Source: Natrononativus amylolyticus
Lineage (GTDB): Archaea > Halobacteriota > Halobacteria > Halobacteriales > Natrialbaceae
Direction of reading: 5' to 3'
NCBI RefSeq assembly: GCF_024362525.1
Contig: NZ_CP101458.1
Coordinates: forward strand, 868,001 to 932,000
DNA: 64,000 nucleotides
A program made the position numbers and the translations under genes. This document shows, in pieces, positions 1 through 64,000 of the stretch; within the stretch, counting starts at the first letter, position 1; each line of letters opens with the position of its first letter. The notes under the pieces are model-generated. The model had not been told where the DNA came from. It saw nothing but the letters and a program-made list of their open reading frames with translations, and did no database searches.

Positions 1-78
1 GGTGTCCCGGCGCTCAGAAGCGCCGAATTCGGACGTCTCGAGACTCGACGGCGGCGACGAGCGTACCACGAAGGGAGA

Positions 79-90
79 AAGTATATCAGT
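79..90 (+). promoter_or_regulatory. Candidate TATA box of lonB
   Basis: An AT-rich stretch reading gtatat at 81-86 stands out in a GC-rich background about 40 bases before the lonB start codon. Its position and composition fit a haloarchaeal TATA element that would give a leader of roughly 15 bases. Bases 4-30 upstream hold a short stem-loop (ggcgct/agcgcc), which may belong to the neighbouring gene off the window. No promoter mapping is available, so this is inference. Confidence 0.45.
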
Positions 91-126
91 CGCAATCCCT
101 TCGGTTCCGGTACTGAACAGAGTTCT

Positions 127-2358
127 ATGAGTAACGATACGAACGTTGACGACGCCCCCGAAGACGCCGTCCGGGACGACCCCACCGAGGAGTCCGGGCG
201 GCGTTCGGAGGAGACCCGGTCGCCGCCCGAGGAGCCCGGCGACGGGGCCGACGTCGACGACCAGTTCGAGGAGGCAGCCGTCGAAACCGACGAGCCACTC
301 GAGGAGGCAGACGACCGTGGTGACGACCCGTTCGAGGGAGACGGACTCGAGTCGGAAACCGACGAGTCCGCCGAACGGGACGAAGAGGACGACGTCGAAA
401 CCGTCGAGGATCTCGGCAGCACCGTCGAGGTCGATCCCGAGGTGGAGATCGACGAATCGATCGCCGAGGACGATCTGCTGGGGGGACTCAAGATCGACTC
501 GACGGGCGACATCGAGGTTCCGGATCGCCTCGTCGACCAGGTCATCGGTCAGGACGAGGCTCGAGACATCATCATCAAGGCGGCCAAGCAACGGCGCCAC
601 GTGATGATGATCGGCTCGCCGGGGACCGGGAAGTCGATGCTGGCGAAGGCGATGAGCCAGCTGCTCCCGAAGGAGGACCTCCAGGACGTTCTCGTCTACC
701 ACAACCCCGACGACGGCAACGAGCCGAAGGTCCGCACCGTCCCCGCGGGCAAGGGCGAACAGATCATCGACGCCCACAAGGAGGAGGCCCGAAAGCGCAA
801 CCAGATGCGCTCGATCCTGATGTGGATCATCATCGCGATCATTATCGGGTACGCCATCCTCACGACCAACATCCTGCTCGGCATCCTCGCTGCGGGTATC
901 GTCTGGCTGATCTTCCGCTACACCTCCCGCGGCACGGACGCGATGGTGCCCAACATGATCGTCAACAACGGCGAGCAGCGCACCGCGCCGTTCGAGGACG
1001 CCACGGGCGCCCACGCCGGGGCACTGCTCGGCGACGTCCGCCACGACCCGTTCCAGTCCGGCGGCATGGAGACGCCGTCTCACGACCGCGTCGAGCCGGG
1101 CTCGATCCACAAGTCGAACAAGGGCGTGCTGTTCGTCGACGAGATCAACACGCTCGACGTCCGCACCCAGCAGAAGCTGATGACCGCGATCCAGGAGGGC
1201 GAGTTCGCCATCACCGGCCAGTCCGAGCGCTCCTCGGGCGCGATGGTCCAGACCGAGCCCGTCCCCTGTGACTTCATCATGATCGCGGCGGGGAACCTGG
1301 ACGCGATGGAGAACATGCACCCCGCGCTGCGCTCGCGGATCAAGGGCTACGGCTACGAGGTGTACATGGACGACACCATCGACGACACCCCCGAGATGCG
1401 CCGCAAGTACGCCCGGTTCATCGCACAGGAGGTCGAACGCGACGGGCGACTCCCCCACTTCACCCGCGAGGCCGTCGAGGAGGTCATCCTCGAGGCCAAA
1501 CGCCGTGCGGGCCGCAAGGAGCACCTGACGCTTCACTTCCGAAACCTCGGCGGACTCGTCCGCGTGGCCGGCGACATCGCCCGCGCCGAGGACGCCGAGT
1601 TCACCACTCGCGACCACGTCCTGCAGGCGAAAGACCGCTCGCGCTCGATCGAACAGCAACTCGCCGACGACTACATCGAGCGCCGCAAGGACTACGAGCT
1701 GCAGGTCACCCAGGACGGCGTCGAGGGCCGGGTCAACGGACTCGCCGTCATGGGCGAAGACTCGGGGATCATGCTGCCCGTGATGGCCGAGATCGCGCCC
1801 GCGCAGGGTCAGGGTCAGGTCATCGCCACGGGACAGCTCAAAGAGATGGCCGAGGAGTCCGTCCAGAACGTCTCGGCGATCATCAAGAAGTTCTCGGACG
1901 TCAACCTCTCCGAGAAGGACGTCCACATCCAGTTCGTTCAGGCCGGCCAGCAGGGCGTCGACGGCGACTCCGCCTCGATCACGGTGGCGACCGCCGTCAT
2001 CTCCGCACTGGAGGACATCCCGGTCGACCAGTCGGTCGCCATGACCGGCTCGCTCTCCGTGCGAGGGGACGTGCTCCCGGTCGGCGGCGTCACCCACAAG
2101 ATCGAGGCCGCCGCGAAAGCCGGCTGCACGAAGGTCATCATCCCCAAGACGAACGAACAGGACGTGATGATCGAAGACGAGTACAAGGAGATGATCGAGA
2201 TCATCCCCTGTGACAACATCAGCGAGGTGCTCGAGGTCGCCCTCATCGGCGAACCCGAGAAGGACTCGCTGCTCGACCGCTTAAAGCAGATCACCGGCTC
2301 GGCGTTCGAGGGACAGGGTCAGGTTGGCACCGGCGGCTCGAACCCGAGCCCGCAGTAG
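127..2358 (+). CDS. lonB: Membrane-anchored archaeal Lon protease (LonB)
   Basis: ATP-dependent serine protease of the archaeal LonB type, which degrades membrane and soluble proteins at the cytoplasmic face of the membrane. The 743-residue product opens with about 110 very acidic residues. Walker A (GSPGTGKS) lies near residues 163-170. Two adjacent transmembrane helices at about 233-268 are inserted between Walker A and Walker B (VLFVDE, near 334), which is diagnostic of LonB. The Ser-Lys catalytic dyad is visible as S615 (GDSAS) and K658 (THKIEAA), 43 residues apart as in other Lon proteases. LonB is essential in haloarchaea and controls carotenoid synthesis (family knowledge). A CPBP protease gene follows after 6 bases and is probably cotranscribed. 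Confidence 0.96.
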
Positions 2359-2364
2359 CCACCG

Positions 2365-3357
2365 ATGACCCAGTGGGCGGCGTTCGCCGGCTTTTCGGGC
2401 GTCGTCCTCGTGCTCTTACTCGCACTCTCTCACCTCACCCAGTCGACGCTCGACGGCGCTGACGACCGGCAAGCGGCGGCCGCGGCCGACCGGGAGACGG
2501 TAGACGACGCGCCCACCAGCGGCGGCGCACCACCCGAACCGCCCGAAGACGCCGCCGCGACGGTCGGTGACGCCTCGAGCGAGACCGCCGCGGAGAACGG
2601 GCGAGCGGTCGTCGATCCCGACGGCCCCGCTCTCACCGGCACCGGCTCCGAGGATCCCGAGCCAACCAGCACGGAACTCGCCGGCGACGGCGTCTCTCTC
2701 GAGACTCGACCGGCCGGCGCGGCGACCGACGACACCCGCCTCGAGACGGACCTCTCGACGGGGATGTTGCTGGCGAACGTCGCGCTCTCGCAGGGGGTGT
2801 TCGCGGTCCTGCTGGTGGCGGCGGCGGTGTACACCGCAGTGCCGGCGGCGGCGCTCGGCGTCGAGTTCTCGGCGTCGTACCTCTGGACCGGCCTCGCCGT
2901 CGGTACCGCCGCCGGCCTGGGGCTGTACGCGCTCAACGAACTCGGCTCGGCGAGCGCGACGCGGCTGGGGTTCGACCACGACGAGGAACTCCGCGAACTG
3001 CTCGCGCCCGACTCGAGGGGCGGCTGGCTCGTCCTGTTGTTCGTCGTGTTGCCACTGATCGCGTTCTTCGAGGAGTTCCTGTTTCGCGCCGCGCTGATCG
3101 GCGCGCTCTCGGTCGGCTTCGATCTCTCGCCGTGGCTGCTCGCGGTGCTCTCCTCGGTCGCGTTCGCGCTGGGACACGGCGTCCAGGGGCCGGTCGGCGT
3201 CGCCGTCACCGGCGCGCTCGGCTTCGTGCTCGCGGCGCTGTTCATCTACACCGGGAGCCTGCTCGTCGTGGTCGTCGCCCACTACCTGATCAACGCCCTC
3301 GAGTTCGCCGTCCACGAGGGGCTCGGAATCGAGTGGGGCGAAACCACCGGAAGCTAA
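2365..3357 (+). CDS. CPBP-family intramembrane metalloprotease
   Basis: Type II CAAX-prenyl-protease-like (CPBP/ABI) membrane protein of 330 residues. A first membrane segment at the N terminus is followed by an acidic, Ala/Glu-rich linker of about 100 residues. The remaining membrane helices then carry the three family motifs: EEFLFR (E236, E237, R241), H271 in LGHG, and H306/N310 in AHYLIN. These are the residues expected to bind metal and activate water. The start codon lies 6 bases after the lonB stop, so the two membrane proteases are likely one transcription unit. Whether it cleaves prenylated proteins or has another substrate cannot be told from sequence. Confidence 0.85.
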   Translation: MTQWAAFAGFSGVVLVLLLALSHLTQSTLDGADDRQAAAAADRETVDDAPTSGGAPPEPPEDAAATVGDASSETAAENGRAVVDPDGPALTGTGSEDPEPTSTELAGDGVSLETRPAGAATDDTRLETDLSTGMLLANVALSQGVFAVLLVAAAVYTAVPAAALGVEFSASYLWTGLAVGTAAGLGLYALNELGSASATRLGFDHDEELRELLAPDSRGGWLVLLFVVLPLIAFFEEFLFRAALIGALSVGFDLSPWLLAVLSSVAFALGHGVQGPVGVAVTGALGFVLAALFIYTGSLLVVVVAHYLINALEFAVHEGLGIEWGETTGS

Positions 3358-3383
3358 GAGCGGAGCCCCCCTCCGGTCGAGAC

Positions 3384-3731
3384 ATGGCAGGCCTCAACGA
3401 GATTCCGGAGACGGTGTACCGGGGAATTGTGGCAGGAATCCTTCTCTACTTCGTTCTGTTGATCTTCGGGTACGTGACGGGAACCCCGCTCGCCGTTATC
3501 GCGGCCCACCTGCTGTTCGGCTTCCTGGCGATCGCCATCGGTGCCGCCCTGTACCAGCAAGCCCGCGGGACCGTGGCGCCGATCGGCGCGGCGGGGCTCT
3601 CGCTGATCTCGGGCGGGATCGCGCAACTGCTCTGGCTGGTTACCGGCATTCCGCTCCTCGAGACGGTCTCGACGCTCGCGGTGTTCGCCGGCATCGCGCT
3701 CTACGTCTACGCGGTCTGGATCGACAACTAA
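3384..3731 (+). CDS. Small haloarchaeal membrane protein
   Basis: A 115-residue hydrophobic protein with four predicted membrane helices (roughly residues 12-30, 36-58, 63-82 and 88-110) and a short cytosolic start. I do not recognise a functional family. The ATG at 3384 was chosen because the predicted protein begins just before the first helix; the longer reading upstream is an out-of-frame shadow of the preceding CPBP gene. It follows that gene by 26 bases in the same direction and converges with the MGMT-like gene, whose stop begins directly after this one. Confidence 0.75.
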   Translation: MAGLNEIPETVYRGIVAGILLYFVLLIFGYVTGTPLAVIAAHLLFGFLAIAIGAALYQQARGTVAPIGAAGLSLISGGIAQLLWLVTGIPLLETVSTLAVFAGIALYVYAVWIDN

Positions 3732-4199
3732 CTACAGCTCCTCGAGCGACCGCAGCTTCTGTTCGACCGCCGGCGGGGCCGCGCTCGGTCCGTCGCGGAC
3801 GCGGTGGTCGGGGATCAGGATCGGCGCCGGGTTCTCCGCGAGCGCCGTCCGAACCAGGGTGAGGTCCTCGTCGCTCTCCGGGTCGAGCCCGGCCATCCGC
3901 GCGAGCGTCCTGACGTCGATGTCGTCGCCGTAGGGGATCGCCCGCACCTGCTCGAGCACCCGCCGCTGGTCGGTCGGAACCGTCAGGGCGACCTGGACGT
4001 CGTCGAACTCGACTTCGATGACGCCCTCGAGGTACTCGAACAGCCGCTCGAGAACCGGATGGTCGTCCTCCGCGTCCGGATCGGCGGCATTCGGAAACGA
4101 GACGCTCAACACTCGGCCGCTGGCGACGCCGACCTGGACGACCGACTCGAGATACGACGACTCCCGCGCGTAGATCCCCGCGTCCGTTACGTCCTCCAT
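3732..4199 (-). CDS. MGMT/alkyltransferase-like protein lacking the catalytic cysteine
   Basis: A 155-residue protein whose C-terminal half matches the O6-alkylguanine-DNA alkyltransferase DNA-binding fold. AIPYG (88-91) is followed by a helix-turn-helix-like segment and then RTALAENP and ILIPDHRV. In active MGMT the last motif is IPCHRV; here the acceptor cysteine is an aspartate (D131). This resembles alkyltransferase-like (ATL) proteins, which bind alkylated DNA without repairing it, although those usually carry Trp or Ala at this site. The start at 4199 was chosen because it gives a compact domain; the upstream reading is antisense to the trp promoter and trpC. It is divergent from trpC across a 94-base intergenic region, so it may share regulation with trp. 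DNA damage sensing is inference. Confidence 0.75.
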   Translation of the reverse strand: MEDVTDAGIYARESSYLESVVQVGVASGRVLSVSFPNAADPDAEDDHPVLERLFEYLEGVIEVEFDDVQVALTVPTDQRRVLEQVRAIPYGDDIDVRTLARMAGLDPESDEDLTLVRTALAENPAPILIPDHRVRDGPSAAPPAVEQKLRSLEEL

Positions 4200-4258
4200 G
4201 CGGCGTTGCAAGCGCGGCGCGGACTTGAATATTCGCCGGATCGGTCCCCGCGCCGCAA

Positions 4259-4293
4259 GGTTTTTGTACAGATGAGTACGTCGTTGTACAACA
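4259..4293 (+). promoter_or_regulatory. trpCBA promoter with two TGTACA boxes
   Basis: Directly before trpC lie two identical hexamers TGTACA at 4265-4270 and 4285-4290, exactly 20 bases apart (about two helical turns), with a further GTAC between them. The first overlaps a TATA-like element (tttttgtaca, about 28 bases before the ATG), so transcription would start at or near the ATG at 4294 (leaderless). TGTACA is, as I recall, the consensus TRP box bound by the methanogen repressor TrpY. Its use here is inference, because no TrpY-like gene is visible in the window. Confidence 0.55.
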
Positions 4294-5091
4294 ATGGTAT
4301 CTGAACTGGAGGTCGATCCCGCGGTCCGGGCCATCCTCGAGGCCGCACGGGAGCGCACCGGCGGGGACCGCATCTCGGTCGACGCGCGGCCGATCGCGGA
4401 CGCGTTCGCCGACACCGCGGCCGACGGCCGCGTGCCGGTGATCGCCGAGGTGAAGCCGACGAGTCCGACGACCGACGGCACCCGCCGGGGCGACCCAGTC
4501 GACCTCGCGCGGGCGATGGTCGACGGCGGCGCGAGCGCGATCTCGGTGCTCACAGAGCCGACGCACTTCGGCGGCACGCCGGAGGCGCTGGCGCGAATCC
4601 GCGACGCCGTCGACGTGCCGGTGCTCCGCAAGGACTTCGTCCTGCGAGAGGACCACCTCGACGTCGTCGAAGCCGACCTGGTGTTGCTCATCGTGCGATT
4701 TCTCGAGGAGGACGACGCCGAGGACCTCGAGACGCTACTCGCGGCCGCCCGCGAGCGCGGCTTCCAGGCGCTCGTCGAGGTTCACGACGCAACCGAACTC
4801 GAGGCCGCCCTCGAGGCCGGCGCCGAGATCGTCGGCGTGAACAACCGGGACCTGGGCAGCCTCGAGGTGGACCTGGCGACCTTCGAGCGCGTCGCGCCGC
4901 TCGTTCCGGAGGACGTCACCCTAATCGCCGAAAGCGGCGTCTCGACCCCCGAGGACGTCGCCCGGATGCGCGAGGCGGGCGCGGACGCCCTGCTCGTCGG
5001 CAGCGCGATCATGGGACACGAGCGCGGCGACAGCGCGGCGACGCCGGCAGCGGTTCGCGAGAACACGCGGAGACTGGTACACGATGAGTAA
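4294..5091 (+). CDS. trpC: Indole-3-glycerol-phosphate synthase (TrpC)
   Basis: Converts 1-(o-carboxyphenylamino)-1-deoxyribulose 5-phosphate to indole-3-glycerol phosphate in tryptophan synthesis. The 265-residue product is a (beta/alpha)8 barrel. The family signature AEVKPTSPT (catalytic Lys at 54) lies near the N terminus, LRKDF (K113) is the second active-site lysine, and GVNNRDL, ESGV and LLVGSAIM form the phosphate-binding C-terminal strands. Length and motifs are normal for the single-domain enzyme. The gene starts a transcription unit, since the ATG follows the TGTACA-box promoter immediately. Its stop overlaps the trpB start by 8 bases, so the two are translationally coupled. Confidence 0.97.
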
Positions 5092-6364
5092 ATCGAGTTT
5101 CGGACGGTACGGCGGACAGTTCGTTCCCGAGGCGCTGATGCCCGCCCTCGAGGAGTTAGAAGACGCCTACGAACGCTACGTTCTCGGCAACGAGGACGGC
5201 TTCGTGGACGAGTTTCGCGAGCGCCTGCGCGAGTTCGGCGGGCGACCGACGCCGCTCCAGCGCGCGGATCGGCTGAGCGAGCGCTACGGTCGGGAAGTCT
5301 ACCTCAAGCGCGAGGACCTGGTTCACGGCGGCGCCCACAAGCTAAACAACGCGCTCGGCCAGGTGCTGCTCGCGAAGTACATGGGCAAAGAGCGGATCGT
5401 CGCCGAAACGGGCGCGGGCCAACACGGTACGGCGACCGCGATGGCGGCGGCTCACCTCGAGATGCCCTGTGAGATCTACATGGGTCGCACCGACGTCAAC
5501 CGCCAGCGGCCGAACGTCTACCGGATGCGGATGCTGGGCGCCGAGGTGACCCCCGTCGAGACGGGGCGGGGCACCCTGAAGGAGGCGATCAACGAGACGA
5601 TGCGCGACTGGGCGGGGAGCGTGGAGACGACCCACTACGTGATCGGGAGCGTCGTCGGCCCGCACCCGTTTCCGGAGATGGTCCGGGAGTTCCAGTCCGT
5701 GATCGGCGAGGAGGCCCGCGAGCAGGTGCTGGAGCGGGCGGGGCGACTCCCCGACAGCGTCGTCGCCTGCGCCGGCGGCGGCTCGAACACGATGGGAGCG
5801 TTTCACGCGTTCGTTCCCGATTCCGACGTCGGGCTGTACGCCGTCGAAGCCGGCGGCTCGAGTCTCGAGATCGACGCCGAAGCGGGCGTCGCGCCCAACT
5901 CCGCGACCCTCTCGACGGGGAGCGACGGCGTCCTCCACGGCGCGATGACGAAGCTCCTCCAGAGCGAGGACGGCCAGATAATGGAGTCACACAGCGTGAG
6001 CGCCGGCCTCGACTACGCCGGCGTCGGCCCGGAGCTCTCGAATCTGGTCGACACCGGCCGCGTCACGCCGGACAGCGTCGACGACGACGCGGCACTCGAG
6101 GCCTTCCACCGGCTCTCCCGGCTCGAGGGGATCATTCCGGCCCTCGAGTCCTCCCACGCCCTCGCCTACCTGGAGCGCGCGGCGGGGACCGCCGCGGAAC
6201 GAGCGAGCGGCGACGAGCCGCGAGCAGAAGCTCACGAAGAACTCGGCGAGCTCGTCGTCGTGAACGTCTCCGGGCGGGGCGATAAAGACCTGGAAACGGT
6301 GCTCGAGGAGACCGAAAAGCGGGATCTCGAGGCCGCGCCGGACGTGGAGGTGTTCGAACAGTGA
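5084..6364 (+). CDS. trpB: Tryptophan synthase beta chain (TrpB)
   Basis: PLP-dependent subunit that condenses indole with serine. The 426-residue product has the TrpB1-type hallmarks: GGQFVPE near the N terminus, the PLP-binding lysine K86 in [16 protein letters not shown], and the glycine-rich phosphate-binding loop AGGGSNT near residue 231. The C-terminal extension of about 25 acidic residues is typical of haloarchaea. It overlaps trpC by 8 bases and trpA by 4 bases (GTGA). The partners needed for indole channelling are therefore coexpressed. Confidence 0.97.
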
Positions 6365-7257
6365 CCCGCGAGGATCGACGACCGGAGGAGAGAGAGCCTC
6401 GAGATGACGAGCGGGGAGTAACACGACCCGCGAGTGACATCGAGCGCGCTATCCGCGAGAACCACCCCGCGCTCATCGCCTACGTCACCGCGGGTGATCC
6501 CTCCCTCGAGGCGACGAAGGAGTACGTCGAGGCCCTGGACCGCGGTGGGGCGGATCTGATCGAACTCGGGCTCCCGTTCTCGGAGCCGATCGCCGAGGGG
6601 CCGACGATCCAGGCGGCGATCAACCGCGCGCTCGAGGCCGGCACCACGCCTGCGGGCTTTTTCGACCTCGTGGACTCGCTCTCCGTCGAAGCACCGCTGC
6701 TGGTGATGACGTACTACAACATGATTCTGCAGCACGGTTCCGAACCGGGGGCTGACGTCCGCCCGTTCGTCGAGCGCGCCGCCGACGCCGGCCTGTCGGG
6801 GATAATCGTCCCCGACCTGCCCGCGGAGGAGGCCGAGCCGCTCCGGGCGGCCTGCGACGACCACGGTCTCGATCTCGTGTTCATCGTCGCGCCGACGACC
6901 GCGGGCGAGCGCCTCGAGCGGATCATGGATCGGGCGTCGGGGTTCGCCTACGTCCAGGCCCGGCTCGGAACCACGGGCGCTCGCGGCGACGTCTCGAGGG
7001 CGACCCACGACAGCCTCGCGAGACTCGAGGCGTACGACGACGCGGGCGTCCCGAAAGCCGTCGGCTTCGGCGTCAGCGAGGGCGACCACGCCGCCGAGAT
7101 CGTCGCGGCGGGCGCCGACGGCGTCATCGTCGGCAGCGCCCTGGTGGACATCATCGCGACGAGCGAGACGCCCGCGGCGGATCTCGAGGCGAAGGCCCGC
7201 GAACTCAAGGCGGGCGCGCGCCGGGGGGCAGATGTACCGGAACCGGAACAGCCTTAA
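6361..7257 (+). CDS. trpA: Tryptophan synthase alpha chain (TrpA)
   Basis: Cleaves indole-3-glycerol phosphate to indole and glyceraldehyde 3-phosphate and passes indole to TrpB. The 298-residue product is a TIM barrel, started here at the GTG that overlaps the trpB stop. The first about 25 residues are charged and poorly ordered, and a later start is possible. The catalytic glutamate is E68 in IELGLPFS. Eleven residues on, where E. coli has the second catalytic residue D60 (motif LADGP), this protein has IAEGP with E79. It also has SEP in place of SDP. I recall this Asp-to-Glu form from other haloarchaea, so it is probably a lineage trait and not damage. Confidence 0.95.
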
Positions 7258-7283
7258 TCGGAAGTTTGCTACACGTTCACACG

Positions 7284-8078
7284 ATGGAGACAGGAATCGA
7301 CGCGCGACTCGAGCGGATCGGAACGGACGGGCGGTACCTCGTCGTTCCGATGGACCACGGAATCACCCTCGGGGCCGTCACCGGCCTCAAAGACATCGAA
7401 TCGACGATCGACGGCGTGACACGCGGCGGCGCCGACGCCGTGTTGACCCAGAAGGGGATCGCCCCGCGGGTCCACCCGAACAAGAACGGCGCGGGCTACG
7501 TCGTCCACGTCAACGCCTCGACGGCGATCGGCCCCGACGAGAACGACAAACGGATGACCGCCACCGTCGAGGAGGCGATCCGCGTCGGCGCCGACGCCGT
7601 CTCGCTGCACATCAACGTCGGCTCGAGACACGAGCCCGACCAGCTCGAGGACCTGGCGGCGCTCACCGCCGACGCCGGCCGCTTCGGCATCCCGGTTCTC
7701 GCGATGGCGTACGCCCGCGGCCCGGAGGTCGACAGCACCGATCCGGAGGCGCTCGGCCACGCCGTCCGCCTCGCCGAGGAGGCCGGTGCCGACGTCGTCA
7801 AGACGGGGTACAGCGGGGACGCCGAGAGCTTCGAGCACGTCGTCGAGTCGACGCGTCTGCCCGTCGTCATCGCCGGCGGCTCGAAGGGGACGGATAGAGA
7901 GACCCTCGAGATGGTCCGCGGCGTGATGGACGCTGGCGGGGCGGGCGTCTCGATGGGACGGTCGATCTTCCAGCACGAGGACCCGGAGGCGATCACGCGC
8001 GGGGTCTCGGGGATCGTTCACGACGACCTCGCCGTCGAGGAGGCGCTGCGGGAGGCGGGGCTGGCGCTCGAGGCCTGA
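7284..8078 (+). CDS. 2-amino-3,7-dideoxy-D-threo-hept-6-ulosonate (ADH) synthase
   Basis: Class I aldolase (FbaB/DhnA family) that makes the first committed intermediate of the archaeal route to 3-dehydroquinate and so feeds aromatic amino acids. The 264-residue product shows VPMDHGITLG (D24), a conserved tyrosine (Y143, MAYARGP) and the Schiff-base lysine K173 in VVKTGYSG, followed by GGSKG and SMGRSIFQ, which bind phosphate. These distinguish it from glycolytic aldolase mainly by context: it lies 26 bases after trpA in the same direction. Its usual partner, dehydroquinate synthase II, is not in this window. The ATG at 7284 is preferred over an upstream TTG. Confidence 0.88.
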   Translation: METGIDARLERIGTDGRYLVVPMDHGITLGAVTGLKDIESTIDGVTRGGADAVLTQKGIAPRVHPNKNGAGYVVHVNASTAIGPDENDKRMTATVEEAIRVGADAVSLHINVGSRHEPDQLEDLAALTADAGRFGIPVLAMAYARGPEVDSTDPEALGHAVRLAEEAGADVVKTGYSGDAESFEHVVESTRLPVVIAGGSKGTDRETLEMVRGVMDAGGAGVSMGRSIFQHEDPEAITRGVSGIVHDDLAVEEALREAGLALEA

Positions 8079-8091
8079 GCGGAAGCGACGA

Positions 8092-8283
8092 TCAGGCCGC
8101 GCCGGGCGACGGCTGCGGGTGTGTCGTGACGACCGCCTCGCAGTCGGGACAGGAGAGGACGGCGCGCTCGGCCTCCCTGCGGACGGACCAGTCGCCGTCA
8201 ATGTCGCTGGCGTGCCCGCAGCGGGGACAGAAGAACACGCGCTTTCGGACGTCGGGGTCGGGAACGGAGGAGGGGTGAGTCAT
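8092..8283 (-). CDS. Small zinc-ribbon protein
   Basis: A 63-residue protein with two CPxC-type knuckles, FFCPRCGH (19-22) and SCPDCEA (45-48), which would bind one zinc ion. The spacing and short length fit the many haloarchaeal one-domain zinc ribbons of unknown role; related genes occur next to the ADH synthase gene in other haloarchaea. It converges with that gene, with only 13 bases between the two stops. The ATG at 8283 gives the compact domain; the longer upstream reading is antisense to the SprT-like gene. The function is unknown. Confidence 0.75.
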   Translation of the reverse strand: MTHPSSVPDPDVRKRVFFCPRCGHASDIDGDWSVRREAERAVLSCPDCEAVVTTHPQPSPGAA

Positions 8284-8409
8284 GGCGTCGGCGCTAGTCG
8301 CCGAGCGGGTAAAAAGCCTGTTCGCGGCGATCGATCGGGATGTTTTTCGACCTGACGGACACGCGTTCCGACCGGTTTCTCGGGCCGAAGCGCAAGAGCT
8401 TCGGTTTCG

Positions 8410-8979
8410 GTGATCGTTCTGCCGGCCGTGACCGACGAGTCGCTGACGGTCGACGACGAGATCGTCGCCCGCGCGCGCATTCACGCCCGAGATGTCGCCA
8501 TCGACGTCGACTGGGAGTGCCTCGAGTGGGCCGTCTCGGCCCGGGCGAAGCGGCGGGCGGGCGCCTGCCGGTGGGACGGCGAGGTGGCGACGATCGTGCT
8601 CTCGCGGCGGGCCTACGAGGCCTACGACTGGGCGCAGTTCGCCGCGGTCGTTCGCCACGAACTCGTCCACGCCTGGGAGTTCCAGCGCCACGGGAAGTCG
8701 GGCCACGGCGAGCGGTTTCGGCGGGAGGCGCGACGGCTCGAGGCGCCGCGCCACTGCGAGGCGTTCACCGACCCCCGGTACCTGTTGCGGTGTCTCGGAG
8801 GGGAGTGTACCTGGGAGAGCCGTCGCCATCAGGCGTCGAAACCCGTTCGCACGCCAGAGAACTACCGCTGTGGGTCGTGCGGAGGCGACTACGAGGTCGA
8901 GCACGTCTCGAGCGGGCGGAGCTGGAAAACGGCGGCCGGCTACGGCGGGGCGAAGGCGGCGCTTGGCGAGGAGTGGTGA
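8410..8979 (+). CDS. SprT-like zinc metalloprotease domain protein
   Basis: A 189-residue protein of the SprT/Spartan-like family. The zincin motif HELVH (residues 83-87, VRHELVHAWEF) is followed by HGKSGHGERF, giving the third metal ligand. A C-terminal zinc ribbon is formed by CLGGEC and YRCGSCGG. Eukaryotic Spartan cleaves DNA-protein crosslinks; whether archaeal SprT proteins do so is inference. The GTG at 8410 begins the longest reading; GTG at 8428 is an equally good start. It is divergent from the zinc-ribbon gene. Confidence 0.85.
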   Translation: MIVLPAVTDESLTVDDEIVARARIHARDVAIDVDWECLEWAVSARAKRRAGACRWDGEVATIVLSRRAYEAYDWAQFAAVVRHELVHAWEFQRHGKSGHGERFRREARRLEAPRHCEAFTDPRYLLRCLGGECTWESRRHQASKPVRTPENYRCGSCGGDYEVEHVSSGRSWKTAAGYGGAKAALGEEW

Positions 8980-9043
8980 GGAGGACGCAGCGAGGGGTCA
9001 CGAAAGGGCAAGTGACTTACATACCGCAGGTGAACGCCGAGAC

Positions 9044-10018
9044 ATGAAGGCCGTCGTGCTGGCTGGCGGATACGCGACCCGGATGTGGCCGATCACCAAA
9101 CACCGGCCCAAGATGTTCCTCCCCGTCGGCGAGTCGACCGTGATCGACCGGATCTTCGCGGAACTCGAGGCCGACGACCGGATCGACGAGGTGTTCGTTT
9201 CGACCAACGAGCGCTTCGCCGCGAGCTTCGAGAGCCACCTCGCGGAGAGCGAGTTCGACAAGCCAACCCTCTCCGTCGAGGACACGAGCGAGGAGGAGGA
9301 CAAGTTCGGCGTCGTCGGCGCGCTCGCCCAGCTGGTCGACCGGGAGGGCGTCGACGACGACCTGCTCGTGATCGCCGGCGACAACCTGATCAGCTTCGCG
9401 GTGTCGGACTTCCTCGACTACTTCGAGTCGAAAGGAGCGCCGACGCTCGCGGCCTACGACGTCGGCTCCCGCGAGAAGGCCAAATCGTACGGGCTGGTCG
9501 AACTCGAGGGCGACCGGGTGGTCGACTTCCAGGAGAAACCAGACGACCCCAAGAGCACGCTCGTCTCGATCGCCTGCTACGCCTTCCCCCGTGACTCGCT
9601 CTCGCTGCTCTCGACGTACCTCGCCGAGGACAACAACCCCGACGAGCCCGGCTGGTTCGTCCAGTGGCTCCAGAACAGAGAGCCCACCTACGCCTACACG
9701 TTCGAGGGCGCCTGGTTCGACATCGGCACCCCGGAGAGCTACCTCGAGGCCGTCTCCTGGCACCTCGAGGGCGAGTCGCTCGTCGACGAGACGGCGACCC
9801 TCGAGAACGTCACGATCGGCGAGAACGTCCACGTCATGAGCGGGGTGACCCTCGAGAACAGCAACCTCGACCACGCGGTTATCTTTCCGGAGGCCACGGT
9901 CAGGAACGCGGACATCCGGCGGTCGATCATCGACGAGGGAACCCACCTCGAGAAGATGGACCTCGCGGGGGCGCTGATCGGTGCCCACACGACGATCACG
10001 AACGAACCGTCACAGTAG
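9044..10018 (+). CDS. Sugar-phosphate nucleotidyltransferase
   Basis: A 324-residue NTP-transferase of the RfbA/GlmU-like family that activates a sugar 1-phosphate to a nucleotide sugar. The nucleotide-binding signature LAGGYATRMWP occurs at residues 6-16, with KPMFLPVG-like KMFLPVGES after it. The metal-site Asp is in AGDNL. The last about 80 residues form short hexapeptide-like repeats (NVTIGENVHV, NADIRRSIID), suggesting a small left-handed beta-helix tail. The ATG at 9044 begins directly at the catalytic domain; the longer reading upstream is a shadow of the SprT gene. It probably supplies glycosylation or exopolysaccharide synthesis; the substrate is unknown. Confidence 0.88.
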   Translation: MKAVVLAGGYATRMWPITKHRPKMFLPVGESTVIDRIFAELEADDRIDEVFVSTNERFAASFESHLAESEFDKPTLSVEDTSEEEDKFGVVGALAQLVDREGVDDDLLVIAGDNLISFAVSDFLDYFESKGAPTLAAYDVGSREKAKSYGLVELEGDRVVDFQEKPDDPKSTLVSIACYAFPRDSLSLLSTYLAEDNNPDEPGWFVQWLQNREPTYAYTFEGAWFDIGTPESYLEAVSWHLEGESLVDETATLENVTIGENVHVMSGVTLENSNLDHAVIFPEATVRNADIRRSIIDEGTHLEKMDLAGALIGAHTTITNEPSQ

Positions 10019-10249
10019 GGCCTCTACCGTCTCCTTCATCGAGGCGCTGGCTATCGATGAGTGTCTCAGCGCCGTCGATCCCCGCGAACGGAGAGCGGTC
10101 GGAACCCGCCAGTGGTCAGTGTCGGTAACGGCACCTCGTGAAACGGGGCGTATCGAATCGACCGGTCGTCTCGAGGGGCAACTCGCGTCGAGTTCGGGGA
10201 GCGGATAGTACCAGAGTGATTAATATACCAGTTCGCGTGGAGGACCTCC

Positions 10250-11095
10250 ATGGTCCCACCGATCCCACGACTTCCGGTCGGGCCGCGGGATATCGGAGTG
10301 TTCGTGGCGATCGCGCTCGCGCTCGGATGGATCGCCGGCAACCCCTCTGCCACCTACGAAATCGTATTCGACCAACCGCCACCGACCGCCGTCGCGTTGA
10401 CGCTGTTCGCGATATTTGCGCTCTCGCCGCTTATCGCGGTCGCAGTACTCGTTCGCCGCCTTCGAGTCGGGGACGGGCTCCGGGCCTTCCTTCGCGAGCG
10501 CTTTCGCTGGCGCACCGACGTCCGGTGGTACGTGGTCGCGACCGGGTTGTTTCCCGCGCTCGCCGCAGTCACCTATCTCGTCGTTAGCACCGTCGTCGAG
10601 CCCGTTCCCGTCGATCCGTATATCGCCGGCTTGATCCTCCTCGAGGTGGTCACGCTCGGAATTTTCTTCAATCTCGTCGAGAACTACGGCTGGCGCGGAT
10701 TCCTCCAGGAGGCGCTTCAATCGCGCGTTTCGGCCGTGGCGGCGGCGATCGTCGTCGGCGTAGTCTGGGGACTGTGGCACGCGGCGCTGTTCCTGCCCGG
10801 CGGCCAGTTCGAGGCCATCCCGGTGTCGAGCTACGCGCTCGTGATCGTCGGCCAGTCCGTCGTCATCGGGTGGCTGTACAACTCGACCCGGGGGAGCGTT
10901 CTTCTCGCCGCGATCATGCACACGTCCTTCAACGCCTCGTTCGGCGTTCTCATCACGTCGCTGATTCTGGCGGACGCATCGGTCGACGCACTGTACGCTG
11001 TGACCGCCGTCGCGGTCTGGTCCACCGTCGCGGTGATCGCGTATCGGACCGATCCGTCCACGCTTCAGCGGCGAGTCGCCGGCTCGTCGGGCTGA
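10250..11095 (+). CDS. CPBP-family membrane protein with altered first motif
   Basis: A 281-residue polytopic membrane protein of the CPBP/ABI family, second in this window. Around seven hydrophobic segments are visible. The motif 1 region reads ENYGWRGFL (E144, N145, R149), where active members have EExxxR, so the second glutamate is replaced by asparagine. Motif 2 (H177 in LWHAALF) and motif 3 (H224 and N228 in MHTSFN) are intact. It may still bind metal or may be a non-peptidase member. The gene stands alone after a 231-base gap in which I see no other gene; a taatatac-like AT-rich stretch at about 10218-10228 may be its promoter. Confidence 0.8.
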   Translation: MVPPIPRLPVGPRDIGVFVAIALALGWIAGNPSATYEIVFDQPPPTAVALTLFAIFALSPLIAVAVLVRRLRVGDGLRAFLRERFRWRTDVRWYVVATGLFPALAAVTYLVVSTVVEPVPVDPYIAGLILLEVVTLGIFFNLVENYGWRGFLQEALQSRVSAVAAAIVVGVVWGLWHAALFLPGGQFEAIPVSSYALVIVGQSVVIGWLYNSTRGSVLLAAIMHTSFNASFGVLITSLILADASVDALYAVTAVAVWSTVAVIAYRTDPSTLQRRVAGSSG

Positions 11096-11199
11096 GCCCC
11101 CGTCATCGACCGCGACCGCCCGTGGTACCGGTCGAGGGGCGATATCCTCGAGCCGTCGGTAACCGATACAGATACTACCGCCGTCCTCCTCGAGAGGTT

Positions 11200-11661
11200 A
11201 TGAGTACGACGAGTTATCGGCCGTATTCGAGCCGGGCTCGAGCAGCGGCGGTCTCCGGATACGCGGCCGCCGCATGGGCGCTTCTGTTCGGCGCCGCGCA
11301 CGTCTACTGGGCGGTCGGCGGGACTCTCGGCCTCCAGGGCAACGCCATGACGGGAGTGTTGCTCGCGATCAACCTGATCGCGATCCCGCTCTGTTTTCTC
11401 GCCGCGATCGTCGCGCTCGCGCTCGTACGCTCCTGGGGTGTCGTCGTGCCGCGCCGGCTCTGGCACGCCGCGGCTTGGGGTGCAGGAGGGGTGCTCGCGC
11501 TGCGGGGTGTCGTCGGCCTCGCACAGACCGTGCTGTCACAGGAACCCACGCCGCTTCTCCTCGCGGCCTACGATTCTTGGTTCCTGCTCGGCGGAGCGCT
11601 GTTCTTCGCGCTCGCCGCGTCGAGCCGTCGGACCGAACGCACGCCGGCGGATTTTCGGTAG
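11200..11661 (+). CDS. DUF3995-like integral membrane protein
   Basis: A 153-residue protein with four membrane helices at roughly 15-40, 48-72, 88-110 and 120-140. The segment AAWALLFGAAHVYWAVGG near the N terminus is typical of the DUF3995 family of unknown function. The ATG at 11200 gives a short hydrophilic start before helix 1. It has no obvious operon partner and lies between a CPBP protein and an RlmJ-like gene in the same direction. Confidence 0.7.
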   Translation: MSTTSYRPYSSRARAAAVSGYAAAAWALLFGAAHVYWAVGGTLGLQGNAMTGVLLAINLIAIPLCFLAAIVALALVRSWGVVVPRRLWHAAAWGAGGVLALRGVVGLAQTVLSQEPTPLLLAAYDSWFLLGGALFFALAASSRRTERTPADFR

Positions 11662-11785
11662 CCGAGTAACCGCGGGCGGGTGAGAACCCGCCCATCCCGT
11701 GGAGCACCCGCGAATCGCGATTCGGAACGCGGCGCGAGCGCGCCGCTCAATCAGGATTATGGGGGCCCCGCTCGAGGAGGGTGTA

Positions 11786-12694
11786 ATGACGTACACGCAC
11801 TACGGGGAGATCGGGGACGTCTGGAAACACCTCCCGCTCGCCGAAATCCTGGCGATGGAACCCCCAGCGGCGTACTGGGAATCGCACGCCGCCTCCGGGC
11901 TGTACGAACTCGCGCCGGAGCCGAACCAGGTGTACGGAGCCGTCCGCTACCTCGAGCGGGCGACCGCGTCCGACGTCCTGCGTCGCTCGCCCTACACGGA
12001 GCTCCTCGAGTCGTACCGAAACGACGAGGGAGTCCTCGACCGCTATCCGGGGTCGCCCGTCATCGCGATGTCCCTTCTCGAGGGGACTCGAGCGTCGTCG
12101 GATCGGCCGACGTTTCTGTTCTGCGATACCGAAGCGGCCGCCGTTCGATCGGTCCGGGAGCACGCACACGCCCTCGGGGTTCGGGAGTCCGACGTCACGA
12201 CGGTCCACGGCGACGGCATTTCGACCCTCTTCGACGCCCTGTCGACGGCCTCCTCGGCGGAGATCGCGGGAACGTTCGCTCACGTCGACCCGTACACGCC
12301 GATGGCCGCCGGAGAACGCGGCCGGACCGGGTGGGACCTCTTCCGGCGGCTGCTCGAGAAGGGCGTTCGAGCGATGCTGTGGTACGGATATCAGACGGAA
12401 GACGAGGAAGCGCAGTGGAGAGCCTTCCTCGAGGATCGGCTGGATTCGACGGGGTTCGACGGCGAGCGGTACGGGCTGTGGACGGGCGAGATTGTCGTCG
12501 ACGCGTTCGCCGACCCGGAGACCAGCGCCACGCACCCGGGCGTCTTCGGGAGCGGCGTGCTCTGCGGGAATCTCGCGGATCGAACGATCGACCGGTGTCG
12601 GGCGGTCGGCGAGGGGCTCGTCTCGTGCTACGCCGACGCGGTGCTTCCGGACGGCAACGACGGGTCGCTGTCGTTCGTCGAACCCTGCCCCTGA
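11786..12694 (+). CDS. RlmJ-like (COG2961) methyltransferase-fold protein
   Basis: A 302-residue protein whose layout follows RlmJ, the bacterial 23S rRNA A2030 N6-methyltransferase. An N-terminal YGEIGDVWKH segment matches the RlmJ GNHADVLKH region, WESHAASGLYEL (31-42) matches the DTHAGAGRYQL motif, YPGSP (87-91) is shared exactly, and AHVDPY (166-170) stands where RlmJ has the catalytic IDPPYE. Loss of one proline and replacement of the glutamate leave activity uncertain. The ATG at 11786 was chosen because it is preceded by a clear GGAGG, unusual among the mostly leaderless genes here; a longer reading has no such support. Family assignment is by motif recall, not a search. Confidence 0.65.
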   Translation: MTYTHYGEIGDVWKHLPLAEILAMEPPAAYWESHAASGLYELAPEPNQVYGAVRYLERATASDVLRRSPYTELLESYRNDEGVLDRYPGSPVIAMSLLEGTRASSDRPTFLFCDTEAAAVRSVREHAHALGVRESDVTTVHGDGISTLFDALSTASSAEIAGTFAHVDPYTPMAAGERGRTGWDLFRRLLEKGVRAMLWYGYQTEDEEAQWRAFLEDRLDSTGFDGERYGLWTGEIVVDAFADPETSATHPGVFGSGVLCGNLADRTIDRCRAVGEGLVSCYADAVLPDGNDGSLSFVEPCP

Positions 12695-12747
12695 TCGCGG
12701 CGGACGTTCACGACCCCGGAAACCGATCTGGTCGCGATTTCTCCACC

Positions 12748-13335
12748 TCAGTACTGCGAACGCTCGATCCGCTCCGGCGCCTCGAACGTCGTCGCTAGCT
12801 CGAGCAACTGGACTAGAATCCGTCCCGTTGCCCCCCAGACGGTGTAGCCGTCGACGTGGAAGTAGTGGATGACGATCTCGCCGTAGTAGGGGTGGTCCCG
12901 GCGGTCGTACTCGTAGTTCTCGGGGTCGAGAAACGCCGCGACCGGAAGGACGGCGATCTCGGCGACCTCGTGCTCGTCCGGTTCGTACTCCCGGTCGGGG
13001 ATCCGGGCGACGAACGGCGTCACCGCGTACTCCGTCACCGTCCGGATGTCGTCGAGCTGGCCGACGATCTCGGCTTCGTCGGCCTCGAGGCCGATCTCCT
13101 CGTAGGCCTCGCGGAGGGCGGTGTCGAGGATCGTCTCGTCCTGGCGTTCGGCGCCGCCGCCGGGGAAGCTCATCTGGCCGGGGTGTTCGCCGAGGTGGTC
13201 GGCCCGCTTGGTGACGAGCAGGTGGTCCTCGCCGTCGCGGTCGATCACCGGCGCGACGACCGCCGCGTCGTGTTCCTCGTCGTCGATCTCGCGGGGCTCG
13301 TGGGCCGCGACGGGTTCGAGGTTCATGCGCGTCAT
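12748..13335 (-). CDS. Nudix hydrolase, CoA pyrophosphatase type
   Basis: A Nudix protein of 195 residues (or 192 if the next ATG is used). The Nudix box GX5EX7REUXEEXGU is seen as GGGAERQDETILDTALREAYEEIGL, split around residues 66-90, and it is preceded by the CoA-pyrophosphatase signature (KRADHLGEHPGQMSFPGG). The family cleaves CoA or acyl-CoA to 4'-phosphopantetheine and 3',5'-ADP. The start at 13335 makes a 4-base overlap (ATGA) with the stop of the upstream gene, which indicates translational coupling. Confidence 0.9.
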   Translation of the reverse strand: MTRMNLEPVAAHEPREIDDEEHDAAVVAPVIDRDGEDHLLVTKRADHLGEHPGQMSFPGGGAERQDETILDTALREAYEEIGLEADEAEIVGQLDDIRTVTEYAVTPFVARIPDREYEPDEHEVAEIAVLPVAAFLDPENYEYDRRDHPYYGEIVIHYFHVDGYTVWGATGRILVQLLELATTFEAPERIERSQY

Positions 13336-13820
13336 TCGGCTCCCGACCCCGCCTCGTCGAGCCTGGCTCGTTCGGCCGCGAGGTCGATCGGCGCCCACGC
13401 CTCGAGGTCGTAGCTGACGTCGATCAACGCCGCGATCCGGTCGTCGTCGCCCGCCTCGACCGCCTCGTCGACGGCTCGAGAGAAGCGGGCGCCAGCGCTG
13501 TCGCCGAGCGCGTCCCGGTCGAGGCGCCGCCGGTCGACGTCGAGGATGTGCGGGACGTCCTCGGCGTGCTCGGGCGTCGTCGGAAACGCCGTCGGGCCGG
13601 CGACCAGCAGGGGCTCGTCGACGGCCGGGTCGGACGGAACGTGTCGAACGAGCGCAAACGAGTCGAGGGCGTCCTCGATCGCCTCGTCAGCCGCGTCGGC
13701 GTCTACCGACCCCCCGTCGGCCCGAAAGGCGGCCTCCGAGAGGGCGGTCTCGAGTTCCGCGCGGGTGAGCCCGCCGAAGAGGTCGACGACCCCGGCGAGT
13801 TCGTCGGCGGTCGCGTTCAT
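13332..13820 (-). CDS. Conserved haloarchaeal protein of unknown function
   Basis: An acidic, mostly alpha-helical 162-residue protein with no family I can name confidently. The N-terminal part (LAGVVDLFGGLTRAELETAL) looks like a small helical domain, and the C-terminal part ends in a charged helix (DLAAERARLDEAG). Its stop overlaps the start of the Nudix gene by 4 bases, so the two are probably made together. The start at 13820 was chosen because the codons upstream are a Ser/Arg-rich shadow. Confidence 0.7.
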   Translation of the reverse strand: MNATADELAGVVDLFGGLTRAELETALSEAAFRADGGSVDADAADEAIEDALDSFALVRHVPSDPAVDEPLLVAGPTAFPTTPEHAEDVPHILDVDRRRLDRDALGDSAGARFSRAVDEAVEAGDDDRIAALIDVSYDLEAWAPIDLAAERARLDEAGSGAE

Positions 13821-13872
13821 GGCCAGAGAGACGGCTGCCGGTGGGATTAGTCTTTGCGCTCCGGCGGCCGCG

Positions 13873-14229
13873 TTACGTCGAGCGCTCGAGCGAGAGGTCG
13901 GCCGTCTCGACGCCCGCGGCCGTCGCCCGGTCGTTCGCGTCGAGTAACTGCTCGAGTTTCGCCTCGAACTCCGCCTCCGTGAGCTCGCCGGCGGCGTAGC
14001 GGTTCTGGAGGGTCGTGACGGGGTCGACCTCGGCGCGGTCCTCGGCGGGCGATCCGACCCGCTGGGTGAGATACCAGACGAGAAAGACGCTGACGACCAG
14101 CAACGCGGTGATCGCGACGGCGTACAGCGGGCCAGCAAAGAGCAGCGCGGCGATGATCACGACGTCCGCGAGGACGAACTTGACGACGAAGATCTCCGTC
14201 AGATCGTAGCCGTCATCGGAGCCAGCCAT
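13873..14229 (-). CDS. SHOCT-domain membrane protein
   Basis: A 118-residue protein with two membrane helices (about 13-33 and 35-54) followed by a soluble SHOCT module near residues 69-98 (DPVTTLQNRYAAGELTEAEF). SHOCT is a short oligomerisation or tethering module found at the ends of many prokaryotic membrane proteins. The start at 14229 gives a short charged leader. It shares direction with the genes on both sides; its own role is unknown. Confidence 0.8.
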   Translation of the reverse strand: MAGSDDGYDLTEIFVVKFVLADVVIIAALLFAGPLYAVAITALLVVSVFLVWYLTQRVGSPAEDRAEVDPVTTLQNRYAAGELTEAEFEAKLEQLLDANDRATAAGVETADLSLERST

Positions 14230-14276
14230 ACCGGGGCGTAGGCGCGCGAGGCGAATAACTGTAGGGGGACCGAGAG

Positions 14277-15380
14277 TTACGCCTCGAGCCACGGCGTCGC
14301 CGCGGCGACGACCGCCTCGGGGTCGAACGGCGCCTCGAGCCACGCCGGGAGCCGCGTATCCTCTCCCGGTGGAGAGATCGCACCGGCGTACCGGCCGATC
14401 TGCTCGCGCTCGCCCGCGGCGTCGTACGCGAGGCCGTTGAACGCCGCGTCGGCGGCGAACCGGTCGACGAACCGGTCCCCGGTCGCGCGGTAGCGCCGCC
14501 GCAGGCCGTCGTAGTCGGGTTCGACGCCCCGCGACTCGAGGACTCGAAACAGCGCCGCGGCAACCTCCCGGCTCATCCCCTCGAGGCCGGTTTCGCCGTC
14601 GACCGCCCGGTGGTCGTGCTCGTGGCGGCCGAGGTCGACCTGGGCGGTGCCCGCGAAGCCGGCGTGTTCGAAGGCGTCGCCGAGGGTGGCGACCTCGAGA
14701 CCCCACGCCCGCGGCGGGCGCAACCGACGAGCGAGGTCGGCGGTGAGGGCGAACTCGCCGGCCAGCGCGTAGCGAAACGCCCCGAGGTAGTCGACGACCG
14801 GCTCGCCGTGGGCGTCGGCGAGCGCCTCGAGGAGCGGCTCGTAGAGGAGCCGACAGAGCCGGCCGTAGAGCCGGCCGTCCTCGACGCGGGCGTAGTACCC
14901 CTTCGAGAAGTCGAAGCCCATCGTCAGCGGGGCGAGCAGCCGCGAGACGTGTCCCGCCTCGTAGCTGCGGGCGTCGGCGTCGTGAACGACGACGTGCTCG
15001 AAGTCGGCGGCCGCCGGCCCGAGCGCGAGCCAGACGTCACGGCCCTTCCCGAACCCGTTGGCGAGGCCGGCCTCCGCCAGTACGGAGCTGACGCCGGGAC
15101 CGGTACACCAGAGGACGCGCAGCGAGAGATCGAACGACTCGAGCCACTCCCGGAACGGGCCGATGCGCTCCGCGCTCGCTCGGACGGGGACGAAAACGGC
15201 ACCCGGATCGACGACCTCGAGTTCCGCGAGCGTCGCCTCGGCGGCGGGGCTGGCGTGCTCGCGGGCGGTCATCGGCACGACGACGGCCGTCTCCTCGAGG
15301 ACGGCCGGCCGGACCGGAAAGCCCGCTCCCGTCTCCCCCAGGTCGTGGAGCGTCGTGATCCGCTCCTGTACGTACTCCAT
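14277..15380 (-). CDS. GpgS-like glycosyltransferase (GT81 type)
   Basis: A 367-residue GT-A-fold enzyme resembling glucosyl-3-phosphoglycerate synthase. The metal/nucleotide motif is HDADARSYE (D134, D136). It is followed by MGFDFSKGYYARVE, VDYLGAFRYALAGEFA and RAWGLEVATLG, and a late His-rich segment DLGRHEHDHR (about 260-270) is also characteristic. GpgS uses a nucleotide-glucose and 3-phosphoglycerate to begin glucosylglycerate synthesis, a compatible-solute or methylglucose precursor route in other organisms. The substrate here is not proven, and no phosphatase partner is adjacent. Confidence 0.78.
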   Translation of the reverse strand: MEYVQERITTLHDLGETGAGFPVRPAVLEETAVVVPMTAREHASPAAEATLAELEVVDPGAVFVPVRASAERIGPFREWLESFDLSLRVLWCTGPGVSSVLAEAGLANGFGKGRDVWLALGPAAADFEHVVVHDADARSYEAGHVSRLLAPLTMGFDFSKGYYARVEDGRLYGRLCRLLYEPLLEALADAHGEPVVDYLGAFRYALAGEFALTADLARRLRPPRAWGLEVATLGDAFEHAGFAGTAQVDLGRHEHDHRAVDGETGLEGMSREVAAALFRVLESRGVEPDYDGLRRRYRATGDRFVDRFAADAAFNGLAYDAAGEREQIGRYAGAISPPGEDTRLPAWLEAPFDPEAVVAAATPWLEA

Positions 15381-15516
15381 CGGTGGGTAGTTCGAGCGCA
15401 CGGTAAAAACGCCCACGACTCCGGCAGCCCCGCCTCGAGTGCGTTCCTGTCCGTCTGCGAACACCCGCTCCGGCGAGCACCGGTCTTTTTCTCCCCCTCC
15501 TTCGTAGTGGCCGAAC

Positions 15517-15687
15517 ATGAAATCGGTCCGAAAGGCACTCCGCGACGGCGAACTCGACAAAGACACCTACGAGCGGGTCACTTGCGCCGACTGTGGCAAG
15601 CCGCTGAAAACCAAGAACGATCCCGAGACGATCACCACGATCCGGACCTGTCCCGACTGCGGCGCCGAGTGGAAGGAGCTGCGGTAG
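15517..15687 (+). CDS. HVO_0758-like small zinc-finger protein
   Basis: A 56-residue protein with one zinc-ribbon: TCADCGK (23-26) and TCPDCGA (45-48). It is preceded by a basic/acidic helix MKSVRKALRDGELDK. I recall near-identical small proteins in other haloarchaea under the name HVO_0758 family; the role is unknown. It is divergent from the GpgS-like gene and converges with the aldo/keto reductase gene. Confidence 0.82.
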   Translation: MKSVRKALRDGELDKDTYERVTCADCGKPLKTKNDPETITTIRTCPDCGAEWKELR

Positions 15688-15717
15688 GCGGCGGCTGCGG
15701 CGAGTCTGGCGCGGTCG

Positions 15718-16803
15718 CTACTCGAAGACCGCGTCGAACGCCTGGGCACCGAGCGGATCGAATCGTCCCGCCGCGACGTTCTCCTCGACGTGAGCGCGCC
15801 CGCGCATCCCCACCAACGACGACGTTACGCCGGGGGCCGAGCGGGCGAAGTTGAGCGCCCGCTGGACCGTCGAGTCGCCCTCGAGACGCGCCGCGACCGC
15901 CTCCGGCAGTTCCTCGGCGAGGTCGCCCTGGGCGATGCTCGCGCTCGTGAAGACGTTCAGCCCGGCGTCGGCGGCGAACCAGAGCGCGCTCGTCGCCCCG
16001 TCGGCGCCCTCGTGGGCCGCGACGGTGAACGCGTCGGCCATCACGACGTTGAACGGGAGCTGGATCGCCCGGAAGTGCGTGCCGCCGGTCCCCGCCTCCC
16101 GGGAGGCCGCCCTGGCGCGCTCGACCACCTCGGGCAGCGAGAGGTACGAGGGGTGGTCTGCGGGCACCCGAAACGCCTCCCAGGTGGCGACCCCGTAGTG
16201 GCCGATGTCGCCCGCCGCCGCCCGCTCCTCGAGTCGCGTGAACGTCGCCTCGAGCTGGTCGTACACCCGCTCGTGGGGGTACTCGCGGAGCTGCGTCTCG
16301 GGGTTGTGGACGTAGTAGAGGTCGATCTCGGTCCCGAGATTTTCGAGCGACCGGTCCAGCTGGTCCTCGACGTAGTCGGGCGCGATACAGTGGCTGCCGG
16401 CGACGAGGTCCTCGCGGGAAACGAGGCCGGCGTCGACGTACTCCTCTTTGACGAACTCCCCCGGATTATCTGGGCGCTCGCCGTCGAACGGGACGAACCC
16501 GCCCTTCGTCGCCACGAGGACGGCGTCGCGGTCGACGTCGCTTTCCTCGAGTGCGCGGCCGACGACCCGCTCGCTGCGCTGACAGCGGTAGTTGATCGCG
16601 GTGTCGAGGACGTTACAGCCCGACTCCAGGGCCGTCAGGATCGCCTCTTCGTACTCCTCGTCCACCGCGTCCGTCGGCTCGCCGAGGTAGGTGCCGAGGC
16701 CGATGCTCGAGACGAGGCCGTCGCCGTAGCGCCGGAAGTAGGTATTGCCGAACTCCTCGTGGTGGGCGTCGCGGTAGTCCCAGGTCGCGGGGCCGGTTGC
16801 CAT
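15718..16803 (-). CDS. Aldo/keto reductase
   Basis: A 361-residue NAD(P)H-dependent oxidoreductase with the AKR catalytic tetrad visible: D67 and Y72 in DTAINY, K100 in VATKGG, and H166 in YYVHNPE. The closing GVTSSLVGMR binds the cofactor. It is longer than a minimal AKR (about 280-330), the extra length being a loop after residue 100 (FDGERPDNPGEF). Substrate unknown; a carbonyl or sugar reductase role is usual for the family. It is the last well-formed gene before the AT-richer scar at 16.9-17.3 kb. Confidence 0.9.
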   Translation of the reverse strand: MATGPATWDYRDAHHEEFGNTYFRRYGDGLVSSIGLGTYLGEPTDAVDEEYEEAILTALESGCNVLDTAINYRCQRSERVVGRALEESDVDRDAVLVATKGGFVPFDGERPDNPGEFVKEEYVDAGLVSREDLVAGSHCIAPDYVEDQLDRSLENLGTEIDLYYVHNPETQLREYPHERVYDQLEATFTRLEERAAAGDIGHYGVATWEAFRVPADHPSYLSLPEVVERARAASREAGTGGTHFRAIQLPFNVVMADAFTVAAHEGADGATSALWFAADAGLNVFTSASIAQGDLAEELPEAVAARLEGDSTVQRALNFARSAPGVTSSLVGMRGRAHVEENVAAGRFDPLGAQAFDAVFE

Positions 16804-16979
16804 GCTCGAGGGTTGGCGGGTCGGAAACAAAAGTCCGACTGCCGAACTCGGCGGTCGTCTCCCACCTCGAGGCGCCCAGGTGCGCAACAAAAACGCTCTC
16901 GACAGCCGCGTCAACCGGATGTAGACCGGTGGGCGGAAACGCGGCGTCGCAACGATCTGCCTCACCCGGTTTAGCGGGC

Positions 16980-17338
16980 GTTGATCAGATGATTTCTTTC
17001 AGGTCCCGCTGTACGTACTGAGCTATCGGCGGAGCCCGATGGATTTGCGGCATGGTTCCTGCCGACAGACCCGCGTGCGGAGCGAGGAACTGCTGAGTGA
17101 TTAGTAGTGACGAAGTCAGATCGTCTACGACGCGTACTCGTGTGCGTTTGAGGAAGCTGAACGTTAGCTCGCTCTTTCCTTCGTTTCGCCGGATGGCTAT
17201 CGCTCTATCAGGGTTTCAGAAGAACACGTCTGTGATAGATTACGACAGCGGGTTACTGAACGTTTCACCGATGGAGCCGCTGACACCCTGGCAGTAAGTG
17301 CAACTAATAGCTGGGCACGGATCCGCACAGGCATCCAA
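16980..17338. other. AT-richer intergenic scar with no intact gene
   Basis: This stretch is visibly poorer in G+C than either flank and rich in stop codons. The + strand frame that runs into the kinase is open from 17168 and reads, around 17200-17310, SPDGYRSIRVSEEHVCDRLRQ and then VTERFTDGAADTLAVSATN. This looks like real former coding sequence; the YRSIRVSEE part is reminiscent of ribbon-helix-helix antitoxins. Before that an in-frame TAG at 17165 is preceded by a similar protein-like stretch (IVYDAYSCAFEEAER). I see no transposase motifs or terminal repeats. It is best read as debris of an insertion or deletion that removed the start of the neighbouring kinase. Confidence 0.5.
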
Positions 17339-18253
17339 CGAGAGCGGCTCGAGTCCCGAGAGGCACTGGGCCAGCAGCTCCTCGAGGGCGACGGCGATGC
17401 GTTCGCGCTCGAGGAACGCGAGTGTCGACCCGCCGGACAGGCCGTCAATGCGGCGCTGCAGGTCGACGCGCTCGGCGACCGTGCGACGGTCGTCGGCCAC
17501 CTCGAGCACCCGATCTTTGAGCGACTCCCGTTCGAGACGCGGTCGATGGGAGAGCCCGCGCGGGTCCGCGTGCTGACGTTCGACGGCGGTGGGGTGCTGT
17601 TCCCCGAGCGGGCGGGCACCCAGACGGGGTGGGGTCTCGAGGAGCTTCGGGCTGCCGTCGACTGGGAGCGGCTCGCGAGCGCGGACGCGCTGTGCTGCGT
17701 CAACGCGGCCTCCTTTCCCCGCCTGTCCGGCGTGTTCGAGGCGCTCGGCTCGACGGAGCCGGCTCGCGGGCGGCCGCCGCTGGTGGCCGACCTCGGCACG
17801 ATCGGGGCGATAGGCGAAGACGAACTCGCGGCCGTCCTCGAGGGGCTGGGGAGCGCCGACGCCGCCTTCGAGGTCGTCTTCAGTGGAAACCGCGCTGAGT
17901 GTACCGCCGCCATCGCCGCGACGGGCGGTCCCGCCGAACCGGACGTCGATCGCGCGGCGCTCGAGCGCCTGCGATCCTCGCTCGGGATCAGCGCCGCCGT
18001 GCTCCACGGCGCCGAGGAGGCCGCCCCGGCCACGCGAGACGGGACGACGACGGTGGCGATGCTCGAGGCGGGAGAAACCACGCGCACCACCGGCGCCGGC
18101 GACCGGTTCTCCGGCGGACTCGCCTGTGGGCGCGCTCGGGGCTGGTCGTGGGACACGGCGCTCGCGCTCGGCAACGCCTGTGCGGCCCGGTTCGTCGCCA
18201 CGGCCAGAACCGGCGATCCGGAGACGCTACGGGCGTTCGTCGAGCGGCGCTAG
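17339..18253 (+). pseudogene. 5'-truncated PfkB-family carbohydrate kinase
   Basis: From 17339 the frame reads RERLESREALGQQLLEGDG and continues through AGQAVNAALQ, VVGHLEHPIFERLPFETRS and MGEPARV to the kinase anion-hole motif TTGAGDRFSGG and a normal C terminus. This is a PfkB/ribokinase-like protein missing about the first 35-40 residues, including the usual N-terminal substrate strand. No ATG, GTG or TTG occurs in frame between the upstream stop at 17165 and the internal ATG at 17546. A product from 17546 (235 residues) would lack half the sugar-binding domain. The sequence is otherwise undamaged, so the loss looks recent. The stop overlaps the convergent DHH gene by 4 bases. Confidence 0.75.
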
Positions 18254-19464
18254 CGCTCGCCGGCCAGTGCCGAAAAGACGCGGTCTTCGAACTCCGAGAC
18301 GCTGATCCCGTCCGAGGGACCGATTCCGTTCATGTGTTCGACCGAAAGCTGGCCGCCGCCCATCCGGGCGTGGCCGCCGGCGTTCGCCATCGGAATGTCG
18401 CTGACGGCGTGTCGAAGCGTCTCGCCCATGTGAACCCGGTCGTCCCGAGAGCGCCCCGAGAGGTGGAGCGTTCCGTCGTACTTGCCGTAGACGACGACGG
18501 CGGTGACGCCCTCGAGTTGCATCAACTCGTCGGCCGCCTGGGGAATCGCGTCGACGTTGTTGATATCGCCGACGTCGCAGACCGCGAAGGGACCTTCGAC
18601 CCGCTTTTCGGTGATCGCCCGCGCCTTCGTCCGGAGGACGTCGTCGCTCACCTGCGGGTTGGCGATCCGGTCGAGCAGGTCCTCGTCGATGCCCGGGAAC
18701 AGGTAGCGACAGGCGTCGAACTCGGCCGTCGAGCAGCCCTTCGTGAGGTGGTTCGTATCGGAGAGGATGCCGTAGATGAGCCCCGTCGCGAGTTCGGGAG
18801 AGATCGCGAGCGACGTACTGTCATCGGCCGGGTCGACGGTGGCGCCGATCTCCTCGAGGTACTCGGCGACGATCGTCGACGCCGCGCCGTAGTCGGTTCT
18901 GACGTCGGTAAACGCCGTTCCGCTTCCGTTTCCGGGGTGGTGGTCGACGACGACCAGCGGCTCGATCATCTGCGCGCCGGTGAACCCCCGTGCGGTGTTG
19001 TGGTCGACGAGGACGACCGCGTCCGAGGCCAGATCGGACGCCGACTCGACGTGCTCGAACTCGAGGCCGAGCACCGTTCGGAACGCGCGGTTTTCCTGGT
19101 GGCGGATCTCGCCGGGGTACTGGAGGGTCGCGTCGGTTCCCGCGGCGCGGGCGATCTCGGCGACCCCCATCGCACACGCCATCGCGTCCGGGTCGGGGTT
19201 CGGGTGCATCAACACCGTGACCGCCTCCTGTTTCGCGAGCAGGTTTCGCAGCCTGGCGCCCGGCGGTCGGCGAAGCCAGCGTACGAGCCACCACCCCCCG
19301 ACGACGACGGCCGCCAGGCTCACCACGGTCAGCGAGAGAACGAGCGGATCCGTCCCCCGAACGGCGTCGAGCCCTCCCTCGACCGCAGCCACCTCGTCGA
19401 GGCGACCACCGGTCAGTCGCACGCCCCGGACTCCCATACCCCCACACTCAAATCCAATACCCAT
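18250..19464 (-). CDS. Membrane-anchored DHH-family phosphoesterase
   Basis: A 404-residue protein with an N-terminal membrane helix (about 40-62) followed by a DHH/DHHA1 phosphoesterase of the NrnA/RecJ-like superfamily. Metal ligands are seen in HPNPDPDA (88-94), VLVDHN, VVDHHPGN (the DHH motif) and LSDTNH. The DHHA1 part ends with GGHARMGGGQ. Such enzymes hydrolyse nanoRNA, pAp or cyclic dinucleotides, and which one cannot be told here. The start at 19464 is the first of two close ATGs; 19437 would remove nine residues. Confidence 0.88.
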   Translation of the reverse strand: MGIGFECGGMGVRGVRLTGGRLDEVAAVEGGLDAVRGTDPLVLSLTVVSLAAVVVGGWWLVRWLRRPPGARLRNLLAKQEAVTVLMHPNPDPDAMACAMGVAEIARAAGTDATLQYPGEIRHQENRAFRTVLGLEFEHVESASDLASDAVVLVDHNTARGFTGAQMIEPLVVVDHHPGNGSGTAFTDVRTDYGAASTIVAEYLEEIGATVDPADDSTSLAISPELATGLIYGILSDTNHLTKGCSTAEFDACRYLFPGIDEDLLDRIANPQVSDDVLRTKARAITEKRVEGPFAVCDVGDINNVDAIPQAADELMQLEGVTAVVVYGKYDGTLHLSGRSRDDRVHMGETLRHAVSDIPMANAGGHARMGGGQLSVEHMNGIGPSDGISVSEFEDRVFSALAGER

Positions 19465-19532
19465 GAAGGTTCCCCCCAGAGAAGACTTCGACGGGGGGAA
19501 CTGGCCTCGAGGCGGCAGCCATCCGCCCCGGT

Positions 19533-20432
19533 TCAGCGGGTCCGCTCCTCGCAGAACGCGTCGATCGCCGCGCGGTACCCCTCGCGGTAGGTGGGGTAGG
19601 CGAACTCGTAGCCCAATTCGCGGAGCTTCGCGTTCGAACAGCGCTTGCTCGTCAGAATCCGGCGCCGCGCCGGTTCCGAGAGATCGGCCGCCGCGAGGCG
19701 GTCGGCTTTCGTCCGCTTCGGTGGCTCGTCGACACCACACTCGGCGGCGAGCCAGTCGGCGAACGCCCACTTCGAGGCCGGTTCGTCGTCGACGACCTGA
19801 ACGACCTCGCCGCGGGCGAGTCCCTCCTCGAGCAGGAACCGAACCGCGCCGGCGGCGTCGTCGCGGTGCACCATGTTCAGGTACCCCTCCGTGACGGGGC
19901 CCTCGAGGTAGCGCTCGAGGCGGTACCGGTCGGGGCCGTACAGCCCGGCGTAGCGGGCGACTGTGCCGGGGAAGCCGTACTCGGGCGGGCGCTCCGTGGC
20001 GATCCGCTCGGCCTCGGCCAGGACCGCGGTCTTCTCCGTCGTGGGCTCGATCGGCGTCTCCTCGTCGACCCAGTCGCCGCCGTGGTCGCCGTGGACGCCC
20101 GTCGAGGAGGTGTAGAGCAGTCGGTCCGGCGGCGACTCCCGCGAGCCGAAGGCGTCGATCGCCGTCTCGAGACCGTCGACGTACACCTCGCGGGCCGCGT
20201 CGGCGCCGCGGCCGCCGCTGCTCGCGGCGAAGACGATCGCGTCGGCGTCCGGCACCGCCCGAAGCGCCGCCGCGTCGGTGACGTCGGCCCGGACGCCGTC
20301 GAACCCGCGCTCTTCGATCGCCGCGACACCGTCGGCCGACCGCCGGACGCCGACGGCCTCGTGGCCGGCGTCGGCGAGCTGGCGGCCGAGTTCGAGGCCG
20401 ACGTAGCCACAGCCGAGAATTACAACGCGCAT
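19533..20432 (-). CDS. NAD-dependent epimerase/dehydratase family (SDR) protein
   Basis: A 299-residue extended SDR-like protein. The Rossmann signature is GCGYVGLELG at 7-16 and a substrate-loop motif is YTSSTGVHGDHGG. The YxxxK pair of classical SDRs is not obvious, as in the YeeZ-like subgroup that this protein resembles (GLYGPDRYRLERYL, NMVHRDDAAGA). The start at 20432 puts the Rossmann strand at the N terminus, as normal. Substrate unknown. It lies upstream of the DHH gene in the same direction. Confidence 0.85.
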   Translation of the reverse strand: MRVVILGCGYVGLELGRQLADAGHEAVGVRRSADGVAAIEERGFDGVRADVTDAAALRAVPDADAIVFAASSGGRGADAAREVYVDGLETAIDAFGSRESPPDRLLYTSSTGVHGDHGGDWVDEETPIEPTTEKTAVLAEAERIATERPPEYGFPGTVARYAGLYGPDRYRLERYLEGPVTEGYLNMVHRDDAAGAVRFLLEEGLARGEVVQVVDDEPASKWAFADWLAAECGVDEPPKRTKADRLAAADLSEPARRRILTSKRCSNAKLRELGYEFAYPTYREGYRAAIDAFCEERTR

Positions 20433-20495
20433 ACCCGCTCTACGTGACCGAGCGCCCATAACAGTGTGTTTCAACCGCCGGTTGCGGTCTCTCCG

Positions 20496-20675
20496 TCACT
20501 CGCGGTGTTTGTACCAGTGGGTCGCCGCCAGCGCGAGGAAGAAGCCGACCGCGGCGATGATCGCGATGGGAAGCGTGAGTTCGCCGCGGACGACGTACTG
20601 AAACCCCAGCAGTACCCCGAACATCACGATCGTCTGTACCAGAAACGACCCCCAGGGGAGCTCCGAGACGTCCAT
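20496..20675 (-). CDS. Small two-helix membrane protein
   Basis: A 59-residue reading: MDVSELPWGSFLVQT, a hydrophobic helix (about 10-28), a short polar turn YVVRGELTLP, a second helix (about 34-52), and the basic end HWYKHRE. Codon use matches neighbouring genes, with third positions G/C. The reverse frame is not coding-like, and the reading is flanked by real genes in the same direction. It is therefore likely a real gene. Function unknown. Confidence 0.65.
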   Translation of the reverse strand: MDVSELPWGSFLVQTIVMFGVLLGFQYVVRGELTLPIAIIAAVGFFLALAATHWYKHRE

Positions 20676-20738
20676 ACCACTTCTGCCCGCAGCCGCCTGA
20701 AATAGCTACTGATCCCGAACCTGCGACCGGCTCCCGGC

Positions 20739-21164
20739 TCAGCGCGGCTCGTCGGCGATGGCGTACTGGAGGTGGACGTACTCGTCGAAGGTCATCGGTG
20801 CTCGCCGCTCGATCTTCTGCTGGATCTCCTTTGCGTCGAGGTCCGCCTCGACCGCGTTCGCGAGCGAGTCGACGTCGAGGATCGCCGTCGACATCCCGAG
20901 CAGGAGGTGTTCGCAGGCGATCTCGACGATCGTCTCCGGGTCGGGTTCGCCGTCTCCGAGCGCCTGAATCTCGGCGGCCTCCTCGAGGGCGAGGTCGGGG
21001 ACGTCGCCGTCTCCGAGCGCCTCAAGTCGGTCGGCGTCGATCCCGGTCGCCGCGGCCGCCTCCTCGAGGCCGCGAGATGCGACGAGTCGGGACAGTTCGT
21101 CGTCGTACTCTCGACGCAGCGCCGCCGGGGACTCGGGGGCGGCCATCCGCTGCTCGTAGAACAT
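20739..21164 (-). CDS. DUF5791-like haloarchaeal protein
   Basis: A 141-residue acidic helical protein. The opening FYEQRMAAPESPAALRREYD, the middle SLANAVEADLDAKEIQQKIE and the ending MTFDEYVHLQYAI match my recollection of DUF5791 proteins of haloarchaea. The helical region SRGLEEAAAATGIDADRLEAL resembles a helix-turn-helix of the lambda-repressor type, so DNA binding is possible but unproven. The start at 21164 begins at the conserved region. It is divergent from the blue copper protein gene. Confidence 0.72.
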   Translation of the reverse strand: MFYEQRMAAPESPAALRREYDDELSRLVASRGLEEAAAATGIDADRLEALGDGDVPDLALEEAAEIQALGDGEPDPETIVEIACEHLLLGMSTAILDVDSLANAVEADLDAKEIQQKIERRAPMTFDEYVHLQYAIADEPR

Positions 21165-21256
21165 ACTCGAGGGGACGGGAGAGGCGCTGAAAGGCGTTAC
21201 CATCGGCGGGGATCGGAACCGAAGATTTCAGTACCGGTCGTTCCTAAGCCACGGCC

Positions 21257-21874
21257 ATGAACCCACTCAAGGACGACGATCCGCTTTCGCGACGGGTGTT
21301 TCTCGTCGGTACGGCCGCCGGGGCCGCCGCGGTCGGCGTGAGCGCGACGGCGCTCGCCCAGGAGGACGACGAGGAGAACGGCGACGACGAAGACGAGAAC
21401 GGTGACGACGAGGACGAGGAAAACGGCGACGAGGAGGACGACGGTGACGGGGACGAAAACGGCGGCGGCGGCACCGAACACATCGAGATCGGCGACAACT
21501 ACTACGAGCCCGAGTCGGTGACCGTCGAGCCGGGAACGACGGTCGTCTGGGAGTGGGTCGGTGATATCGACCACAACATCAACCCCACCTCCCAGCCCGA
21601 CGACGCCGACTGGGAGGGTCACCCGGACCTCATTTCCGACGGCGAGTACGAGTTCACCTTCGACGTCGAGGGTGAGTACGCCTACACCTGCGACCCCCAC
21701 CCCGGCATGGACGGAACGGTCGTCGTCGACCCCGACGGCGGCGGCGCCGCGGAGGGACCGGCGGAGGTCGTTCCCGACGCCGCCTGGACGCTCGTGATCG
21801 CGACCGTCGCGGGCATGGTGTCGACGCTGTCGCTCGTCTACTTCTTCATGCGCTACGGCGGCGAGTCCCAGTAA
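21257..21874 (+). CDS. Halocyanin-like blue copper protein with C-terminal membrane anchor
   Basis: A 205-residue exported cupredoxin. It has a twin-arginine signal (SRRVFLVG, 11-18) with an Ala-rich h-region ending ALA. A linker of about 37 residues made almost only of Glu, Asp, Gly and Asn (35-72) follows, then a plastocyanin-like domain with copper ligands H106 (DHNINP), C145, H148 and M151 (TCDPHPGM), then a C-terminal membrane helix (about 177-198). It should sit on the outer face of the membrane and carry electrons in respiration, as halocyanins do. The tandem EENGDDEDENGDDED-type linker is an unusual low-complexity feature. Confidence 0.9.
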   Translation: MNPLKDDDPLSRRVFLVGTAAGAAAVGVSATALAQEDDEENGDDEDENGDDEDEENGDEEDDGDGDENGGGGTEHIEIGDNYYEPESVTVEPGTTVVWEWVGDIDHNINPTSQPDDADWEGHPDLISDGEYEFTFDVEGEYAYTCDPHPGMDGTVVVDPDGGGAAEGPAEVVPDAAWTLVIATVAGMVSTLSLVYFFMRYGGESQ

Positions 21875-21900
21875 GGGACCGCCGGCGGTTCGTCGACCCT

Positions 21901-23238
21901 TCAGAGAAGCTTCGAAACCGCGTCGAGCACCTCGGTATCGAGGAAGATCACGACGTGGTCGCCGCGATGGAGGACCGTCTCCCCGCGCGGCGTGATCAAC
22001 TCGCCGTCTCGAGTGATCGCCCCGATGACGACCCCGTCCGGGAGATCGGCCATCACGTCGCGGATCCGGTTTCCGTCCAGGACGCTATCGTCACCGACCT
22101 CGATCTCGAGGACCTCCGCGCGGTCGGACTCGAGGATCGCGACGTTCTCCGTCTTCTCCTCGCGGGTAAAGCGGGTGATCTCTTCTGCGGTGACGACCCG
22201 CGGGTTGACCGCGACGTCGACGCCGACGGTCTCGAAGAGTTCGACGTACTCGCCGTACTCGACGACGCCGACGGTGCGCTCGACGCCGATCCGCTTTGCA
22301 AGCAGCGAGACGAGCAGGTTCTTCTCGTCGCTGTCCAGCGTGGCGATAACGATGTCGGACTCGTCGACGTGCTCTCGAACCAGGAAGTCGATGTCCGTGG
22401 CGTCGCTCTCGAGAACGAGCGTGTTGGGCAGTCGCTCGGCCAGCTCTCGCGCCCGGTCGGGGTCGCGCTCGACGAGTCTCGGGGACAGTCCTTCAGCCTC
22501 GAACAGGCGGGCCGTCTGGAGGCCGATCTCGCTGCCGCCGACGATGACGATCTCGTCGGCGTCCTCGAGCGTCGGCGCGGGCGTGAGGTCGCTCGCGAAG
22601 CCGCGGACGCTGACCGACGAGCCAATGACGACGACGTTGTCGTGAGGGTCGATCACCGTCTCCCCTGTCGGGATCACGACGTCGCCGTTGCGGATGATCG
22701 CGGCGAACGTCAGCGACTCGAAGCGGTCGGCCTCCGACACCGTCTCGCCGGCGATCGGGCTGTCGGGGCGAACCTCGAACTCCGCCATGTGGACGAGCCC
22801 GTTCGCGAACGTCTCGACGTCGTGTGCGCCGGGGAGCCCGGCGATCCGGACGATCGTCTCGGCCGTGTGCAGGTCGGTACACACCATGAAATCCACACCG
22901 AACGCCTCCTCGGAGCGCTCCCAGGTTCGCAACAGGGTCGGCCGCTTCACCCGCGCGATCGTGAACGGGTCGTCGATCGTCTTCGCGGTACCGCAGACGA
23001 CGATGTTCGTCTCGTCGCCGTCCGTGCTCGCGATGACCAGATCCGTCTTCTCGATCCCCGCTTCTTCGAGCGTCTCGAGGTCGGTGCCGTCGCCCTCGAT
23101 CGCCAGCACGTCGAGGGAGTACGTGATCGACTCGACGCGCTCGGCGTCGCGGTCGACGACGACGACGTCGTGGTCGTCAGCGAGGCTCTCGGCGATGTTC
23201 GATCCGACCTCGCCCGCGCCGATAACGATCACGCGCAC
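21901..23238 (-). CDS. trkA: TrkA-type potassium uptake regulatory protein
   Basis: A 445-residue protein with two tandem RCK_N/RCK_C units. The first Rossmann motif is GAGEVGSN (7-14) and the second GGSEIGLQ (about 231-238), each followed by a conserved acidic end of strand 2 (VVVDRD, RLVERD). The two C-terminal TrkA_C modules (AGETVSEAD and DGNRIRDVM) are present. It gates a TrkH-type K+ channel in response to NAD(H) or nucleotides; K+ uptake is central to the salt-in strategy. No TrkH gene lies in the window. It converges on the blue copper protein gene. Confidence 0.95.
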   Translation of the reverse strand: MRVIVIGAGEVGSNIAESLADDHDVVVVDRDAERVESITYSLDVLAIEGDGTDLETLEEAGIEKTDLVIASTDGDETNIVVCGTAKTIDDPFTIARVKRPTLLRTWERSEEAFGVDFMVCTDLHTAETIVRIAGLPGAHDVETFANGLVHMAEFEVRPDSPIAGETVSEADRFESLTFAAIIRNGDVVIPTGETVIDPHDNVVVIGSSVSVRGFASDLTPAPTLEDADEIVIVGGSEIGLQTARLFEAEGLSPRLVERDPDRARELAERLPNTLVLESDATDIDFLVREHVDESDIVIATLDSDEKNLLVSLLAKRIGVERTVGVVEYGEYVELFETVGVDVAVNPRVVTAEEITRFTREEKTENVAILESDRAEVLEIEVGDDSVLDGNRIRDVMADLPDGVVIGAITRDGELITPRGETVLHRGDHVVIFLDTEVLDAVSKLL

Positions 23239-23320
23239 GACGGATTCACCCGCGCCATAGGCGACTCTTCTCGAGCGGATGGTAAGTGAGTTACCATCGG
23301 CTCAGCGCCGACAGCCGCCG

Positions 23321-23899
23321 TCACGGCGCCTCGTGAAGTGTGAGATCGACGGCGCGGGAGCGCCCCTCGACGTCTTCGACCAGCCGAGTGACCACCCGCT
23401 CGGCCTCCTCGAGCAGCTTCGGTTGGATCTTCCGGATTACCCACCCCATCGAGACGAACCGCGGCAGCGAGATCGCGCTCTCGTCGGCGGAGTGTGGGTC
23501 GTAGACGGCGTCGAAGTAGACGCGGCTGGCGGTCTCCTCGCCCTCGGGGGCCGACTCCGGCTCCGGCTCGACGCGCCACTCCCCGCGGGCGTCGAGATCC
23601 TTGATCAGCCGCCACTCGAGCGAGGTCGGCGCGGAGACGTCCGTGACCTCCGACCGGGCGGTGTAGGAGAGTTCCCACCAGGCGACCCGAAGGTCGTAAA
23701 CGGGGCCGCTCGTGCCGCCGTCGGTCTGCTCGCTCCCGGCACCGTCGGCTCCGGCAGCCGCGCCGCTGGCCCCCGAATCGACCCGTCGAACCGCCTTCAG
23801 GTGCTCGCTGTATCGCGGGTAGTCGGGAAACGACTCGAGGTACGGAAACACCGCCTCGGGCTCGCGGTAGACGACCGTACTGACGAGGATTCGGTCCAC
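23321..23899 (-). CDS. SRPBCC (START/polyketide cyclase-like) family protein
   Basis: A 192-residue protein with an SRPBCC fold pattern: VSTVVYREPEAVFPYLESFPDYPRYSEHLKAV at the N terminus (residues 5-36) is the typical first strand and helices, and a long final helix ends near RVVTRLVEDVE. An Ala/Gly/Ser-rich insert (about 43-65) separates strands. The start is a GTG at 23899, the first plausible start after the divergent intergenic region with the flavoprotein gene. Members bind hydrophobic ligands or act in quinone synthesis; no specific role can be given. Confidence 0.8.
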   Translation of the reverse strand: MDRILVSTVVYREPEAVFPYLESFPDYPRYSEHLKAVRRVDSGASGAAAGADGAGSEQTDGGTSGPVYDLRVAWWELSYTARSEVTDVSAPTSLEWRLIKDLDARGEWRVEPEPESAPEGEETASRVYFDAVYDPHSADESAISLPRFVSMGWVIRKIQPKLLEEAERVVTRLVEDVEGRSRAVDLTLHEAP

Positions 23900-24007
23900 A
23901 CCCCCGATAGGGACGGATCCACAGTAAGGATTACCGTTCCGACAGCCCCCGCGGTCGGGGGCTGCGAGTCGGCAGCCTTCTATACCCGTCCCCGTCAACG
24001 AACGCTC

Positions 24008-24742
24008 ATGCGAGACGTACTCATCGTCGGCGGCGGCGTCTCCGGCCTCGCCGCTGCGATCTTCACCGCCCGCGCGGACCTCGACACCCTCGTCGTCGAC
24101 GGGGGCGAGTCGATCCTCGCGCGCAACGCCAGCCTCGAGAACTACCCCGGCTTCCCCGACGGGATCGACGCCCGACTCTACCTCCGACTCGTCCGCGAAC
24201 AGGCGACGACTGCCGGTGCCGACTTCGAACTGGGGCGCGTAACCGCGGTGGAACCGAGAGACGAGGACGACCTCGAGGCCGGCTTCGTCGTCGAAACCGA
24301 AGGCGGCGAGCCGCTCGAGACCCGGCGGCTCATCGCTGCCTCCTGGTCGGACAGCGAGTACCTGGTCCCCCTCGACGTCGGCCGCGAGCAGCGCGGCAGC
24401 AAACACTTCGTCAGCGTCGACGAGGCCGGGCGAACGGCCGTCGACGGCATCTACGCCGCCGGTCGGCTGGCCGGCGAGCCCCACCAGTCGATCGTCGCCG
24501 CGGGCCACGGCGCGAAGGTCGCCCTCGCGGCGATCCACGACTCCGAGACCGCCTTCTACCACGACTGGGTCACCCCGGAGGGCTACTTCACCGGTCGCGA
24601 CCGGGAGGTGCCACCCGCAACGGAAGAGATCGGCGACGACGAACGCCTCGAGCGGGACCGGCGGGCGCGCGAAACGATGCTCGAGTGGCTCGCCGAACCG
24701 CTCGAGGAGGAGCCGACAATGCACCCGAGCGTCGAGCGGTAA
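24008..24742 (+). CDS. Thioredoxin-reductase-like FAD-dependent oxidoreductase
   Basis: A 244-residue flavoprotein with the N-terminal FAD motif GGGVSGLAAA (7-16), a second FAD segment ENYPGFPDGI and the C-terminal DGIYAAGRL. It is much shorter than thioredoxin reductase (about 310-340) because the inserted NAD(P)H domain and the redox CxxC pair are absent. It is therefore not a conventional thioredoxin reductase but a minimal relative found in haloarchaea. Function unknown; a single-electron or ferredoxin partner is possible. Confidence 0.8.
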   Translation: MRDVLIVGGGVSGLAAAIFTARADLDTLVVDGGESILARNASLENYPGFPDGIDARLYLRLVREQATTAGADFELGRVTAVEPRDEDDLEAGFVVETEGGEPLETRRLIAASWSDSEYLVPLDVGREQRGSKHFVSVDEAGRTAVDGIYAAGRLAGEPHQSIVAAGHGAKVALAAIHDSETAFYHDWVTPEGYFTGRDREVPPATEEIGDDERLERDRRARETMLEWLAEPLEEEPTMHPSVER

Positions 24743-24924
24743 CGGCCGCCGGCACGGACCGCCGATTCGTGACACGTCCCGCGTATCGACAGCCGCGCAT
24801 CCTCTCGACTGACACCCGTACGTATTCGCGAGAAGGCGACGCCGTACCCTGGCGCTCAATCGGAAGACGGTCCGTTCCCGTCTCTACGACGGCGGAGACG
24901 GCAGGCGCTTCGCGGCGGGCGTCG

Positions 24925-25251
24925 CTACCGGACCACGCCGTCGAACGAGTCGACGCGGTTGGCTGCTGGCCGGTACTCGAGGACTCCGCCGTCGCTCAGC
25001 GCGGGCAGGTGCTGGTGGTGGAGCGTGATCGCCACCCGGTGGACGTCCGCCGGCCGTTCGCTCTCGGTGCCGCTTTCGCGCTCCGCAACCGCCAGCGCCA
25101 GCGCTTCGAGGTCGATGGGGGGAGGGCGCTCGTCGAGAATCTCGAGCAGAATTCGACGGCGCTTCGAGGCGAGGAGTCGGTGAAACTCCGACTCGGCGAG
25201 TACAACTGTTCCAGATCGGTCGCGCGGAGGATTACTCGATGAGTTGGACAT
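24925..25251 (-). CDS. Winged-helix haloarchaeal regulator-like protein (DUF7344 type)
   Basis: A 108-residue protein with a compact winged-helix pattern. LLASKRRRILLEILDE (25-41) is helix 1, HRVAITLHHQHLPALSDGGVLEYRP is the recognition helix and wing. The same layout occurs in the 31196-31780 gene of this window. Such one-domain proteins are abundant in haloarchaea and usually taken as DNA binders. It is divergent from the large Bat-type regulator across a 213-base region, so it may control it or be controlled with it (inference). Confidence 0.7.
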   Translation of the reverse strand: MSNSSSNPPRDRSGTVVLAESEFHRLLASKRRRILLEILDERPPPIDLEALALAVAERESGTESERPADVHRVAITLHHQHLPALSDGGVLEYRPAANRVDSFDGVVR

Positions 25252-25464
25252 AGGTCTTAGCTCCTCCCGTGAGAGGATACGCCACGTATGGGCGATGCGC
25301 TGATAGTCACCGTCCCTAAATCGATTGGTACGAGCCCGCCACAACGAGGGGGAACGGCGAGTTCGACGAGGGGGCCGCGGGTTCGGCCCGGTCCGAGCGA
25401 GGTACGGTCCGCAACGAGCCTCCACTTCCGGAGGGTTAAAGAGCGGTGGGCTGCTGGGCACCCT

Positions 25465-28400
25465 ATGTCCTCGGGCTCTCTCACGAACGCTCTTCGTGAA
25501 ACCCTCGCCCTGTTCGACGGGTCGGGCATCCCTCTGACGACGACCGAAGCGGCGGATCGCCTCGACCTCGGGCGGCGAAGCACCTACGAACGCCTGGAGC
25601 GACTCGTCGAGCACGGCGAACTCGAGACCAAGAAAGCCGGTGCCAGTGCCCGAATCTGGTGGCGAGCGCCGCGTGATCGTCGCCGGAACGGGAGCCGCGG
25701 AGACGACCCGCGAACCGCCCCCGCGGACGATCCACCGCTCGAGTTTCCGTCCGGCGGGGAAACGGGGGCTCGCATTCGCGAGATGGACTGGTCCGAGACG
25801 CCTCTCGGTCCGACGGCGGACTGGCCACAGAGCTTGCGAACGGCGGTCGACATGGTTGTTTCCACCGAGTTTCCGACCGTTCTCGCGTGGGGGTCCGATC
25901 TCACCTGCATCTACAACGACGCCTACGACCGGCTCCTGGGCGAGAACTCCGAGGCGCTCGGACGGCCCTTTCACGAAGTCTGGTTGTCGGCCGACGGCGG
26001 AGACTCCCCCGTAGAGAGGGCGCTCGCGGGCGAGGCGGTCCGCTTCGATACCGTGTCGGTTACGCTCGCGCACCGCGACGAGCCGGAAGAGGCGTACTTC
26101 GATATCTCCGCGGTTCCCGTGCGCGACGAGGCCGGGTCGGTCGTCGGCGTCCGTACCACCGCGATCGAAACCACCGAACGGGTACGTGTCGAGGGGGAGT
26201 TACGCGAAAGCGAGGAGCGGTTACGGCTCGCGCTGGAGGCCGGCGAGATCGGCGCCTGGGAACTCGATCTCCGGACCGAAGCGTCGCCCGTCCGCTCGCC
26301 GCAACACGACCGGATCTTCGGCTACGAGGAGCCGATCGACGACTGGAGTTTCGAGCGGTTCCTCGAGCACGTCCACCCGGACGATCGAGAGCGCGTCGAA
26401 GGGAGTTTCGAGGCAGCGTTCCAGTCCGGCGACTGGTCGTTCGAGTGCCGAATCGTTCGCACCGACGGCGTCCAGCGGTGGATCGAGGCCCGCGGCGAGT
26501 TCTACTTCGACGACGAGGGCGAACCCGTCCGGGCGGTCGGCAACGTTCAGGACGTCACGGCGCGAAAGGACCGCGAGCGCGCCCTCGAGGAGAGCCGACG
26601 GCAGTACCAGACGCTCATCGATAACTACCCCAACGGAGCGGTCGCTCTCGTCGACGAGGAGTGCCGGTACGTTTCCTTCGGTGGCAGGCTGGAAGGCGAT
26701 ACGGACGTGCCGAGAGCGGAACTCGAGGGCGAACGCGTTCGCGACGTCCTGCCGCCGGAGATCGAAGACGTCGTCGCCCCGCGCTACGAGGCCGCGCTCG
26801 ACGGCGAACCCTCGACATTCGAGGATACGATAGACGACAGGGTCTACCAGTTTCACTTCGTCCCCGTGCGTGACGACGACGGCGACGTCTTCGCCGCCAC
26901 GGCGATGTCACAGGACGTCACCAGACGGAAAGAGCGCGAAAAACTCCTCTGGGAGACCAAGTCACAACTCGAGGCCGCGACCGAGGCCGGTGCCGTCGGT
27001 ACCTGGGAGTGGCACATCCCCGAGGACCGGTTCGTCGCGGGCGCGTCGTTCGCCCGGATGTTCGGTGTGGACCCGGAAGCGGCCCGGACCGGCGTTCCGA
27101 TCGATCGGTTCGTCTCCGCTATCCACGAGGACGACCGCGAGCGAGTCGAACGCAGCGTCGAGTCGGTCGTAGCGACGGGCGGGGAGTACAGGGAGGAATA
27201 CCGCGTCTGGAACGCGGACGGCAACGTCCGATGGGTGGTGGCCCGCGGCTCCGTCGAGTGCGACGACGACGGGAATCCCGTGACGTTCCCCGGGGCGCTC
27301 GTCGACATTACGGAGCGGAAACGAGCCGAGAAGGAACTCGAGCGACACCGCAACCAGCTCGAGGCGCTGAACAGCCTACACGAGGTCGTCCGTGACATTA
27401 CGGACGCGGTCATCGAGCAGTCCTCGCGCGAAGAGATCGAGGAGACGGTGTGTGAACGCCTCGCCGCGTCGGACTCGTACGAGTTCGCGTGGATCGGCGA
27501 CGTCGACGTACAGTCGCAGGCGATTACCCTGCGGGCCGAGGCAGCGGTCGACGGCACCCTGAACGACGCCACGATCCCCGTAAATCGGGACGGCGAGTGG
27601 CACCGCGAGCCGGTGGAACGGGCGATCTCGCGGCGCGAGATGCAGGTGGCCCGTGACCTCGAGTTCGATCACGATTCCGGATCCGCATCCACCGCCGCGA
27701 TCCCGGTCGTATACGAGGACACCCTCTACGGCGTGTTGGCCGTCTACGCGGATCGACCGAACGCGTTCACCGACGACGAGCGGTCGGTGATCGGTCAACT
27801 CGGCGAGATCATCGGTCACGCGATCGCCGCCATCGAGCGCCAGCGCGCCCTGATGAGCGACGAAGTCATCGAACTCGAGTTCACGATCGGGGACTTCTTC
27901 GGAGCGATCCACGGTCTCGAGGCCGTCGACGGGACGATCACGCACGACCGGGCGGTCCCGGCCGGCGACGGCGTGTTCCTCGAGTACGGTACCGCGACGG
28001 AGGACGCGATGGCGGCGATCGAGACGCTGGTCGACGCCGAGAGCGTCCCTCACTGGGAGTCGGTACACGCCCTCCGAATCGACGGCGACGCGACCCACTT
28101 CGAACTGCGGCTGGTCGACCCGCCGATGTTTTCGACCATCACCGCGTACGGCGGCTCCATCGACGAGGCGCGGATCGAGGACGGCGACTACTACATGCGG
28201 CTCCACCTTCCGCCGAGCACGAACGTTCGCCGGATCGTCGATTCGATTACGGAGACGTATCCGAGGATCGAGCTCGTTAGCCAGCGACAGGTGGACCGCG
28301 ACCGGAAGCCCGCGACGGGGCCACAGAGCGCCTTCTTCGAGCGACTGACGGACCGCCAGCGGGCGGCGCTCGAGGCGGCCTACTACGCCGGCTACTTCGC

Positions 28401-28533
28401 GTGGCCTCGAGACACCAACGGCGAAGAAGTGGCCGACTCGCTCGGCATTTCCGCAGCGACCTACCACCAGCACCTCCGAAGCGCCCAGCGAAAGCTCCTC
28501 CGGGTGGCGCTGGACGACCGGGGATCAGACTGA
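25465..28533 (+). CDS. Multi-PAS Bat-type sensor/transcription regulator
   Basis: A 1022-residue soluble sensor-regulator. Order of domains: a winged-helix at about 15-65 (LTTTEAADRLDLGRRSTYERL), four PAS regions near 126-240, 248-365, 376-485 and 500-620 (ends RKDRERALEE, RRKEREK and RKRAEKELE are PAC linkers), a GAF domain near 635-795, the bacterio-opsin-activator mid-domain near 800-950, and an HTH_10 near 955-1015 (LTDRQRAALEAAYYAGYFAWPR). Bat proteins use PAS/GAF sensing of light or oxygen to switch target genes; a winged-helix at the front and HTH_10 at the end in one chain is less usual. The ATG at 25465 starts just before the winged-helix; the earlier reading is proline-rich and unlikely. 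Confidence 0.9.
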   Translation: MSSGSLTNALRETLALFDGSGIPLTTTEAADRLDLGRRSTYERLERLVEHGELETKKAGASARIWWRAPRDRRRNGSRGDDPRTAPADDPPLEFPSGGETGARIREMDWSETPLGPTADWPQSLRTAVDMVVSTEFPTVLAWGSDLTCIYNDAYDRLLGENSEALGRPFHEVWLSADGGDSPVERALAGEAVRFDTVSVTLAHRDEPEEAYFDISAVPVRDEAGSVVGVRTTAIETTERVRVEGELRESEERLRLALEAGEIGAWELDLRTEASPVRSPQHDRIFGYEEPIDDWSFERFLEHVHPDDRERVEGSFEAAFQSGDWSFECRIVRTDGVQRWIEARGEFYFDDEGEPVRAVGNVQDVTARKDRERALEESRRQYQTLIDNYPNGAVALVDEECRYVSFGGRLEGDTDVPRAELEGERVRDVLPPEIEDVVAPRYEAALDGEPSTFEDTIDDRVYQFHFVPVRDDDGDVFAATAMSQDVTRRKEREKLLWETKSQLEAATEAGAVGTWEWHIPEDRFVAGASFARMFGVDPEAARTGVPIDRFVSAIHEDDRERVERSVESVVATGGEYREEYRVWNADGNVRWVVARGSVECDDDGNPVTFPGALVDITERKRAEKELERHRNQLEALNSLHEVVRDITDAVIEQSSREEIEETVCERLAASDSYEFAWIGDVDVQSQAITLRAEAAVDGTLNDATIPVNRDGEWHREPVERAISRREMQVARDLEFDHDSGSASTAAIPVVYEDTLYGVLAVYADRPNAFTDDERSVIGQLGEIIGHAIAAIERQRALMSDEVIELEFTIGDFFGAIHGLEAVDGTITHDRAVPAGDGVFLEYGTATEDAMAAIETLVDAESVPHWESVHALRIDGDATHFELRLVDPPMFSTITAYGGSIDEARIEDGDYYMRLHLPPSTNVRRIVDSITETYPRIELVSQRQVDRDRKPATGPQSAFFERLTDRQRAALEAAYYAGYFAWPRDTNGEEVADSLGISAATYHQHLRSAQRKLLRVALDDRGSD

Positions 28534-28634
28534 ACCCCCGGTGAGAACGGTCTGAGCCGGCGAACGTCACCGAAACCCCCGCGCAGTGTGACCCGTGTGC
28601 GTCGCAGAGACGCCGAGACGACCGTCGACGCGGC

Positions 28635-29828
28635 TCACGACGAGAACGCGCCCGCCGCGACCGCCTCCATCGCCACCCAGCAGTTCGAAAGCGGGTGGTA
28701 GCCGGGCTCGACCTCGACGCCGCGGTTCGGCCCGTCCCGCGAGCCGTCCCGAGCCACCCGCTCGTACCAGTTGCCGTAGCGCGGGTTGATCAGGTTCTCC
28801 GTCGCGTACGCCCAGAGGCGGTCGTACCACTCCCCGTACGTCGGGTCTCGAGCCGCGAGCAGCGCGCACGCGCCGATCGCCTCCGCGTGTACCCAGCCGT
28901 ACTTGTCGGCGACGACCGGTTCACCGCTCGCCTCGACGGTGTAGCAGAGTCCGCCGTGCTCGTCGTCCCAGCCGCGGGTGACAGCAGCGTCGAACAGTTC
29001 GCGGGCGCGGGTCTCGAGCCACCCCTCCGAACGGTGTTCGGCCAGCAACAGCAGGAGCTTCGCCCACTCCGCGTGGTGGCCTGGCTGGTAGCCCCAGGGC
29101 CGGAACCGGTCTGCGGGCTCCTCGCGGTTGTACTCGAGGTCCGGCTCCCACTCCTCGGTGAAGTGCTCCCAGAGCAGGCCGTCCGTTTCCGACGCCCCCT
29201 CCCGAACGACGGCATCGGCGACGGCGAGGGCGCGCTCGAGGAACCGCTCTCTCCCCGTCGCCTCGTAGGCGGCGAGGTACGCCTCGCAGGCGTGCATGTT
29301 CGCGTTCTGGCCGCGGTAGGGCTCGACGGTTCCCCAGTCGGCCGTCGCCTGATCGGCGAACCGATCGTACTCGGGGTCCCAGAAGCGGCTCTCGAGCACG
29401 TCGGCGGCCCGCTCGAGGGTTTCGAGGCCGCCAGAAATCCCGACCTGATGGGCGCGGGCGCCCGCGAGAAGGACGAAGGCGTGGCCGTAGGCGTATCGCG
29501 TGGCGTCGACCGTCTCGCGCCCCTCGAGCAGCCAGTCGTAGCCCTCCTCGTCGGAATCCCAGTGGGCGGTCTCGAGGAAGCTCATGCCGTGTTCGGCCGC
29601 AGCGCGACACCAGCCGGGGCCGTCGGCGAGCACGCCGAGGCTAAAGTTGTGGATTCCGCGCGCGGTCGCGACGAGGTGTCTCGAGCGCGGGTCGTAGACG
29701 TACCCCTCCCGCTCGTCGAGCTGAGCGACGTAGCCGCCGATCGCGGTGTCGATACAGTCCGGATAGTAGAAGTTCAGGACGTCTCGAAACTGGTGGCGAA
29801 GGCCTCGTTCGGTACGATAGATGGTCAC
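28635..29828 (-). CDS. AGE-family epimerase/isomerase
   Basis: A 397-residue (alpha/alpha)6-barrel protein of the N-acylglucosamine 2-epimerase family. Typical features are RHLVATARGIHNFS, DATRYAYGHAFVLLAGA, YRGQNANMHACEAYLAAYEATG, GYQPGHHAEWAKLLLLL and KYGWVHAEAIGACALL, which carry the conserved Arg, His and Glu residues of the active site. Family members interconvert mannose/glucose-type or N-acyl sugars; the substrate is not known. The start is a GTG. It is divergent from coaBC. Confidence 0.88.
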   Translation of the reverse strand: MTIYRTERGLRHQFRDVLNFYYPDCIDTAIGGYVAQLDEREGYVYDPRSRHLVATARGIHNFSLGVLADGPGWCRAAAEHGMSFLETAHWDSDEEGYDWLLEGRETVDATRYAYGHAFVLLAGARAHQVGISGGLETLERAADVLESRFWDPEYDRFADQATADWGTVEPYRGQNANMHACEAYLAAYEATGRERFLERALAVADAVVREGASETDGLLWEHFTEEWEPDLEYNREEPADRFRPWGYQPGHHAEWAKLLLLLAEHRSEGWLETRARELFDAAVTRGWDDEHGGLCYTVEASGEPVVADKYGWVHAEAIGACALLAARDPTYGEWYDRLWAYATENLINPRYGNWYERVARDGSRDGPNRGVEVEPGYHPLSNCWVAMEAVAAGAFSS

Positions 29829-29902
29829 GGATGAGCCGTCTCCCGCCAGTCACAAAGCGGTTCAGGTCCGTGTTTGCCCGTCCGCGCCGCACCGTCGTCT
29901 CG

Positions 29903-29914
29903 CCAATATTAAAG
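29903..29914 (+). promoter_or_regulatory. TATA box of coaBC
   Basis: The AT-rich string ccaatattaaag lies 27-36 bases before the coaBC ATG in otherwise GC-rich sequence. This is the spacing expected for a leaderless haloarchaeal transcript. The upstream gene is divergent, so no read-through promoter is available from that side. Confidence 0.6.
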
Positions 29915-29939
29915 CCTCCGCGGGGGCAATACGGCACGA

Positions 29940-31094
29940 ATGCTCGAGGGAGTCAACGTCGCACTCGGGGTGACGGGGTCGATCGCCGCGGTCAAGACGG
30001 TCGAACTCGCCCACGAACTGCGACGACACGGCGCGTCGGTCAGGGGCGTGATGACGGGCAGCGCGCAGGGAATCATCCACCCCTGGGCGCTCGAGTTCGC
30101 GACGGACGAGCCGGTCGTCACCGAGATCACGGGCGCGGTCGAACACGTCGACCTCTGTGGCTACGACGGGTGGGCCGACGTACTGCTGATCGCCCCCGCG
30201 ACGGCGAACACGGTGGGGAAGATCGCCGGCGCGGTCGACGACACGCCCGTCTCGACCTGTGCGACGACCGCCCTGGGCGCGGGGATGCCGGTCGTGATCG
30301 CACCCGCGATGCACGAGCCGATGTACGACCACCCCGGCGTGCTCGAGGCCATCGACCGCGTCGAGTCCTGGGGCGTCGAGTTCGTCGAGCCGCGACTCGA
30401 GGAGGGGAAGGCGAAGATCGCCACCGAGGAGGCGATCGTCGCAGGCGTCGCACGCGCGTCGGGAGAGCGCCCGCTCGCGGGCGAACACGTCGTCGTCACG
30501 AGCGGTGCGACCACCGAAACGATCGACCCCGTGCGCGTGCTGACCAACCGCTCGTCGGGGAAGATGGGCCGAGCGGTCGCACGGGCATGCTACGTTCGCG
30601 GGGCCGAGGTCACCCTCGTCCACGACGGTCCGGACGTCCCGTATGCCGAGGTTCGAACCGTCGAGTCGGGCGCGGAGATGCTCGAGGCGACCGCGGAGGC
30701 CTGCGAAACCGCCGACGCGCTCGTCTCCGCGGCCGCGATCAGCGACTACACGATCGAGGCCAGCCCGGAGAAGATCCGCTCGGGCGAGGAGTTGACCCTC
30801 GAGTTCGACCCGGCGCCGAAGCTGATCGACGAGATCCGCGAGCGCCACCCGGAGCTACCGATCGTCGGCTTCAAGGCCGAGACCTCCGGCGAGGACGAGG
30901 CGATGATCGAGGCGGCCCGGGAAACCCTAGAGCGCGTCGACCTCGCGTTCGTCGTCGCCAACGACGCGAGCGTGATGGGCGAGGAGCGCACCCGGGCGCT
31001 GCTGGTCCACGCCGAGAGCGCCGCGGCGTACGAGGGGACGAAGGCGGGACTCGCCGCGGAGATCGCCGACTCGATAGCGGTCGTCCTCGAGTGA
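29940..31094 (+). CDS. coaBC: Bifunctional phosphopantothenoylcysteine decarboxylase / phosphopantothenate-cysteine ligase (CoaBC)
   Basis: Carries out two CoA-pathway steps: ligation of cysteine to 4'-phosphopantothenate (CTP- or ATP-dependent) and decarboxylation to phosphopantetheine. The 384-residue protein has the FMN-binding CoaC domain first (GVTGSIAAVKTVELA, LLIAPATANTVGKIA, and APAMHEPMY as the PAMN-like motif), then the CoaB domain (VVTSGATTETIDPVR, LTNRSSGKMG, FKAETSG). Length is normal for the fused enzyme. Pantoate kinase and phosphopantothenate synthetase genes, the preceding steps, are also in this window at 57.5 and 62.3 kb. Confidence 0.95.
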   Translation: MLEGVNVALGVTGSIAAVKTVELAHELRRHGASVRGVMTGSAQGIIHPWALEFATDEPVVTEITGAVEHVDLCGYDGWADVLLIAPATANTVGKIAGAVDDTPVSTCATTALGAGMPVVIAPAMHEPMYDHPGVLEAIDRVESWGVEFVEPRLEEGKAKIATEEAIVAGVARASGERPLAGEHVVVTSGATTETIDPVRVLTNRSSGKMGRAVARACYVRGAEVTLVHDGPDVPYAEVRTVESGAEMLEATAEACETADALVSAAAISDYTIEASPEKIRSGEELTLEFDPAPKLIDEIRERHPELPIVGFKAETSGEDEAMIEAARETLERVDLAFVVANDASVMGEERTRALLVHAESAAAYEGTKAGLAAEIADSIAVVLE

Positions 31095-31126
31095 GGTGAT
31101 TCGCGCGCCGAAGCATGGCCGTCAAG

Positions 31127-31136
31127 GGAATTATAT
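31127..31136 (+). promoter_or_regulatory. TATA box of the 31196 gene
   Basis: The sequence aattatatag is the most AT-rich decamer in the 100-base gap after coaBC. It would place a transcript start near 31160 and leave a leader of about 35 bases, longer than for most genes here. Confidence 0.45.
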
Positions 31137-31195
31137 AGGTGGCGACCCTCCGGTGAGGTAACCAGTCGTGGATCGGGATCGTCCCGCTCGCTGAG

Positions 31196-31780
31196 ATGAT
31201 GACGAAGATGAGCACGAACGTTCAGGCGCAGTCGAAACCGCTCTCGAAGGGCGAAATTTTCGAGGTCCTTCGCAACCAACGGCGCCGGTACGTCCTCCAG
31301 TTTCTGAAACAGGACGGGCGGCCGACCGAGCTCGGCGACCTCGCCCAGCAGGTCGCCGCCTGGGAGTACGACACCGTCCCCGAGAAGGTGACCCCCGAAC
31401 AGCGTAAGCGCGTCTACACGACGCTCCAGCAAACCCACCTCCCGAAGATGGACGAGGCCGGCATCCTGCTGTTCGACTCCGACCACGGCATCATCGAGCC
31501 GACCGACCGGACCGACGACATCAGCGTCTACCTCGAGATCGTCCCCGGTCGGGAGTTCGCCTGGCGCGAACTGTACCTCTCGCTCGGGGCGACCAGCTGT
31601 GCGCTCGTCGCGGCGCTCTGGATGGGGATCTACCCGCTGACGCTGCTGTCGGAGCTGATCTGGGCGACGATCATCGCCGTGACGGTCACCCTGACGGCGG
31701 CCGCACACATCTACCACGAGCGAAACATGCGTCTGGGCCACGGCGAGCAGCCGCCGGAACTCAGCTATCGCGAGGAGTGA
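31196..31780 (+). CDS. DUF7344-like winged-helix protein with two membrane helices
   Basis: A 194-residue protein in which a winged-helix domain (about 18-110; EIFEVLRNQRRRYVLQFL, TTLQQTHLPKMDEAGILLFD) precedes two membrane helices (about 128-148 and 152-174) and a short charged tail. The pattern LRNxRRRYxLxxL followed by THLPKMDE...GLI is characteristic of the haloarchaeal DUF7344 group. A membrane-bound regulator is likely. Three ATGs occur in the first 15 bases (31196, 31199, 31208), and the true one is not clear. Confidence 0.75.
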   Translation: MMTKMSTNVQAQSKPLSKGEIFEVLRNQRRRYVLQFLKQDGRPTELGDLAQQVAAWEYDTVPEKVTPEQRKRVYTTLQQTHLPKMDEAGILLFDSDHGIIEPTDRTDDISVYLEIVPGREFAWRELYLSLGATSCALVAALWMGIYPLTLLSELIWATIIAVTVTLTAAAHIYHERNMRLGHGEQPPELSYREE

Positions 31781-31879
31781 CCCCGCCGGAAGACGCGTCG
31801 ACACGCGCCAGCGTGGCAGTAAACACCGCACTGCCGGGCGTATCGTCAGCTTTTACTCGCTCACCGCACGACCCACGAC

Positions 31880-32449
31880 ATGGATCAGTTGAAGCAGTCC
31901 CTGCTCGAGGCGCCGATCATCGAGAAGAACGGTTACCACTACTTCGTCCACCCGATCAGCGACGGCGTCCCCAAACTCGACCCCGGACTGCTGCGAGAGA
32001 TCGTCATCCGGATCATCCGCAAGGCCGAACTCGAGGAGGTCGACCGGATCGTCACCCCCGCGGCGATGGGCATTCACATCTCGACGGCGGTCTCGCTGAT
32101 GACCGACATCCCGCTGACCGTCATCCGAAAGCGCGAGTACGGCCTCCCGGACGAGGTCGCCATCTCCCAGCAGACGGGGTACTCGAAAAACGAGATGTAC
32201 ATCAACGACGTCCGCGAGGGCGAGAAGGTGCTCGTCCTCGACGACGTGCTCTCGACCGGCGGCACCCTCGCAGCGGTGCTCGAGGCGCTCGACGAGATCG
32301 GTGCGGAGGTCATCGACACCGTCGCCGTCATCAAGAAGGAAGGCGGCGAGAACAAGGTCGCCGACGCCGGCTACCACGCGAAGACGCTGATCAACGTCGA
32401 CGTCGTCGACGGCGAGGTCGTCATCGTCGACGAGCAGGGCGACGACTGA
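31880..32449 (+). CDS. hpt: Hypoxanthine/guanine phosphoribosyltransferase (HGPRTase-like)
   Basis: A 189-residue PRTase that salvages purine bases with PRPP. The PRPP-binding loop [13 protein letters not shown] occurs near residues 118-130; the family-specific [18 protein letters not shown] and the hood segment RKREYGLP are clear. Length is standard for the archaeal APRT-like group named Hpt. A TATA-like run (cttttact) lies about 28 bases before the ATG. It is transcribed alone. Confidence 0.93.
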
Positions 32450-32478
32450 GCCGGTTCTCGAGTTCTCAGACGGTCTGC

Positions 32479-32498
32479 TGTGCCGATGTCCCGGCACA
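32479..32498 (+). other. Small inverted repeat downstream of hpt
   Basis: tgtgccg (32479-32485) and cggcaca (32492-32498) form a 7-bp stem with a 6-base loop, 30 bases after the hpt stop, and the sequence tgtgccg recurs at about 32519. No T-run follows, so it does not look like a classical archaeal terminator; it may help 3'-end formation or messenger stability. Function unknown. Confidence 0.3.
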
Positions 32499-32548
32499 GT
32501 CGCAGGGCAGTTCGCGGCTGTGCCGGAACTGACGGACAGGGGTCCGTA

Positions 32549-32773
32549 TTACTGATCGTTCGTCGCCGAGAGCGGTTCGACGCGAAACACGTAGTCCGGG
32601 TAGGCGCCGTCGAGATTCGTCGGGTGTTCCTCGGCGGTGTGTGCCCGGCATAGTGTGGCCACTGCTTCGACGGCTCCCTGTCCGGTCTCCTCCTGGTATC
32701 GCTCGCGCACGACGAACGCGGCGGGTTCGTCACAGTCGCGCCGGTGGCACTCGCGGGTGGTGGTGGTCGTCAT
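32549..32773 (-). CDS. Small Cys/His-rich haloarchaeal protein
   Basis: A 74-residue protein. CHRRDC (9-14) and ATLCRAHTAEEH (46-57) provide Cys/His pairs suited to one zinc site. The rest (FVVRERYQEETGQGAV, YPDYVFRVEPL) looks like a small beta-rich domain. The start at 32773 gives an N terminus MTTTTT before the first Cys. It is not recognised by name, and converges with hpt. Confidence 0.65.
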   Translation of the reverse strand: MTTTTTRECHRRDCDEPAAFVVRERYQEETGQGAVEAVATLCRAHTAEEHPTNLDGAYPDYVFRVEPLSATNDQ

Positions 32774-32882
32774 CCCGTTCGGAGACGAGGACGCGAAGCG
32801 CCAATAATCTGGTTGCCTTCGAGGCACCGGAGCCTCGAGTGGACCCCGAAAAGCTATCACGGTCACAACACGTTACTCGAGT

Positions 32883-33368
32883 GTGTTCCCTCCCGTTCGC
32901 CGCCTCCGGGAAGCGCTAACCGCCCCCTCGTGGGCCGCGATTCGACTCGGAGTAGTCGCCGGCGTCGTCCACGCGGCCGCCGTCCTGTGGGTGGGTGCGT
33001 TCGTCCGCCAGCAGTCGGTCTGGACGCGCTACTACCCCGCCCAGCCATCGGCCGCCCTCGTCACGGCGTACGTCGTCTTCGGACTCGTCGTCCTCGGCGG
33101 CGTCGCCGCCGTCCTCCTCGTTCACGGCCGGCTCGTGACGCCCGCGGCCGCCCTCCTCGTCGTGTTCTCGTGGGCCACCTACCGGAGCTGGCAGTCATTC
33201 GAGGCCGCCCGCGAGGCCGGCGTCACACCCGGCGTCACGCTCCGCCCTGACGCCGCGTACCTCTTCTTCTGGTTCGTCCCGCTCGCGCTCGCGCTGCTCG
33301 TCGGCGCGCTCGAGTACGCGCTCCGGACCGGTCTGGGCGGGTGGTTCGACGGGCGGCGTCTCGAGTGA
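32883..33368 (+). CDS. Haloarchaeal four-helix membrane protein
   Basis: A 161-residue membrane protein starting at a GTG, with helices near 18-42, 58-80, 85-102 and 124-148. It has no conserved charged motif that I can assign; it is Ala/Val/Leu-rich with RYYPAQP between helices 1 and 2. It ends just before the tRNA-Met integration scar. Function unknown. Confidence 0.65.
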   Translation: MFPPVRRLREALTAPSWAAIRLGVVAGVVHAAAVLWVGAFVRQQSVWTRYYPAQPSAALVTAYVVFGLVVLGGVAAVLLVHGRLVTPAAALLVVFSWATYRSWQSFEAAREAGVTPGVTLRPDAAYLFFWFVPLALALLVGALEYALRTGLGGWFDGRRLE

Positions 33369-33375
33369 CGAGGTG

Positions 33376-33420
33376 CTCGTGATTGTTCGCGTCGAAACGT
33401 AGCGGGAGGTAGATTTGAAC
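33376..33420 (+). repeat. Upstream copy of a 45-bp direct repeat containing the tRNA-Met 3' end
   Basis: Bases 33376-33420 match 33500-33544 at 44 of 45 positions (offset 124; the mismatch is C at 33398 against A at 33522). The last 21 bases repeat the 3' end of the tRNA-Met gene (acceptor strand and start of the T-arm) and the first 24 repeat its downstream flank. This is the structure left at an attachment site after integration of an element at a tRNA 3' end and loss of most of its body. Confidence 0.7.
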
Positions 33421-33458
33421 CACGGTCGCAGCGAAGCTGCTCCCTGGTTCAAATCTAC
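33409..33458. repeat. 14-bp inverted repeat made of T-arm sequence
   Basis: The arm gtagatttgaacca at 33409-33422 is repeated in perfect inverse form as tggttcaaatctac at 33445-33458. The 22-base loop itself holds gcagc-gaa-gctgc (33428-33440). The outer arms are the conserved T-loop side of a tRNA, so one arm is the duplicated tRNA 3' end and the other an inverted copy of it. It could be a recombination site or a strong transcript hairpin. Confidence 0.6.
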
Positions 33459-33499
33459 TCGTCGTATTTTCGACGCTCACCGCACTCGTCACTCCGTTC

Positions 33500-33544
33500 C
33501 TCGTGATTGTTCGCGTCGAAAAGTAGCGGGAGGTAGATTTGAAC
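33500..33544 (+). repeat. Downstream copy of the 45-bp direct repeat, overlapping the tRNA gene
   Basis: This is the copy that includes the functional tRNA 3' end (33524-33544) and 24 bases of its flank. Together with the copy at 33376 it brackets 79 bases that carry no gene. Confidence 0.7.
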
Positions 33545-33598
33545 TACCGATCTGCGGGTTATGAGCCCGCCGGAATCTCCTGGCTATCCCATCCCGCT
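33524..33598 (-). tRNA. Initiator tRNA-Met (CAT anticodon)
   Basis: On the minus strand a 75-base cloverleaf begins AGCGGGA and ends TCCCGCT plus discriminator A, giving a perfect 7-bp acceptor stem. The T-arm carries the conserved loop TTCAAAT. The anticodon arm is CGGG-CTCATAA-CCCG with anticodon CAT. The A1-U72 pair and the run of three G-C pairs in the anticodon stem mark it as the initiator, not the elongator. CCA is not encoded. No intron is present. The 3' end is duplicated 124 bases downstream. Confidence 0.95.
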
Positions 33599-33658
33599 GG
33601 CTCTTCCTAACCCGGTTCGGTAGTTAAGGGTTGTGATTCGGATGCCGTATGCGGGTTT

Positions 33659-34111
33659 CTATCGCCCGCTGCGGTGGACCTTCCAGGTGTAGAGGCTCTC
33701 GAAGGTGTAGTTGACGAAGAAGCCGATTCCGATCCCGATCACGTTCGCCGCCAGATACCAGACGCCGAAGCCGTAGACGAGAACCGCGAGCACGCTCAGG
33801 CTCACCAGAAGCCCCGCGAGCCGGACCAGGTTCGAGCGCAGAAATCGCCGTCCGAGCGCTCGAGAGCCCGACTTGCCGTGCGAGTCGAACGTCCAGCGCT
33901 CGTTGACGACGAAGATGACGGCGATCGCCAGCTCCCAGGCGATCACCTTCGCGAGCACCGGTCCGAGAACCGTCAGCTCGACGAGCAGGACGAGAACGGC
34001 GTTGTCGACGGTCGCGCCGACGAAGCCGACCGAGGCGAACTGGGCGAAGCGTTCGCTCGAGCGCAGGGCGGCGAGCCGGGAGCGGACGACCGCCGCGAGG
34101 GAGTCGGTCAT
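33659..34111 (-). CDS. GtrA-family membrane protein
   Basis: A 150-residue protein with four membrane helices and the GtrA family pattern: RFAQFASVGFVGATVDNAVLVLL at helix 1 (21-43), VNERWTF after helix 2 (about 69-75), LLVSLSVLAVLV at helix 3 and NVIGIGIGFFVNYTFESLYTW at helix 4 with the conserved N..F..W end. GtrA proteins are thought to flip polyprenyl-phosphate sugars or support glycosyltransferases in cell-surface glycosylation. The partner gene is not adjacent. Confidence 0.9.
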   Translation of the reverse strand: MTDSLAAVVRSRLAALRSSERFAQFASVGFVGATVDNAVLVLLVELTVLGPVLAKVIAWELAIAVIFVVNERWTFDSHGKSGSRALGRRFLRSNLVRLAGLLVSLSVLAVLVYGFGVWYLAANVIGIGIGFFVNYTFESLYTWKVHRSGR

Positions 34112-34258
34112 CGTCGGGGTGGTGTCGACTGCTCGTCGCTCGAGTCGTCGACCGGTTCTCTGCGTTGGCGCTCCATTCGAGGCTCCTCGTCCGTACCCAC
34201 CCCAGCCGACCGGTAAAGCGTTCCGGACGGGGGTGTCCTCGCCGCCCCGCGACGGTTT

Positions 34259-34861
34259 TCAGTCGGTCGTTCGCCCGGCCCATCGTCGAACCCGCCGGGT
34301 GCTGCCGACGACGAGTTCTCGAGCGACCGGGGCGCCGTCGTAGAGCCAGAGGAGCGTCGCCGCGAGGAGGAGCCCCAGCTGTGCCCACATGTACGTCGAC
34401 GGATCGCCCGCGAGCAGTTCGTGCCAGTACTCGCCGACCATCGCGGCGAACCGGTCGGTGAACCCGACCCGCCGCTCGTCGGCCTGAACGGGCGCGACCG
34501 GCCAGAGGACTCGCTCGAGTGGAAGGTGGCCGGCTTCAGCGTACGCCGGGAGCACGTCGGCCGGGAGGTGCAACAGGTAGCCGACTCCGAACGCGACGCC
34601 GACGCGAGGCCGGCCGAGCAGGCGGGCGCCCGTCCCGACGAGGAGGGCGAGGGGGACCGCGAAGAAAACGGAGTGGCCGAGCGCGTAGCCGCTCTCGAAG
34701 ACGCCGAACTCCCAGGCGAGTGGTTTGTCGATGAGGTCCGGGAGCACCGACGCGAACACGACGACGAGGGCCTCGAGCCCGCCCGGCGACTCCCGGTAGT
34801 AGAGGTGACAGAACAGCGAGTAGGCGAGATAGCCGACGACGGCGTGTTCCCACGGCCACAT
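34259..34861 (-). CDS. YdjM-like membrane-bound metal-dependent hydrolase
   Basis: A 200-residue membrane protein of the LexA-regulated YdjM family type. Conserved His/Asp positions are seen in EHAVVGYLAYS, SVLPDLIDKP, YALGHSVFF and YLLHLPADVLP, which are the expected metal ligands at membrane borders; four to five helices are predicted. The start at 34861 (MWPWEHA) begins at the conserved domain; a longer reading from 34951 is basic and unlike the neighbours. Confidence 0.8.
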   Translation of the reverse strand: MWPWEHAVVGYLAYSLFCHLYYRESPGGLEALVVVFASVLPDLIDKPLAWEFGVFESGYALGHSVFFAVPLALLVGTGARLLGRPRVGVAFGVGYLLHLPADVLPAYAEAGHLPLERVLWPVAPVQADERRVGFTDRFAAMVGEYWHELLAGDPSTYMWAQLGLLLAATLLWLYDGAPVARELVVGSTRRVRRWAGRTTD

Positions 34862-35186
34862 GAACGGCGGGTCGAACGCCGGACGGTTAGTTATCCGACG
34901 CCTGCCTCGCGGCGGCGAGCGTGAAGCACCGATGAGCGGCCACCAGAGCATCTCTCTCGACGGTATTCGGAGTGAAGCACCGGCGTCGGAGTCGGTGGCC
35001 GGTACGAACTGATTACCCGAACCGGCCCGAAGGTAATCACATCGTATCCGTCAGTCGACGCACTGCGTACGTCGGTCGTCGCGTCGCCGACGCCGAGCCG
35101 GGCTGGACGAGAGACGAATGGGACACGAGTCGACGGCGAAAGAGAGGAGAGGGGCGCTACCGGGGTGTCGATCCGCGGACCGCCGA
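34862..35186. other. Gene-free interval
   Basis: This 325-base stretch between two minus-strand genes has readings only in shadow-like Arg/Ser-rich frames. It contains no tRNA-like fold and no obvious repeat. A moderately AT-rich patch at about 35008-35060 may contain the promoter of the downstream YdjM-like gene. Confidence 0.4.
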
Positions 35187-35453
35187 TCAAACGGTCAGCT
35201 CGCCGCGCCGCTGGACGACGGTCACGTCGGCAGCGTCGACCCGTTCGACCTCGAGGAAGTGTGGCATGAAGTTCCGCTTCGCGAAATCTTCGTACTCGGA
35301 GGCGTCGCCGATGGTACACCACAGCTGGACCCGGTCGGGGCCGTGCCACTCGCCGTTCCGGCTGATGCCGAAACAGACCAGTTCCTCCCCGTCGTGTTCG
35401 ATGATGCCACCCTTTCGGACGCCGGGGTCCCCGTGGATGATGAGCCGCTTCAT
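35187..35453 (-). CDS. HAH_0734-like conserved haloarchaeal protein
   Basis: An 88-residue soluble protein. The segments MKRLIIHGDPGVRKGGIIE, FGISRNGEWHGPDRVQLWC and FMPHFLEVERVDAADVTVV match my memory of a protein family conserved throughout haloarchaea and labelled HAH_0734. High conservation suggests a housekeeping role, but none is known. The start at 35453 is preferred because the upstream codons are not conserved-looking. Confidence 0.78.
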   Translation of the reverse strand: MKRLIIHGDPGVRKGGIIEHDGEELVCFGISRNGEWHGPDRVQLWCTIGDASEYEDFAKRNFMPHFLEVERVDAADVTVVQRRGELTV

Positions 35454-35608
35454 GGCCGACGATTCGAACGACGGGGAATTAAGCGCTTCGAAGGGGCTGC
35501 AGACGGACGCGGTCCGTCTCCCCACGGTGGCAGAACAGCCGTGAATAGTGGTCGTTGGTGAGAGCTTAACAGTCTCTTTGCCCGGATTATACGCCCGTTT
35601 TCCGCGTT

Positions 35609-35634
35609 ATCGGTGTAATAAGAAAAACACCGAT
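35609..35634 (+). promoter_or_regulatory. Inverted repeat and AT-rich element before the KaiC-like gene
   Basis: atcggtgt (35609-35616) and acaccgat (35627-35634) form a perfect 8-bp inverted repeat around the 10-base spacer aataagaaaa. It lies 18-43 bases before the kaiC-like ATG at 35652, where the TATA element and transcription start should be. It is a candidate operator or promoter element; the spacer itself is TATA-like. Confidence 0.5.
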
Positions 35635-35651
35635 CGTGGTCGTCCCCCGCG

Positions 35652-37121
35652 ATGACGGATCAACTCGAGCGGATCACGACGGGAACCGCCGGCCTCGACG
35701 AGGTGCTCGACGGCGGACTGATCGCAAACCGGAGCTACCTGGTTCGCGGCGACCCGGGGACGGGAAAGACCATGCTCGGGTTGAACTTCCTGTGTGCCGG
35801 CCTCGAGAACGGCGAGACCTCGCTGTTCGTCAACCTCGAGGAGGCAGAGCGTGACGTCCGCCAGAACGCGGCCGTCGTCGGGATGGATCTCGAGGACGTC
35901 CACTTCCTCGACCTGAGCCCCGACTCGGAGATGTTCGTCGAAAACCAGTCGTACGACATCTTCGAGCCGAGCGAGGTCGAACAGGAGTCGCTGACCGATT
36001 CGATCACCGAGCGGATCGAGTCCGTCGACCCCGACCGGGTGTTCATCGATCCGATGACACGACTCCGGTACATCACCTCCGACGAGTACCAGTTCCGCCA
36101 GCAGGTGATCGCGTTCACGCGATACGTCAAAGATCAGGGGGCGACGGTCCTCTTTACCTCCCAGAACACCGCGTACTCGACGGACGACGACCTGCAGTTT
36201 CTCACTGACGGAACGATCGACCTGCGGAACGATCCGATAGGCCGCCAGCTAACGGTGCCGAAGTTTCGCGGCTCGGACACGCTCGGCGGGGTTCACACGA
36301 TGCGGATCAGAGACGACGGGATCCACGTCTACCCTGAGATCAATCCCGAGAATCACGCCCGGGAGGTCCCCCGTGAGACGCTCTCGGTCGGCGTTCCCGA
36401 ACTCGACGAGCTGTTGTGCGGCGGCATCGACCGCGGCACGATCACCGTCGTCACCGGGCCGACCGGCGTCGGGAAGACGACGACCGGCAGCCAGTTCATG
36501 AAGGAAGCCGCCGGCCGGGGCGAGCGCTCGAGCATCTACATGTTCGAGGAGACCAAACGGATCTTCCTCGAGCGGAGTACGGCGATCAACATCCCCGTCG
36601 AGCAGATGATAGACCAGGGAACGCTCAACGTCACGGAGGTCGGGTCGTTCGAGCTCTCCCCGCAGGAGTTCGCCCAGCGCGTCAAACACGACGTCGAGGA
36701 GAACGACACCTCGGTCGTGATGATCGACGGGATCAACGGCTACCTGCTCTCCCTGCGGGGCGACAGGGACGCGCACATTCGAAAGCTCCACACGCTCTGT
36801 CGGTACCTGCGGAATATGGGCATCACCGTCATCCTCGTCGAGGAGGTCGGCTCGGTCACCGGCGAGTTCGAGGTGACCCAGGCGGACATCAGCTACCTCG
36901 CCGACAACATTATTTTCCTGCGTCATCTCGAGGTACACGGCGAGATGCAGAAGGCGATCGGGGTGTTGAAAAAGCGCACGGGCGACTACGAGCGCACGCT
37001 GCGGGAGTTTTCGATCTCCGAACACGGGCTGAAAGTCGGCGAACCGCTCACCAACCTGCGCAACATCCTCTCCGGACAGCCGAATACGATCAGATCGGCG
37101 GAGGAACGGTCGAATGGCTAA
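35652..37121 (+). CDS. KaiC-like double RecA-fold ATPase
   Basis: A 489-residue protein with two KaiC domains. Walker A motifs are DPGTGKTM (about 34-41) and GPTGVGKTT (about 272-280). Catalytic Glu pairs follow each (VNLEEAE, MFEETK) and Walker B strands are RVFIDPMT and SVVMIDGI. The length is close to the cyanobacterial clock ATPase, but KaiA and KaiB are absent nearby. In haloarchaea such proteins are expressed with diurnal rhythm (family knowledge) and may act in signalling. Its last 8 bases overlap a receiver-domain gene, so the pair is likely a signalling unit. Confidence 0.92.
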   Translation: MTDQLERITTGTAGLDEVLDGGLIANRSYLVRGDPGTGKTMLGLNFLCAGLENGETSLFVNLEEAERDVRQNAAVVGMDLEDVHFLDLSPDSEMFVENQSYDIFEPSEVEQESLTDSITERIESVDPDRVFIDPMTRLRYITSDEYQFRQQVIAFTRYVKDQGATVLFTSQNTAYSTDDDLQFLTDGTIDLRNDPIGRQLTVPKFRGSDTLGGVHTMRIRDDGIHVYPEINPENHAREVPRETLSVGVPELDELLCGGIDRGTITVVTGPTGVGKTTTGSQFMKEAAGRGERSSIYMFEETKRIFLERSTAINIPVEQMIDQGTLNVTEVGSFELSPQEFAQRVKHDVEENDTSVVMIDGINGYLLSLRGDRDAHIRKLHTLCRYLRNMGITVILVEEVGSVTGEFEVTQADISYLADNIIFLRHLEVHGEMQKAIGVLKKRTGDYERTLREFSISEHGLKVGEPLTNLRNILSGQPNTIRSAEERSNG

Positions 37122-37497
37122 CGACGACCCGTCGGACGATCGGACGCTCGCGATCATCCTCGCGATCAGCAAGCGAGAGCGAAACGTCGAGTTACTCGCC
37201 GAGCTGTTAGAGCGTCTGGGGTATCGCGTCCCCGTCGCCACGGACATGGACGAGTTCGACGAACTGCTCGAGACGCGAGACGACGTCGCGCTCGTCGTCC
37301 TCGACATCGACGGCTTCTCGAAGACCGTTCTCGACCGGTGTGCCGAACTTAAAGACCGGGGCGTCCCGGCGCTCGTGTTGACCTCGAACGACACGCCGGC
37401 CGTCCGCGAGAGGGCGATGAGCAAAGGCGCGCGGGCGATCCTCGAGAAACCGGTCGAGAAGGCCGAGATCAGGGCCACGATCGAGGGCGTGTTGTAA
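37114..37497 (+). CDS. Single-domain response regulator (receiver)
   Basis: A 127-residue CheY-like receiver. The phosphoacceptor is D64 (VVLDIDGF), the Thr/Ser switch lies in LVLTSND, and the conserved lysine is K112 (LEKPVEK). The acidic pair usually found after strand 1 is replaced (LAIILAISKRERNVELL has no DD pair), so Mg2+ binding and phosphorylation may be weak or absent. It overlaps the KaiC-like gene by 8 bases, which indicates coupling. Histidine kinase not adjacent. Confidence 0.85.
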   Translation: MANDDPSDDRTLAIILAISKRERNVELLAELLERLGYRVPVATDMDEFDELLETRDDVALVVLDIDGFSKTVLDRCAELKDRGVPALVLTSNDTPAVRERAMSKGARAILEKPVEKAEIRATIEGVL

Positions 37498-37570
37498 CCC
37501 CGAGACCGCGCGACAGCCGCCAGCGGCGTGGCCAGCGGTGTCACGCGCGGTCCACCGACGAACCAAACGG

Positions 37571-37580
37571 GTTTTAAACA
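37571..37580 (+). promoter_or_regulatory. TATA box of the rpl44e operon
   Basis: gttttaaaca sits 31-40 bases before the rpl44e ATG. It is the clearest promoter-like element in the intergenic region and heads a five-gene operon. Confidence 0.6.
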
Positions 37581-37610
37581 GCCGTACCATAGCCCACCTC
37601 AAGAGAACCC

Positions 37611-37892
37611 ATGCAGATGCCACGTCGATTCAACACGTACTGCCCGCACTGTAAGGAACACCACGAGCACGAGGTCGAGAAGGTCCGCTCGGGGCGCTCC
37701 TCGGGCATGAAGTGGGACGCTCGCCGAACCCGTCGAAACAAGAAAGTGATCGGGAACGCCGGTCGCTTCTCGAAGGTCCCCGGCGGCGACAAACCCACGA
37801 AGAAGACCGATCTCAAGTACCGCTGTGGCGAATGCGGCAAGGCCCACCTCCGCGAGGGATGGCGCGCCGGCCGACTCGAGTTCCAGGAGTGA
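37611..37892 (+). CDS. rpl44e: Large-subunit ribosomal protein L44e
   Basis: A 93-residue archaeal/eukaryotic ribosomal protein at the E site of the 50S subunit. [22 protein letters not shown] starts the protein with the first zinc knuckle (CPHC), [15 protein letters not shown] is the conserved basic loop near the tRNA 3' end, and [10 protein letters not shown] gives the second Cys pair. It is the first gene of the operon, with rps27e following 5 bases after its stop. The ATG at 37611 gives the protein two extra N-terminal residues (MQ) before MPRRF. Confidence 0.97.
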
Positions 37893-37897
37893 TTCAG

Positions 37898-38071
37898 ATG
37901 GCAGGAAGTTTCTACAACGTCCGCTGCGGTGACTGCGAGAACGAACAGATCGTCTTCGGCAAGGCCTCCACCGAGGTCGCCTGCGCCGTCTGCGGGACGA
38001 CCCTGGCCCGCCCGACCGGCGGAAAGGCCGAAATCGACCACGAGATCACGGAGACCGTCGAAGCACGATGA
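37898..38071 (+). CDS. rps27e: Small-subunit ribosomal protein S27e
   Basis: A 57-residue zinc-ribbon protein: VRCGDCEN (9-12) and ACAVCGTTL (29-32) are the two knuckles; [10 protein letters not shown] is the conserved C-terminal stretch. Its stop overlaps the eIF2-alpha start by 4 bases (ATGA), so translation is coupled. It is the second gene of the conserved archaeal translation operon. Confidence 0.95.
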
Positions 38072-38868
38072 AGTACAGCGGCTGGCCCAACACCGGTGAA
38101 CTCGTCGTCGGCAAGATCGACGAAATCGAGGACTTCGGCGTCTTCGTCGACCTCGAGGAGTACCAGGACAAGCGCGGCCTCATCCACATCTCAGAGGTTG
38201 CCAGCGGGTGGATCAAGAACGTCCGCGACCACGTCCGCGAGGGCCAGATCGTCGTCTGTAAGGTGCTCGACGTCGACGAATCCCACGAACAGATCGACCT
38301 CTCGTTGAAGGACGTCAACGACCACCAGCGCTCCGATAAGATCCAGGACTGGAAGAACGAACAGAAGGCCGACAACTGGATGGAGCTGGCCTTCGGCGAG
38401 GAGATCGGCGACGAGGAGTACATCTCGATCGCGAACGAGCTTCTGGGCGCCCACGGCAGCCTCTACGACGGCTTCAAGCAGGCCGCGATCCACGGCGAGG
38501 AGGCCCTCGAGGAGACCGACCTCACAGACGAGGAGCGCGCGGTGATCGTCGAAACCGCCCGCGAGAACGTCTCGGTGCCGTACGTCAACGTCACCGGCTA
38601 CGTCGACCTGGAGAACGCCTCCCCGAGCGGCGTCGACGGCATCCGAAAGGCCCTCGAGGCCGCGGGAGGAAACGGCGACATCCCCGAAGAGGTCGAGCTC
38701 GACGTGACCTACGTCGGCGCACCCGAGTACCGGATCAAGGTCCGCGCGCCGAACTACAAGACCGCCGAGTCCCACCTCGAGTCGAGCGCCGAGCGCGCCA
38801 TCGCCGCGATCGAAGCGGAGGGTGGCTCCGGTGCGTACCACCGCGAGCGACACACCGACGACGAGTAA
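38068..38868 (+). CDS. eif2a: Translation initiation factor aIF2 alpha subunit
   Basis: A 266-residue subunit of the heterotrimer that delivers initiator tRNA-Met to the ribosome. An S1/OB domain fills about 1-85 ([54 protein letters not shown]). A helical middle domain and a C-terminal alpha/beta domain ([18 protein letters not shown]) follow, the latter binding the gamma subunit. The length is normal. Note that the gene for its tRNA ligand (initiator tRNA-Met) lies 4.5 kb upstream. Confidence 0.97.
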
Positions 38869-38889
38869 CGGGGCTCGAACGACCGACGA

Positions 38890-39069
38890 ATGAAATCGGA
38901 TATCCGGGTCTGTTCGGCGTGGCGCGAAACCCACGAGCGCCCGGTCTATACTCTTTCTGACAGCTGTCCCGACTGCGGAGCCGACGCCGAGAACAGCGCT
39001 CCCGCGCCGCTGAACCCCGAAGACCCCTACGGCGAGTACCGACGCGCTCTTAAGCGTCGCAATCGCTGA
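38890..39069 (+). CDS. nop10: H/ACA ribonucleoprotein subunit Nop10
   Basis: A 59-residue protein of the box H/ACA pseudouridylation complex. The zinc ribbon is partly altered: the first Cys pair (usually CxxC) appears as VCSAW with a single Cys at 8, whereas the second, SCPDCG (26-29), is intact. The conserved C terminus is seen as APAPLNPEDPYGEYRRALK. The gene lies in its standard place between eIF2-alpha and the PAC2 gene. It is too short to be listed by many gene finders. Confidence 0.93.
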   Translation: MKSDIRVCSAWRETHERPVYTLSDSCPDCGADAENSAPAPLNPEDPYGEYRRALKRRNR

Positions 39070-39075
39070 TACGGT

Positions 39076-39846
39076 ATGGACGAACTCGACATCGAGGCGG
39101 TCGCGGAGGCCGACCTCGAGGACCCCGTCTTCGTCGAGGGGCTGCCGGGCGTCGGCCACGTCGGAAAGCTCGCCGCCGATCACATTCTCGAGGAGCTCGC
39201 CGAGGAGAGCACGCTCGTCCGCCGGCTCTACTCCCGGGAGTTCCCGCCGCAGGTGTCCATCGAGGACGGCGTCACCGACCTCACCTGCGCGGAGATCCAC
39301 GCCGTCTCGGTTCCCGACGGCCGCGACCTGCTGGTGTTGACCGGCGACCACCAGGCCCAGACCAACGAGGGCCACTACGTGCTCACCGACGCCTTCCTCG
39401 ACGTCGCCGAGGAGTTCGGCGCCGGCGAGCTGTACGCCTTAGGCGGCGTTCCGACCGGCGAACTCATCGACGAGTACGCCGTCCTCGGCGCGGTCACCCG
39501 CGAGGAGCGGATCGAGCCCCTCGAGGACGTCGGCGTCGAGTTCCGCGAGGACGAACCCGCCGGCGGGATCGTCGGCGTCTCCGGGCTGTTGCTCGGACTG
39601 GGCAAGCGCCGCGGGTTCGAGGGCGCCTGCCTGATGGGCGAGACCAGCGGCTACCTCGTCGACCCGAAGAGCGCCCGCGCCGTCCTCGAGATCCTCGAGG
39701 CGGTCCTCGAGTTCAGCCTCGAGTACGAGTCCCTCGACGAGCGGGCCGACGAGATGGAGGACGTCATCGGCAAGATCCGGGAGATGGAACAACAGCAGCA
39801 GGCGATGGACGTGCCGACGGACGACGACCTTCGGTACATCGGCTGA
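39076..39846 (+). CDS. PAC2-family proteasome assembly chaperone homologue
   Basis: A 256-residue protein with the PAC2/DUF75 pattern: FVEGLPGVGHVGKLAADHI (18-36), TGDHQAQTNEGHYVLTDAF and ELYALGGVPTGEL, followed by GGIVGVSGLLLGLGKRRGFEGACLMGETSGY. It ends in a coiled-coil-like region (about 215-250, including EMEQQQQAMDVPTDDD). It is the last gene of the rpl44e operon, 6 bases after nop10. Archaeal PAC2 relatives (PbaA/PbaB type) are linked with proteasome assembly; this is family knowledge only. Confidence 0.9.
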   Translation: MDELDIEAVAEADLEDPVFVEGLPGVGHVGKLAADHILEELAEESTLVRRLYSREFPPQVSIEDGVTDLTCAEIHAVSVPDGRDLLVLTGDHQAQTNEGHYVLTDAFLDVAEEFGAGELYALGGVPTGELIDEYAVLGAVTREERIEPLEDVGVEFREDEPAGGIVGVSGLLLGLGKRRGFEGACLMGETSGYLVDPKSARAVLEILEAVLEFSLEYESLDERADEMEDVIGKIREMEQQQQAMDVPTDDDLRYIG

Positions 39847-39918
39847 GACTCGCGAACCCGCTCCTCGGAAACCGCGGCCGGCGAACGATTCTTTATTGCT
39901 CACGGCCTAGAACGGCGC

Positions 39919-40518
39919 GTGCCAGAGACCGTCGTCGATGCGATCCCGCCAGCCGTTCTCGCGGGGCTGGCCCTGGGTGCGATCTTCACCGTTTTCGCCG
40001 CGGCGCTGTTTCTCCTCGGCGAGCGGCTGTTCCCCAGCCGGAGCGCCGCGACGACGCGGACGTACTCGAGCGAGGACCGACGGCGCACGGAGATCCGCGA
40101 CTACCTGGGGGAGATCGGCGAGCGCTACGCCGAGGACCACCCGATCGCCGGGACGACGGTGGCGTTCTACCTCCCCGAGCGCGACGTCGCGGTCACGTTC
40201 GACGCCCACGACTTCTTTCGGATCCAGAATACTACCGACACGTACGTCGTCCTCTGTGAACACGAGATGCCGGGGCCGCACCTCGGCGGGCGGCTCCCAT
40301 TCGAGGTGCCCGAACTCGAGTCCGGGCCGACGGACTTCCAGGAGACGATCCGGCTGGCCTACGAGGCGCTCGGTCTGCCGACGACGGCGACGCGAGACGA
40401 GATCAAGTCGGCCTACCGCCGGCAGGTAAAGGAGGTCCATCCGGACCACGGCGGCGACAGGGAGTCCTTCCGACGGGTCCAGGAGGCGTACGTGACGGCC
40501 AAGGAGCACGCCGACTGA
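39919..40518 (+). CDS. Membrane protein with C-terminal J domain
   Basis: A 199-residue protein that starts at GTG. One membrane helix lies near 10-36, a middle domain (about 55-135) has no name I know, and a DnaJ-type J domain closes it (about 142-199), with the essential HPD tripeptide in KEVHPDHGGD. J domains stimulate Hsp70 ATPase, so it should recruit DnaK at the membrane. It converges with the HTH regulator gene. Confidence 0.85.
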   Translation: MPETVVDAIPPAVLAGLALGAIFTVFAAALFLLGERLFPSRSAATTRTYSSEDRRRTEIRDYLGEIGERYAEDHPIAGTTVAFYLPERDVAVTFDAHDFFRIQNTTDTYVVLCEHEMPGPHLGGRLPFEVPELESGPTDFQETIRLAYEALGLPTTATRDEIKSAYRRQVKEVHPDHGGDRESFRRVQEAYVTAKEHAD

Positions 40519-40558
40519 TCGGTCGCAGTCTCCTATTCAGTTCTCGAGTCGACGCGAG

Positions 40559-41338
40559 TCAGCCCTCGAGTACCTCGTAGGCGACATCGCCGTCGCGAAG
40601 GACGTCGGTCACCCGTCCGACGGCGTCGGTCGTCGCGACGACGGTGACCCGGAGGCCGCGTTCGGCGGCGTCGGCGGCGACGTCGCCCGCGGCGAACGTG
40701 GTCGTCGGCTCGACGCCGGCCGCCCGGCAGGCGACGGCCGCCTCGACGCCCGTCGCACAGACGAGATCCGCGCCCGCACAGACGTCCGCGACCGTCCCGT
40801 CGTCGATCGCCCGGCTCCCGCCCGCGCGAACGCTCGGCACCTGCTGGACCGTGACGGTTCCCGGCTCGAGGTCGATCACCCCCTCGAAGCTCGTGACGCC
40901 GACGTCGGTTCCCTCGGCGGCGTCAGTCGTCGCCACGCCGGTGGCCGGCCCCGAGCCGCCGGGGCTGGCGTGGAGTAAGCCGTCTCGCAGGGAGAGCGAG
41001 ACGACGTCGCCCTCCTCGAGATTCGCAGTGGCGATCGCGGCGTCCTCGCCCATCGCCCCGAGGACGTCCTCGGTGACGTGGTCGGCGTAGCGGCGGACGT
41101 CGCCCGTCGCCTGGAACAGCCAGTCGACGCCCTCCTTGGTGACCCGATAGCGCGAGCGCCCCTCCTTCTCGACGAGGCCGTCGTCGATCAGCGACCGGAT
41201 GTACTCGCTGACGGCCTGGCTCGTGACGCCGACTTCCTCGGCGATCTCGCCCTGGCTGACGGCGGGCTGGCGCTCGGCGATCTCGACGAGGATGCGAAAC
41301 CGAGTCGCGGCGCGTTTGTTGTCGAGGACGTCGACCAT
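40559..41338 (-). CDS. HTH transcriptional regulator divergent from artA
   Basis: A 259-residue protein with an N-terminal winged-helix of MarR/Lrp-like type (ATRFRILVEIAERQPAVSQ, EEVGVTSQAVSEYIRSLIDDG, RYRVTKEG; about 10-75) and a C-terminal alpha/beta ligand-like domain (about 90-259) with DLEPGTVTVQQVPSVRAGG. The start at 41338 begins directly before the winged-helix. It is divergently placed from archaeosortase A with 149 bases between the starts, so control of artA or of itself is plausible but unproven. Confidence 0.82.
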   Translation of the reverse strand: MVDVLDNKRAATRFRILVEIAERQPAVSQGEIAEEVGVTSQAVSEYIRSLIDDGLVEKEGRSRYRVTKEGVDWLFQATGDVRRYADHVTEDVLGAMGEDAAIATANLEEGDVVSLSLRDGLLHASPGGSGPATGVATTDAAEGTDVGVTSFEGVIDLEPGTVTVQQVPSVRAGGSRAIDDGTVADVCAGADLVCATGVEAAVACRAAGVEPTTTFAAGDVAADAAERGLRVTVVATTDAVGRVTDVLRDGDVAYEVLEG

Positions 41339-41487
41339 GTCCACCGTGTTCGTGACCCAGGGCAAAAACGCCGCGGTCTCGAGCGCCGAACGCGGCCGCC
41401 GGATCGGGCGATACGCGCGGCCCACTAAAACGGAACACAGGTGAGGCGTCAGGTTGATATCTCGAGAGTCCGTCGGTTTCCCTAGAT

Positions 41488-42498
41488 ATGCCGTCCCCGC
41501 CCTCGCCGTCTCCCGCACCGTCGGGCATCGGTCCCGACCTGCTCGCGGCGAGTCTCGCCCCGGCGATGGCGACCGCCGTCTCGCTGACGGACGCCCTCGC
41601 GTGGGTCGCGATCGGAACGTTCGCGCTCGCCTTCGTCTTCCAGTGGCGAGGAGGGTCCGACACCGCGCGACACGTCGCCGCGGTCGCCTGGGTGCTGTTC
41701 GGCGTCTTCTGGGTCACGATGGTGCCGTACTACTACGGCGAGGCCCGGAGCCCGCTCCAGACGATCCTCGCGCTCGCGGCGCTGCCGCTGTGTCTCTACA
41801 CGGGCTACCTGCTCGCCCGGGGCCGGGAGTCGCTGCTGTTGCTCTCGAAGGCCGTCGCGATCATGGGGCTGATCTACCTCCCCGCGGAGACGATCCCGTT
41901 CGTCCGCCAGTGGCTCATCGAGACGACCGCCGCCCAGACCCACTGGGGGATGGAACGGCTCGGTCACAGCCCCGGCCTGAGCGAGGGGCCCGAGTACGGC
42001 TACATGAGTCGCTTCGACTTCGACCCCGACGAGACCGTCACCGGCCGGACGACCTACATCATCATGGCCTGTACCGGGATCGGGAGCATGGCGATCTTCG
42101 GCGGCCTCACCGCCGCCGTGAAGGCCCCCTTCAGGCGGAAGGCGACCGCGTTCGCCCTCGCGATCGGCGTCATCTGGATCCTCAACTTCTTCCGGAACGT
42201 CTTCATCGGACTGGCCTCGCCGTGGGGCTGGTTCCAGTACGAGCCGCTGATCTACGTCGCCACGGAGTGGATGGGCGCCCCGGCGAACCAGACGTCGTTC
42301 CTCGTCGCCCACAACTTCATCGCCCAGTTCCTCTCGATCTTCGCACTGGTCGGCATCACCTACCTCGTGATCAGGATCCTCCCCGAGGTGCTCGCGGTCT
42401 TAGAGGACGTCCTCTTCGTGCTCACGGGCACCGAGTACGACCTCGAGGCGGCCGTCGGCGCCGAGGTCCGGACCGACGGCGCCGGCGACGAACGATGA
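41488..42498 (+). CDS. artA: Archaeosortase A
   Basis: Membrane cysteine transpeptidase-like enzyme that processes the PGF-CTERM tripartite signal of surface proteins, such as the S-layer glycoprotein, and couples it to lipidation. The 336-residue reading has about eight helices. Putative catalytic residues are C195 (MACTGIGSM), R236 (NFFRNVF) and H275 (LVAHNF). The first 26 residues are Pro/Ser-rich, and the ATG at 41566 (MATAVSLTD) may be the true start, giving 310 residues. The stop overlaps the metallophosphoesterase start by 4 bases, so the two genes form an operon. Confidence 0.93.
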   Translation: MPSPPSPSPAPSGIGPDLLAASLAPAMATAVSLTDALAWVAIGTFALAFVFQWRGGSDTARHVAAVAWVLFGVFWVTMVPYYYGEARSPLQTILALAALPLCLYTGYLLARGRESLLLLSKAVAIMGLIYLPAETIPFVRQWLIETTAAQTHWGMERLGHSPGLSEGPEYGYMSRFDFDPDETVTGRTTYIIMACTGIGSMAIFGGLTAAVKAPFRRKATAFALAIGVIWILNFFRNVFIGLASPWGWFQYEPLIYVATEWMGAPANQTSFLVAHNFIAQFLSIFALVGITYLVIRILPEVLAVLEDVLFVLTGTEYDLEAAVGAEVRTDGAGDER

Positions 42499-43202
42499 CC
42501 GCCGACCCGGTTCCGTTCGAGTTCCTCGAGCGCGCGCTGTACCTTCCGGCGGCGGAGGGGCTCGTCCTCGCGGACGTCCATCTCGGGCGGGCCGCCGCCT
42601 CGAACGTCGACGCGCCGCTCGACGACGCCCGCGACGTCCGCGAGCGACTCGAGGGACTGCTCGAACGTACCACCCCGGAGACCGTCGTGATCGCGGGCGA
42701 TCTGCTGCACTCGTTTTCGCACGTTCCTCGCGGCGTCGAAGCGGAGGTGTGCGACCTCGAGGCGACCGTCGCCGACGCTGGTGCTCGACTGGTCGTCACG
42801 CCGGGAAATCACGATACGATGCTCGAGTCGGTGTTCGACGGCGAGGCGACCCCCGAGTGCCGGCTGTCCGACGGCGAGACCGTGGTCTGTCACGGCCACG
42901 AGGCGCCGTCGCTCGACGCCGAGCGGTACGTCGTCGGCCACGACCACCCCGCGCTGTCGGTCGACGGGCGAAAGCTTCCGTGTCTCCTCTACGGGCCGGA
43001 CGCGTACCGGGGGGCGGACGTGGTGATGCTGCCGTCGTTCACCCGCCTCGCCGGCGGCGCGACGGTGAACGGCATGCGGTCGGGAGACTTCCAGACGCCG
43101 CTCGCCGACGGCGTCGGCGACTGGCACCCCGCGATCCGGGACGAATCCGCGGGCGAGACGCTCTGGTTTCCGCCGCTGGGAGAGTGTCGACGGCTGCTGT
43201 GA
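42495..43202 (+). CDS. PdeM-like metallophosphoesterase
   Basis: A 235-residue calcineurin-like phosphoesterase. Metal ligands are seen in VLADVHLGR (D26, H28), VIAGDLLHS, TPGNHD, VCHGHEAP and VVGHDHP. The closest pattern known to me is the PdeM/YmdB-like group found beside DNA ligase or sortase genes. It starts within the artA stop (ATGA overlap). Why it is coupled to archaeosortase is not known. Confidence 0.88.
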   Translation: MTADPVPFEFLERALYLPAAEGLVLADVHLGRAAASNVDAPLDDARDVRERLEGLLERTTPETVVIAGDLLHSFSHVPRGVEAEVCDLEATVADAGARLVVTPGNHDTMLESVFDGEATPECRLSDGETVVCHGHEAPSLDAERYVVGHDHPALSVDGRKLPCLLYGPDAYRGADVVMLPSFTRLAGGATVNGMRSGDFQTPLADGVGDWHPAIRDESAGETLWFPPLGECRRLL

Positions 43203-43283
43203 TATACGCTCGGTCGTGGTCCGTTCAGGTCGACACGAAACGGCGATGGACAGCGATTAGTCGCCGTAGGAGCAACGGCCGCT

Positions 43284-44477
43284 ATGGAGACGACGGACGC
43301 ATTCACCGGGCTCGAGTGCATCGACTGCGGGGCGACGTTCGACGCGGAAGAGGGAAGCCACCGCTGTGGCGAGTGCGGCGGAATCCTCGATCCGCGCTAC
43401 GACTACGGCGCGGTCGACCTCGACCGCGAGACGCTCGCCTCGCGGCCGTTCGACTCGATGTGGCGCTACGAGGAGCTACTCCCGTTCGCCCGCGAGTCGG
43501 CGGTGACGATGGACGAGGGAGCGACCCCGCTCGTCGAGTGTCCGAAACTCGCCGACGAACTCGGCGTCGAGCGGGTCGTGTTCAAGGACGAGGGGCGCAA
43601 CCCGACGGGGACGTTCAAGGACCGCGGTCAGACGGTCGCGATGACGGCGGCGGTCCAGCACGGGGCGACCGACGTCGCGCTGGCGTCGGCGGGCAACGCC
43701 GGGCAGGCCGCCGCGGCCTACGCCGGACGGGCGGACATCGACTCCCACGTCTTCCTCCCCGCGCGGGCGGGCTTTACGAACAAGGCCATGGTCAACGTCC
43801 ACGGCGGCGACATGACCGTCGTCGGCGGGCGGATCACGGATGCCGGAGCGGCCTACGCCGACGCGATGGCCGAACACGACGACTGGTACTCCGTGAAGAC
43901 GTTCGAGACGCCGTACCGCCACGAGGGCAAGAAGACGATGTTCTACGAGATCGCAGAACAGCTCGAGTGGGAGACGCCGGACGCCATCGTCTACCCCACC
44001 GGAGGCGGGGTCGGACTCGTCGGAATGCACAAGGCCGCAAAGGAGCTCCGCGAGCTGGGGCTGATCGACGAACTGCCGGCGCTGTACGCCGCCCAGGCGA
44101 CGGGCTGTCAGCCGATCGTCGAGGCCTTCGAGTCGGGTTCCGAGGTTCACGAGGCCGTCGAGCATCCGGACACAATTTGCGGCGGCATCGAGATCCCCGA
44201 CCCCGGCGCGAGCCCCTGGATCCTCGAGGCGCTGCGCGAGAGCGGCGGCGGCGCGGTGGCGACGGACGACGAGGAGATCCTCGAGGCCGCCATCGCGGTG
44301 GCGAAGGGAGAGGGTCTCGAGATGGCGCCCACCTGCGCGGCGGCCGCCAGCGGCGCGTGGGAACTCGGCGAGCGCGGCGAGTTCGAGGGCGACGAGACGG
44401 TCGTCATCCTCAACACGGGCACCGGAAACAAGGACGCCGACGTGCTTCGCAGCCACCTGATGGGCAAGGGGATCTGA
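43284..44477 (+). CDS. thrC: Threonine synthase
   Basis: PLP enzyme that converts O-phosphohomoserine to threonine. The 397-residue product has an N-terminal zinc-ribbon-like segment with C12, C15, C28 and C31 (LECIDCG, HRCGECG), the PLP lysine K112 in GTFKDRGQ, and SAGNAGQAAAAYA and PTGGGVGLVGM for cofactor phosphate binding. The ribbon marks the archaeal class. It starts after an 81-base gap with a weak promoter. Confidence 0.94.
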   Translation: METTDAFTGLECIDCGATFDAEEGSHRCGECGGILDPRYDYGAVDLDRETLASRPFDSMWRYEELLPFARESAVTMDEGATPLVECPKLADELGVERVVFKDEGRNPTGTFKDRGQTVAMTAAVQHGATDVALASAGNAGQAAAAYAGRADIDSHVFLPARAGFTNKAMVNVHGGDMTVVGGRITDAGAAYADAMAEHDDWYSVKTFETPYRHEGKKTMFYEIAEQLEWETPDAIVYPTGGGVGLVGMHKAAKELRELGLIDELPALYAAQATGCQPIVEAFESGSEVHEAVEHPDTICGGIEIPDPGASPWILEALRESGGGAVATDDEEILEAAIAVAKGEGLEMAPTCAAAASGAWELGERGEFEGDETVVILNTGTGNKDADVLRSHLMGKGI

Positions 44478-44564
44478 GCAAGGGTTCGTCGACGGGGAAT
44501 CCAGGCTGAAACTCGTTGGCACACCGCCCCAAACGCTTTTCGCCCGCCCCCCGTCGACAGCCGC

Positions 44565-45323
44565 ATGGACGCCGAGGAGTACTTCGACGACGTGGCCGCC
44601 TTCTACGACGCGGTCTACCGCCAGCAGGCCGACAGCGGCGACGTCGCCTTCTACCGCGAGATCGCCCGCGAGGTCGACGGCTCCGTACTGGAGGTCGGCT
44701 GTGGGACGGGTCGGATCTACCTCGAACTCCGCCGTGACGGCGTCGACGCGTACGGCATCGACGTCTCGACGGGAATGCTCGAGGTGCTCCGGGAGAACGC
44801 GACCGAGGCGGGGCTCGAGTCGCGCGTCCGGGCGGCCGACGTCAGGTCGTTCGAGCCCGAACGCGAGTACGCGCTGGTGATCGTCCCGTTTCGGGCGTTC
44901 TTACACCTCCTCGAGACGGACGAGCAGCTGGCGGCGCTCGAGTCGATCCACGACGCGCTGGCTCCCGGCGGGCGGCTGGTACTCAACGCCTTTACGCCGA
45001 ACTTCGAGGTGATCTGCGAGCGGTACGGCGAGTGCGAGGAGCGCGACCTCGAGGTCGACGGCCGGTCGTACACCTACCGGGTTCGGTCGGAACTGGCCGA
45101 CGAGGTCGAGCAGTACACCCGGATCCGATCCGTCGTTCTCGACGCCGACGATCGGGTCGTCCTCGAGCGCGAGACACGGATCGCCCTGCTCTCGAGACGC
45201 GAGTTCGACCTGCTGTTCCGGCTGTCTCCGTTCGAGGAGTGGACGGTTTCGGGGGGGTTCGAGGGCGGTGATCTCGAGTCGGCGAGTCAGGAGATGGTGT
45301 GGACGGCCCGCCGAACGGCCTAA
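44565..45323 (+). CDS. Class I SAM-dependent methyltransferase
   Basis: A 252-residue protein with Rossmann-type motif [15 protein letters not shown] (about 42-55), acidic loop [10 protein letters not shown], and the post-I motif ADVRSF. The end ([12 protein letters not shown]) fits the group that methylates small molecules. Substrate unknown. It lies 87 bases after thrC in the same direction. Confidence 0.87.
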
Positions 45324-45378
45324 ATCGGTCGTACGGCGATTCGCAGGGCTTTTGCTGGTTGTCGGGAAACGGGGCGGT

Positions 45379-46083
45379 ATGACTGCGCCCTGGGACGACT
45401 GGAACCACATTCTGAAGCTCGATCCCGACAAGGATCTCCCCGACGGGGTCACGTACGGCGATCTCTGTGCGACCGGCACCGACGCCATCGAAGTCGGCGG
45501 CACGATGGGAATGACCGAGGAGAACATGACGGCCGTCATCGAGGCCTGCGCCGAACACGACGTGCCCCTCTACCAGGAGCCGTCGAACCCGAGCGTCGTC
45601 GTCGAGAACGACGCGCTCGCTGGCTACCTCATCCCGACGGTGTTCAACGCCGGCTCGCCGTTCTGGATCACCGGCGCCCACAAGGAGTGGGTCCGTCTCG
45701 AGGGCGACCTCGAGTGGGACCGCACCTGGATGGAAGCCTACATCGTGATGAACCCGGAGGCGGACGTCGCGACGCTCACGGAGGCCGACTGCGACCTCTC
45801 CGCCGAGGAGGTCGGTGCCTACGCGAAAGTCGCCGAGCGGATGTTCGGCCAGGAGATCGTCTACGTCGAGTACTCCGGTACCTACGGCGACGCGAACGTG
45901 GTCGCGGCCGCGGCCGGCTCCCTCACGGAGTCGACGCTGTTCTACGGCGGCGGCATCCACGACTACGACTCCGCCTACGAGATGAGCAGCCACGCCGACG
46001 TGATCGTCGTCGGCAACCTCGCCCACGACGAGGGCGTCGACGCCGTCCGCGAGACGGTGAAGGCCGCGAACGACGCGTCGTAG
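45379..46083 (+). CDS. Phosphoglycerol geranylgeranyltransferase (GGGP synthase)
   Basis: Forms the first ether bond of archaeal membrane lipids from sn-glycerol-1-phosphate and geranylgeranyl diphosphate. The 234-residue TIM barrel shows [12 protein letters not shown] (10-21), the conserved [61 protein letters not shown] and DVIVVGNL. This sequence and motif set is group I GGGPS of haloarchaea and Archaeoglobus. The ATG at 45379 starts at the barrel. Confidence 0.95.
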
Positions 46084-46149
46084 CCGAGCCGGGAAACCTG
46101 TCAGGCAATGGCCTAAACGGTTTTCGTCCTCCGTGGTACAGGGGGGTGT

Positions 46150-46812
46150 ATGAGTCTCCTCGCGGAATACGAGGTCGCGGCGCCGTCGCTCTTTCTCACG
46201 CCCACGCTCGAGGCGGTTCCCGGCCTCGAGGTCGAGATCGAACGGCAGTTCGCCCTCGTCTCGTCACAGCCCGTCGCGTTCTGCTGGCTTCGGTACGGGA
46301 GCGTCGGGAGCGGCGACCGCGAGGCCCTCGAGCGCGCGGAAGCCGCACTCGAGGCCGACGCGACCGTCGAGGGGTTCGAGCGGGTCGAAGACGTCGACCG
46401 CCGCGCGCTGTACCGGGTCCGACGAAGCGAGAGCGACGTCCTCGAGACGTACGAGCAGTGGATGGCCGTCGGCGCGGAGTTGCTCCGGTGTCGCGGCAGC
46501 GGCGGCCGCTGGGAGGTCGAGATGCGGTTTCCCGATCGGGAGGCGTTCACCGCGTACTACTCGTTTCTCGAGGCCGCCGGAGTCGCCTTCGACTTACAGC
46601 GCCTCTCCGATGGCGCCGAGGCGGCGACCGACGACATCCTCACCGAGTCGCAGCGCGAAGCGGTGTGTCTCGCCTGGGAGCGCGGCTTCTTCGACGTCCC
46701 CCGGGAGACGACGCTCGAGGAGCTGGCGGTGGCGCTCGACATCTCCGATCAGGCGGTGAGCGAACGGCTGCGCCGGGGGCAGTCCCGGCTCGTCGAGGAG
46801 TACCTGTCCTGA
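46150..46812 (+). CDS. Bat-like HTH_10 regulator
   Basis: A 220-residue transcription factor without sensor domains. The N-terminal about 150 residues form the bacterio-opsin-activator mid-domain, and residues about 160-220 are the HTH_10 module (LTESQREAVCLAWERGFFDVPR and then LAVALDISDQAVSERLRRGQ). It belongs to the Bat-like regulators numerous in haloarchaea; its target is unknown. It converges with the sirtuin gene. Confidence 0.88.
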   Translation: MSLLAEYEVAAPSLFLTPTLEAVPGLEVEIERQFALVSSQPVAFCWLRYGSVGSGDREALERAEAALEADATVEGFERVEDVDRRALYRVRRSESDVLETYEQWMAVGAELLRCRGSGGRWEVEMRFPDREAFTAYYSFLEAAGVAFDLQRLSDGAEAATDDILTESQREAVCLAWERGFFDVPRETTLEELAVALDISDQAVSERLRRGQSRLVEEYLS

Positions 46813-46823
46813 CGGGGGCAGCG

Positions 46824-47672
46824 TCACGGCTGGCCGGTCCCGTCCGAGCCGCCGGCACCGCCGTCGACCGTAGCCCAGAGCCGGGGGAGGGTGTCGGTGA
46901 CGTCCTCCCGGCAAACCACGTCCGCGAGTTCGTCGACCGGCGTCGGCTCGAGGTTGACGATCCCGACCGTGGCGCCGTTTCTCGCGGCGACTCGAGGCAG
47001 CGAGGCGGCGGGTTCGACGACGAGCGAGGAGCCGACGGCGAGGAAGACGTCGCTCTCCCGAGCCAGGTTCTGCGCCCGCTGGAGGACCGCCGGCGGCAGT
47101 CGCTCGCCGAAGAGGACGACGTCGGGTTTGTAGATCCCGCCGGCGCCGCCGTCTCCGCCGCAGTTACACCGGGGTGGCACCTCACCGTCGTCGACCCGCT
47201 CGAGGATCGGTTCGGCGTCGGTTCGCTCCCCGCACGCGGTGCAGACGACCCGGTGGGCGTTGCCGTGGAGCTCGAGGACCTCCGCGCCCTCTCCGGAGTC
47301 TCCGCCGCCAGCCCCCTCTTCGTCTCCCGTGACGGCGCGGGCGGCTTCGAGGTGCAACCCGTCCGTGTTCTGCGTGACGATCGCCTCGAGGTGCCCCGCT
47401 TCGCCCAGGGCGGCCAGCGCCTCGTGCGCCGCGTTCGGTTCGTACGATTCGCCGTACATCGCTCGCTGTAACTCGAGGCGGTCGCGCCAGAACCCGACGG
47501 GGTCGCGCCGGAACCGCCCGTGGGTGAACTGTCCCTCCTCGAACCGGTCCCAGACGCCGTCGTCGCCCCGAAACGTGGGCACGCCCGAGGGGGCGGAGAT
47601 GCCGGCGCCGGTGAGCGCGACGGTCGTCTCCGTATCGCGGATGCCGGTGGCGAGTGTCTCGAGGTCGTCCAT
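46824..47672 (-). CDS. NAD-dependent protein deacylase (sirtuin)
   Basis: A 282-residue Sir2-family enzyme. NAD-binding motifs GAGISAPSGVPTFRG (23-36) and TQNTDGLH (100-107) are complete, the catalytic base is H136 (LELHGN) and the zinc ligands are C144, C147, C169 and C171. Expected to deacetylate lysines, such as Alba or other chromatin proteins (family knowledge). A flexible insert of about 20 Gly/Glu-rich residues occurs before the catalytic His. It is divergent from the cytochrome P450 gene with 87 bases between starts. Confidence 0.94.
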   Translation of the reverse strand: MDDLETLATGIRDTETTVALTGAGISAPSGVPTFRGDDGVWDRFEEGQFTHGRFRRDPVGFWRDRLELQRAMYGESYEPNAAHEALAALGEAGHLEAIVTQNTDGLHLEAARAVTGDEEGAGGGDSGEGAEVLELHGNAHRVVCTACGERTDAEPILERVDDGEVPPRCNCGGDGGAGGIYKPDVVLFGERLPPAVLQRAQNLARESDVFLAVGSSLVVEPAASLPRVAARNGATVGIVNLEPTPVDELADVVCREDVTDTLPRLWATVDGGAGGSDGTGQP

Positions 47673-47759
47673 ACCCGACGAACGGGCGACGTGGCCAAAA
47701 GTTTCGAGGGGTCACAGCCGCCAGACATAGGCTCCCGGCACCCGTCAGTTCGGGTACCG

Positions 47760-49118
47760 ATGAGCAGCGACACACCCGCACTCTCCGGCGGCCGACCACC
47801 GGGTCCCGACGGCCTGCCGCTGGTGGGCAACCAGCTCGCCTTCCTGCGCGACCCCTACGGGTTCATGACGCGGACGGCCCGCGAATACGGCGACATCGCG
47901 GCCTGGGAGGACCCCGGCGGGACGACCTACCAGCTCAACCACCCCGACTACATCGAGCAGGTGCTCGTCTCGAACAACGAGAACTACATCAAAGGCGAGC
48001 GGTTCCAGCACATCCTGCGGCCGATCACCGGAAACGGCATCCTGAACAGCGAGGGGGCGGTCTGGCGGCGCAACCGCCACCTGCTCCAGCCGGCGTTTCA
48101 CCCCGACCGCATCGAGGAGTACGCCGAGATGATGGTCGCGTTCACCGAGGACGCCCTCGAGTCGTGGGCGGGCGGCCAGACCCGGCCGATCCACGAGGAG
48201 ATGATGGAACTCACCCTGAAGATCGTCAGCCGGGCGCTGTTCGGCGTCGACATCGACGACCACGTCGAGCGGATCGGCGACTCGCTCGAGGAGTTCATGC
48301 TGGCGACCGAGAGCCTCTCGCACCTCGTGTTGCCGCCGCAGGTTCCGACGCCGACCCGCCGGCAGATCCGGCGCGCCCGCGAGGACCTAGACGCGGTCGT
48401 CTACGGGATGGTCGAAGAACGCCGCCGGAACCCGTCGGACCGCGGTGTGATCTCGAAGCTGCTCGAGGTTACAGACGAGAACGGGAACACCCTCTCGAAC
48501 GAGGAGATTCGCGACGAGGTGGTGACGCTGCTGCTGGCGGGCCACGAGACGACGGCGCTCTCGTTGACGATGACGGCGTACCTCCTCGCGAGGAACCCGC
48601 GGGCGGAGGCGACACTGGTCGACGAACTCGAGGACGTCCTCGACGGCGCTACCCCGACGATGGGCGACCTCCCGGAACTCGGGTACACCGAACGGGTGGT
48701 CAAAGAGTCGATGCGGCTGTATCCGCCGGTACCCGGCATCGTCCGCGAGCCCGTCAAGCCGGACATCGTCGGCGGCTACGAGATCCGGCCGGGCTCGACG
48801 GTGCGGATGCACCAGTGGGTCGTCCACCGCGATCCGCGCTGGTACGACGACCCGCTCGCGTTCGAGCCCGACCGCTGGACGCCCGAGATGGAGTCCGAGT
48901 TACCGAAACTGGCGTACTTCCCGTTCGCGGCGGGGCCGCGACGGTGTATCGGCGATCGATTCGCGATGCTCGAGGCCCGGCTCATCCTCGCGACGATCTA
49001 TCGAGAATATCACCTCGAGCTGGTCCCGGGAACCGACCTCGATCTGATGGCGACGATTACGGCGCGGCCGAAACACGAGATTCCGATGACAGTCCGCGAA
49101 CGCGGTAGTCGCAACTGA
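47760..49118 (+). CDS. Cytochrome P450
   Basis: A 452-residue haem monooxygenase. The I-helix oxygen motif AGHETT (260-265), the K-helix ExxR (E316, R319; KESMRL), and the haem-binding loop FPFAAGPRRCIGDRF with C396 are all present, so it should be active. No N-terminal membrane anchor is seen. Substrate and redox partner are unknown; haloarchaeal P450s of this type are common but uncharacterised. The longer upstream reading is a shadow of the sirtuin gene. Confidence 0.94.
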   Translation: MSSDTPALSGGRPPGPDGLPLVGNQLAFLRDPYGFMTRTAREYGDIAAWEDPGGTTYQLNHPDYIEQVLVSNNENYIKGERFQHILRPITGNGILNSEGAVWRRNRHLLQPAFHPDRIEEYAEMMVAFTEDALESWAGGQTRPIHEEMMELTLKIVSRALFGVDIDDHVERIGDSLEEFMLATESLSHLVLPPQVPTPTRRQIRRAREDLDAVVYGMVEERRRNPSDRGVISKLLEVTDENGNTLSNEEIRDEVVTLLLAGHETTALSLTMTAYLLARNPRAEATLVDELEDVLDGATPTMGDLPELGYTERVVKESMRLYPPVPGIVREPVKPDIVGGYEIRPGSTVRMHQWVVHRDPRWYDDPLAFEPDRWTPEMESELPKLAYFPFAAGPRRCIGDRFAMLEARLILATIYREYHLELVPGTDLDLMATITARPKHEIPMTVRERGSRN

Positions 49119-49207
49119 AACGGGTTACACACTGCCCACAGCGGAACGGCCGGGCTGGCGAAAACGAGTCAGTCCTGGCTCGTGGGCCGCAAGCACGTGT
49201 ATAATGA

Positions 49208-49296
49208 CTTCAGTACCTACTGAAGGCGTCAGCAGACGGCCGTTCGGCCGAAATTTTACATACACAGACTCCATTACACAGATACACAGATCAACG
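49208..49296 (+). promoter_or_regulatory. vapBC control region with palindrome and TACACAGA repeats
   Basis: cttcagta (49208-49215) and tactgaag (49218-49225) form an 8-bp inverted repeat with a 2-base spacer. An AT-rich TATA-like run aaattttaca follows at 49251-49260. Then the octamer tacacaga occurs three times at 49261, 49275 and 49283, just before the antitoxin ATG at 49297. Toxin-antitoxin operons are usually autoregulated by the antitoxin binding repeats like these. Binding is inference. Confidence 0.55.
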
Positions 49297-49557
49297 ATGG
49301 GGAGTAAGACGATCAGCCTCCGGGAAGAAACGTACCGACGACTCGACAGAGCGAAACACGAGGGTGAGAGCTTCAGCGACGTCGTCGATCGACTGCTGGT
49401 CGACGAGGACGATCCGCTCCGCGAACTCGTCGGGTTCGTAGAGGGCGACGAACTCGAGGACGTTCGACGGGGGTCGGCCGGCTTTCGCGAGGAGGTCAGC
49501 GACCGGTTCGACGGCGAGAGGGGGTCATCCGGAGGGGAGGATGGTACTTCTCGATAG
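49297..49557 (+). CDS. VapB-type antitoxin (ribbon-helix-helix-like)
   Basis: An 86-residue acidic protein. KTISLREETYRRLDRAK (4-20) is a ribbon-helix-helix DNA-binding start, followed by SFSDVVDRLL and a disordered acidic tail ending near GGEDGTSR that would wrap the toxin. The reading frame overlaps the downstream PIN-domain gene by 17 bases. It probably neutralises that toxin and represses the operon. Confidence 0.82.
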   Translation: MGSKTISLREETYRRLDRAKHEGESFSDVVDRLLVDEDDPLRELVGFVEGDELEDVRRGSAGFREEVSDRFDGERGSSGGEDGTSR

Positions 49558-49912
49558 CTGTTTTCTCATCGACCTCTTCGCGGAAGACGCCGGCGCAGTC
49601 GCAAAGCTGGACGAGTTCGACTGGCGTGATGCGTCGGTTTCGACGCTCACCGTAACCGAGGTCGGACGTGGACTCCCCGAGCCGCGCCGCGAGCGGTTCC
49701 AATCGATCGTCGAACGCGTCGACGTGCTGTCGTACGGCTTCGAGGAAACGAAACGGGCGCTCGACGAACACAGACGACTTCGACGAGCGGGAACACCCAT
49801 CGGGGCCGTCGACACGATGATCGCCGCGACGGCGATCGAAGCGAACAAACCGGTTCTCACGCGAAACGTCTCGGAGTTTCAGCGGACTCGAGCGTCGGTA
49901 ACGCCGTACTGA
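49541..49912 (+). CDS. VapC-type PIN-domain ribonuclease toxin
   Basis: A 123-residue PIN protein with the four acidic/polar active-site positions D5 (LLDSCFL), E40 (TVTEVG), D91 (AVDTMIA) and N109 (TRNVSEF). These bind Mg2+/Mn2+ and cut RNA; many VapC toxins cut initiator tRNA (family knowledge), and an initiator tRNA gene is in this window. The pair sits between the P450 and aspS genes, in an interval where mobile traces are frequent. Confidence 0.87.
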
Positions 49913-49950
49913 CACGCTCGAGCGTGACAGCCGGCAACGCAGAACGATTG

Positions 49951-49960
49951 CGCTTAAGTC
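49951..49960 (+). promoter_or_regulatory. TATA box of aspS
   Basis: cgcttaagtc lies 23-32 bases before the aspS ATG at 49983, as expected for a leaderless transcript. Confidence 0.55.
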
Positions 49961-49982
49961 GCGGCTACCACAATCGGTGGGT

Positions 49983-51287
49983 ATGCAGGACAGAACCTAC
50001 ACTGCCGACGCCGAACCCGGCGACGAGGTCACCGTCGCCGGCTGGGTCCACGAAGTGCGGGACCTCGGCGGCATCGCCTTCCTAATCCTCCGGGACGCGA
50101 CCGGGAAGATCCAGGTCAAGTTCGAGAAAGACGAGATGGACGAGGAGCTCGTCGAAACCGGCCTCGGCGTCTCCCGTGAGAGCGTCGTGACAGTCTCGGG
50201 CGCCGTCGAAGAGGAGCCCCGCGCGCCGACGGGCGTCGAGATCACGCCGGACTCGCTCGAGGTCGTCGCCCCCGCAGATCCCGAACTCCCCCTCGACCCC
50301 TCGGGGAAGGTCGACGCTGATATCTCGACTCGGCTGGACAACCGCACGCTCGACCTCCGCAAGGACGAGGTCCAGGCGATCTTCGAGATCCGCGCGGAGA
50401 TTCTGCGGGCTGCCCGCGAGCAGTTCCGCGAGGTCGGCTGTACGGAGATCACGACGCCGAAGATCGTCGCCACGGGGACCGAGGGCGGCACCGAGCTGTT
50501 CCCGATCACCTACTTCGGCCAGGAGGCCTTTATGAACCAGAGCCCGCAGCTGTTCAAGCAGCTGATGGCCGGCTCCAACTTAGAGCGCGTCTTCGAGATC
50601 GGCCCGATCTTCCGCGCCGAGGAGCACAACACCCCCCGGCACCTCAACGAGGCGACCTCGATCGACTTCGAGGGCGCCTTTTGCGACCACCACGACGCGA
50701 TGGACGTCGTCGAGGGCGTCGTGAAGGCCGCCTACGAGGCCATCGCAGAGAACTGCGCGGACGAACTCGAGACGCTCGGCCTCGACGAGGAGTTCGAAAT
50801 TCCCGACGAGGCGTTTCCGCGGCTCTCCTACGAGGAGGCCATCGAGCGCATCAACGCCACCGGCGAACTCGACGAGCAGCTGGTGTGGGGCGACGACCTC
50901 CCCACCGAGGCCGAGAAGGCGCTCGGACAGGACGTCGGCGGCCACTACTTCATCACCGACTGGCCGAGCGAGATCAAGCCGTTTTACATCAAGGACCACG
51001 ACGACGACGAGCAGCTCTCGACCGGCTTCGACCTGATGCACCCGCGGATGGAACTCGTCTCGGGCGGCCAGCGCGAGCACCGCTACGACCACCTCGTCGA
51101 GGGGTTCAAACAGCAGGGACTCGACCCCGACCAGTTCGAGTACTACACCAAGATGTTCAAGTACGGGATGCCGCCCCACGCCGGCTTCGGCCTCGGCGGT
51201 GAGCGGCTGGTGATGACGATTCTGGGACTCGAGAACATTCGAGAGGCTGTGCTGTTCCCGCGAGACCGACAACGGCTGAGCCCGTAA
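49983..51287 (+). CDS. aspS: Aspartyl-tRNA synthetase
   Basis: Charges tRNA-Asp (possibly also tRNA-Asn) with aspartate. The 434-residue archaeal-type class II enzyme has an N-terminal OB-fold anticodon-binding domain ([19 protein letters not shown], about 16-34) and the catalytic core with motif 1, motif 2 ([15 protein letters not shown]) and motif 3 ([18 protein letters not shown]). The C terminus [10 protein letters not shown] is followed by TAA. Two further versions of this terminal peptide occur downstream. A GTG six bases earlier is an alternative start. Confidence 0.96.
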
Positions 51288-51463
51288 GGGCTCGCCGGTG
51301 TCCGTCGAGTGGGAGCTCGTTGGACTCGCGCTGCTCGTCCAACGGTGTTCCCGCGAGATCGTCAGCGTTTGTCGCCGTAGGCGACAAACCTGGGAGCGCG
51401 TGGAAACCGCGAGCGCGTAGCGCGAGTGTGTTTCCTCCAGATCGTCAACGTCTGAGTCCTTGA
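51255..51463 (+). repeat. Three tandem versions of the aspS 3' end
   Basis: The last codons of aspS (51255-51287, [10 protein letters not shown] then TAA) recur at 51348-51380 ([10 protein letters not shown] then TAG) and 51431-51463 (FPPDRQRLSP then TGA). Spacing is 93 and 83 bases. Copy 2 uses different codons at seven positions and a different stop yet the same amino acids; copy 3 changes one residue only. Val precedes the Phe in both extra copies. After each copy the hexamer tgggag occurs (51310, 51391, 51473). Conservation of peptide and not DNA means each was once a working aspS terminus. Confidence 0.75.
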
Positions 51464-51735
51464 CGAAGACGCTGGGAGTCAGAAATCCGCTCGAACGAGT
51501 TCTTTGAGTGCTTCTCGACCTAGTGTACGGAGTATCCGTATTCGGTTAAGAGGCTAAATCGCGAGCTGACGGCTAGTCAGCACTCGAGCCGATGGACGAG
51601 TACCAGCGGGCGAGTACGACGATCTGGCGCTCGAGGGGTGTCGAACCGTCCGCACGGACGGTCGAGGCGGCCGCCTGCCGCCTCGCTAAGGCGAGCGCCT
51701 TGGAGCGGGGACGAAACCCTCGGCAGCGTTGGCCC
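51464..51735. other. Gene-free interval with a palindrome-rich 74-base block
   Basis: After the third aspS tail no gene is seen. The block 51626-51699 is bounded by complementary octamers (ggcgctcg and cgagcgcc) and contains two nearly perfect palindromes (ccgtccgcacggacgg and aggcggccgcct). A structured RNA or recombination site is possible. A moderately AT-rich stretch at 51530-51560 may hold a promoter remnant. Confidence 0.4.
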
Positions 51736-52662
51736 TCACACGACCTCGATCGAGTGAATCTCGGCGGGAAGCGACCCGATCGAAGTCCACGTTCCCGCCC
51801 GCCGCCTGAGAACGTGGCCGCCGTACGTTGCCGCGAACACGTCCTCCCCGCCCTCGGCTGCCGCCCAGGCGGAGACGACCGCGTCGGGGCCGACGGGCGA
51901 CGGGACGGCCTCGAGCGTGTCACCGTCGTCGGTCGATTCGAACAGCACCGCGTCCGGGCCGAGCTCGCCGTCCCACGCCGGAGGTGGAGTGGCCGCTGCA
52001 GTGTACAGTCGCCCACCGGCGACGGTCGCCCCGACGAAGTAGCTCCGGTCGAGATCGTCGTCCAGACGCGTCCACGACCGACCTGCGTCGCGCGTCCGGT
52101 ACAGACCGTCACCTGTCGAGACGACGTACTCTTCGGATCCTCGAACGAGCACGTGGTGGACGTCGGGCTCGAGTCCGTCTACCCGCTCGCTCCAGGTCAC
52201 TCCACGGTCGTCGCTAACCAGGACGCCGCCGACCTCGACGCCGGCGACGAGTCGATCGGAGGCATCGGGGTGCGTGCCGAGGCTGACGATGCGACCCTCG
52301 TCCCGGTGGCGGGGAGTTCGCCACGTGTCGTACGACGGGACCTCCCGCAGGCCGGCGCGCTCGCTCCAGGACTCGCCGCCATCGGTGGAGACGAAGAGGT
52401 GCGCCGGGTGCGTGCCGGCGTAGAGGGACTCGCCGTCGGGGCTCTCGAGGACGCCGAACACCTCACGCCGGGGGACGCCGAGGTCGCGCCACGTCGTGGC
52501 GCCATCCTCGGAGCGGAACAGTCCCGAACCCGTGGCCGCGAAGACCACGTCGCCGAACGCTCGAACACGGTTCACCCGCCCGCTTTCGAGGGTACGATCC
52601 GCGTGCTCGATCCCGTCTTCCGGAGTGAGGAAGCCGCCCTCCGTCGTGCCGATCAGGAGCAT
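51736..52662 (-). CDS. BNR/YCF48-like beta-propeller protein
   Basis: A 308-residue cytosolic beta-propeller without signal peptide. Repeated Asp-box-like units are visible as SEDGATTW, STDGGESW, SDDRGVTW, TRDAGRSW and STDDGDTL, each preceded by a Tyr/Val-Gly strand. It resembles sialidase/photosystem-assembly-type propellers, but no catalytic residues can be assigned. It may bind ligands or proteins. Function unknown. Confidence 0.8.
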   Translation of the reverse strand: MLLIGTTEGGFLTPEDGIEHADRTLESGRVNRVRAFGDVVFAATGSGLFRSEDGATTWRDLGVPRREVFGVLESPDGESLYAGTHPAHLFVSTDGGESWSERAGLREVPSYDTWRTPRHRDEGRIVSLGTHPDASDRLVAGVEVGGVLVSDDRGVTWSERVDGLEPDVHHVLVRGSEEYVVSTGDGLYRTRDAGRSWTRLDDDLDRSYFVGATVAGGRLYTAAATPPPAWDGELGPDAVLFESTDDGDTLEAVPSPVGPDAVVSAWAAAEGGEDVFAATYGGHVLRRRAGTWTSIGSLPAEIHSIEVV

Positions 52663-52986
52663 CGTCGTTCCCCGTCACGCTCGAGTTCGACGGTCTGATC
52701 CGCTCTGTGGGGCGCCTCCGATGCGGGTGTTACGGCCGTCGATGACCAGGTACCGATCCCGCCTGGGTTCGCTGCCGGATCCACGAGTGGGCGAGCCGAA
52801 GTACTGGTCGACCGCCCCCACGTTCCGCTCGCGCCCCCTTCACGGTGGCGACCATGAATGGCGGCGACGTGGACCGATCCCTCGGACGTTCGGACGGTAG
52901 TTGAGTCGTCCATACGAGGTTCGAAGAAGGGGACGCGAATCACCGCGACCCCACATAGTCCGGGGTTTGATAGCCGTCGAGAGAGA
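52663..52986. other. Gene-free interval
   Basis: This 324-base stretch between the propeller gene and the Bat-like gene holds only weak readings. One minus-strand frame reads VGAVDQYFGSP and RDRYLVIDGRN around 52730-52830 but is broken by a stop at about 52855 on its 5' side. It may be an eroded gene; nothing is recognisable. Confidence 0.35.
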
Positions 52987-53637
52987 TCAATACTGATCGT
53001 CGTGGACGTAGTGCTCGAGGAGGTGTGCCTCCCCGCGGTGTAACCGCTCGGCGAGTGCAGATCGGGAGATATCGAGGTCGGCGGCGACGTCTTCGAGCGA
53101 CGATCGGCGGGGAACCGCGAAGTAGCCCGCCTCGTAGGCGGCCAGGAGGGCCTCGCGCTGTTTATCGGAGATACCCGGAACCGTCCGGTCGGCGTCGGCC
53201 GTCTCGTAGAGTCGGTCGAGGTAAAACCGAGAGCCCATTCTCCGACAGCCTTCGCGATAGGCGGCGAGTTCGTCGCGGTTGGCGAAGCGCTGTCGTAAGT
53301 GCCACCCGTCCTCTGTGACGCGCATCCGCTCGATGAGCGTCTTGTTGAGCGTGAGTTCGTCCATCTCTTTCGGGAACGGTCCACGGTTGATAACGTGATA
53401 CGTCCGCGCAGCGCCGCCGTCGCTGATGAGCGTGACCTCCTCGACGTACTCCGCGGCTTCAAGGGCGGCTTCGAACGCCCCGAACGAAGCGCACTCGACG
53501 CGCACGACGTGTACGATCGGGCCGGAAACGGTTTGCTCCTCGTATTCGACGGTGATCGTGCAACCAGGAACTGCACGGGCAACGTCGACCAGCGGTGCGT
53601 CCGGTGACTGCAAGCGAAACTCCGCGATCAAACCCAT
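52987..53637 (-). CDS. Bat-like HTH_10 regulator
   Basis: A 216-residue transcription regulator. An N-terminal sensor-like region is followed by the bacterio-opsin activator mid-domain (YHVINRGPFPKEMDELTLN) and an HTH_10 at about 155-210 (GISDKQREALLAAYEAGYF and LEDVAADLDISRSALAERLH). It is the third member of this family in the window. The ATG at 53637 begins the conserved region. Target genes unknown; the broken flavodoxin gene lies immediately upstream in divergent direction. Confidence 0.87.
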   Translation of the reverse strand: MGLIAEFRLQSPDAPLVDVARAVPGCTITVEYEEQTVSGPIVHVVRVECASFGAFEAALEAAEYVEEVTLISDGGAARTYHVINRGPFPKEMDELTLNKTLIERMRVTEDGWHLRQRFANRDELAAYREGCRRMGSRFYLDRLYETADADRTVPGISDKQREALLAAYEAGYFAVPRRSSLEDVAADLDISRSALAERLHRGEAHLLEHYVHDDQY

Positions 53638-53665
53638 ACGATCCGCTCGCGGCCGACCAAGATAA

Positions 53666-54005
53666 CGCTCTCCCACCGAGGAGAGCGGCGAAGAGCAGGC
53701 CGCGGGCTCCGTCGAGTCGTTCCTCGAGGAGACCGACTGGCACCCCGACCGGGATCGGACTCGGCGGCGGGGCGCTACGCTACTCGGAGTATGGCCTTCT
53801 CAAGCGACTGGTGATGCGGGGGGTCGCCAGACGGGCCATCTCCGAGATGCCCGAGGCAGACGCAGTCGGCGACGTCGAGTTCACCAACTGGGCGGAGGTC
53901 GAGGCCTTCGCCGCCGACGTCGCCGCGTTCGTCGAGGGACGCCTCGGCGTCGTGCCGCCCGAAGGCGAAGTGACTCGAGCAGGCGCACGAGACGGGCTCG
54001 AGTAG
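53666..54005 (+). pseudogene. Truncated, frameshifted flavodoxin-family protein
   Basis: Residues EESGEEQAAGSVESFLEETDWHP (split across 53678-53750) and, after a one-base shift near 53750, GLGGGALRYSEYGLLKRLV and VEFTNWAEVEAFAADVAAF match the C-terminal half of haloarchaeal flavodoxin-domain proteins related to menaquinone-dependent protoporphyrinogen oxidase (HemG-like). The N-terminal FMN-binding half is absent. The fragment begins only 28 bases from the start of the Bat-like gene, as if a deletion had joined them. Confidence 0.7.
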
Positions 54006-54041
54006 CAGACCACGAGTTCGTTCGTCAACCCCCATCGGAGA

Positions 54042-54653
54042 TCACCGCTTCGTCTTCAACGTCGCGAACACCCGCTCGCCGTACACGGCGACGCTCTCCT
54101 CTCCCGCCTCGAGCGCGCGGACCCAGTTCACGTACGCCGTGAAAGTGCCGAAATCGACGTCCTGCGTCTCGAGGACGGTGGCGTCGAGCGTCGGCGGATC
54201 GTCTGTCGCGAGGACGTACTGCGCGTACGCCCCCGCGACGAACCCGACGCCGCGCAGGACGCCGTTCTCGGGCGGGGAGGCGACGTACGCGAGGTAGAGA
54301 TACGGGTCGTCGCGCTCGAGGCGGTCGACGTCGAGACCGGCCGACTCGAGCGCCGTACCGAAGGAGGCGCTGTCGTCGACGGGGGCGTCCAGCCCGGATT
54401 CTATCCCTCGCTCGTACTCGTCGGCGAACTCGCGGACCGGGAGGTCGGGGCGGACGCCGTCGACCGGGATGTGCTCCTCGACGGGTTCCGGCCGCTCCTC
54501 GTACCCCTCGTCGTACTCGGTCGGGCAGCCCGCGAGCGCGACCGGTGCGGCGGCGACGAGCGCGAGAACCGCTCGGCGCGTCGCGAGCGGGCGCTCTCGA
54601 GGCGTACCGCTCGCGTCGGCATCGTCGCGGTCGGCCGTCCGTGACGGGTCCAT
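54042..54653 (-). CDS. Tat-exported lipoprotein of unknown function
   Basis: A 203-residue protein with a twin-arginine signal (TRRAVLALVAAA, 25-36) and a lipobox ending ALAGC with C43. The mature part is acidic and mostly helical (FADEYERGIESGL, GLDVDRLERDDPYLYLAYV), as usual for haloarchaeal cell-surface proteins. It has no domain that I recognise. Divergent from the Na+/H+ antiporter gene. Confidence 0.78.
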   Translation of the reverse strand: MDPSRTADRDDADASGTPRERPLATRRAVLALVAAAPVALAGCPTEYDEGYEERPEPVEEHIPVDGVRPDLPVREFADEYERGIESGLDAPVDDSASFGTALESAGLDVDRLERDDPYLYLAYVASPPENGVLRGVGFVAGAYAQYVLATDDPPTLDATVLETQDVDFGTFTAYVNWVRALEAGEESVAVYGERVFATLKTKR

Positions 54654-54744
54654 TGCTCACCCCCCTACGCCGAGTCGGCGCAAAAACGTCGTCCCGGTCG
54701 TCGCAAGCGGCCGGTTTATCGGACTGTTCGGGGTAGGACGCCGG

Positions 54745-56049
54745 ATGGCACTCGAGGGGTTCGTCGTCGGGCTGCTGGTCGCAGGACTCGCGATCCTCGC
54801 GCTCGTCGTCCTGACGCGACTCGTCGACGAGCGCCCGCTCTCGCTGCCGATCGTCTACCTCGCTCTCGGCGCGGCGGCGTTCACGGCGGCGCCAGCACTT
54901 CCCTACCCCGATCCGATCGAGTTCGCCGACGAGGCCGAGCGGCTGACCGAACTCGGCGTGATCATCGCGCTGATGGGTGCCGGCCTCAAGGTTGGCCGGC
55001 CGCCGGGCTGGCCGGCCTGGGAGTCGACCGTTCGGCTGCTCGCGATCACGATGCCGCTGTCGATCGCGGGCGCCGCGACACTCGGTTGGGCCGTCGGCGG
55101 GCTGGTCCTCCCGACGGCGCTCCTCTTAGGAGCCGTGATCGCACCGACCGATCCGGTTCTCGCCTCGGAGGTGCAGGTCGAGGCCCCCGACCGGCAGCGA
55201 GAGCGCGCGCTCGAGTCGGAGGCCGACCCCGGTGCGGACGGCTCGGAAGTCGACCACAGCTCCGAGACCGAGGGTTCGGACGAGGTCCGCTTCGCGCTCA
55301 CCTCCGAGGCCGGACTCAACGACGGGCTCGCCTTTCCGTTCACCTACCTCGCGGTGCTCGTCGCGCTCGTCGGCTACGCCCCCGGGCGGTGGCTCGGGGA
55401 GTGGCTCCTCGTCTTCGTCGCCTACAAGCTCGTCGTCGGCCTCCTCGGCGGCCTCGTCGTCGGCTGGCTGCTCGCGCGACTCGTCTTTCGGTTCTCCGCG
55501 GAGTCACCGCTCTCGAGATCGGTACAGGGGCTTGAGGCCGTCGCGGGAACGCTGATCGCCTACGCGGCGGTCGAACTGGTCGGCGGCTACGGCTTCATCG
55601 CGGTGTTCGTCGCCGCGGTGACGATCCGGGAGTACGAGCGCAACCACGAGTACCACGAGGCGCTCCACGGGGTCGCCGAGATGGGCGAGCAGCTACTGAT
55701 GGTGGCGATCATGGTCCTGTTCGGCGGCGCGTTGGCCGACGGCTTGCTTTCGGCGCTGACGTGGGAGGCCGTTCTCGTCGGGCTCGGCATCCTCTTCGTC
55801 GTCCGGCCGCTCGCCGGGCTGATCGGACTGATCGGATTCGATCACGGCTGGCGCGAGCGCGCCGTTATCTCGACGTTCGGAATCCGCGGCATCGGCTCGT
55901 TCTACTACCTCTCGTGGGCCCTGAACACCGCGCCGTTTCGAAACGCCGAGTTGCTGTGGTCGATCGTCGGCTTCGTCGTCCTCGTCTCGGTCGTCGTCCA
56001 CGGGATCGCGGCGAGCCCGGTGATGCGGTGGCTCGCCGGCAAGCGGTAG
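54745..56049 (+). CDS. CPA1-family Na+/H+ antiporter (NhaP type)
   Basis: A 434-residue transporter with about 12 membrane helices. Family motifs include GAVIAPTDPVLASE (TDPV in helix 5) and SEAGLNDGLAFPF (the ND pair of the ion-binding site). The 40-residue acidic loop between them (about 155-190) is probably cytosolic and haloadapted. The function is export of Na+ in exchange for H+, which helps maintain low cytoplasmic Na+. Confidence 0.9.
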   Translation: MALEGFVVGLLVAGLAILALVVLTRLVDERPLSLPIVYLALGAAAFTAAPALPYPDPIEFADEAERLTELGVIIALMGAGLKVGRPPGWPAWESTVRLLAITMPLSIAGAATLGWAVGGLVLPTALLLGAVIAPTDPVLASEVQVEAPDRQRERALESEADPGADGSEVDHSSETEGSDEVRFALTSEAGLNDGLAFPFTYLAVLVALVGYAPGRWLGEWLLVFVAYKLVVGLLGGLVVGWLLARLVFRFSAESPLSRSVQGLEAVAGTLIAYAAVELVGGYGFIAVFVAAVTIREYERNHEYHEALHGVAEMGEQLLMVAIMVLFGGALADGLLSALTWEAVLVGLGILFVVRPLAGLIGLIGFDHGWRERAVISTFGIRGIGSFYYLSWALNTAPFRNAELLWSIVGFVVLVSVVVHGIAASPVMRWLAGKR

Positions 56050-56079
56050 CGAGGGCGCGACGGGCGTGCTCGATCGGTC

Positions 56080-57393
56080 TCACCGCTGCTCGAGCACCGT
56101 TCCCTCGTCGCCGACGACGAGTCCACGACCGCCCTCGAGCGCGATCCCCCGGAGGAGTCCCGGCGCGCTCGTCGCGATCCGTTCCCAGTCGGCGGCCGGA
56201 CCGCGGCGCTCCGCGATGCCGCCCGCGTCGTCACAGACCGCGACGCCGCCGTCGTCTCGAGCGACCCCCGTCAGTGCCGCCTCGCCGACTCGCTCGGGCG
56301 TCCACGCGTCTCCGTCGTACCGGTGAACGACGCCCGCGTCCGTGGCGACGAGGCAGTCGTCGGGAGCCGCCGGCGCGAGCGCCGTGAGGGTGCCGTCGGC
56401 GCCCTCGAGTCCGACCCGCTCGAACGTTCGGCCGCCATCCTCGCTGCGGAAGACGCCGTCGTTCGTGTCACAGCAGTAGCCGACCTCGCCGGCGAACGCG
56501 ACGTCGGTGAGGCTCGAGCCGCTGCCCGGTTTCACTGGCTCCCCCCAGACGAGATCGCCGTCGCGGTATCGCCCGCGCAACACCTCCCCGGAGCCGTTGA
56601 TCACGAGGACGGTTTCGTCTCCCTCGATGCCGGAAACCGCGACCCCGGTCAGGTTGTCCGTCAGGTCGTTCGGCGCGGAATGGTCGACGTGGCGGCCGGT
56701 GTCGACCTCGAGGCGGCCGACCGCGCCGTTGTCGCCGGCCATCCAGACGATTTTCCCGTCGGCGGTGGGGTCGACCCCGTAGAGAGTTTCGGCGTTCGCG
56801 CCAGGGCCGTCCTCGAGGACGGTCGTCCACCCCTCATCCCCGCTCGCGACCACGACACCGTCACCGCCGACGGCGACGGCCCCGCCTCGCGCGAGCGCGG
56901 CGCCGAACAGCGGCGCGGCGGTCGGCGCCTCGGCTCCCGTCCACCGCGGCTCTCGAGTCGGCAGTGTGTCCTCGTCGGTCCCCGACGACTCGCCCCCGGT
57001 CAGCCGGTCGTCGTCCGTCTCGGCGGCCCGACCCGCGGTGTCCGCGGGCCCGGGTGGTGTCCCCCGTCGCTCCGCGCTCGAGGTGGTCGGAGCGCGGGTG
57101 TGGTCCGACGTCTCCGGTGGCGTCGTCGATTCGTCGGACGACTCCGCAGCCGGGTTCGGGGACGCGCCCGTCGTCGGCCCGCCGTGGGCGAGGTACAGCC
57201 CCACGGGCGGCAAGACGTAACTCGCGATCGCCAGCGCGGCGAACCAGCGGTGAACGAACGTCAGCATCCCGAACCCGGTCAGCCCCGCCGTCGAGACCCC
57301 GTGGATCCAGGTCCTCGAGTACCGACGAACGAAGTCGACGACCCCCTCGGCGTCACCGAGTTCGCGGCCGGTCGCGGTCGAGGACGTTTCCAT
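56080..57393 (-). CDS. Membrane protein with WD40/BNR-like beta-propeller domain
   Basis: A 437-residue protein. It begins with two short helices near 36-52 and 55-72 (STAGLTGFGMLTFVH, FAALAIASYVLPPVGLYLA) and continues with a Pro/Ser/Thr-rich disordered linker of about 80 residues. The remainder (about 150-437) is a beta-propeller with BNR-type turns such as SEDGGRTFERVGLEG and repeated GVA/VVATDAGVV strands. An extracytoplasmic propeller on a membrane anchor is suggested. Function unknown. The start at 57393 was preferred. Confidence 0.72.
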   Translation of the reverse strand: METSSTATGRELGDAEGVVDFVRRYSRTWIHGVSTAGLTGFGMLTFVHRWFAALAIASYVLPPVGLYLAHGGPTTGASPNPAAESSDESTTPPETSDHTRAPTTSSAERRGTPPGPADTAGRAAETDDDRLTGGESSGTDEDTLPTREPRWTGAEAPTAAPLFGAALARGGAVAVGGDGVVVASGDEGWTTVLEDGPGANAETLYGVDPTADGKIVWMAGDNGAVGRLEVDTGRHVDHSAPNDLTDNLTGVAVSGIEGDETVLVINGSGEVLRGRYRDGDLVWGEPVKPGSGSSLTDVAFAGEVGYCCDTNDGVFRSEDGGRTFERVGLEGADGTLTALAPAAPDDCLVATDAGVVHRYDGDAWTPERVGEAALTGVARDDGGVAVCDDAGGIAERRGPAADWERIATSAPGLLRGIALEGGRGLVVGDEGTVLEQR

Positions 57394-57494
57394 GAGAGAA
57401 CCAGGCGGCGCCGACTGAAAAGACACGAGCCTGGATGTGCCGAGTCACGGCGGAATCTTCACCGTTATACCGTCCGAGCCGAAACGACGACCGT

Positions 57495-58322
57495 ATGCGC
57501 GAGGAGGCGACTGCGTTCGTGCCGGGCCACATCACGGGCTTTTTCAGCAGCCACCCGGACGACGATCCGACGAAAGCCGGCTCTCGAGGCGCCGGGCTCA
57601 CCCTCACCGACGGCGTCGAGGTGACGGTCGAACCGGCCGACGAGCCGGCGGTGTACCTCGAGGGCGACCCCGTCGAAATCGAGCCCGTCGAGACCGTCCT
57701 CGAGACGCTCGACGCGCCCGCCCGCGTGCGAGCCGCCTCGGACCTCCCGCTCGGTGCCGGTTTCGGCGTCTCGGGGGCGGTCGCGCTGGGGACGGCCCTC
57801 GCCGCCAACCGCGTCTTCGATCGACGGCTCTCGGTGAACGAACTCGTAACCGTCGCCCACGGCGCGGAGGTCCGGGCCGGGACCGGCCTGGGCGACGTCG
57901 TCGCCCAGGCTCGCGGCGGCGTCCCGATCCGGCTCGAGCCCGGCGCGCCGGCGCACAACGAACTCGACGGGATTCCGGCGCGGGCTCGCGTCGAGTACGT
58001 CTCCTTCGGCGAACTCTCGACCGCCGAGGTGCTCTCGGGCGACACCGACCGACTGACTCACGCCGGGACGCGGGCGCTCTCGAGGGTCGTCGAGGAGCCG
58101 ACGCTGCTGTCGTTCATGTTCGCCTCCCGGGCGTTCGCCCGCGAGGCCGAACTGGTGACCGACTCGGTCGCCGAGGCGCTGGCGGACGTCGCCGCCGTCG
58201 ACGGCCAGGCGTCGATGGCGATGCTCGGCGACACCGTCTTCGCGCTCGGGACGGGGCTGTCGGACGCGGGCTACGAGCCGGCCGTCTGTGCGACGCATCC
58301 GGCGGGTGCGATGCTGAAGTAG
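57495..58322 (+). CDS. Pantoate kinase
   Basis: GHMP-family kinase that phosphorylates pantoate to 4-phosphopantoate, replacing bacterial PanC/CoaA steps in archaea. The 275-residue protein has FVPGHITGFF near the N terminus (8-17), the GHMP glycine-rich loop LPLGAGFGVSGAVAL (84-98) and a C-terminal CATHPAGAML. The next enzyme is at 62.3 kb. The ATG at 57495 starts at the conserved domain; the extended reading is not supported. Confidence 0.92.
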   Translation: MREEATAFVPGHITGFFSSHPDDDPTKAGSRGAGLTLTDGVEVTVEPADEPAVYLEGDPVEIEPVETVLETLDAPARVRAASDLPLGAGFGVSGAVALGTALAANRVFDRRLSVNELVTVAHGAEVRAGTGLGDVVAQARGGVPIRLEPGAPAHNELDGIPARARVEYVSFGELSTAEVLSGDTDRLTHAGTRALSRVVEEPTLLSFMFASRAFAREAELVTDSVAEALADVAAVDGQASMAMLGDTVFALGTGLSDAGYEPAVCATHPAGAMLK

Positions 58323-58570
58323 TTAAGTAGCGCCGCGACCATCAAGTATACGATACGTATCGGGTGGAAATTACTGTCGTCGGAGCGAGCGCTCCGGAGA
58401 ACGCCGAGATTCGGGGGATCGAGAACCGCACTCGACGTCTCGAGCGGGGCTGTGCGGCGGGTTCGGCGGGTGGACGTCGCTCGCGTACAGTCGTCGGAAC
58501 AGTCGGGCGCACCTGCGCCCGAGGCGCGGACTCGAGTACCGTCGTATCAGATCCGATATCGGTGGCCGGA

Positions 58571-58580
58571 ACTTTATTAT
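58571..58580 (+). promoter_or_regulatory. TATA box of the repeat-protein gene
   Basis: actttattat is the most AT-rich decamer of the 287-base gap after the pantoate kinase gene, and it lies 30-39 bases before the ATG at 58610. This indicates an own promoter separating the repeat-protein gene from the CoA gene before it. Confidence 0.55.
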
Positions 58581-58609
58581 GATGGGGTTCAGTTGTGCGG
58601 TCGAATCGA

Positions 58610-61438
58610 ATGTCTTCCGTAAAAGAGTTTCACGACACACTGTTCTGGCTGTACGAACACTACGTCGGCGAGCCGGACTCCTCGAAGGACGTCTACGGCT
58701 ACTGGCTGTTCATCGTCGGCTACGTCGTCGGGGCGGCCGGCGTGTTCACCTTCGTCGTCGGCTACGCCGGCGCGATCGACTCTCACTCGCTGATCCGGGT
58801 CTCCGGCATCACGGCCGCCGGCGGACTCGCGCTCCTCCTGTTCGGGATCGTGCTCATGCTCCCCGTCCGCAAGCGAGGGATTCAGGCGAGCGCCGTCGGG
58901 CTCCTCGTCTCGCTGGTCGGCGTCGCCTCGTTCGGCCTGGTCTACCCGAGCGACTGGCGCGGGTTCGGCGAGGACTACAGCGTCGAGGTGACGGCGGTGT
59001 ACGCGACCGGGGTCGCGATCATCGCGGGCGTCACCGCGCTCGTCCCCATCGTCACCGGCCAGAAGGGGAAGTACGTCGCCGAGGAGGGCGCGACCGACGA
59101 GCCGGACGTCCTCACGGGCGACGCCCTCGAGGGCGCGCAGTTCGCCGTCTTCCGGGACGAGGAGGGCAACTGGCGCTGGCACGTCCTCCACCTCGAGGCG
59201 GTCGCTGCCAGCGAGGACAGTTCGCTGACCCGACCCGCGGCCGAGGCGGGGATCGAGCGGGTCAAATCGAGGATCGGCTCGGCCGGACTGCTCGAGCTGA
59301 CGACGTCGGCGTTCCGGCTCTACGAGGACCGCGAGGGCAACTGGCAGTGGACGCTCGCCCGCGACGACGGCAGCGTGGTCGCGACCTGCACGGAGGAATT
59401 CCCCGAGCGCGACGGCGCCGAGGAGTCGGTGAGCTTCCTCAAGGACCGCGGACCGACCGCCGACACGATCGAGATCGACGGCGCCGCGTTCACCTACGCC
59501 GAGGAGCGCGACAGCTGGCACTGGACGCTGCTCGACGCCGATCGGACCCCCCTGGCCGAGAGCGACGGCGGCTACGCGACGCAGGCTCGAGCCGAGTCGG
59601 CCGCGGCGACGTTCGCCGAGCGGTTCGACGGCAGCCGGCTGCTCGCGATCGACCACGTCGGCGTCGAACTCTACGAACGCGGGGAGGGCTGGTCCTGGCG
59701 GTTCGTCGACCGCGACGACGACCTCCTCGCAGCGAGTACCGCGGCCGTCGACTCGCGGCGAGACGCCGAAGCCGCCGCCGAAGCGGTGCTCGCCGAACTC
59801 GAGTCCGCGGCGATCACGGTCGCCGGCGAGCCGACCTACGAGCTGTACGACGCCGGCGGGTGGCGCTGGCGGCTGGTCGACGGGACCGAGCGCGTCGTCG
59901 CGCGGAACCCGCCGACGCTCGAGGGGCGAGACGCGGTGGCGAACGCGGCCGACCGGTTCGCCGCCCACGCCGCCGACGCCGAGGTCGTCGAGGTCGAGGA
60001 CGCCGAGTACGAGGTGTACCCGACCGAGCCCGAGACGACCGCCGCTGACGAGGTGGCGGAGGGCGCGGAACCGACGCCCGACTGGCACTGGCGGCTCGTC
60101 ACGGCCGACCGCGAGGTCGTTGCCGCGAGCACGGACGCCCACGCGGACGCCGAGGCGGCCGCCGCCGCGATCGACCGCGTGCGCGAGCAGGCGAGCGAGG
60201 CCGACCTCATCGAGTTCGAAAACGCCGCGTTCCAGGTGTACGAGGCCGACTCCGGCGAGTGGCGCTGGCGGCTGATCGACGAGGACGGAAACGTACTCGC
60301 CGACAGCGGCGAGGAGCACACCTCGCGGGGCGACGCCGCCGAGGCGATGATGACCCTCAAAGAGCAGGCGCCCGACGCCGAGTTGCTCGAGATAGACACC
60401 GCCGCGTTCGAGATCTTCGTCGACGGGGACGACCGCTGGGGCTGGCGGCTGATCGACGAGGGCGGCGCACTCGTCGCGGAGGACCCGGCGACCCATCCGA
60501 GCCGCGGGGCGGCCAGGGAGGCGATGGATCGACTGCTCGCACACCTCGAGTCGGAGGTTCGGACGATGGAGCGGGCGGCCTTCCAGGCCTACGCCGCGGG
60601 CGACTGGCACTGGCGGTTCGTCCTCCCCGCGGGCGAGGTGGTCGCGGTCAGCGACGGCCCGCACCCGACGCGCAACGAACTCGTCGAGAGCCTCGAGTCG
60701 GTCCGCGAGGCCGCGGCGGCCGGCCGGCTGTGTCCGATCGGCGACGTCTCGGTGCAGGTGTACGACGGCAGCGACTGGAGCTGGCGGCTGCTCGACCGCG
60801 ACCGGCAGCCGATCGCCGACGCGGCGGCCACCTACGGCGACCGCGAGGCGGCGATCGAGGCCGTCGAAACGCTCGGCGCGCACGCCGAGGACGCGCCGGT
60901 GTTCTCGATCGACGACGCCGCGATCCGCCTCCGGTACGGCCGGGGCTGGCGCTGGGATCTGATCGACGCCGACCGCGAGGTGATCGCGCGCGCGGCGAGC
61001 GGCGAGCGAAGCCGGGAAGACGCCGTCTGCGCCGTCGACGACGTTCGGCGCCTCGCCCCGATGGCCGGTCGGGTCGACTTCGACGTCGCCTCTTTCGAGC
61101 TGTTCGCCGACGAGGACGACCGCTGGGGCTGGCGGCTGTTCGACGAAGGGGGGCGAACCGTCGCGACCAGCACCGAGCGCTACCGCTCGCGGGAGGCCGC
61201 GGCGACGGCCCTCGAGGACGTCCGCGGGCTGATCGCCGACGCGAGCATCCTCGAACTCGACGGCGTCTCCTTCGAACTGCACGCCGCCGGAGACGGCTGG
61301 GTGTGGCGGCTGGTCGACAGACACGGAACCACCATGTCCGAGAGCACCCGGACCTACGAGACGCGGACGGACGCCCGCGAGGCGATGAACGCCGTTAAAG
61401 TCCACGCGCCGGACGGCTGGATCACGTTCACCGAGTGA
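58610..61438 (+). CDS. Membrane protein with 13 DUF1508/YegP-like repeats
   Basis: A 942-residue protein. Four membrane helices lie within about 28-160, followed by 13 tandem units of about 59 residues each (about 173-940). Each unit contains a W-x-W core: WRWHV, WQWTL, WHWTL, WSWRF, WRWRL, WHWRL, WRWRL, WGWRL, WHWRF, WSWRL, WRWDL, WGWRL and WVWRL. Each core is followed by a D-x-[DG]-[RE] turn and an Ala/Glu helix ending in a charged stretch. This is the DUF1508 (YegP/HVO_2922-like) fold, in which dimeric units pair strands; a chain of 13 is long. The role is unknown. Confidence 0.85.
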   Translation: MSSVKEFHDTLFWLYEHYVGEPDSSKDVYGYWLFIVGYVVGAAGVFTFVVGYAGAIDSHSLIRVSGITAAGGLALLLFGIVLMLPVRKRGIQASAVGLLVSLVGVASFGLVYPSDWRGFGEDYSVEVTAVYATGVAIIAGVTALVPIVTGQKGKYVAEEGATDEPDVLTGDALEGAQFAVFRDEEGNWRWHVLHLEAVAASEDSSLTRPAAEAGIERVKSRIGSAGLLELTTSAFRLYEDREGNWQWTLARDDGSVVATCTEEFPERDGAEESVSFLKDRGPTADTIEIDGAAFTYAEERDSWHWTLLDADRTPLAESDGGYATQARAESAAATFAERFDGSRLLAIDHVGVELYERGEGWSWRFVDRDDDLLAASTAAVDSRRDAEAAAEAVLAELESAAITVAGEPTYELYDAGGWRWRLVDGTERVVARNPPTLEGRDAVANAADRFAAHAADAEVVEVEDAEYEVYPTEPETTAADEVAEGAEPTPDWHWRLVTADREVVAASTDAHADAEAAAAAIDRVREQASEADLIEFENAAFQVYEADSGEWRWRLIDEDGNVLADSGEEHTSRGDAAEAMMTLKEQAPDAELLEIDTAAFEIFVDGDDRWGWRLIDEGGALVAEDPATHPSRGAAREAMDRLLAHLESEVRTMERAAFQAYAAGDWHWRFVLPAGEVVAVSDGPHPTRNELVESLESVREAAAAGRLCPIGDVSVQVYDGSDWSWRLLDRDRQPIADAAATYGDREAAIEAVETLGAHAEDAPVFSIDDAAIRLRYGRGWRWDLIDADREVIARAASGERSREDAVCAVDDVRRLAPMAGRVDFDVASFELFADEDDRWGWRLFDEGGRTVATSTERYRSREAAATALEDVRGLIADASILELDGVSFELHAAGDGWVWRLVDRHGTTMSESTRTYETRTDAREAMNAVKVHAPDGWITFTE

Positions 61439-61565
61439 GCGCGGAACGCGGGTTCGACGAGTCCGCCCGGTACCAATTCCGGCCGCCGGTGTGGTATCGA
61501 CCGGGTGATCGTCACGAAACGCTCGACAAGCGTTATGAACGTCTCCGTGGTCGGTACCGTATCCC

Positions 61566-62204
61566 ATGCCCGCACAGCACGACGCGACCACGAACCGCCG
61601 GGCCGTCCTGTCCGGCGTCGGCGCCGGACTCGCCTCTCTCGGTTTCGCGGGCTGTCTCGACGGCGAGGCAGCGGACGACGGGGACGACCCGGCCGAGGAC
61701 GCGGACGGGGAAGACGACGCGACCTCGAGTGACCGGGAGAACGGCGATGCGAACTCGAGCGACGCGACAGACGAAACCGACGGCGAGGGTGCGGCGAACG
61801 TCCACGAAGAGTACGAGTCGACGGACGTCCGCGTGACGACGCCGGACGGCGACGAGCTGGGTTCGGTGACGGCGGCGATCGCCGACACTGACGAGCTCCG
61901 GCGCCTCGGCCTGAGCGAGACGGCGGAACTCCCCGAAGACCGCGGCATGCTGTTCGTCTACGACGAGGTCGACGAGCGGACGTTCGGGATGCCGGATATG
62001 TCGTTCGGCATCGACATCGTGTTCGCCGACGACGAAGGCGTGATCACGAGCATCGACCACGCGCCGGCGCCCGACCCTGACGAGGACGGCACCGAATCCG
62101 ACCACCGGTATCCGGGACGCGGACAGTACGTCCTCGAGGTGGTCTACGAGTGGACCACGGAGCGCGGCGTCGAGGCGGGCGACGTCCTCGAGTTCGACCT
62201 GTAG
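61566..62204 (+). CDS. DUF192-family Tat lipoprotein
   Basis: A 212-residue protein with a Tat signal (NRRAVLSGVG, 10-19) and lipobox ending at C30. An acidic linker (about 32-78) follows, then a DUF192 domain (about 85-210) with RRLGLSETAELPEDRGMLFVY, RTFGMPDMSFGIDIVF and GRGQYVLEV. DUF192 occurs widely in prokaryotes as a secreted single domain of unknown function, and the acidic linker is a haloarchaeal adaptation. Located between the repeat protein and phosphopantothenate synthetase. Confidence 0.85.
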   Translation: MPAQHDATTNRRAVLSGVGAGLASLGFAGCLDGEAADDGDDPAEDADGEDDATSSDRENGDANSSDATDETDGEGAANVHEEYESTDVRVTTPDGDELGSVTAAIADTDELRRLGLSETAELPEDRGMLFVYDEVDERTFGMPDMSFGIDIVFADDEGVITSIDHAPAPDPDEDGTESDHRYPGRGQYVLEVVYEWTTERGVEAGDVLEFDL

Positions 62205-62266
62205 CCCGCGGGACCCCGCCGCGGTCGATCGGTCGGCTTTTTATCGACGCCCGCCAGGTGTTCTCC

Positions 62267-63052
62267 GTGAGCGACCACGATCACGAAACCGTCCCGGCCG
62301 TCGTCGACCACGAAGACGAGATCCCGGAGGACCATCCGCGCTACCAGGACCTCCTCACCCGCCACCGGATCGAGGCGGGCGTCGAAAAGGGAATCACCCA
62401 CCTCCAGGGGATGCACGCCGAGGGGCGGGGCAGCGCCTTCGACTACCTGCTGGGCGAGGAGACGATCCCGAGCGCCGACGAGGCCGAGCGAGCGGCCGCC
62501 GCACAGCTCCTGCTCGCCGACCACCCGGTGCTCTCGGTCAACGGCAACGTCGCCGCCCTCGTCCCCGGCGAGATCGTCGACCTCGCGGCGGCCGTCGACG
62601 CCGATATCGAGGTCAACCTCTTCAACCGCACGCCCGAGCGCCTCGAGGCGATCGCCGACCACCTCCGAGAGCACGGTGCCGAGGAAGTCAGGGGGCTCGA
62701 GGCCGATGCGCGGATTCCGGGTCTCGAGCACGAACGCGCGAAGGTCGACGCCGCCGGTATTTACGAGGCGGACGTCGTGCTGGTGCCCCTCGAGGACGGC
62801 GACCGCGCCCAGGCGCTGTCGGCGATGGGCAAGACCGAGATCGTGATCGACCTCAACCCGCTGTCGCGCTCGCCGCGAGCCGCCGACGTTCCGATCGTCG
62901 ACAACGTGATCCGGGCGGTGCCGAACGTGACCGCCCACGCGCGGGAGCTGGCGGACGCAGACGAGGCCGAGTTACGGGGGATTCTCGAGGGGTTCGACCG
63001 GGAGGCGGCGCTCGAGGACGCAGAGGAGCGGATCAGGACCGGCGACCGGTAA
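62267..63052 (+). CDS. 4-phosphopantoate--beta-alanine ligase (phosphopantothenate synthetase)
   Basis: A 261-residue COG1701 enzyme that joins 4-phosphopantoate with beta-alanine using ATP to give 4'-phosphopantothenate. Motifs: HPRYQDLLTRHRIEAGVEKGI at the N terminus (split at 18-38), VNGNVAAL, EVNLFNRTPER, and TEIVIDLNPLSRSPR near 200. It acts directly after pantoate kinase (57.5 kb) and before CoaBC (29.9 kb). The start is a GTG; GTG at 62258 in the same frame is an alternative. Confidence 0.93.
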   Translation: MSDHDHETVPAVVDHEDEIPEDHPRYQDLLTRHRIEAGVEKGITHLQGMHAEGRGSAFDYLLGEETIPSADEAERAAAAQLLLADHPVLSVNGNVAALVPGEIVDLAAAVDADIEVNLFNRTPERLEAIADHLREHGAEEVRGLEADARIPGLEHERAKVDAAGIYEADVVLVPLEDGDRAQALSAMGKTEIVIDLNPLSRSPRAADVPIVDNVIRAVPNVTAHARELADADEAELRGILEGFDREAALEDAEERIRTGDR

Positions 63053-63093
63053 GGTTCGAGCGGACATCGCAAACCGAGGCGAGAGGCGCGGTC

Positions 63094-63747
63094 TCAAAAC
63101 CGGTCCGTGATTCTGGGTGAGACGTTGTCGCGTCCGTTCTCGCGCTCGAGGACGTGTGAATCGTCGCCGTCGACGAGCGGCAGTCGGTCCCGCAGTTTCA
63201 ACGAGAGCTCCTTGACCCGGTAGTACGACACCGAGAGGTACTCGCTGAGCCGTCGCTCGAGGCCGTCGTCGACCTCGTACTCGAGGCCGTCCTCCAGGAG
63301 GTCGCCGTCGTACTCGGTGAGCCAGCGGCGGGTCAGTTCGACCCCCTTCTCGGCGTCGTATCCCCTGGTGGCGTAGTGTCTGAGCGGGTGGCGGATCCAG
63401 GAACACTCCCAGTGGGCGTAGACGTCGACGCAGTCCTCCCGGTCGGCCAGCGCGTGGAGGACGACGTGCACCTGATAGGAGGCGAGCGGCGAGGGTCGCC
63501 AGACCCACGAGCCCTCGGCGGTGTTGCCGTCCATCCGGACCTTGAGCGCGGCGATCGGGTTGCGGGAGAAACCGAGTTCCTCGAGAACCGACTCGATCTG
63601 TTCTTCCGAGCAGTGGGCGGTCAACACGTACTCGTCCGCGGTCGTGTGGCTGACCGCGTACCCCCCGAACGTCCCCCGAAGGAGGTAGTGGATCTGTGGA
63701 TAGAAGCTCCGTCGAACCGCGTTTACGGCGTCCTCTCTGTAACCCAT
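63094..63747 (-). CDS. Conserved haloarchaeal protein of unknown function
   Basis: A 217-residue protein with many aromatic residues: RRSFYPQIHYLLRGTFGGYAV, WVWRPSPLASYQVHVVLH, VYAHWECSWIRHPLRHY and YLSVSYYRVKELSLKLRD. The mixed alpha/beta pattern resembles a small enzyme or binding domain, but no family motif can be assigned. The start at 63747 is the ATG closest to a plausible promoter region. It is in the same direction as the incomplete gene at the window end. Confidence 0.65.
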   Translation of the reverse strand: MGYREDAVNAVRRSFYPQIHYLLRGTFGGYAVSHTTADEYVLTAHCSEEQIESVLEELGFSRNPIAALKVRMDGNTAEGSWVWRPSPLASYQVHVVLHALADREDCVDVYAHWECSWIRHPLRHYATRGYDAEKGVELTRRWLTEYDGDLLEDGLEYEVDDGLERRLSEYLSVSYYRVKELSLKLRDRLPLVDGDDSHVLERENGRDNVSPRITDRF

Positions 63748-63874
63748 GGGCGATAGCGGGCGGTACAACGGTCTCACGTATGAGCGTTACCCGACCTGCC
63801 AGACGGCCGTTCGTTTTCGGAACGTTCGCCGGCCGATCTGCTGGGTCGGAACCCGGTCGTCGGAAAAGTGCCGT

Positions 63875-64000
63875 TCAGCGGTTGAAGAGCCTGGCGGGGA
63901 GCCACTTCTGGGCGGTCGGGCTGAATTCGGCGACCATCCGGGCGTCGTTCTCGGTGAAGGCGTCGGTGACGATCAACGAACCGACGTAGACGCTGAGGAC
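63875..64000 (-). CDS. C-terminal end of an unidentified gene (runs off the window)
   Basis: The minus strand is open from the window edge to a TGA at 63875-63877. It reads LSVYVGSLIVTDAFTEN, then DARMVAEFSPTAQKWLPARL and ends FNR. The first part is hydrophobic and could be the last membrane segment of a transporter or flippase. At 41 residues it is too short to identify. Confidence 0.5.
   Translation of the reverse strand, partial: VLSVYVGSLIVTDAFTENDARMVAEFSPTAQKWLPARLFNR

Follow-up and report, generated by a model that had tools for sequence, protein, structure and literature searches.

The hexamer TGTACA is the TRP box of TrpY, known from the trpEGCFBAD operon of the methanogen M. thermautotrophicus. 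Beyond Thermococcus and a single methanogen, little has been established, to our knowledge, on how archaea regulate tryptophan synthesis. In the Thermococcales, trp and aro operons are likewise governed by an archaeal regulator, Tar (TK0271), but this protein is an activator, and the site given for it, TGGACA-N8-TGTCCA, is not a 10-bp TGTACA array (PMC6737238). The same 2019 paper states that haloarchaeal TrpY homologues had not yet been examined, and no account of a trp operator or of a TrpY role in haloarchaea turned up in the open-access literature. Paired TGTACA core hexamers are also a feature of the operators of YefM/Axe antitoxins, but these lie in bacterial toxin-antitoxin promoters, have core centres 12 bp apart and are read by an unrelated protein family (PMC7730913). 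Lastly, the Lrp/AsnC proteins of Halobacterium, such as LrpA2, are amino-acid responsive, and one of them responds to aromatic amino acid starvation, as reported in PMC4162585, but no TGTACA array is tied to Lrp/AsnC regulators in the literature found.

We then focused our attention on the trpC promoter of Natrononativus amylolyticus, within a 64-kb stretch of DNA analyzed as a whole (hereafter the window). The original prediction had placed perfect TGTACA hexamers 20 bases apart over the TATA region of trpC; this was borne out, and a third GTAC (4276-4279) that had been missed was found between them. Box 1 (TGTACA, 4265-4270), the central box 2 (AGTACG, 4275-4280) and box 3 (TGTACA, 4285-4290), none of them assigned to a strand, have their GTAC starts at 4266, 4276 and 4286, so that the array runs in exact 10-bp steps from the TATA-like element to the trpC ATG at 4294, with box 3 ending 3 bases before this codon. 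The outer hexamers are thus 20 bp apart from start to start, with a 14-bp gap between them, unlike the 12-bp spacing of the YefM/Phd type of operator; counting the centre, the step is 10 bp, and the site lies before trpC. Box 1, which is conserved in relatives, overlaps the 3' part of the TATA-like element TTTTTGTA (4261-4268), itself part of a conserved putative promoter core on the forward strand (4254-4268), in which a BRE-like CGCAAG is followed by the TATA-like (C/T)TT(A/T)TG and which abuts box 1. A short out-of-frame ORF of 10 residues (4272-4304) lies within the operator and overlaps the trpC start, and its ATG is kept in many relatives. It was considered as a leader peptide and rejected, since its ATG at 4272 lies downstream of the TATA-like element but ahead of the presumed start, and the ORF is therefore probably not transcribed.

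The hexamer is over-represented in the window, with seven occurrences against 1.57 expected, a count reached in none of 100 shuffles. Scored as three TGTACA-like boxes at a pitch of 10, the array reaches 16 of 18, the runner-up in the 64 kb scoring 12. Dinucleotide shuffles of the window gave a maximum of 13, with a score of at least 14 in 0 of 200, and an exact TGTACA pair 20 bp apart appeared in none of the 200. Sequence-pattern scans were extended to the whole 4-Mb genome, where TGTACA-N8..30-TGTACA occurs at three places (control, none) and TGTACA-N5-GTAC-N5-TGTACA with up to three mismatches at four (control, one). Two of the three hexamer pairs have the 14-bp gap, namely the trpC site and a site before a leuA-like gene. 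The latter, at G000:C1:2197732-2197757 (L003:1501-1526), is an exact TGTACA-N14-TGTACA upstream of a TATA element and of a gene resembling 2-isopropylmalate synthase (leuA), and may be an additional target as judged from its sequence.

A comparison of trp upstream regions across haloarchaea found the array conserved at trpC, at the second trp operon and beyond. The original prediction, which was to fall if close relatives did not share the paired boxes, withstood this check. Of the 125 genomes of the family, 108, from 28 of 29 genera, contain the triple GTAC pattern, while a reversed control occurs in three genomes; the triple pattern is mostly found at one site per genome, and the places listed are mostly just upstream of trpC, a gene found in 124 of the 125. 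Besides these, a second triple-GTAC site, GTACATCTATGTACGCTGCCGTAC in L051, is shared, with near forms, by several genomes of genus g10. Across 119 trpC upstream regions the common form was CGCAAG-(C/T)TT(A/T)TGTACA-N5-GTnC-N5-TGTAC, with varying surroundings. For scoring, 118 upstream regions were used, composed of 30 family loci, 29 of the 30 loci of a second set (L130 omitted) and 60 regions hand-chosen from listed places (13 of which belong to family genomes, mostly those lacking the triple pattern), minus L200, a 51-base stub. These 118 span 54 genera and 13 families; at pitch 10, 107 of them scored at least 14, whereas at each of the pitches 6-9 and 11-16 none did. Box 3 stands 3 bases from the trpC ATG in 100 of the 118 relatives. 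In seven of the 11 regions below 14, the score is 13 and the array keeps its place immediately ahead of the ATG; three others belong to family f9, in which the array lies before trpBA rather than trpC (L401-L403), and the last to family f11 (L117).

Chance, or a coincidence driven by codon usage, might be invoked on the grounds that hexamer pairs also occur elsewhere in the genome, but the shuffles and the ten other pitches give it nothing to build on; conservation already refutes it, and we regard it as practically negligible. The conservation is not uniform along the array. In haloarchaea it is strongest at the two outer boxes, whereas the central one differs from relative to relative: where both outer boxes are exact, it reads GTAC in 34, GTCC in 19, GTGC in 8, GCAC in 4, GTTC in 4, GTCG in 1 and GACC in 1. 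This suggests a dimer spanning two helical turns, with a weaker contact at the centre.

Downstream of the array, on the forward strand, lie trpC, for indole-3-glycerol phosphate synthase (4294-5091), trpB (5084-6364) and trpA (6361-7257), followed by a gene for ADTH synthase, the first step of the archaeal aromatic pathway (7284-8078). The latter probably belongs to the trpCBA operon, by analogy with the trpCBA-OE1472F unit of H. salinarum described in PMC4162585. On the reverse strand, an MGMT-like ORF (3732-4199), with a 6-O-methylguanine methyltransferase DNA-binding domain, diverges from trpC, and it had been proposed that this gene could share control. No support was found for this idea: the ORF is absent near trpC in 10 of 60 loci, six of which (L010, L013, L014, L015, L020 and L025) retain the full triple box, and it is not needed for the operator.

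The second trp operon, trpDFEG, carries a longer version of the array. In haloarchaea, N. amylolyticus included, four boxes lie just downstream of a CTTAAG-type TATA element, those of this genome being TGTACT, TGGACA, AAGACA and AGTACA in 10-bp steps. With a threshold of 17 out of 24, 26 of 27 trpD loci pass at pitch 10; among the control pitches, one locus passes at 15 and none at the other nine.

Beyond haloarchaea, most of the families examined have 10-bp arrays ahead of their trp operon, no matter which gene comes first in it. For 17 loci from 16 further families of the phylum, we determined where in each locus the highest-scoring four-box array lies. At pitch 10 it preceded the first trp gene in 10.75 loci, whereas other pitches gave 0.57-3.58 and the expectation from position was 0.58; this set omits L206, L207 and L209 of family f24, which lack an array pair (on a second look no array was seen for L206 and L209 either). 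Under a fixed rule, 14 loci of a second set of 20 had the array where the trp operon begins when the pitch was 10; other pitches gave 1.0-4.17, and the upper-bound expectation was 2.51. Depending on the family, the first gene behind the array is trpC, trpD, trpE or trpB2, and in methanogens the distance to the start codon varies. These observations bear on the idea that the boxes are mere core promoter sequence, kept for transcription with no regulator involved. Their overlap with the TATA element and the start site is what such sequence would show, but the exact 10-bp pitch, the near-uniqueness per genome and the recurrence of the array before different first genes, at varying distances from the start codon in methanogens, make this explanation very improbable.

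A looser operator pattern (TT, boxes and ATG) was also scanned over 84,980 species, yielding 115 stretches, of which 80 were retrieved and examined. They comprise 75 trp promoters, one Natrialba site cut at the locus edge (L264) and four bacterial sites; TrpC follows by motif in 71 of the 80, and by its N-terminus in two more (L247 and L293). Haloferax sulfurifontis and Halobacterium bonnevillei are among the named haloarchaea with the operator in the examined stretches, and the operator is also found at the trpE promoter of a Methanomassiliicoccaceae MAG (L268:1054-1088) and at the trpC promoter of archaeon LFW-280 (L285:2515-2549). Two of the stretches, L243 and L291, come from candidate-phylum bacteria and have pair or triple TGTACA arrays before ORFs that we take to be YefM/Phd-like antitoxins. 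These arrays are in line with the TGTACA core published for YefM operators, with 12 bp from centre to centre (PMC7730913).

The genome encodes one TrpY-family regulator, found among its ACT-domain ORFs: a protein of 167 aa at G000:C1:79277-79765, adjoining an ORF named HisB by eye, with an N-terminal HTH and a C-terminal ACT domain. It matches the NCBIfam profile NF053754 (TrpY_fam) with an E-value of 7e-71 and 237.5 bits against a cut-off of 180, while a PDB search with the protein returned no relative. As in M. thermautotrophicus, TGTACA boxes lie over a trp-operon promoter, and a TrpY-family HTH-ACT protein, placed by its family profile, is encoded in the genome. In contrast to the adjacent, divergent and autoregulated trpY of that organism, the gene here lies about 793 kb from trpC (at 872294), unlinked and beside hisB, and its own promoter has no array; none was found at haloarchaeal trpY promoters, and the best three-box score in the 150 bp upstream of trpY in this genome is 9. 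Both the distance and the lack of an array speak against TrpY as the regulator. A further difference is that two operons bear arrays here; their boxes run in strict 10-bp steps, three at trpC and four at trpD. Linkage and autoregulation of trpY are a trait of the founding example and not of the DNA site, and what is described here is probably a variant of the known TrpY/TRP-box system.

TrpY_fam is found in 122 of the 125 family genomes. In the order, 287 of 293 genomes have it, 284 of them with a score exceeding the cut-off, and none of the 255 near-complete ones lacks it; in the phylum, 112 of 120 genomes exceed the cut-off. Haloferax volcanii and Methanosarcina acetivorans, used as controls, match the profile, whereas a third control, Methanocaldococcus jannaschii, does not. 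Being so widespread, the family is not singled out by its presence alone, and a comparison of TrpY and trpC presence and absence is uninformative because both are near-universal. Nevertheless, the original prediction that a TrpY-like repressor site operates in haloarchaea gains support, at the level of sequence, from the conservation of the array and from the presence of a TrpY-family gene in every near-complete haloarchaeal genome searched. Four genomes weigh against TrpY as the binder: the array occurs without a TrpY over the cut-off in G456 (L268, a weak ACT match only), in G457 (L285) and the haloarchaeal MAG G461 (L276), neither of which has even such a match, and without any TrpY_fam match in G381, which is 78% complete. 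The TrpC of G461 marks it as haloarchaeal, and since every near-complete haloarchaeal genome searched has TrpY, incompleteness is a reasonable account of this case; it may also account for G456, G457 and G381.

Variation in the regulator and in the array was then compared across the phylum. Four genomes of family f24 have trpY oriented divergently from trpC, a trpY-trp arrangement like that of M. thermautotrophicus, and two of them (L206 and L208) have all seven trp genes alongside; the trp promoters of this family (L205-L208) lack TGTACA arrays, the trpC promoter having TATAC repeats instead. The recognition helix of TrpY in f24 and f21 reads DR(K/N)VVV, as opposed to DRRx(V/I)(D/N), and the two families form one clade with a support of 1.0 in a tree with 40 of 42 sequences. 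In family f26, TrpY is not over the cut-off and the array is absent. Overall, the array is present in 25 of 29 loci with the DRR-type helix (counting f18, which has a tied top score, and L379, with the array just upstream of the trpE frame, as positive by judgement), in 0 of 5 with the DRK/DRN type and in 1 of 3 in which TrpY was undetected. The DRR-type misses are f35, with a degenerate array by eye, two f30 loci and G386; in the latter three, trpC stands without other recognised trp genes nearby. Fisher's test gave 1.2e-5 without the lone-trpC loci and 2.3e-4 with them, values that are descriptive only, as counts were hand-entered and loci are not independent. As the helix change is confined to one clade, its covariation with the array is one event, and the covariation of TrpY and array amounts to two evolutionary events at best.

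Altogether, we consider it likely that the boxes are the trpCBA operator and that TrpY, once loaded with tryptophan, occupies the array and shuts out TBP/TFB, where binding, dependence on tryptophan and repression are all inferred. As the three boxes are in helical phase and all face the same side of the double helix, from the TATA element up to the transcription start, steric repression by a TrpY oligomer is the simplest reading, and the TrpY-family repressor encoded beside hisB would be the most likely binder. Tryptophan would fill the ACT domains, and TrpY would assemble along the array, keeping TBP/TFB and RNA polymerase off; when tryptophan drops, TrpY would leave and trpCBA would be made. 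The trpDFEG operon, with its four-box version, would be controlled together with trpCBA.

It is also conceivable, but unlikely, that another amino-acid-responsive regulator, e.g., the Lrp/AsnC protein LrpA2, binds the array and that the TrpY_fam protein does something else. Lrp/AsnC proteins can also bind helically phased sites, and operator-bearing genomes without a TrpY match exist. Against this stand the identity of TGTACA as the hexamer recognized by TrpY, the loss of the array in the altered-helix clade and in the TrpY-less f26, and the divergent position of trpY in f24. As to published work, H. salinarum deprived of aromatic amino acids raises LrpA2 (OE2776F) 14.9-fold (PMC4162585), and the T. 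kodakarensis TrpY homologue is reported not to regulate the trp operon (PMC6737238), which counts against TrpY as the trp regulator.

Binding by TrpY need not mean tryptophan-dependent repression, as TrpY on the array might mainly activate or modulate transcription in response to a different ligand. PMC13147458, citing Large 2007, calls the trpCBA promoter of Haloferax not tightly regulated, which counts against the proposed repression, but the array lies over the TATA element and the start site in haloarchaea, a blocking geometry, and depriving H. salinarum of aromatic amino acids induces its trp genes, as TrpY repression predicts (PMC4162585). Hence we hold an activating or modulating role to be improbable.

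At a broader scale, we lean slightly towards an ancestral, phylum-wide tryptophan regulon, in which a phased GTAC array, read by a near-universal TrpY oligomer, would have stayed with the trp genes through the reshuffling of operons (trpC-, trpD-, trpE- and trpB2-first), and in which helix and operator would have been exchanged together in f21 and f24, a natural switch of specificity. Work with Haloferax routinely uses trpA as a marker and tryptophan as an inducer. This analysis provides a candidate regulator by name, precise coordinates for the operator and a prediction for the whole phylum that can be tested in Haloferax, where hidden trp regulation would also matter for commonly used vectors.

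Follow-up and report, generated by a model that had tools for sequence, protein, structure and literature searches.

Within a window of 64,000 nucleotides from the haloarchaeon Natrononativus amylolyticus (contig NZ_CP101458.1, positions 868,001 to 932,000), one gene encodes a protein in which 13 copies of the DUF1508 domain follow one another behind a membrane domain. To our knowledge, DUF1508 has no assigned function. The locus raises the question of how 13 such units are arranged relative to each other and to the membrane, and of why there are 13 of them.

The protein and its membrane domain

The open reading frame runs uninterrupted on the plus strand from 58595 to 61438, giving 947 residues if the possible GTG start at 58595 is used and 942 residues if translation begins at the likelier ATG at 58610. 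The protein is matched by Pfam DUF7139 (PF23600) at residues 15-157 (E 1.8e-39, 135 bits against a cut-off of 30), by Pfam DUF1508 (PF07411; E 1.7e-71, 236 bits against a cut-off of 22) and by NCBIfam HVO_2922 (NF041908), the last falling on 13 separate stretches (E 2.4e-82, 271 bits against a cut-off of 90). The hydropathy shows four hydrophobic helices between about residues 35 and 155, and helices are seen in the AlphaFold model as well. An earlier note, made from the letters of this DNA, had described 13 DUF1508 units on a four-helix anchor, and the Pfam, NCBIfam and hydropathy results confirm it. It is noted that the DUF1508 domain itself was already known; what is new is the membrane-anchored architecture with 13 units.

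In the 947-residue frame the W-x-W cores of units 1-7 are at residues 193, 250, 308, 366, 423, 497 and 556, and those of units 8-13 at residues 615, 671, 728, 785, 844 and 902. The core-to-core spacing is 56-59 residues, with the one exception of 74 residues across unit 6, where the hairpin loop is longer and acidic. Since at the DNA level the unit copies share only about 60-75% of their letters in most places, and no tandem repeat was reported by Tandem Repeats Finder, the repeat exists at the protein level only. A chance origin of the array is excluded by the above E-values together with the conservation in about 128 intact arrays, as discussed below.

For the loops of the DUF7139 domain, K+R is 2.6 in loop 2 versus 0.3 and 0.8 for loops 1 and 3. 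Because the positive charge sits in loop 2, the predicted topology is N-in/C-in, with the array on the cytosolic side of the membrane. While it had been left open before whether the array is cytosolic or surface-exposed, the positive-inside charge of the loops thus favours the former and speaks against the latter. The array contains 167 D/E versus 75 K/R and is strongly acidic, as is usual for cytosolic proteins of halophiles. The features are collected in Table 1.

Table 1. Positions of the array gene, its domains and units, and its two neighbouring enzyme genes, numbered from the first nucleotide of the window.
Feature	Position	Strand	Basis
Pantoate kinase (GHMP family), upstream neighbour, start from relatives	57495..58322, ORF from 57435	+	PF00288, synteny
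DUF7139 + 13 x DUF1508 protein, 942 aa	58610..61438	+	ORF, Pfam, NCBIfam
DUF7139 four-helix membrane domain, predicted N-in/C-in	58637..59065	+	PF23600, hydropathy, loop charges
Unit 1, predicted partner unit 13	59129..59299	+	NCBIfam, AlphaFold, structural alignment
Unit 2, predicted partner unit 12	59300..59473	+	AlphaFold, structural alignments of both models
Unit 3, partner unit 11 by extrapolation	59474..59647	+	AlphaFold; pooled co-variation
Unit 4, predicted partner unit 10	59648..59824	+	Structural alignments, both models
Unit 5, predicted partner unit 9	59825..59992	+	Structural alignments, both models
Unit 6, predicted partner unit 8	59993..60217	+	Structural alignments, both models
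Variable acidic insertion, first hairpin of unit 6	~60026-60079	+	Unit counts in orthologues
Unit 7, central apex, predicted unpaired	60218..60394	+	Conservation; lowest pLDDT among units
Unit 8, predicted partner unit 6	60395..60568	+	Structural alignments, both models
Unit 9, predicted partner unit 5	60569..60736	+	Structural alignments, both models
Unit 10, predicted partner unit 4	60737..60907	+	Structural alignments, both models
Unit 11, partner unit 3 by extrapolation	60908..61081	+	Pooled co-variation
Unit 12, predicted partner unit 2	61082..61258	+	Structural alignments, both models
Unit 13, predicted partner unit 1	61259..61435	+	Structural alignment, full-protein model
Phosphopantothenate/pantothenate synthetase, downstream neighbour, start inferred	62267..63052	+	PF02006, synteny

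Constancy and age of the array

Repeat arrays generally vary in unit number. Here, orthologues were drawn from 61 related genomes, from a scan of named genomes and from a wider sample of the order, with the units counted by a profile built from the window protein and its relatives, and the unit number is 13 in every intact full-length array (about 128 arrays from many haloarchaeal families). Directly, 117 open reading frames count as 13, while 12 further ones read 14 only since a loop insertion splits unit 6; counts of 14, 12 or 11 are explained by this loop, by missed units or by a contig end (the case of 11). Diverged second copies in the same genomes also have 13 units, as does a plasmid copy in Natrialba magadii that is annotated merely as "DUF1508 domain-containing protein", and in arrays broken by frameshifts the units still add up to about 13. 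Outside the haloarchaea, one non-exhaustive contig scan for a 13-unit relative returned only single or double units (two bacterial records). The earlier note had called for a survey of unit number among relatives, and such constancy was not foreseen in it.

The individual units can also be followed between species. Among 31 orthologues, the nearest neighbour of a unit in another species is the same-numbered unit in 393 of 403 cases (97.5%), with the mean identity being 56% at the same position across species versus 29% between units within one protein, and in the unit tree 7 of the 13 positions form exact clades. As the units keep their identities by position, the sampled haloarchaea bearing the array inherited it in complete form from their ancestor. 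The array is thus ancient and fixed in unit number, and the suggestion that it arose by old duplication and not by recent slippage holds, with the units grouping by position rather than by species. Slippage or an assembly artefact is ruled out by this positional identity and by the lack of a tandem repeat in the DNA.

Predicted pairing of the units

Two structures were predicted with AlphaFold, one for the full protein (model 1; mean pLDDT 85, pTM 0.59) and the other for an array-only orthologue from Halomarina halobia that is 43% identical (model 2; pLDDT 91.1, pTM 0.66), with the pTM values leaving the long-range placement of the units only moderately sure. By DSSP, each unit in the models consists of three strands, a helix and a short linking strand, which is the beta-beta-beta-alpha fold of YegP and HVO_2922. 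The units thus fold as DUF1508 domains, and neither the unfolded linkers nor the propeller that the earlier note had considered as contrary outcomes is present. Structural alignment to SO3888 (2k49) gives Z 15.0 over 111 residues at 1.9 A for model 1 and Z 14.8 for model 2, and that to YegP (2k8e) gives Z 14.8 and 15.0, respectively, the YegP and SO3888 alignments spanning 111-116 residues; for the HVO_2922 structure (6q2z) Z is 7.5-7.7.

YegP and SO3888 (UPF0339, tandem DUF1508) share with the models both the unit fold and the packing of two units on each other. In these small proteins, however, it is two neighbouring repeats that pack, whereas in the array 13 units would be paired across a hairpin and attached to a membrane domain. 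The unit pairing was read solely from the first and last aligned model residues of the structural alignments. In both models the alignments to two-repeat proteins use non-adjacent units, and the informative ranges join unit i with unit 14-i. For model 1 the ranges are 175..942 (units 1 and 13), 231..884 (2 and 12), 346..766 (4 and 10), 404..711 (5 and 9) and 463..648 (6 and 8), and for model 2 they are 61..702 (2 and 12), 179..585 (4 and 10), 235..527 (5 and 9) and 291..472 (6 and 8); the ranges of weaker structural matches likewise join i with 14-i. The pair of units 3 and 11 is spanned by no structural match in either model, and its pairing is extrapolated. Of all units, it is unit 7 that is predicted with the lowest pLDDT in both models, as is expected for a unit having no partner.

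The pairing was also examined by co-variation in 89 non-redundant sequences (about 57 effective), with the signal of residue pairs combined across corresponding positions of the units. Pairs compatible with the first beta hairpin are among the strongest of these pooled signals within units, which served as a control. Between units, the pairing of i with 14-i is above random unit matchings in 11 of 12 settings (p about 0.001-0.03) and also above sequential pairing, with the sequential pairings being near the random level; the preference persists without paralogues and under other sequence weights, with one setting giving p 0.057. Unpooled mean-field DCA on the about 57 effective sequences showed no preference for i+j=14 and no usable signal, and the palindromic similarity of unit conservation along the array is suggestive only (p 0.07). 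It should be noted that the two models share much of one alignment, which the co-variation set overlaps, and because AlphaFold saw this overlapping alignment the co-variation is not wholly independent of the models.

An alternative arrangement is that the units pair sequentially (1 with 2, 3 with 4) or not at all, so that the array is a long flexible or straight multivalent tether having 13 units by history only. This would be expected from YegP and SO3888, where neighbouring repeats pair, and the moderate pTM values leave room for it. If this arrangement is true, it would be difficult to see why both models align to YegP and SO3888 via i and 14-i rather than via i and i+1, why sequential pairings are close to random in the pooled co-variation, and why the number is invariantly 13 in about 128 arrays, which is hard to ascribe to history alone. 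We thus regard it as unlikely. By contrast, packing of the YegP type between units i and 14-i, giving a hairpin ladder of 6+1+6 units whose apex is the unpaired unit 7, is probable in view of the models and the pooled co-variation. Neither this folding back nor an unpaired central unit was foreseen by the earlier note.

Unit 7 is the most conserved unit, with a mean pairwise identity of 74% versus 42-60% for the other units in the 89 non-redundant sequences (81% in the first orthologue set). It has an invariant D-S at positions +14 and +15 from the core and G at +16; together with R at core+1 and a T and an E in the helix, these residues are conserved in unit 7 and not in the other units. The strongest pooled inter-unit mutual-information signals fall in the segment from core+14 to +18, which holds the D-S-G of unit 7, and this segment corresponds to ADSG of the stand-alone HVO_2922. 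HVO_2922, a protein of 60 residues from Haloferax volcanii that was solved with two chains, is the closest solved sequence relative of a unit and matches unit 7 best (E 7e-16 with the array profile; 40% identity by Foldseek); unlike the array protein, it is a single domain with no membrane part. Because of the conserved D-S-G, the signal-rich segment in which it lies and the match to the two-chain HVO_2922, unit 7 plausibly has a pairing surface that stays open to a second molecule. The Natrononativus genome also encodes, in a 199-residue frame (L075:2560-3156), an Amphi-Trp domain together with a single DUF1508 unit, and this protein is a candidate to pair with unit 7. No partner of the array was found in this analysis.

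Genomic context, related proteins and function

In the literature searched, DUF7139 was unmentioned and DUF1508 appeared only in two unrelated papers, while HVO_2922 was mentioned solely among cited structures, for use as a spike-in standard or in a list of induced genes. In a viral structure library, only short phage DUF1508 proteins were convincing matches.

Pantoate kinase and phosphopantothenate synthetase are consecutive enzymes of the archaeal route to coenzyme A, and the array gene sits on the same strand between their genes in most array-bearing genomes, in several families. In the set of 61 genomes, the kinase is just upstream in 26 of the 33 array-bearing genomes and the synthetase downstream in 28 of them, while in 20 of the 28 array-less genomes the two enzyme genes are direct neighbours. 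Since array-less genomes mostly keep the enzymes adjacent, the array was gained into or lost from the coenzyme A cluster, and since the gene is absent from several genera of one family, the array is dispensable there and not universally needed. The gene order makes co-expression with the coenzyme A genes likely and a role in coenzyme A synthesis possible. It could be proposed that the arm gathers the two enzymes at the membrane or senses the state of the pathway, as the tandem placement would suggest. Evidently, however, the pathway runs without the array in the 20 genomes having adjacent enzymes; diverged 13-unit copies occur on plasmids or elsewhere, other families have the array away from the enzyme pair (L110, L118, L121, L123), and shared transcription alone would account for the placement. 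An accessory or scaffold role of this kind is thus quite doubtful. Further upstream in the window, 56080-57426 on the minus strand encodes a protein of 448 residues with repeated short motifs, beta-propeller-like and without a Pfam match, which adjoins a Na+/H+ exchanger (54469-56049, plus strand).

By architecture, the nearest solved array is the extension of the baseplate protein Cis12/All3315 of a contractile injection system, which likewise has tandem DUF1508-like units and leads to a membrane; differently from the array protein, it is part of a baseplate protein, lacks DUF7139 and has weak sequence similarity to the array. Units 10-13 of the array profile match four consecutive units at residues 960-1161 of Cis12/All3315 (7b5h chain AD; E 3.2e-6), and the structural alignment of the models to it joins residues 617 to 1161, i.e., non-adjacent units. 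In Algo12 (7aeb) the DUF1508-like match at 601-640 has only E 0.29. In Anabaena the Cis12 extension forms a wide connector from the baseplate to the thylakoid membrane (PMC8894136), and the analogy suggests that folded-back DUF1508 arrays can serve as struts near membranes. That the array is itself the membrane anchor or foot of such a system, as this profile match, the use of non-adjacent units and the contact with the thylakoid membrane could be taken to mean, is very improbable, and we reject it as a Cis12-like component, because its presence is not significantly associated with that of sheath genes (of the 61 genomes, those having one are 9 with and 3 without the array, p 0.12, and the genome studied here has no sheath match) and because a different anchor, the six-helix Hbor_38620, has been proposed for the haloarchaeal system (PMC11566945).

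DUF7139 also occurs in other haloarchaeal proteins that have the same membrane domain and different cytosolic parts, only the array protein having 13 units, and the domain appears to serve several cytosolic systems. In a shorter paralogue the number of DUF1508 units is five, as Pfam showed for each of five proteins examined, possibly arranged as a 2+1+2 fold-back; this family is present at L059, L060, L062-L065, L185, L187 and L189-L194, and in some members the stretch from the membrane part to the units weakly matches coiled-coil profiles. Another paralogue (305 aa) lies just upstream of volactin (PF25216), the haloarchaeal actin homologue, at L074:2971-4994 in the genome studied here, and adjoins it in 45 of 48 genomes; the text of the volactin paper does not mention this neighbour. 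The array protein as a partner of volactin is rejected, since that place is occupied by this different paralogue and the array gene is in the coenzyme A cluster. A third paralogue in this genome (L073:2986-3897) carries DUF7140 at its end, a short domain with cysteines that possibly binds metal. Weaker DUF7139 matches, mostly of 250-300 residues, occur outside the order in the same phylum (families f19, f21 and f22), so the domain is apparently older than its fusion to DUF1508.

Taking these results together, we lean, by a little more than even chances, towards the reading that the array protein forms a rigid arm of fixed length in the cytosol, anchored in the membrane, folded back as a ladder and having a pairing head at its tip. 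In this model, the DUF7139 helices would hold the arm in the cytoplasmic membrane and the 13 units would fold back as an antiparallel ladder, with unit i packing on unit 14-i like the repeats of YegP or SO3888 and unit 7 being left at the tip with no intramolecular partner. With a dedicated partner for each flanking unit, the loss or gain of a single unit would break the register, and the fold-back model would in this way account for a number that is both odd and invariant, as 6+1+6 here and perhaps as 2+1+2 in the five-unit paralogue. Unit 7 would have retained the ancestral surface for pairing and would dock to another DUF1508 surface, that of unit 7 in a second molecule or that of a small protein with a single DUF1508 domain, so that the arm would fix or cross-link something at a defined distance from the membrane. 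We infer a tether or strut function, and the scaffold or binding ruler suggested before remains a plausible reading. More specifically, though only as a tentative idea that is less probable than the general reading, the protein could be a molecular ruler formed by intramolecular zipping, where each unit i has evolved for unit 14-i and the central head is self-complementary, with two arms meeting tip to tip, or holding a DUF1508 protein of one domain, at a constant distance from the membrane.

If this model is true, the array would clearly exemplify a protein arm whose length is defined by fold-back pairing, with the unit number fixed at one odd value across an archaeal class for a structural reason that can be tested. 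DUF7139 would then be a general membrane platform for cytosolic arms, and DUF1508 would be linked to the membrane connectors of contractile injection systems.
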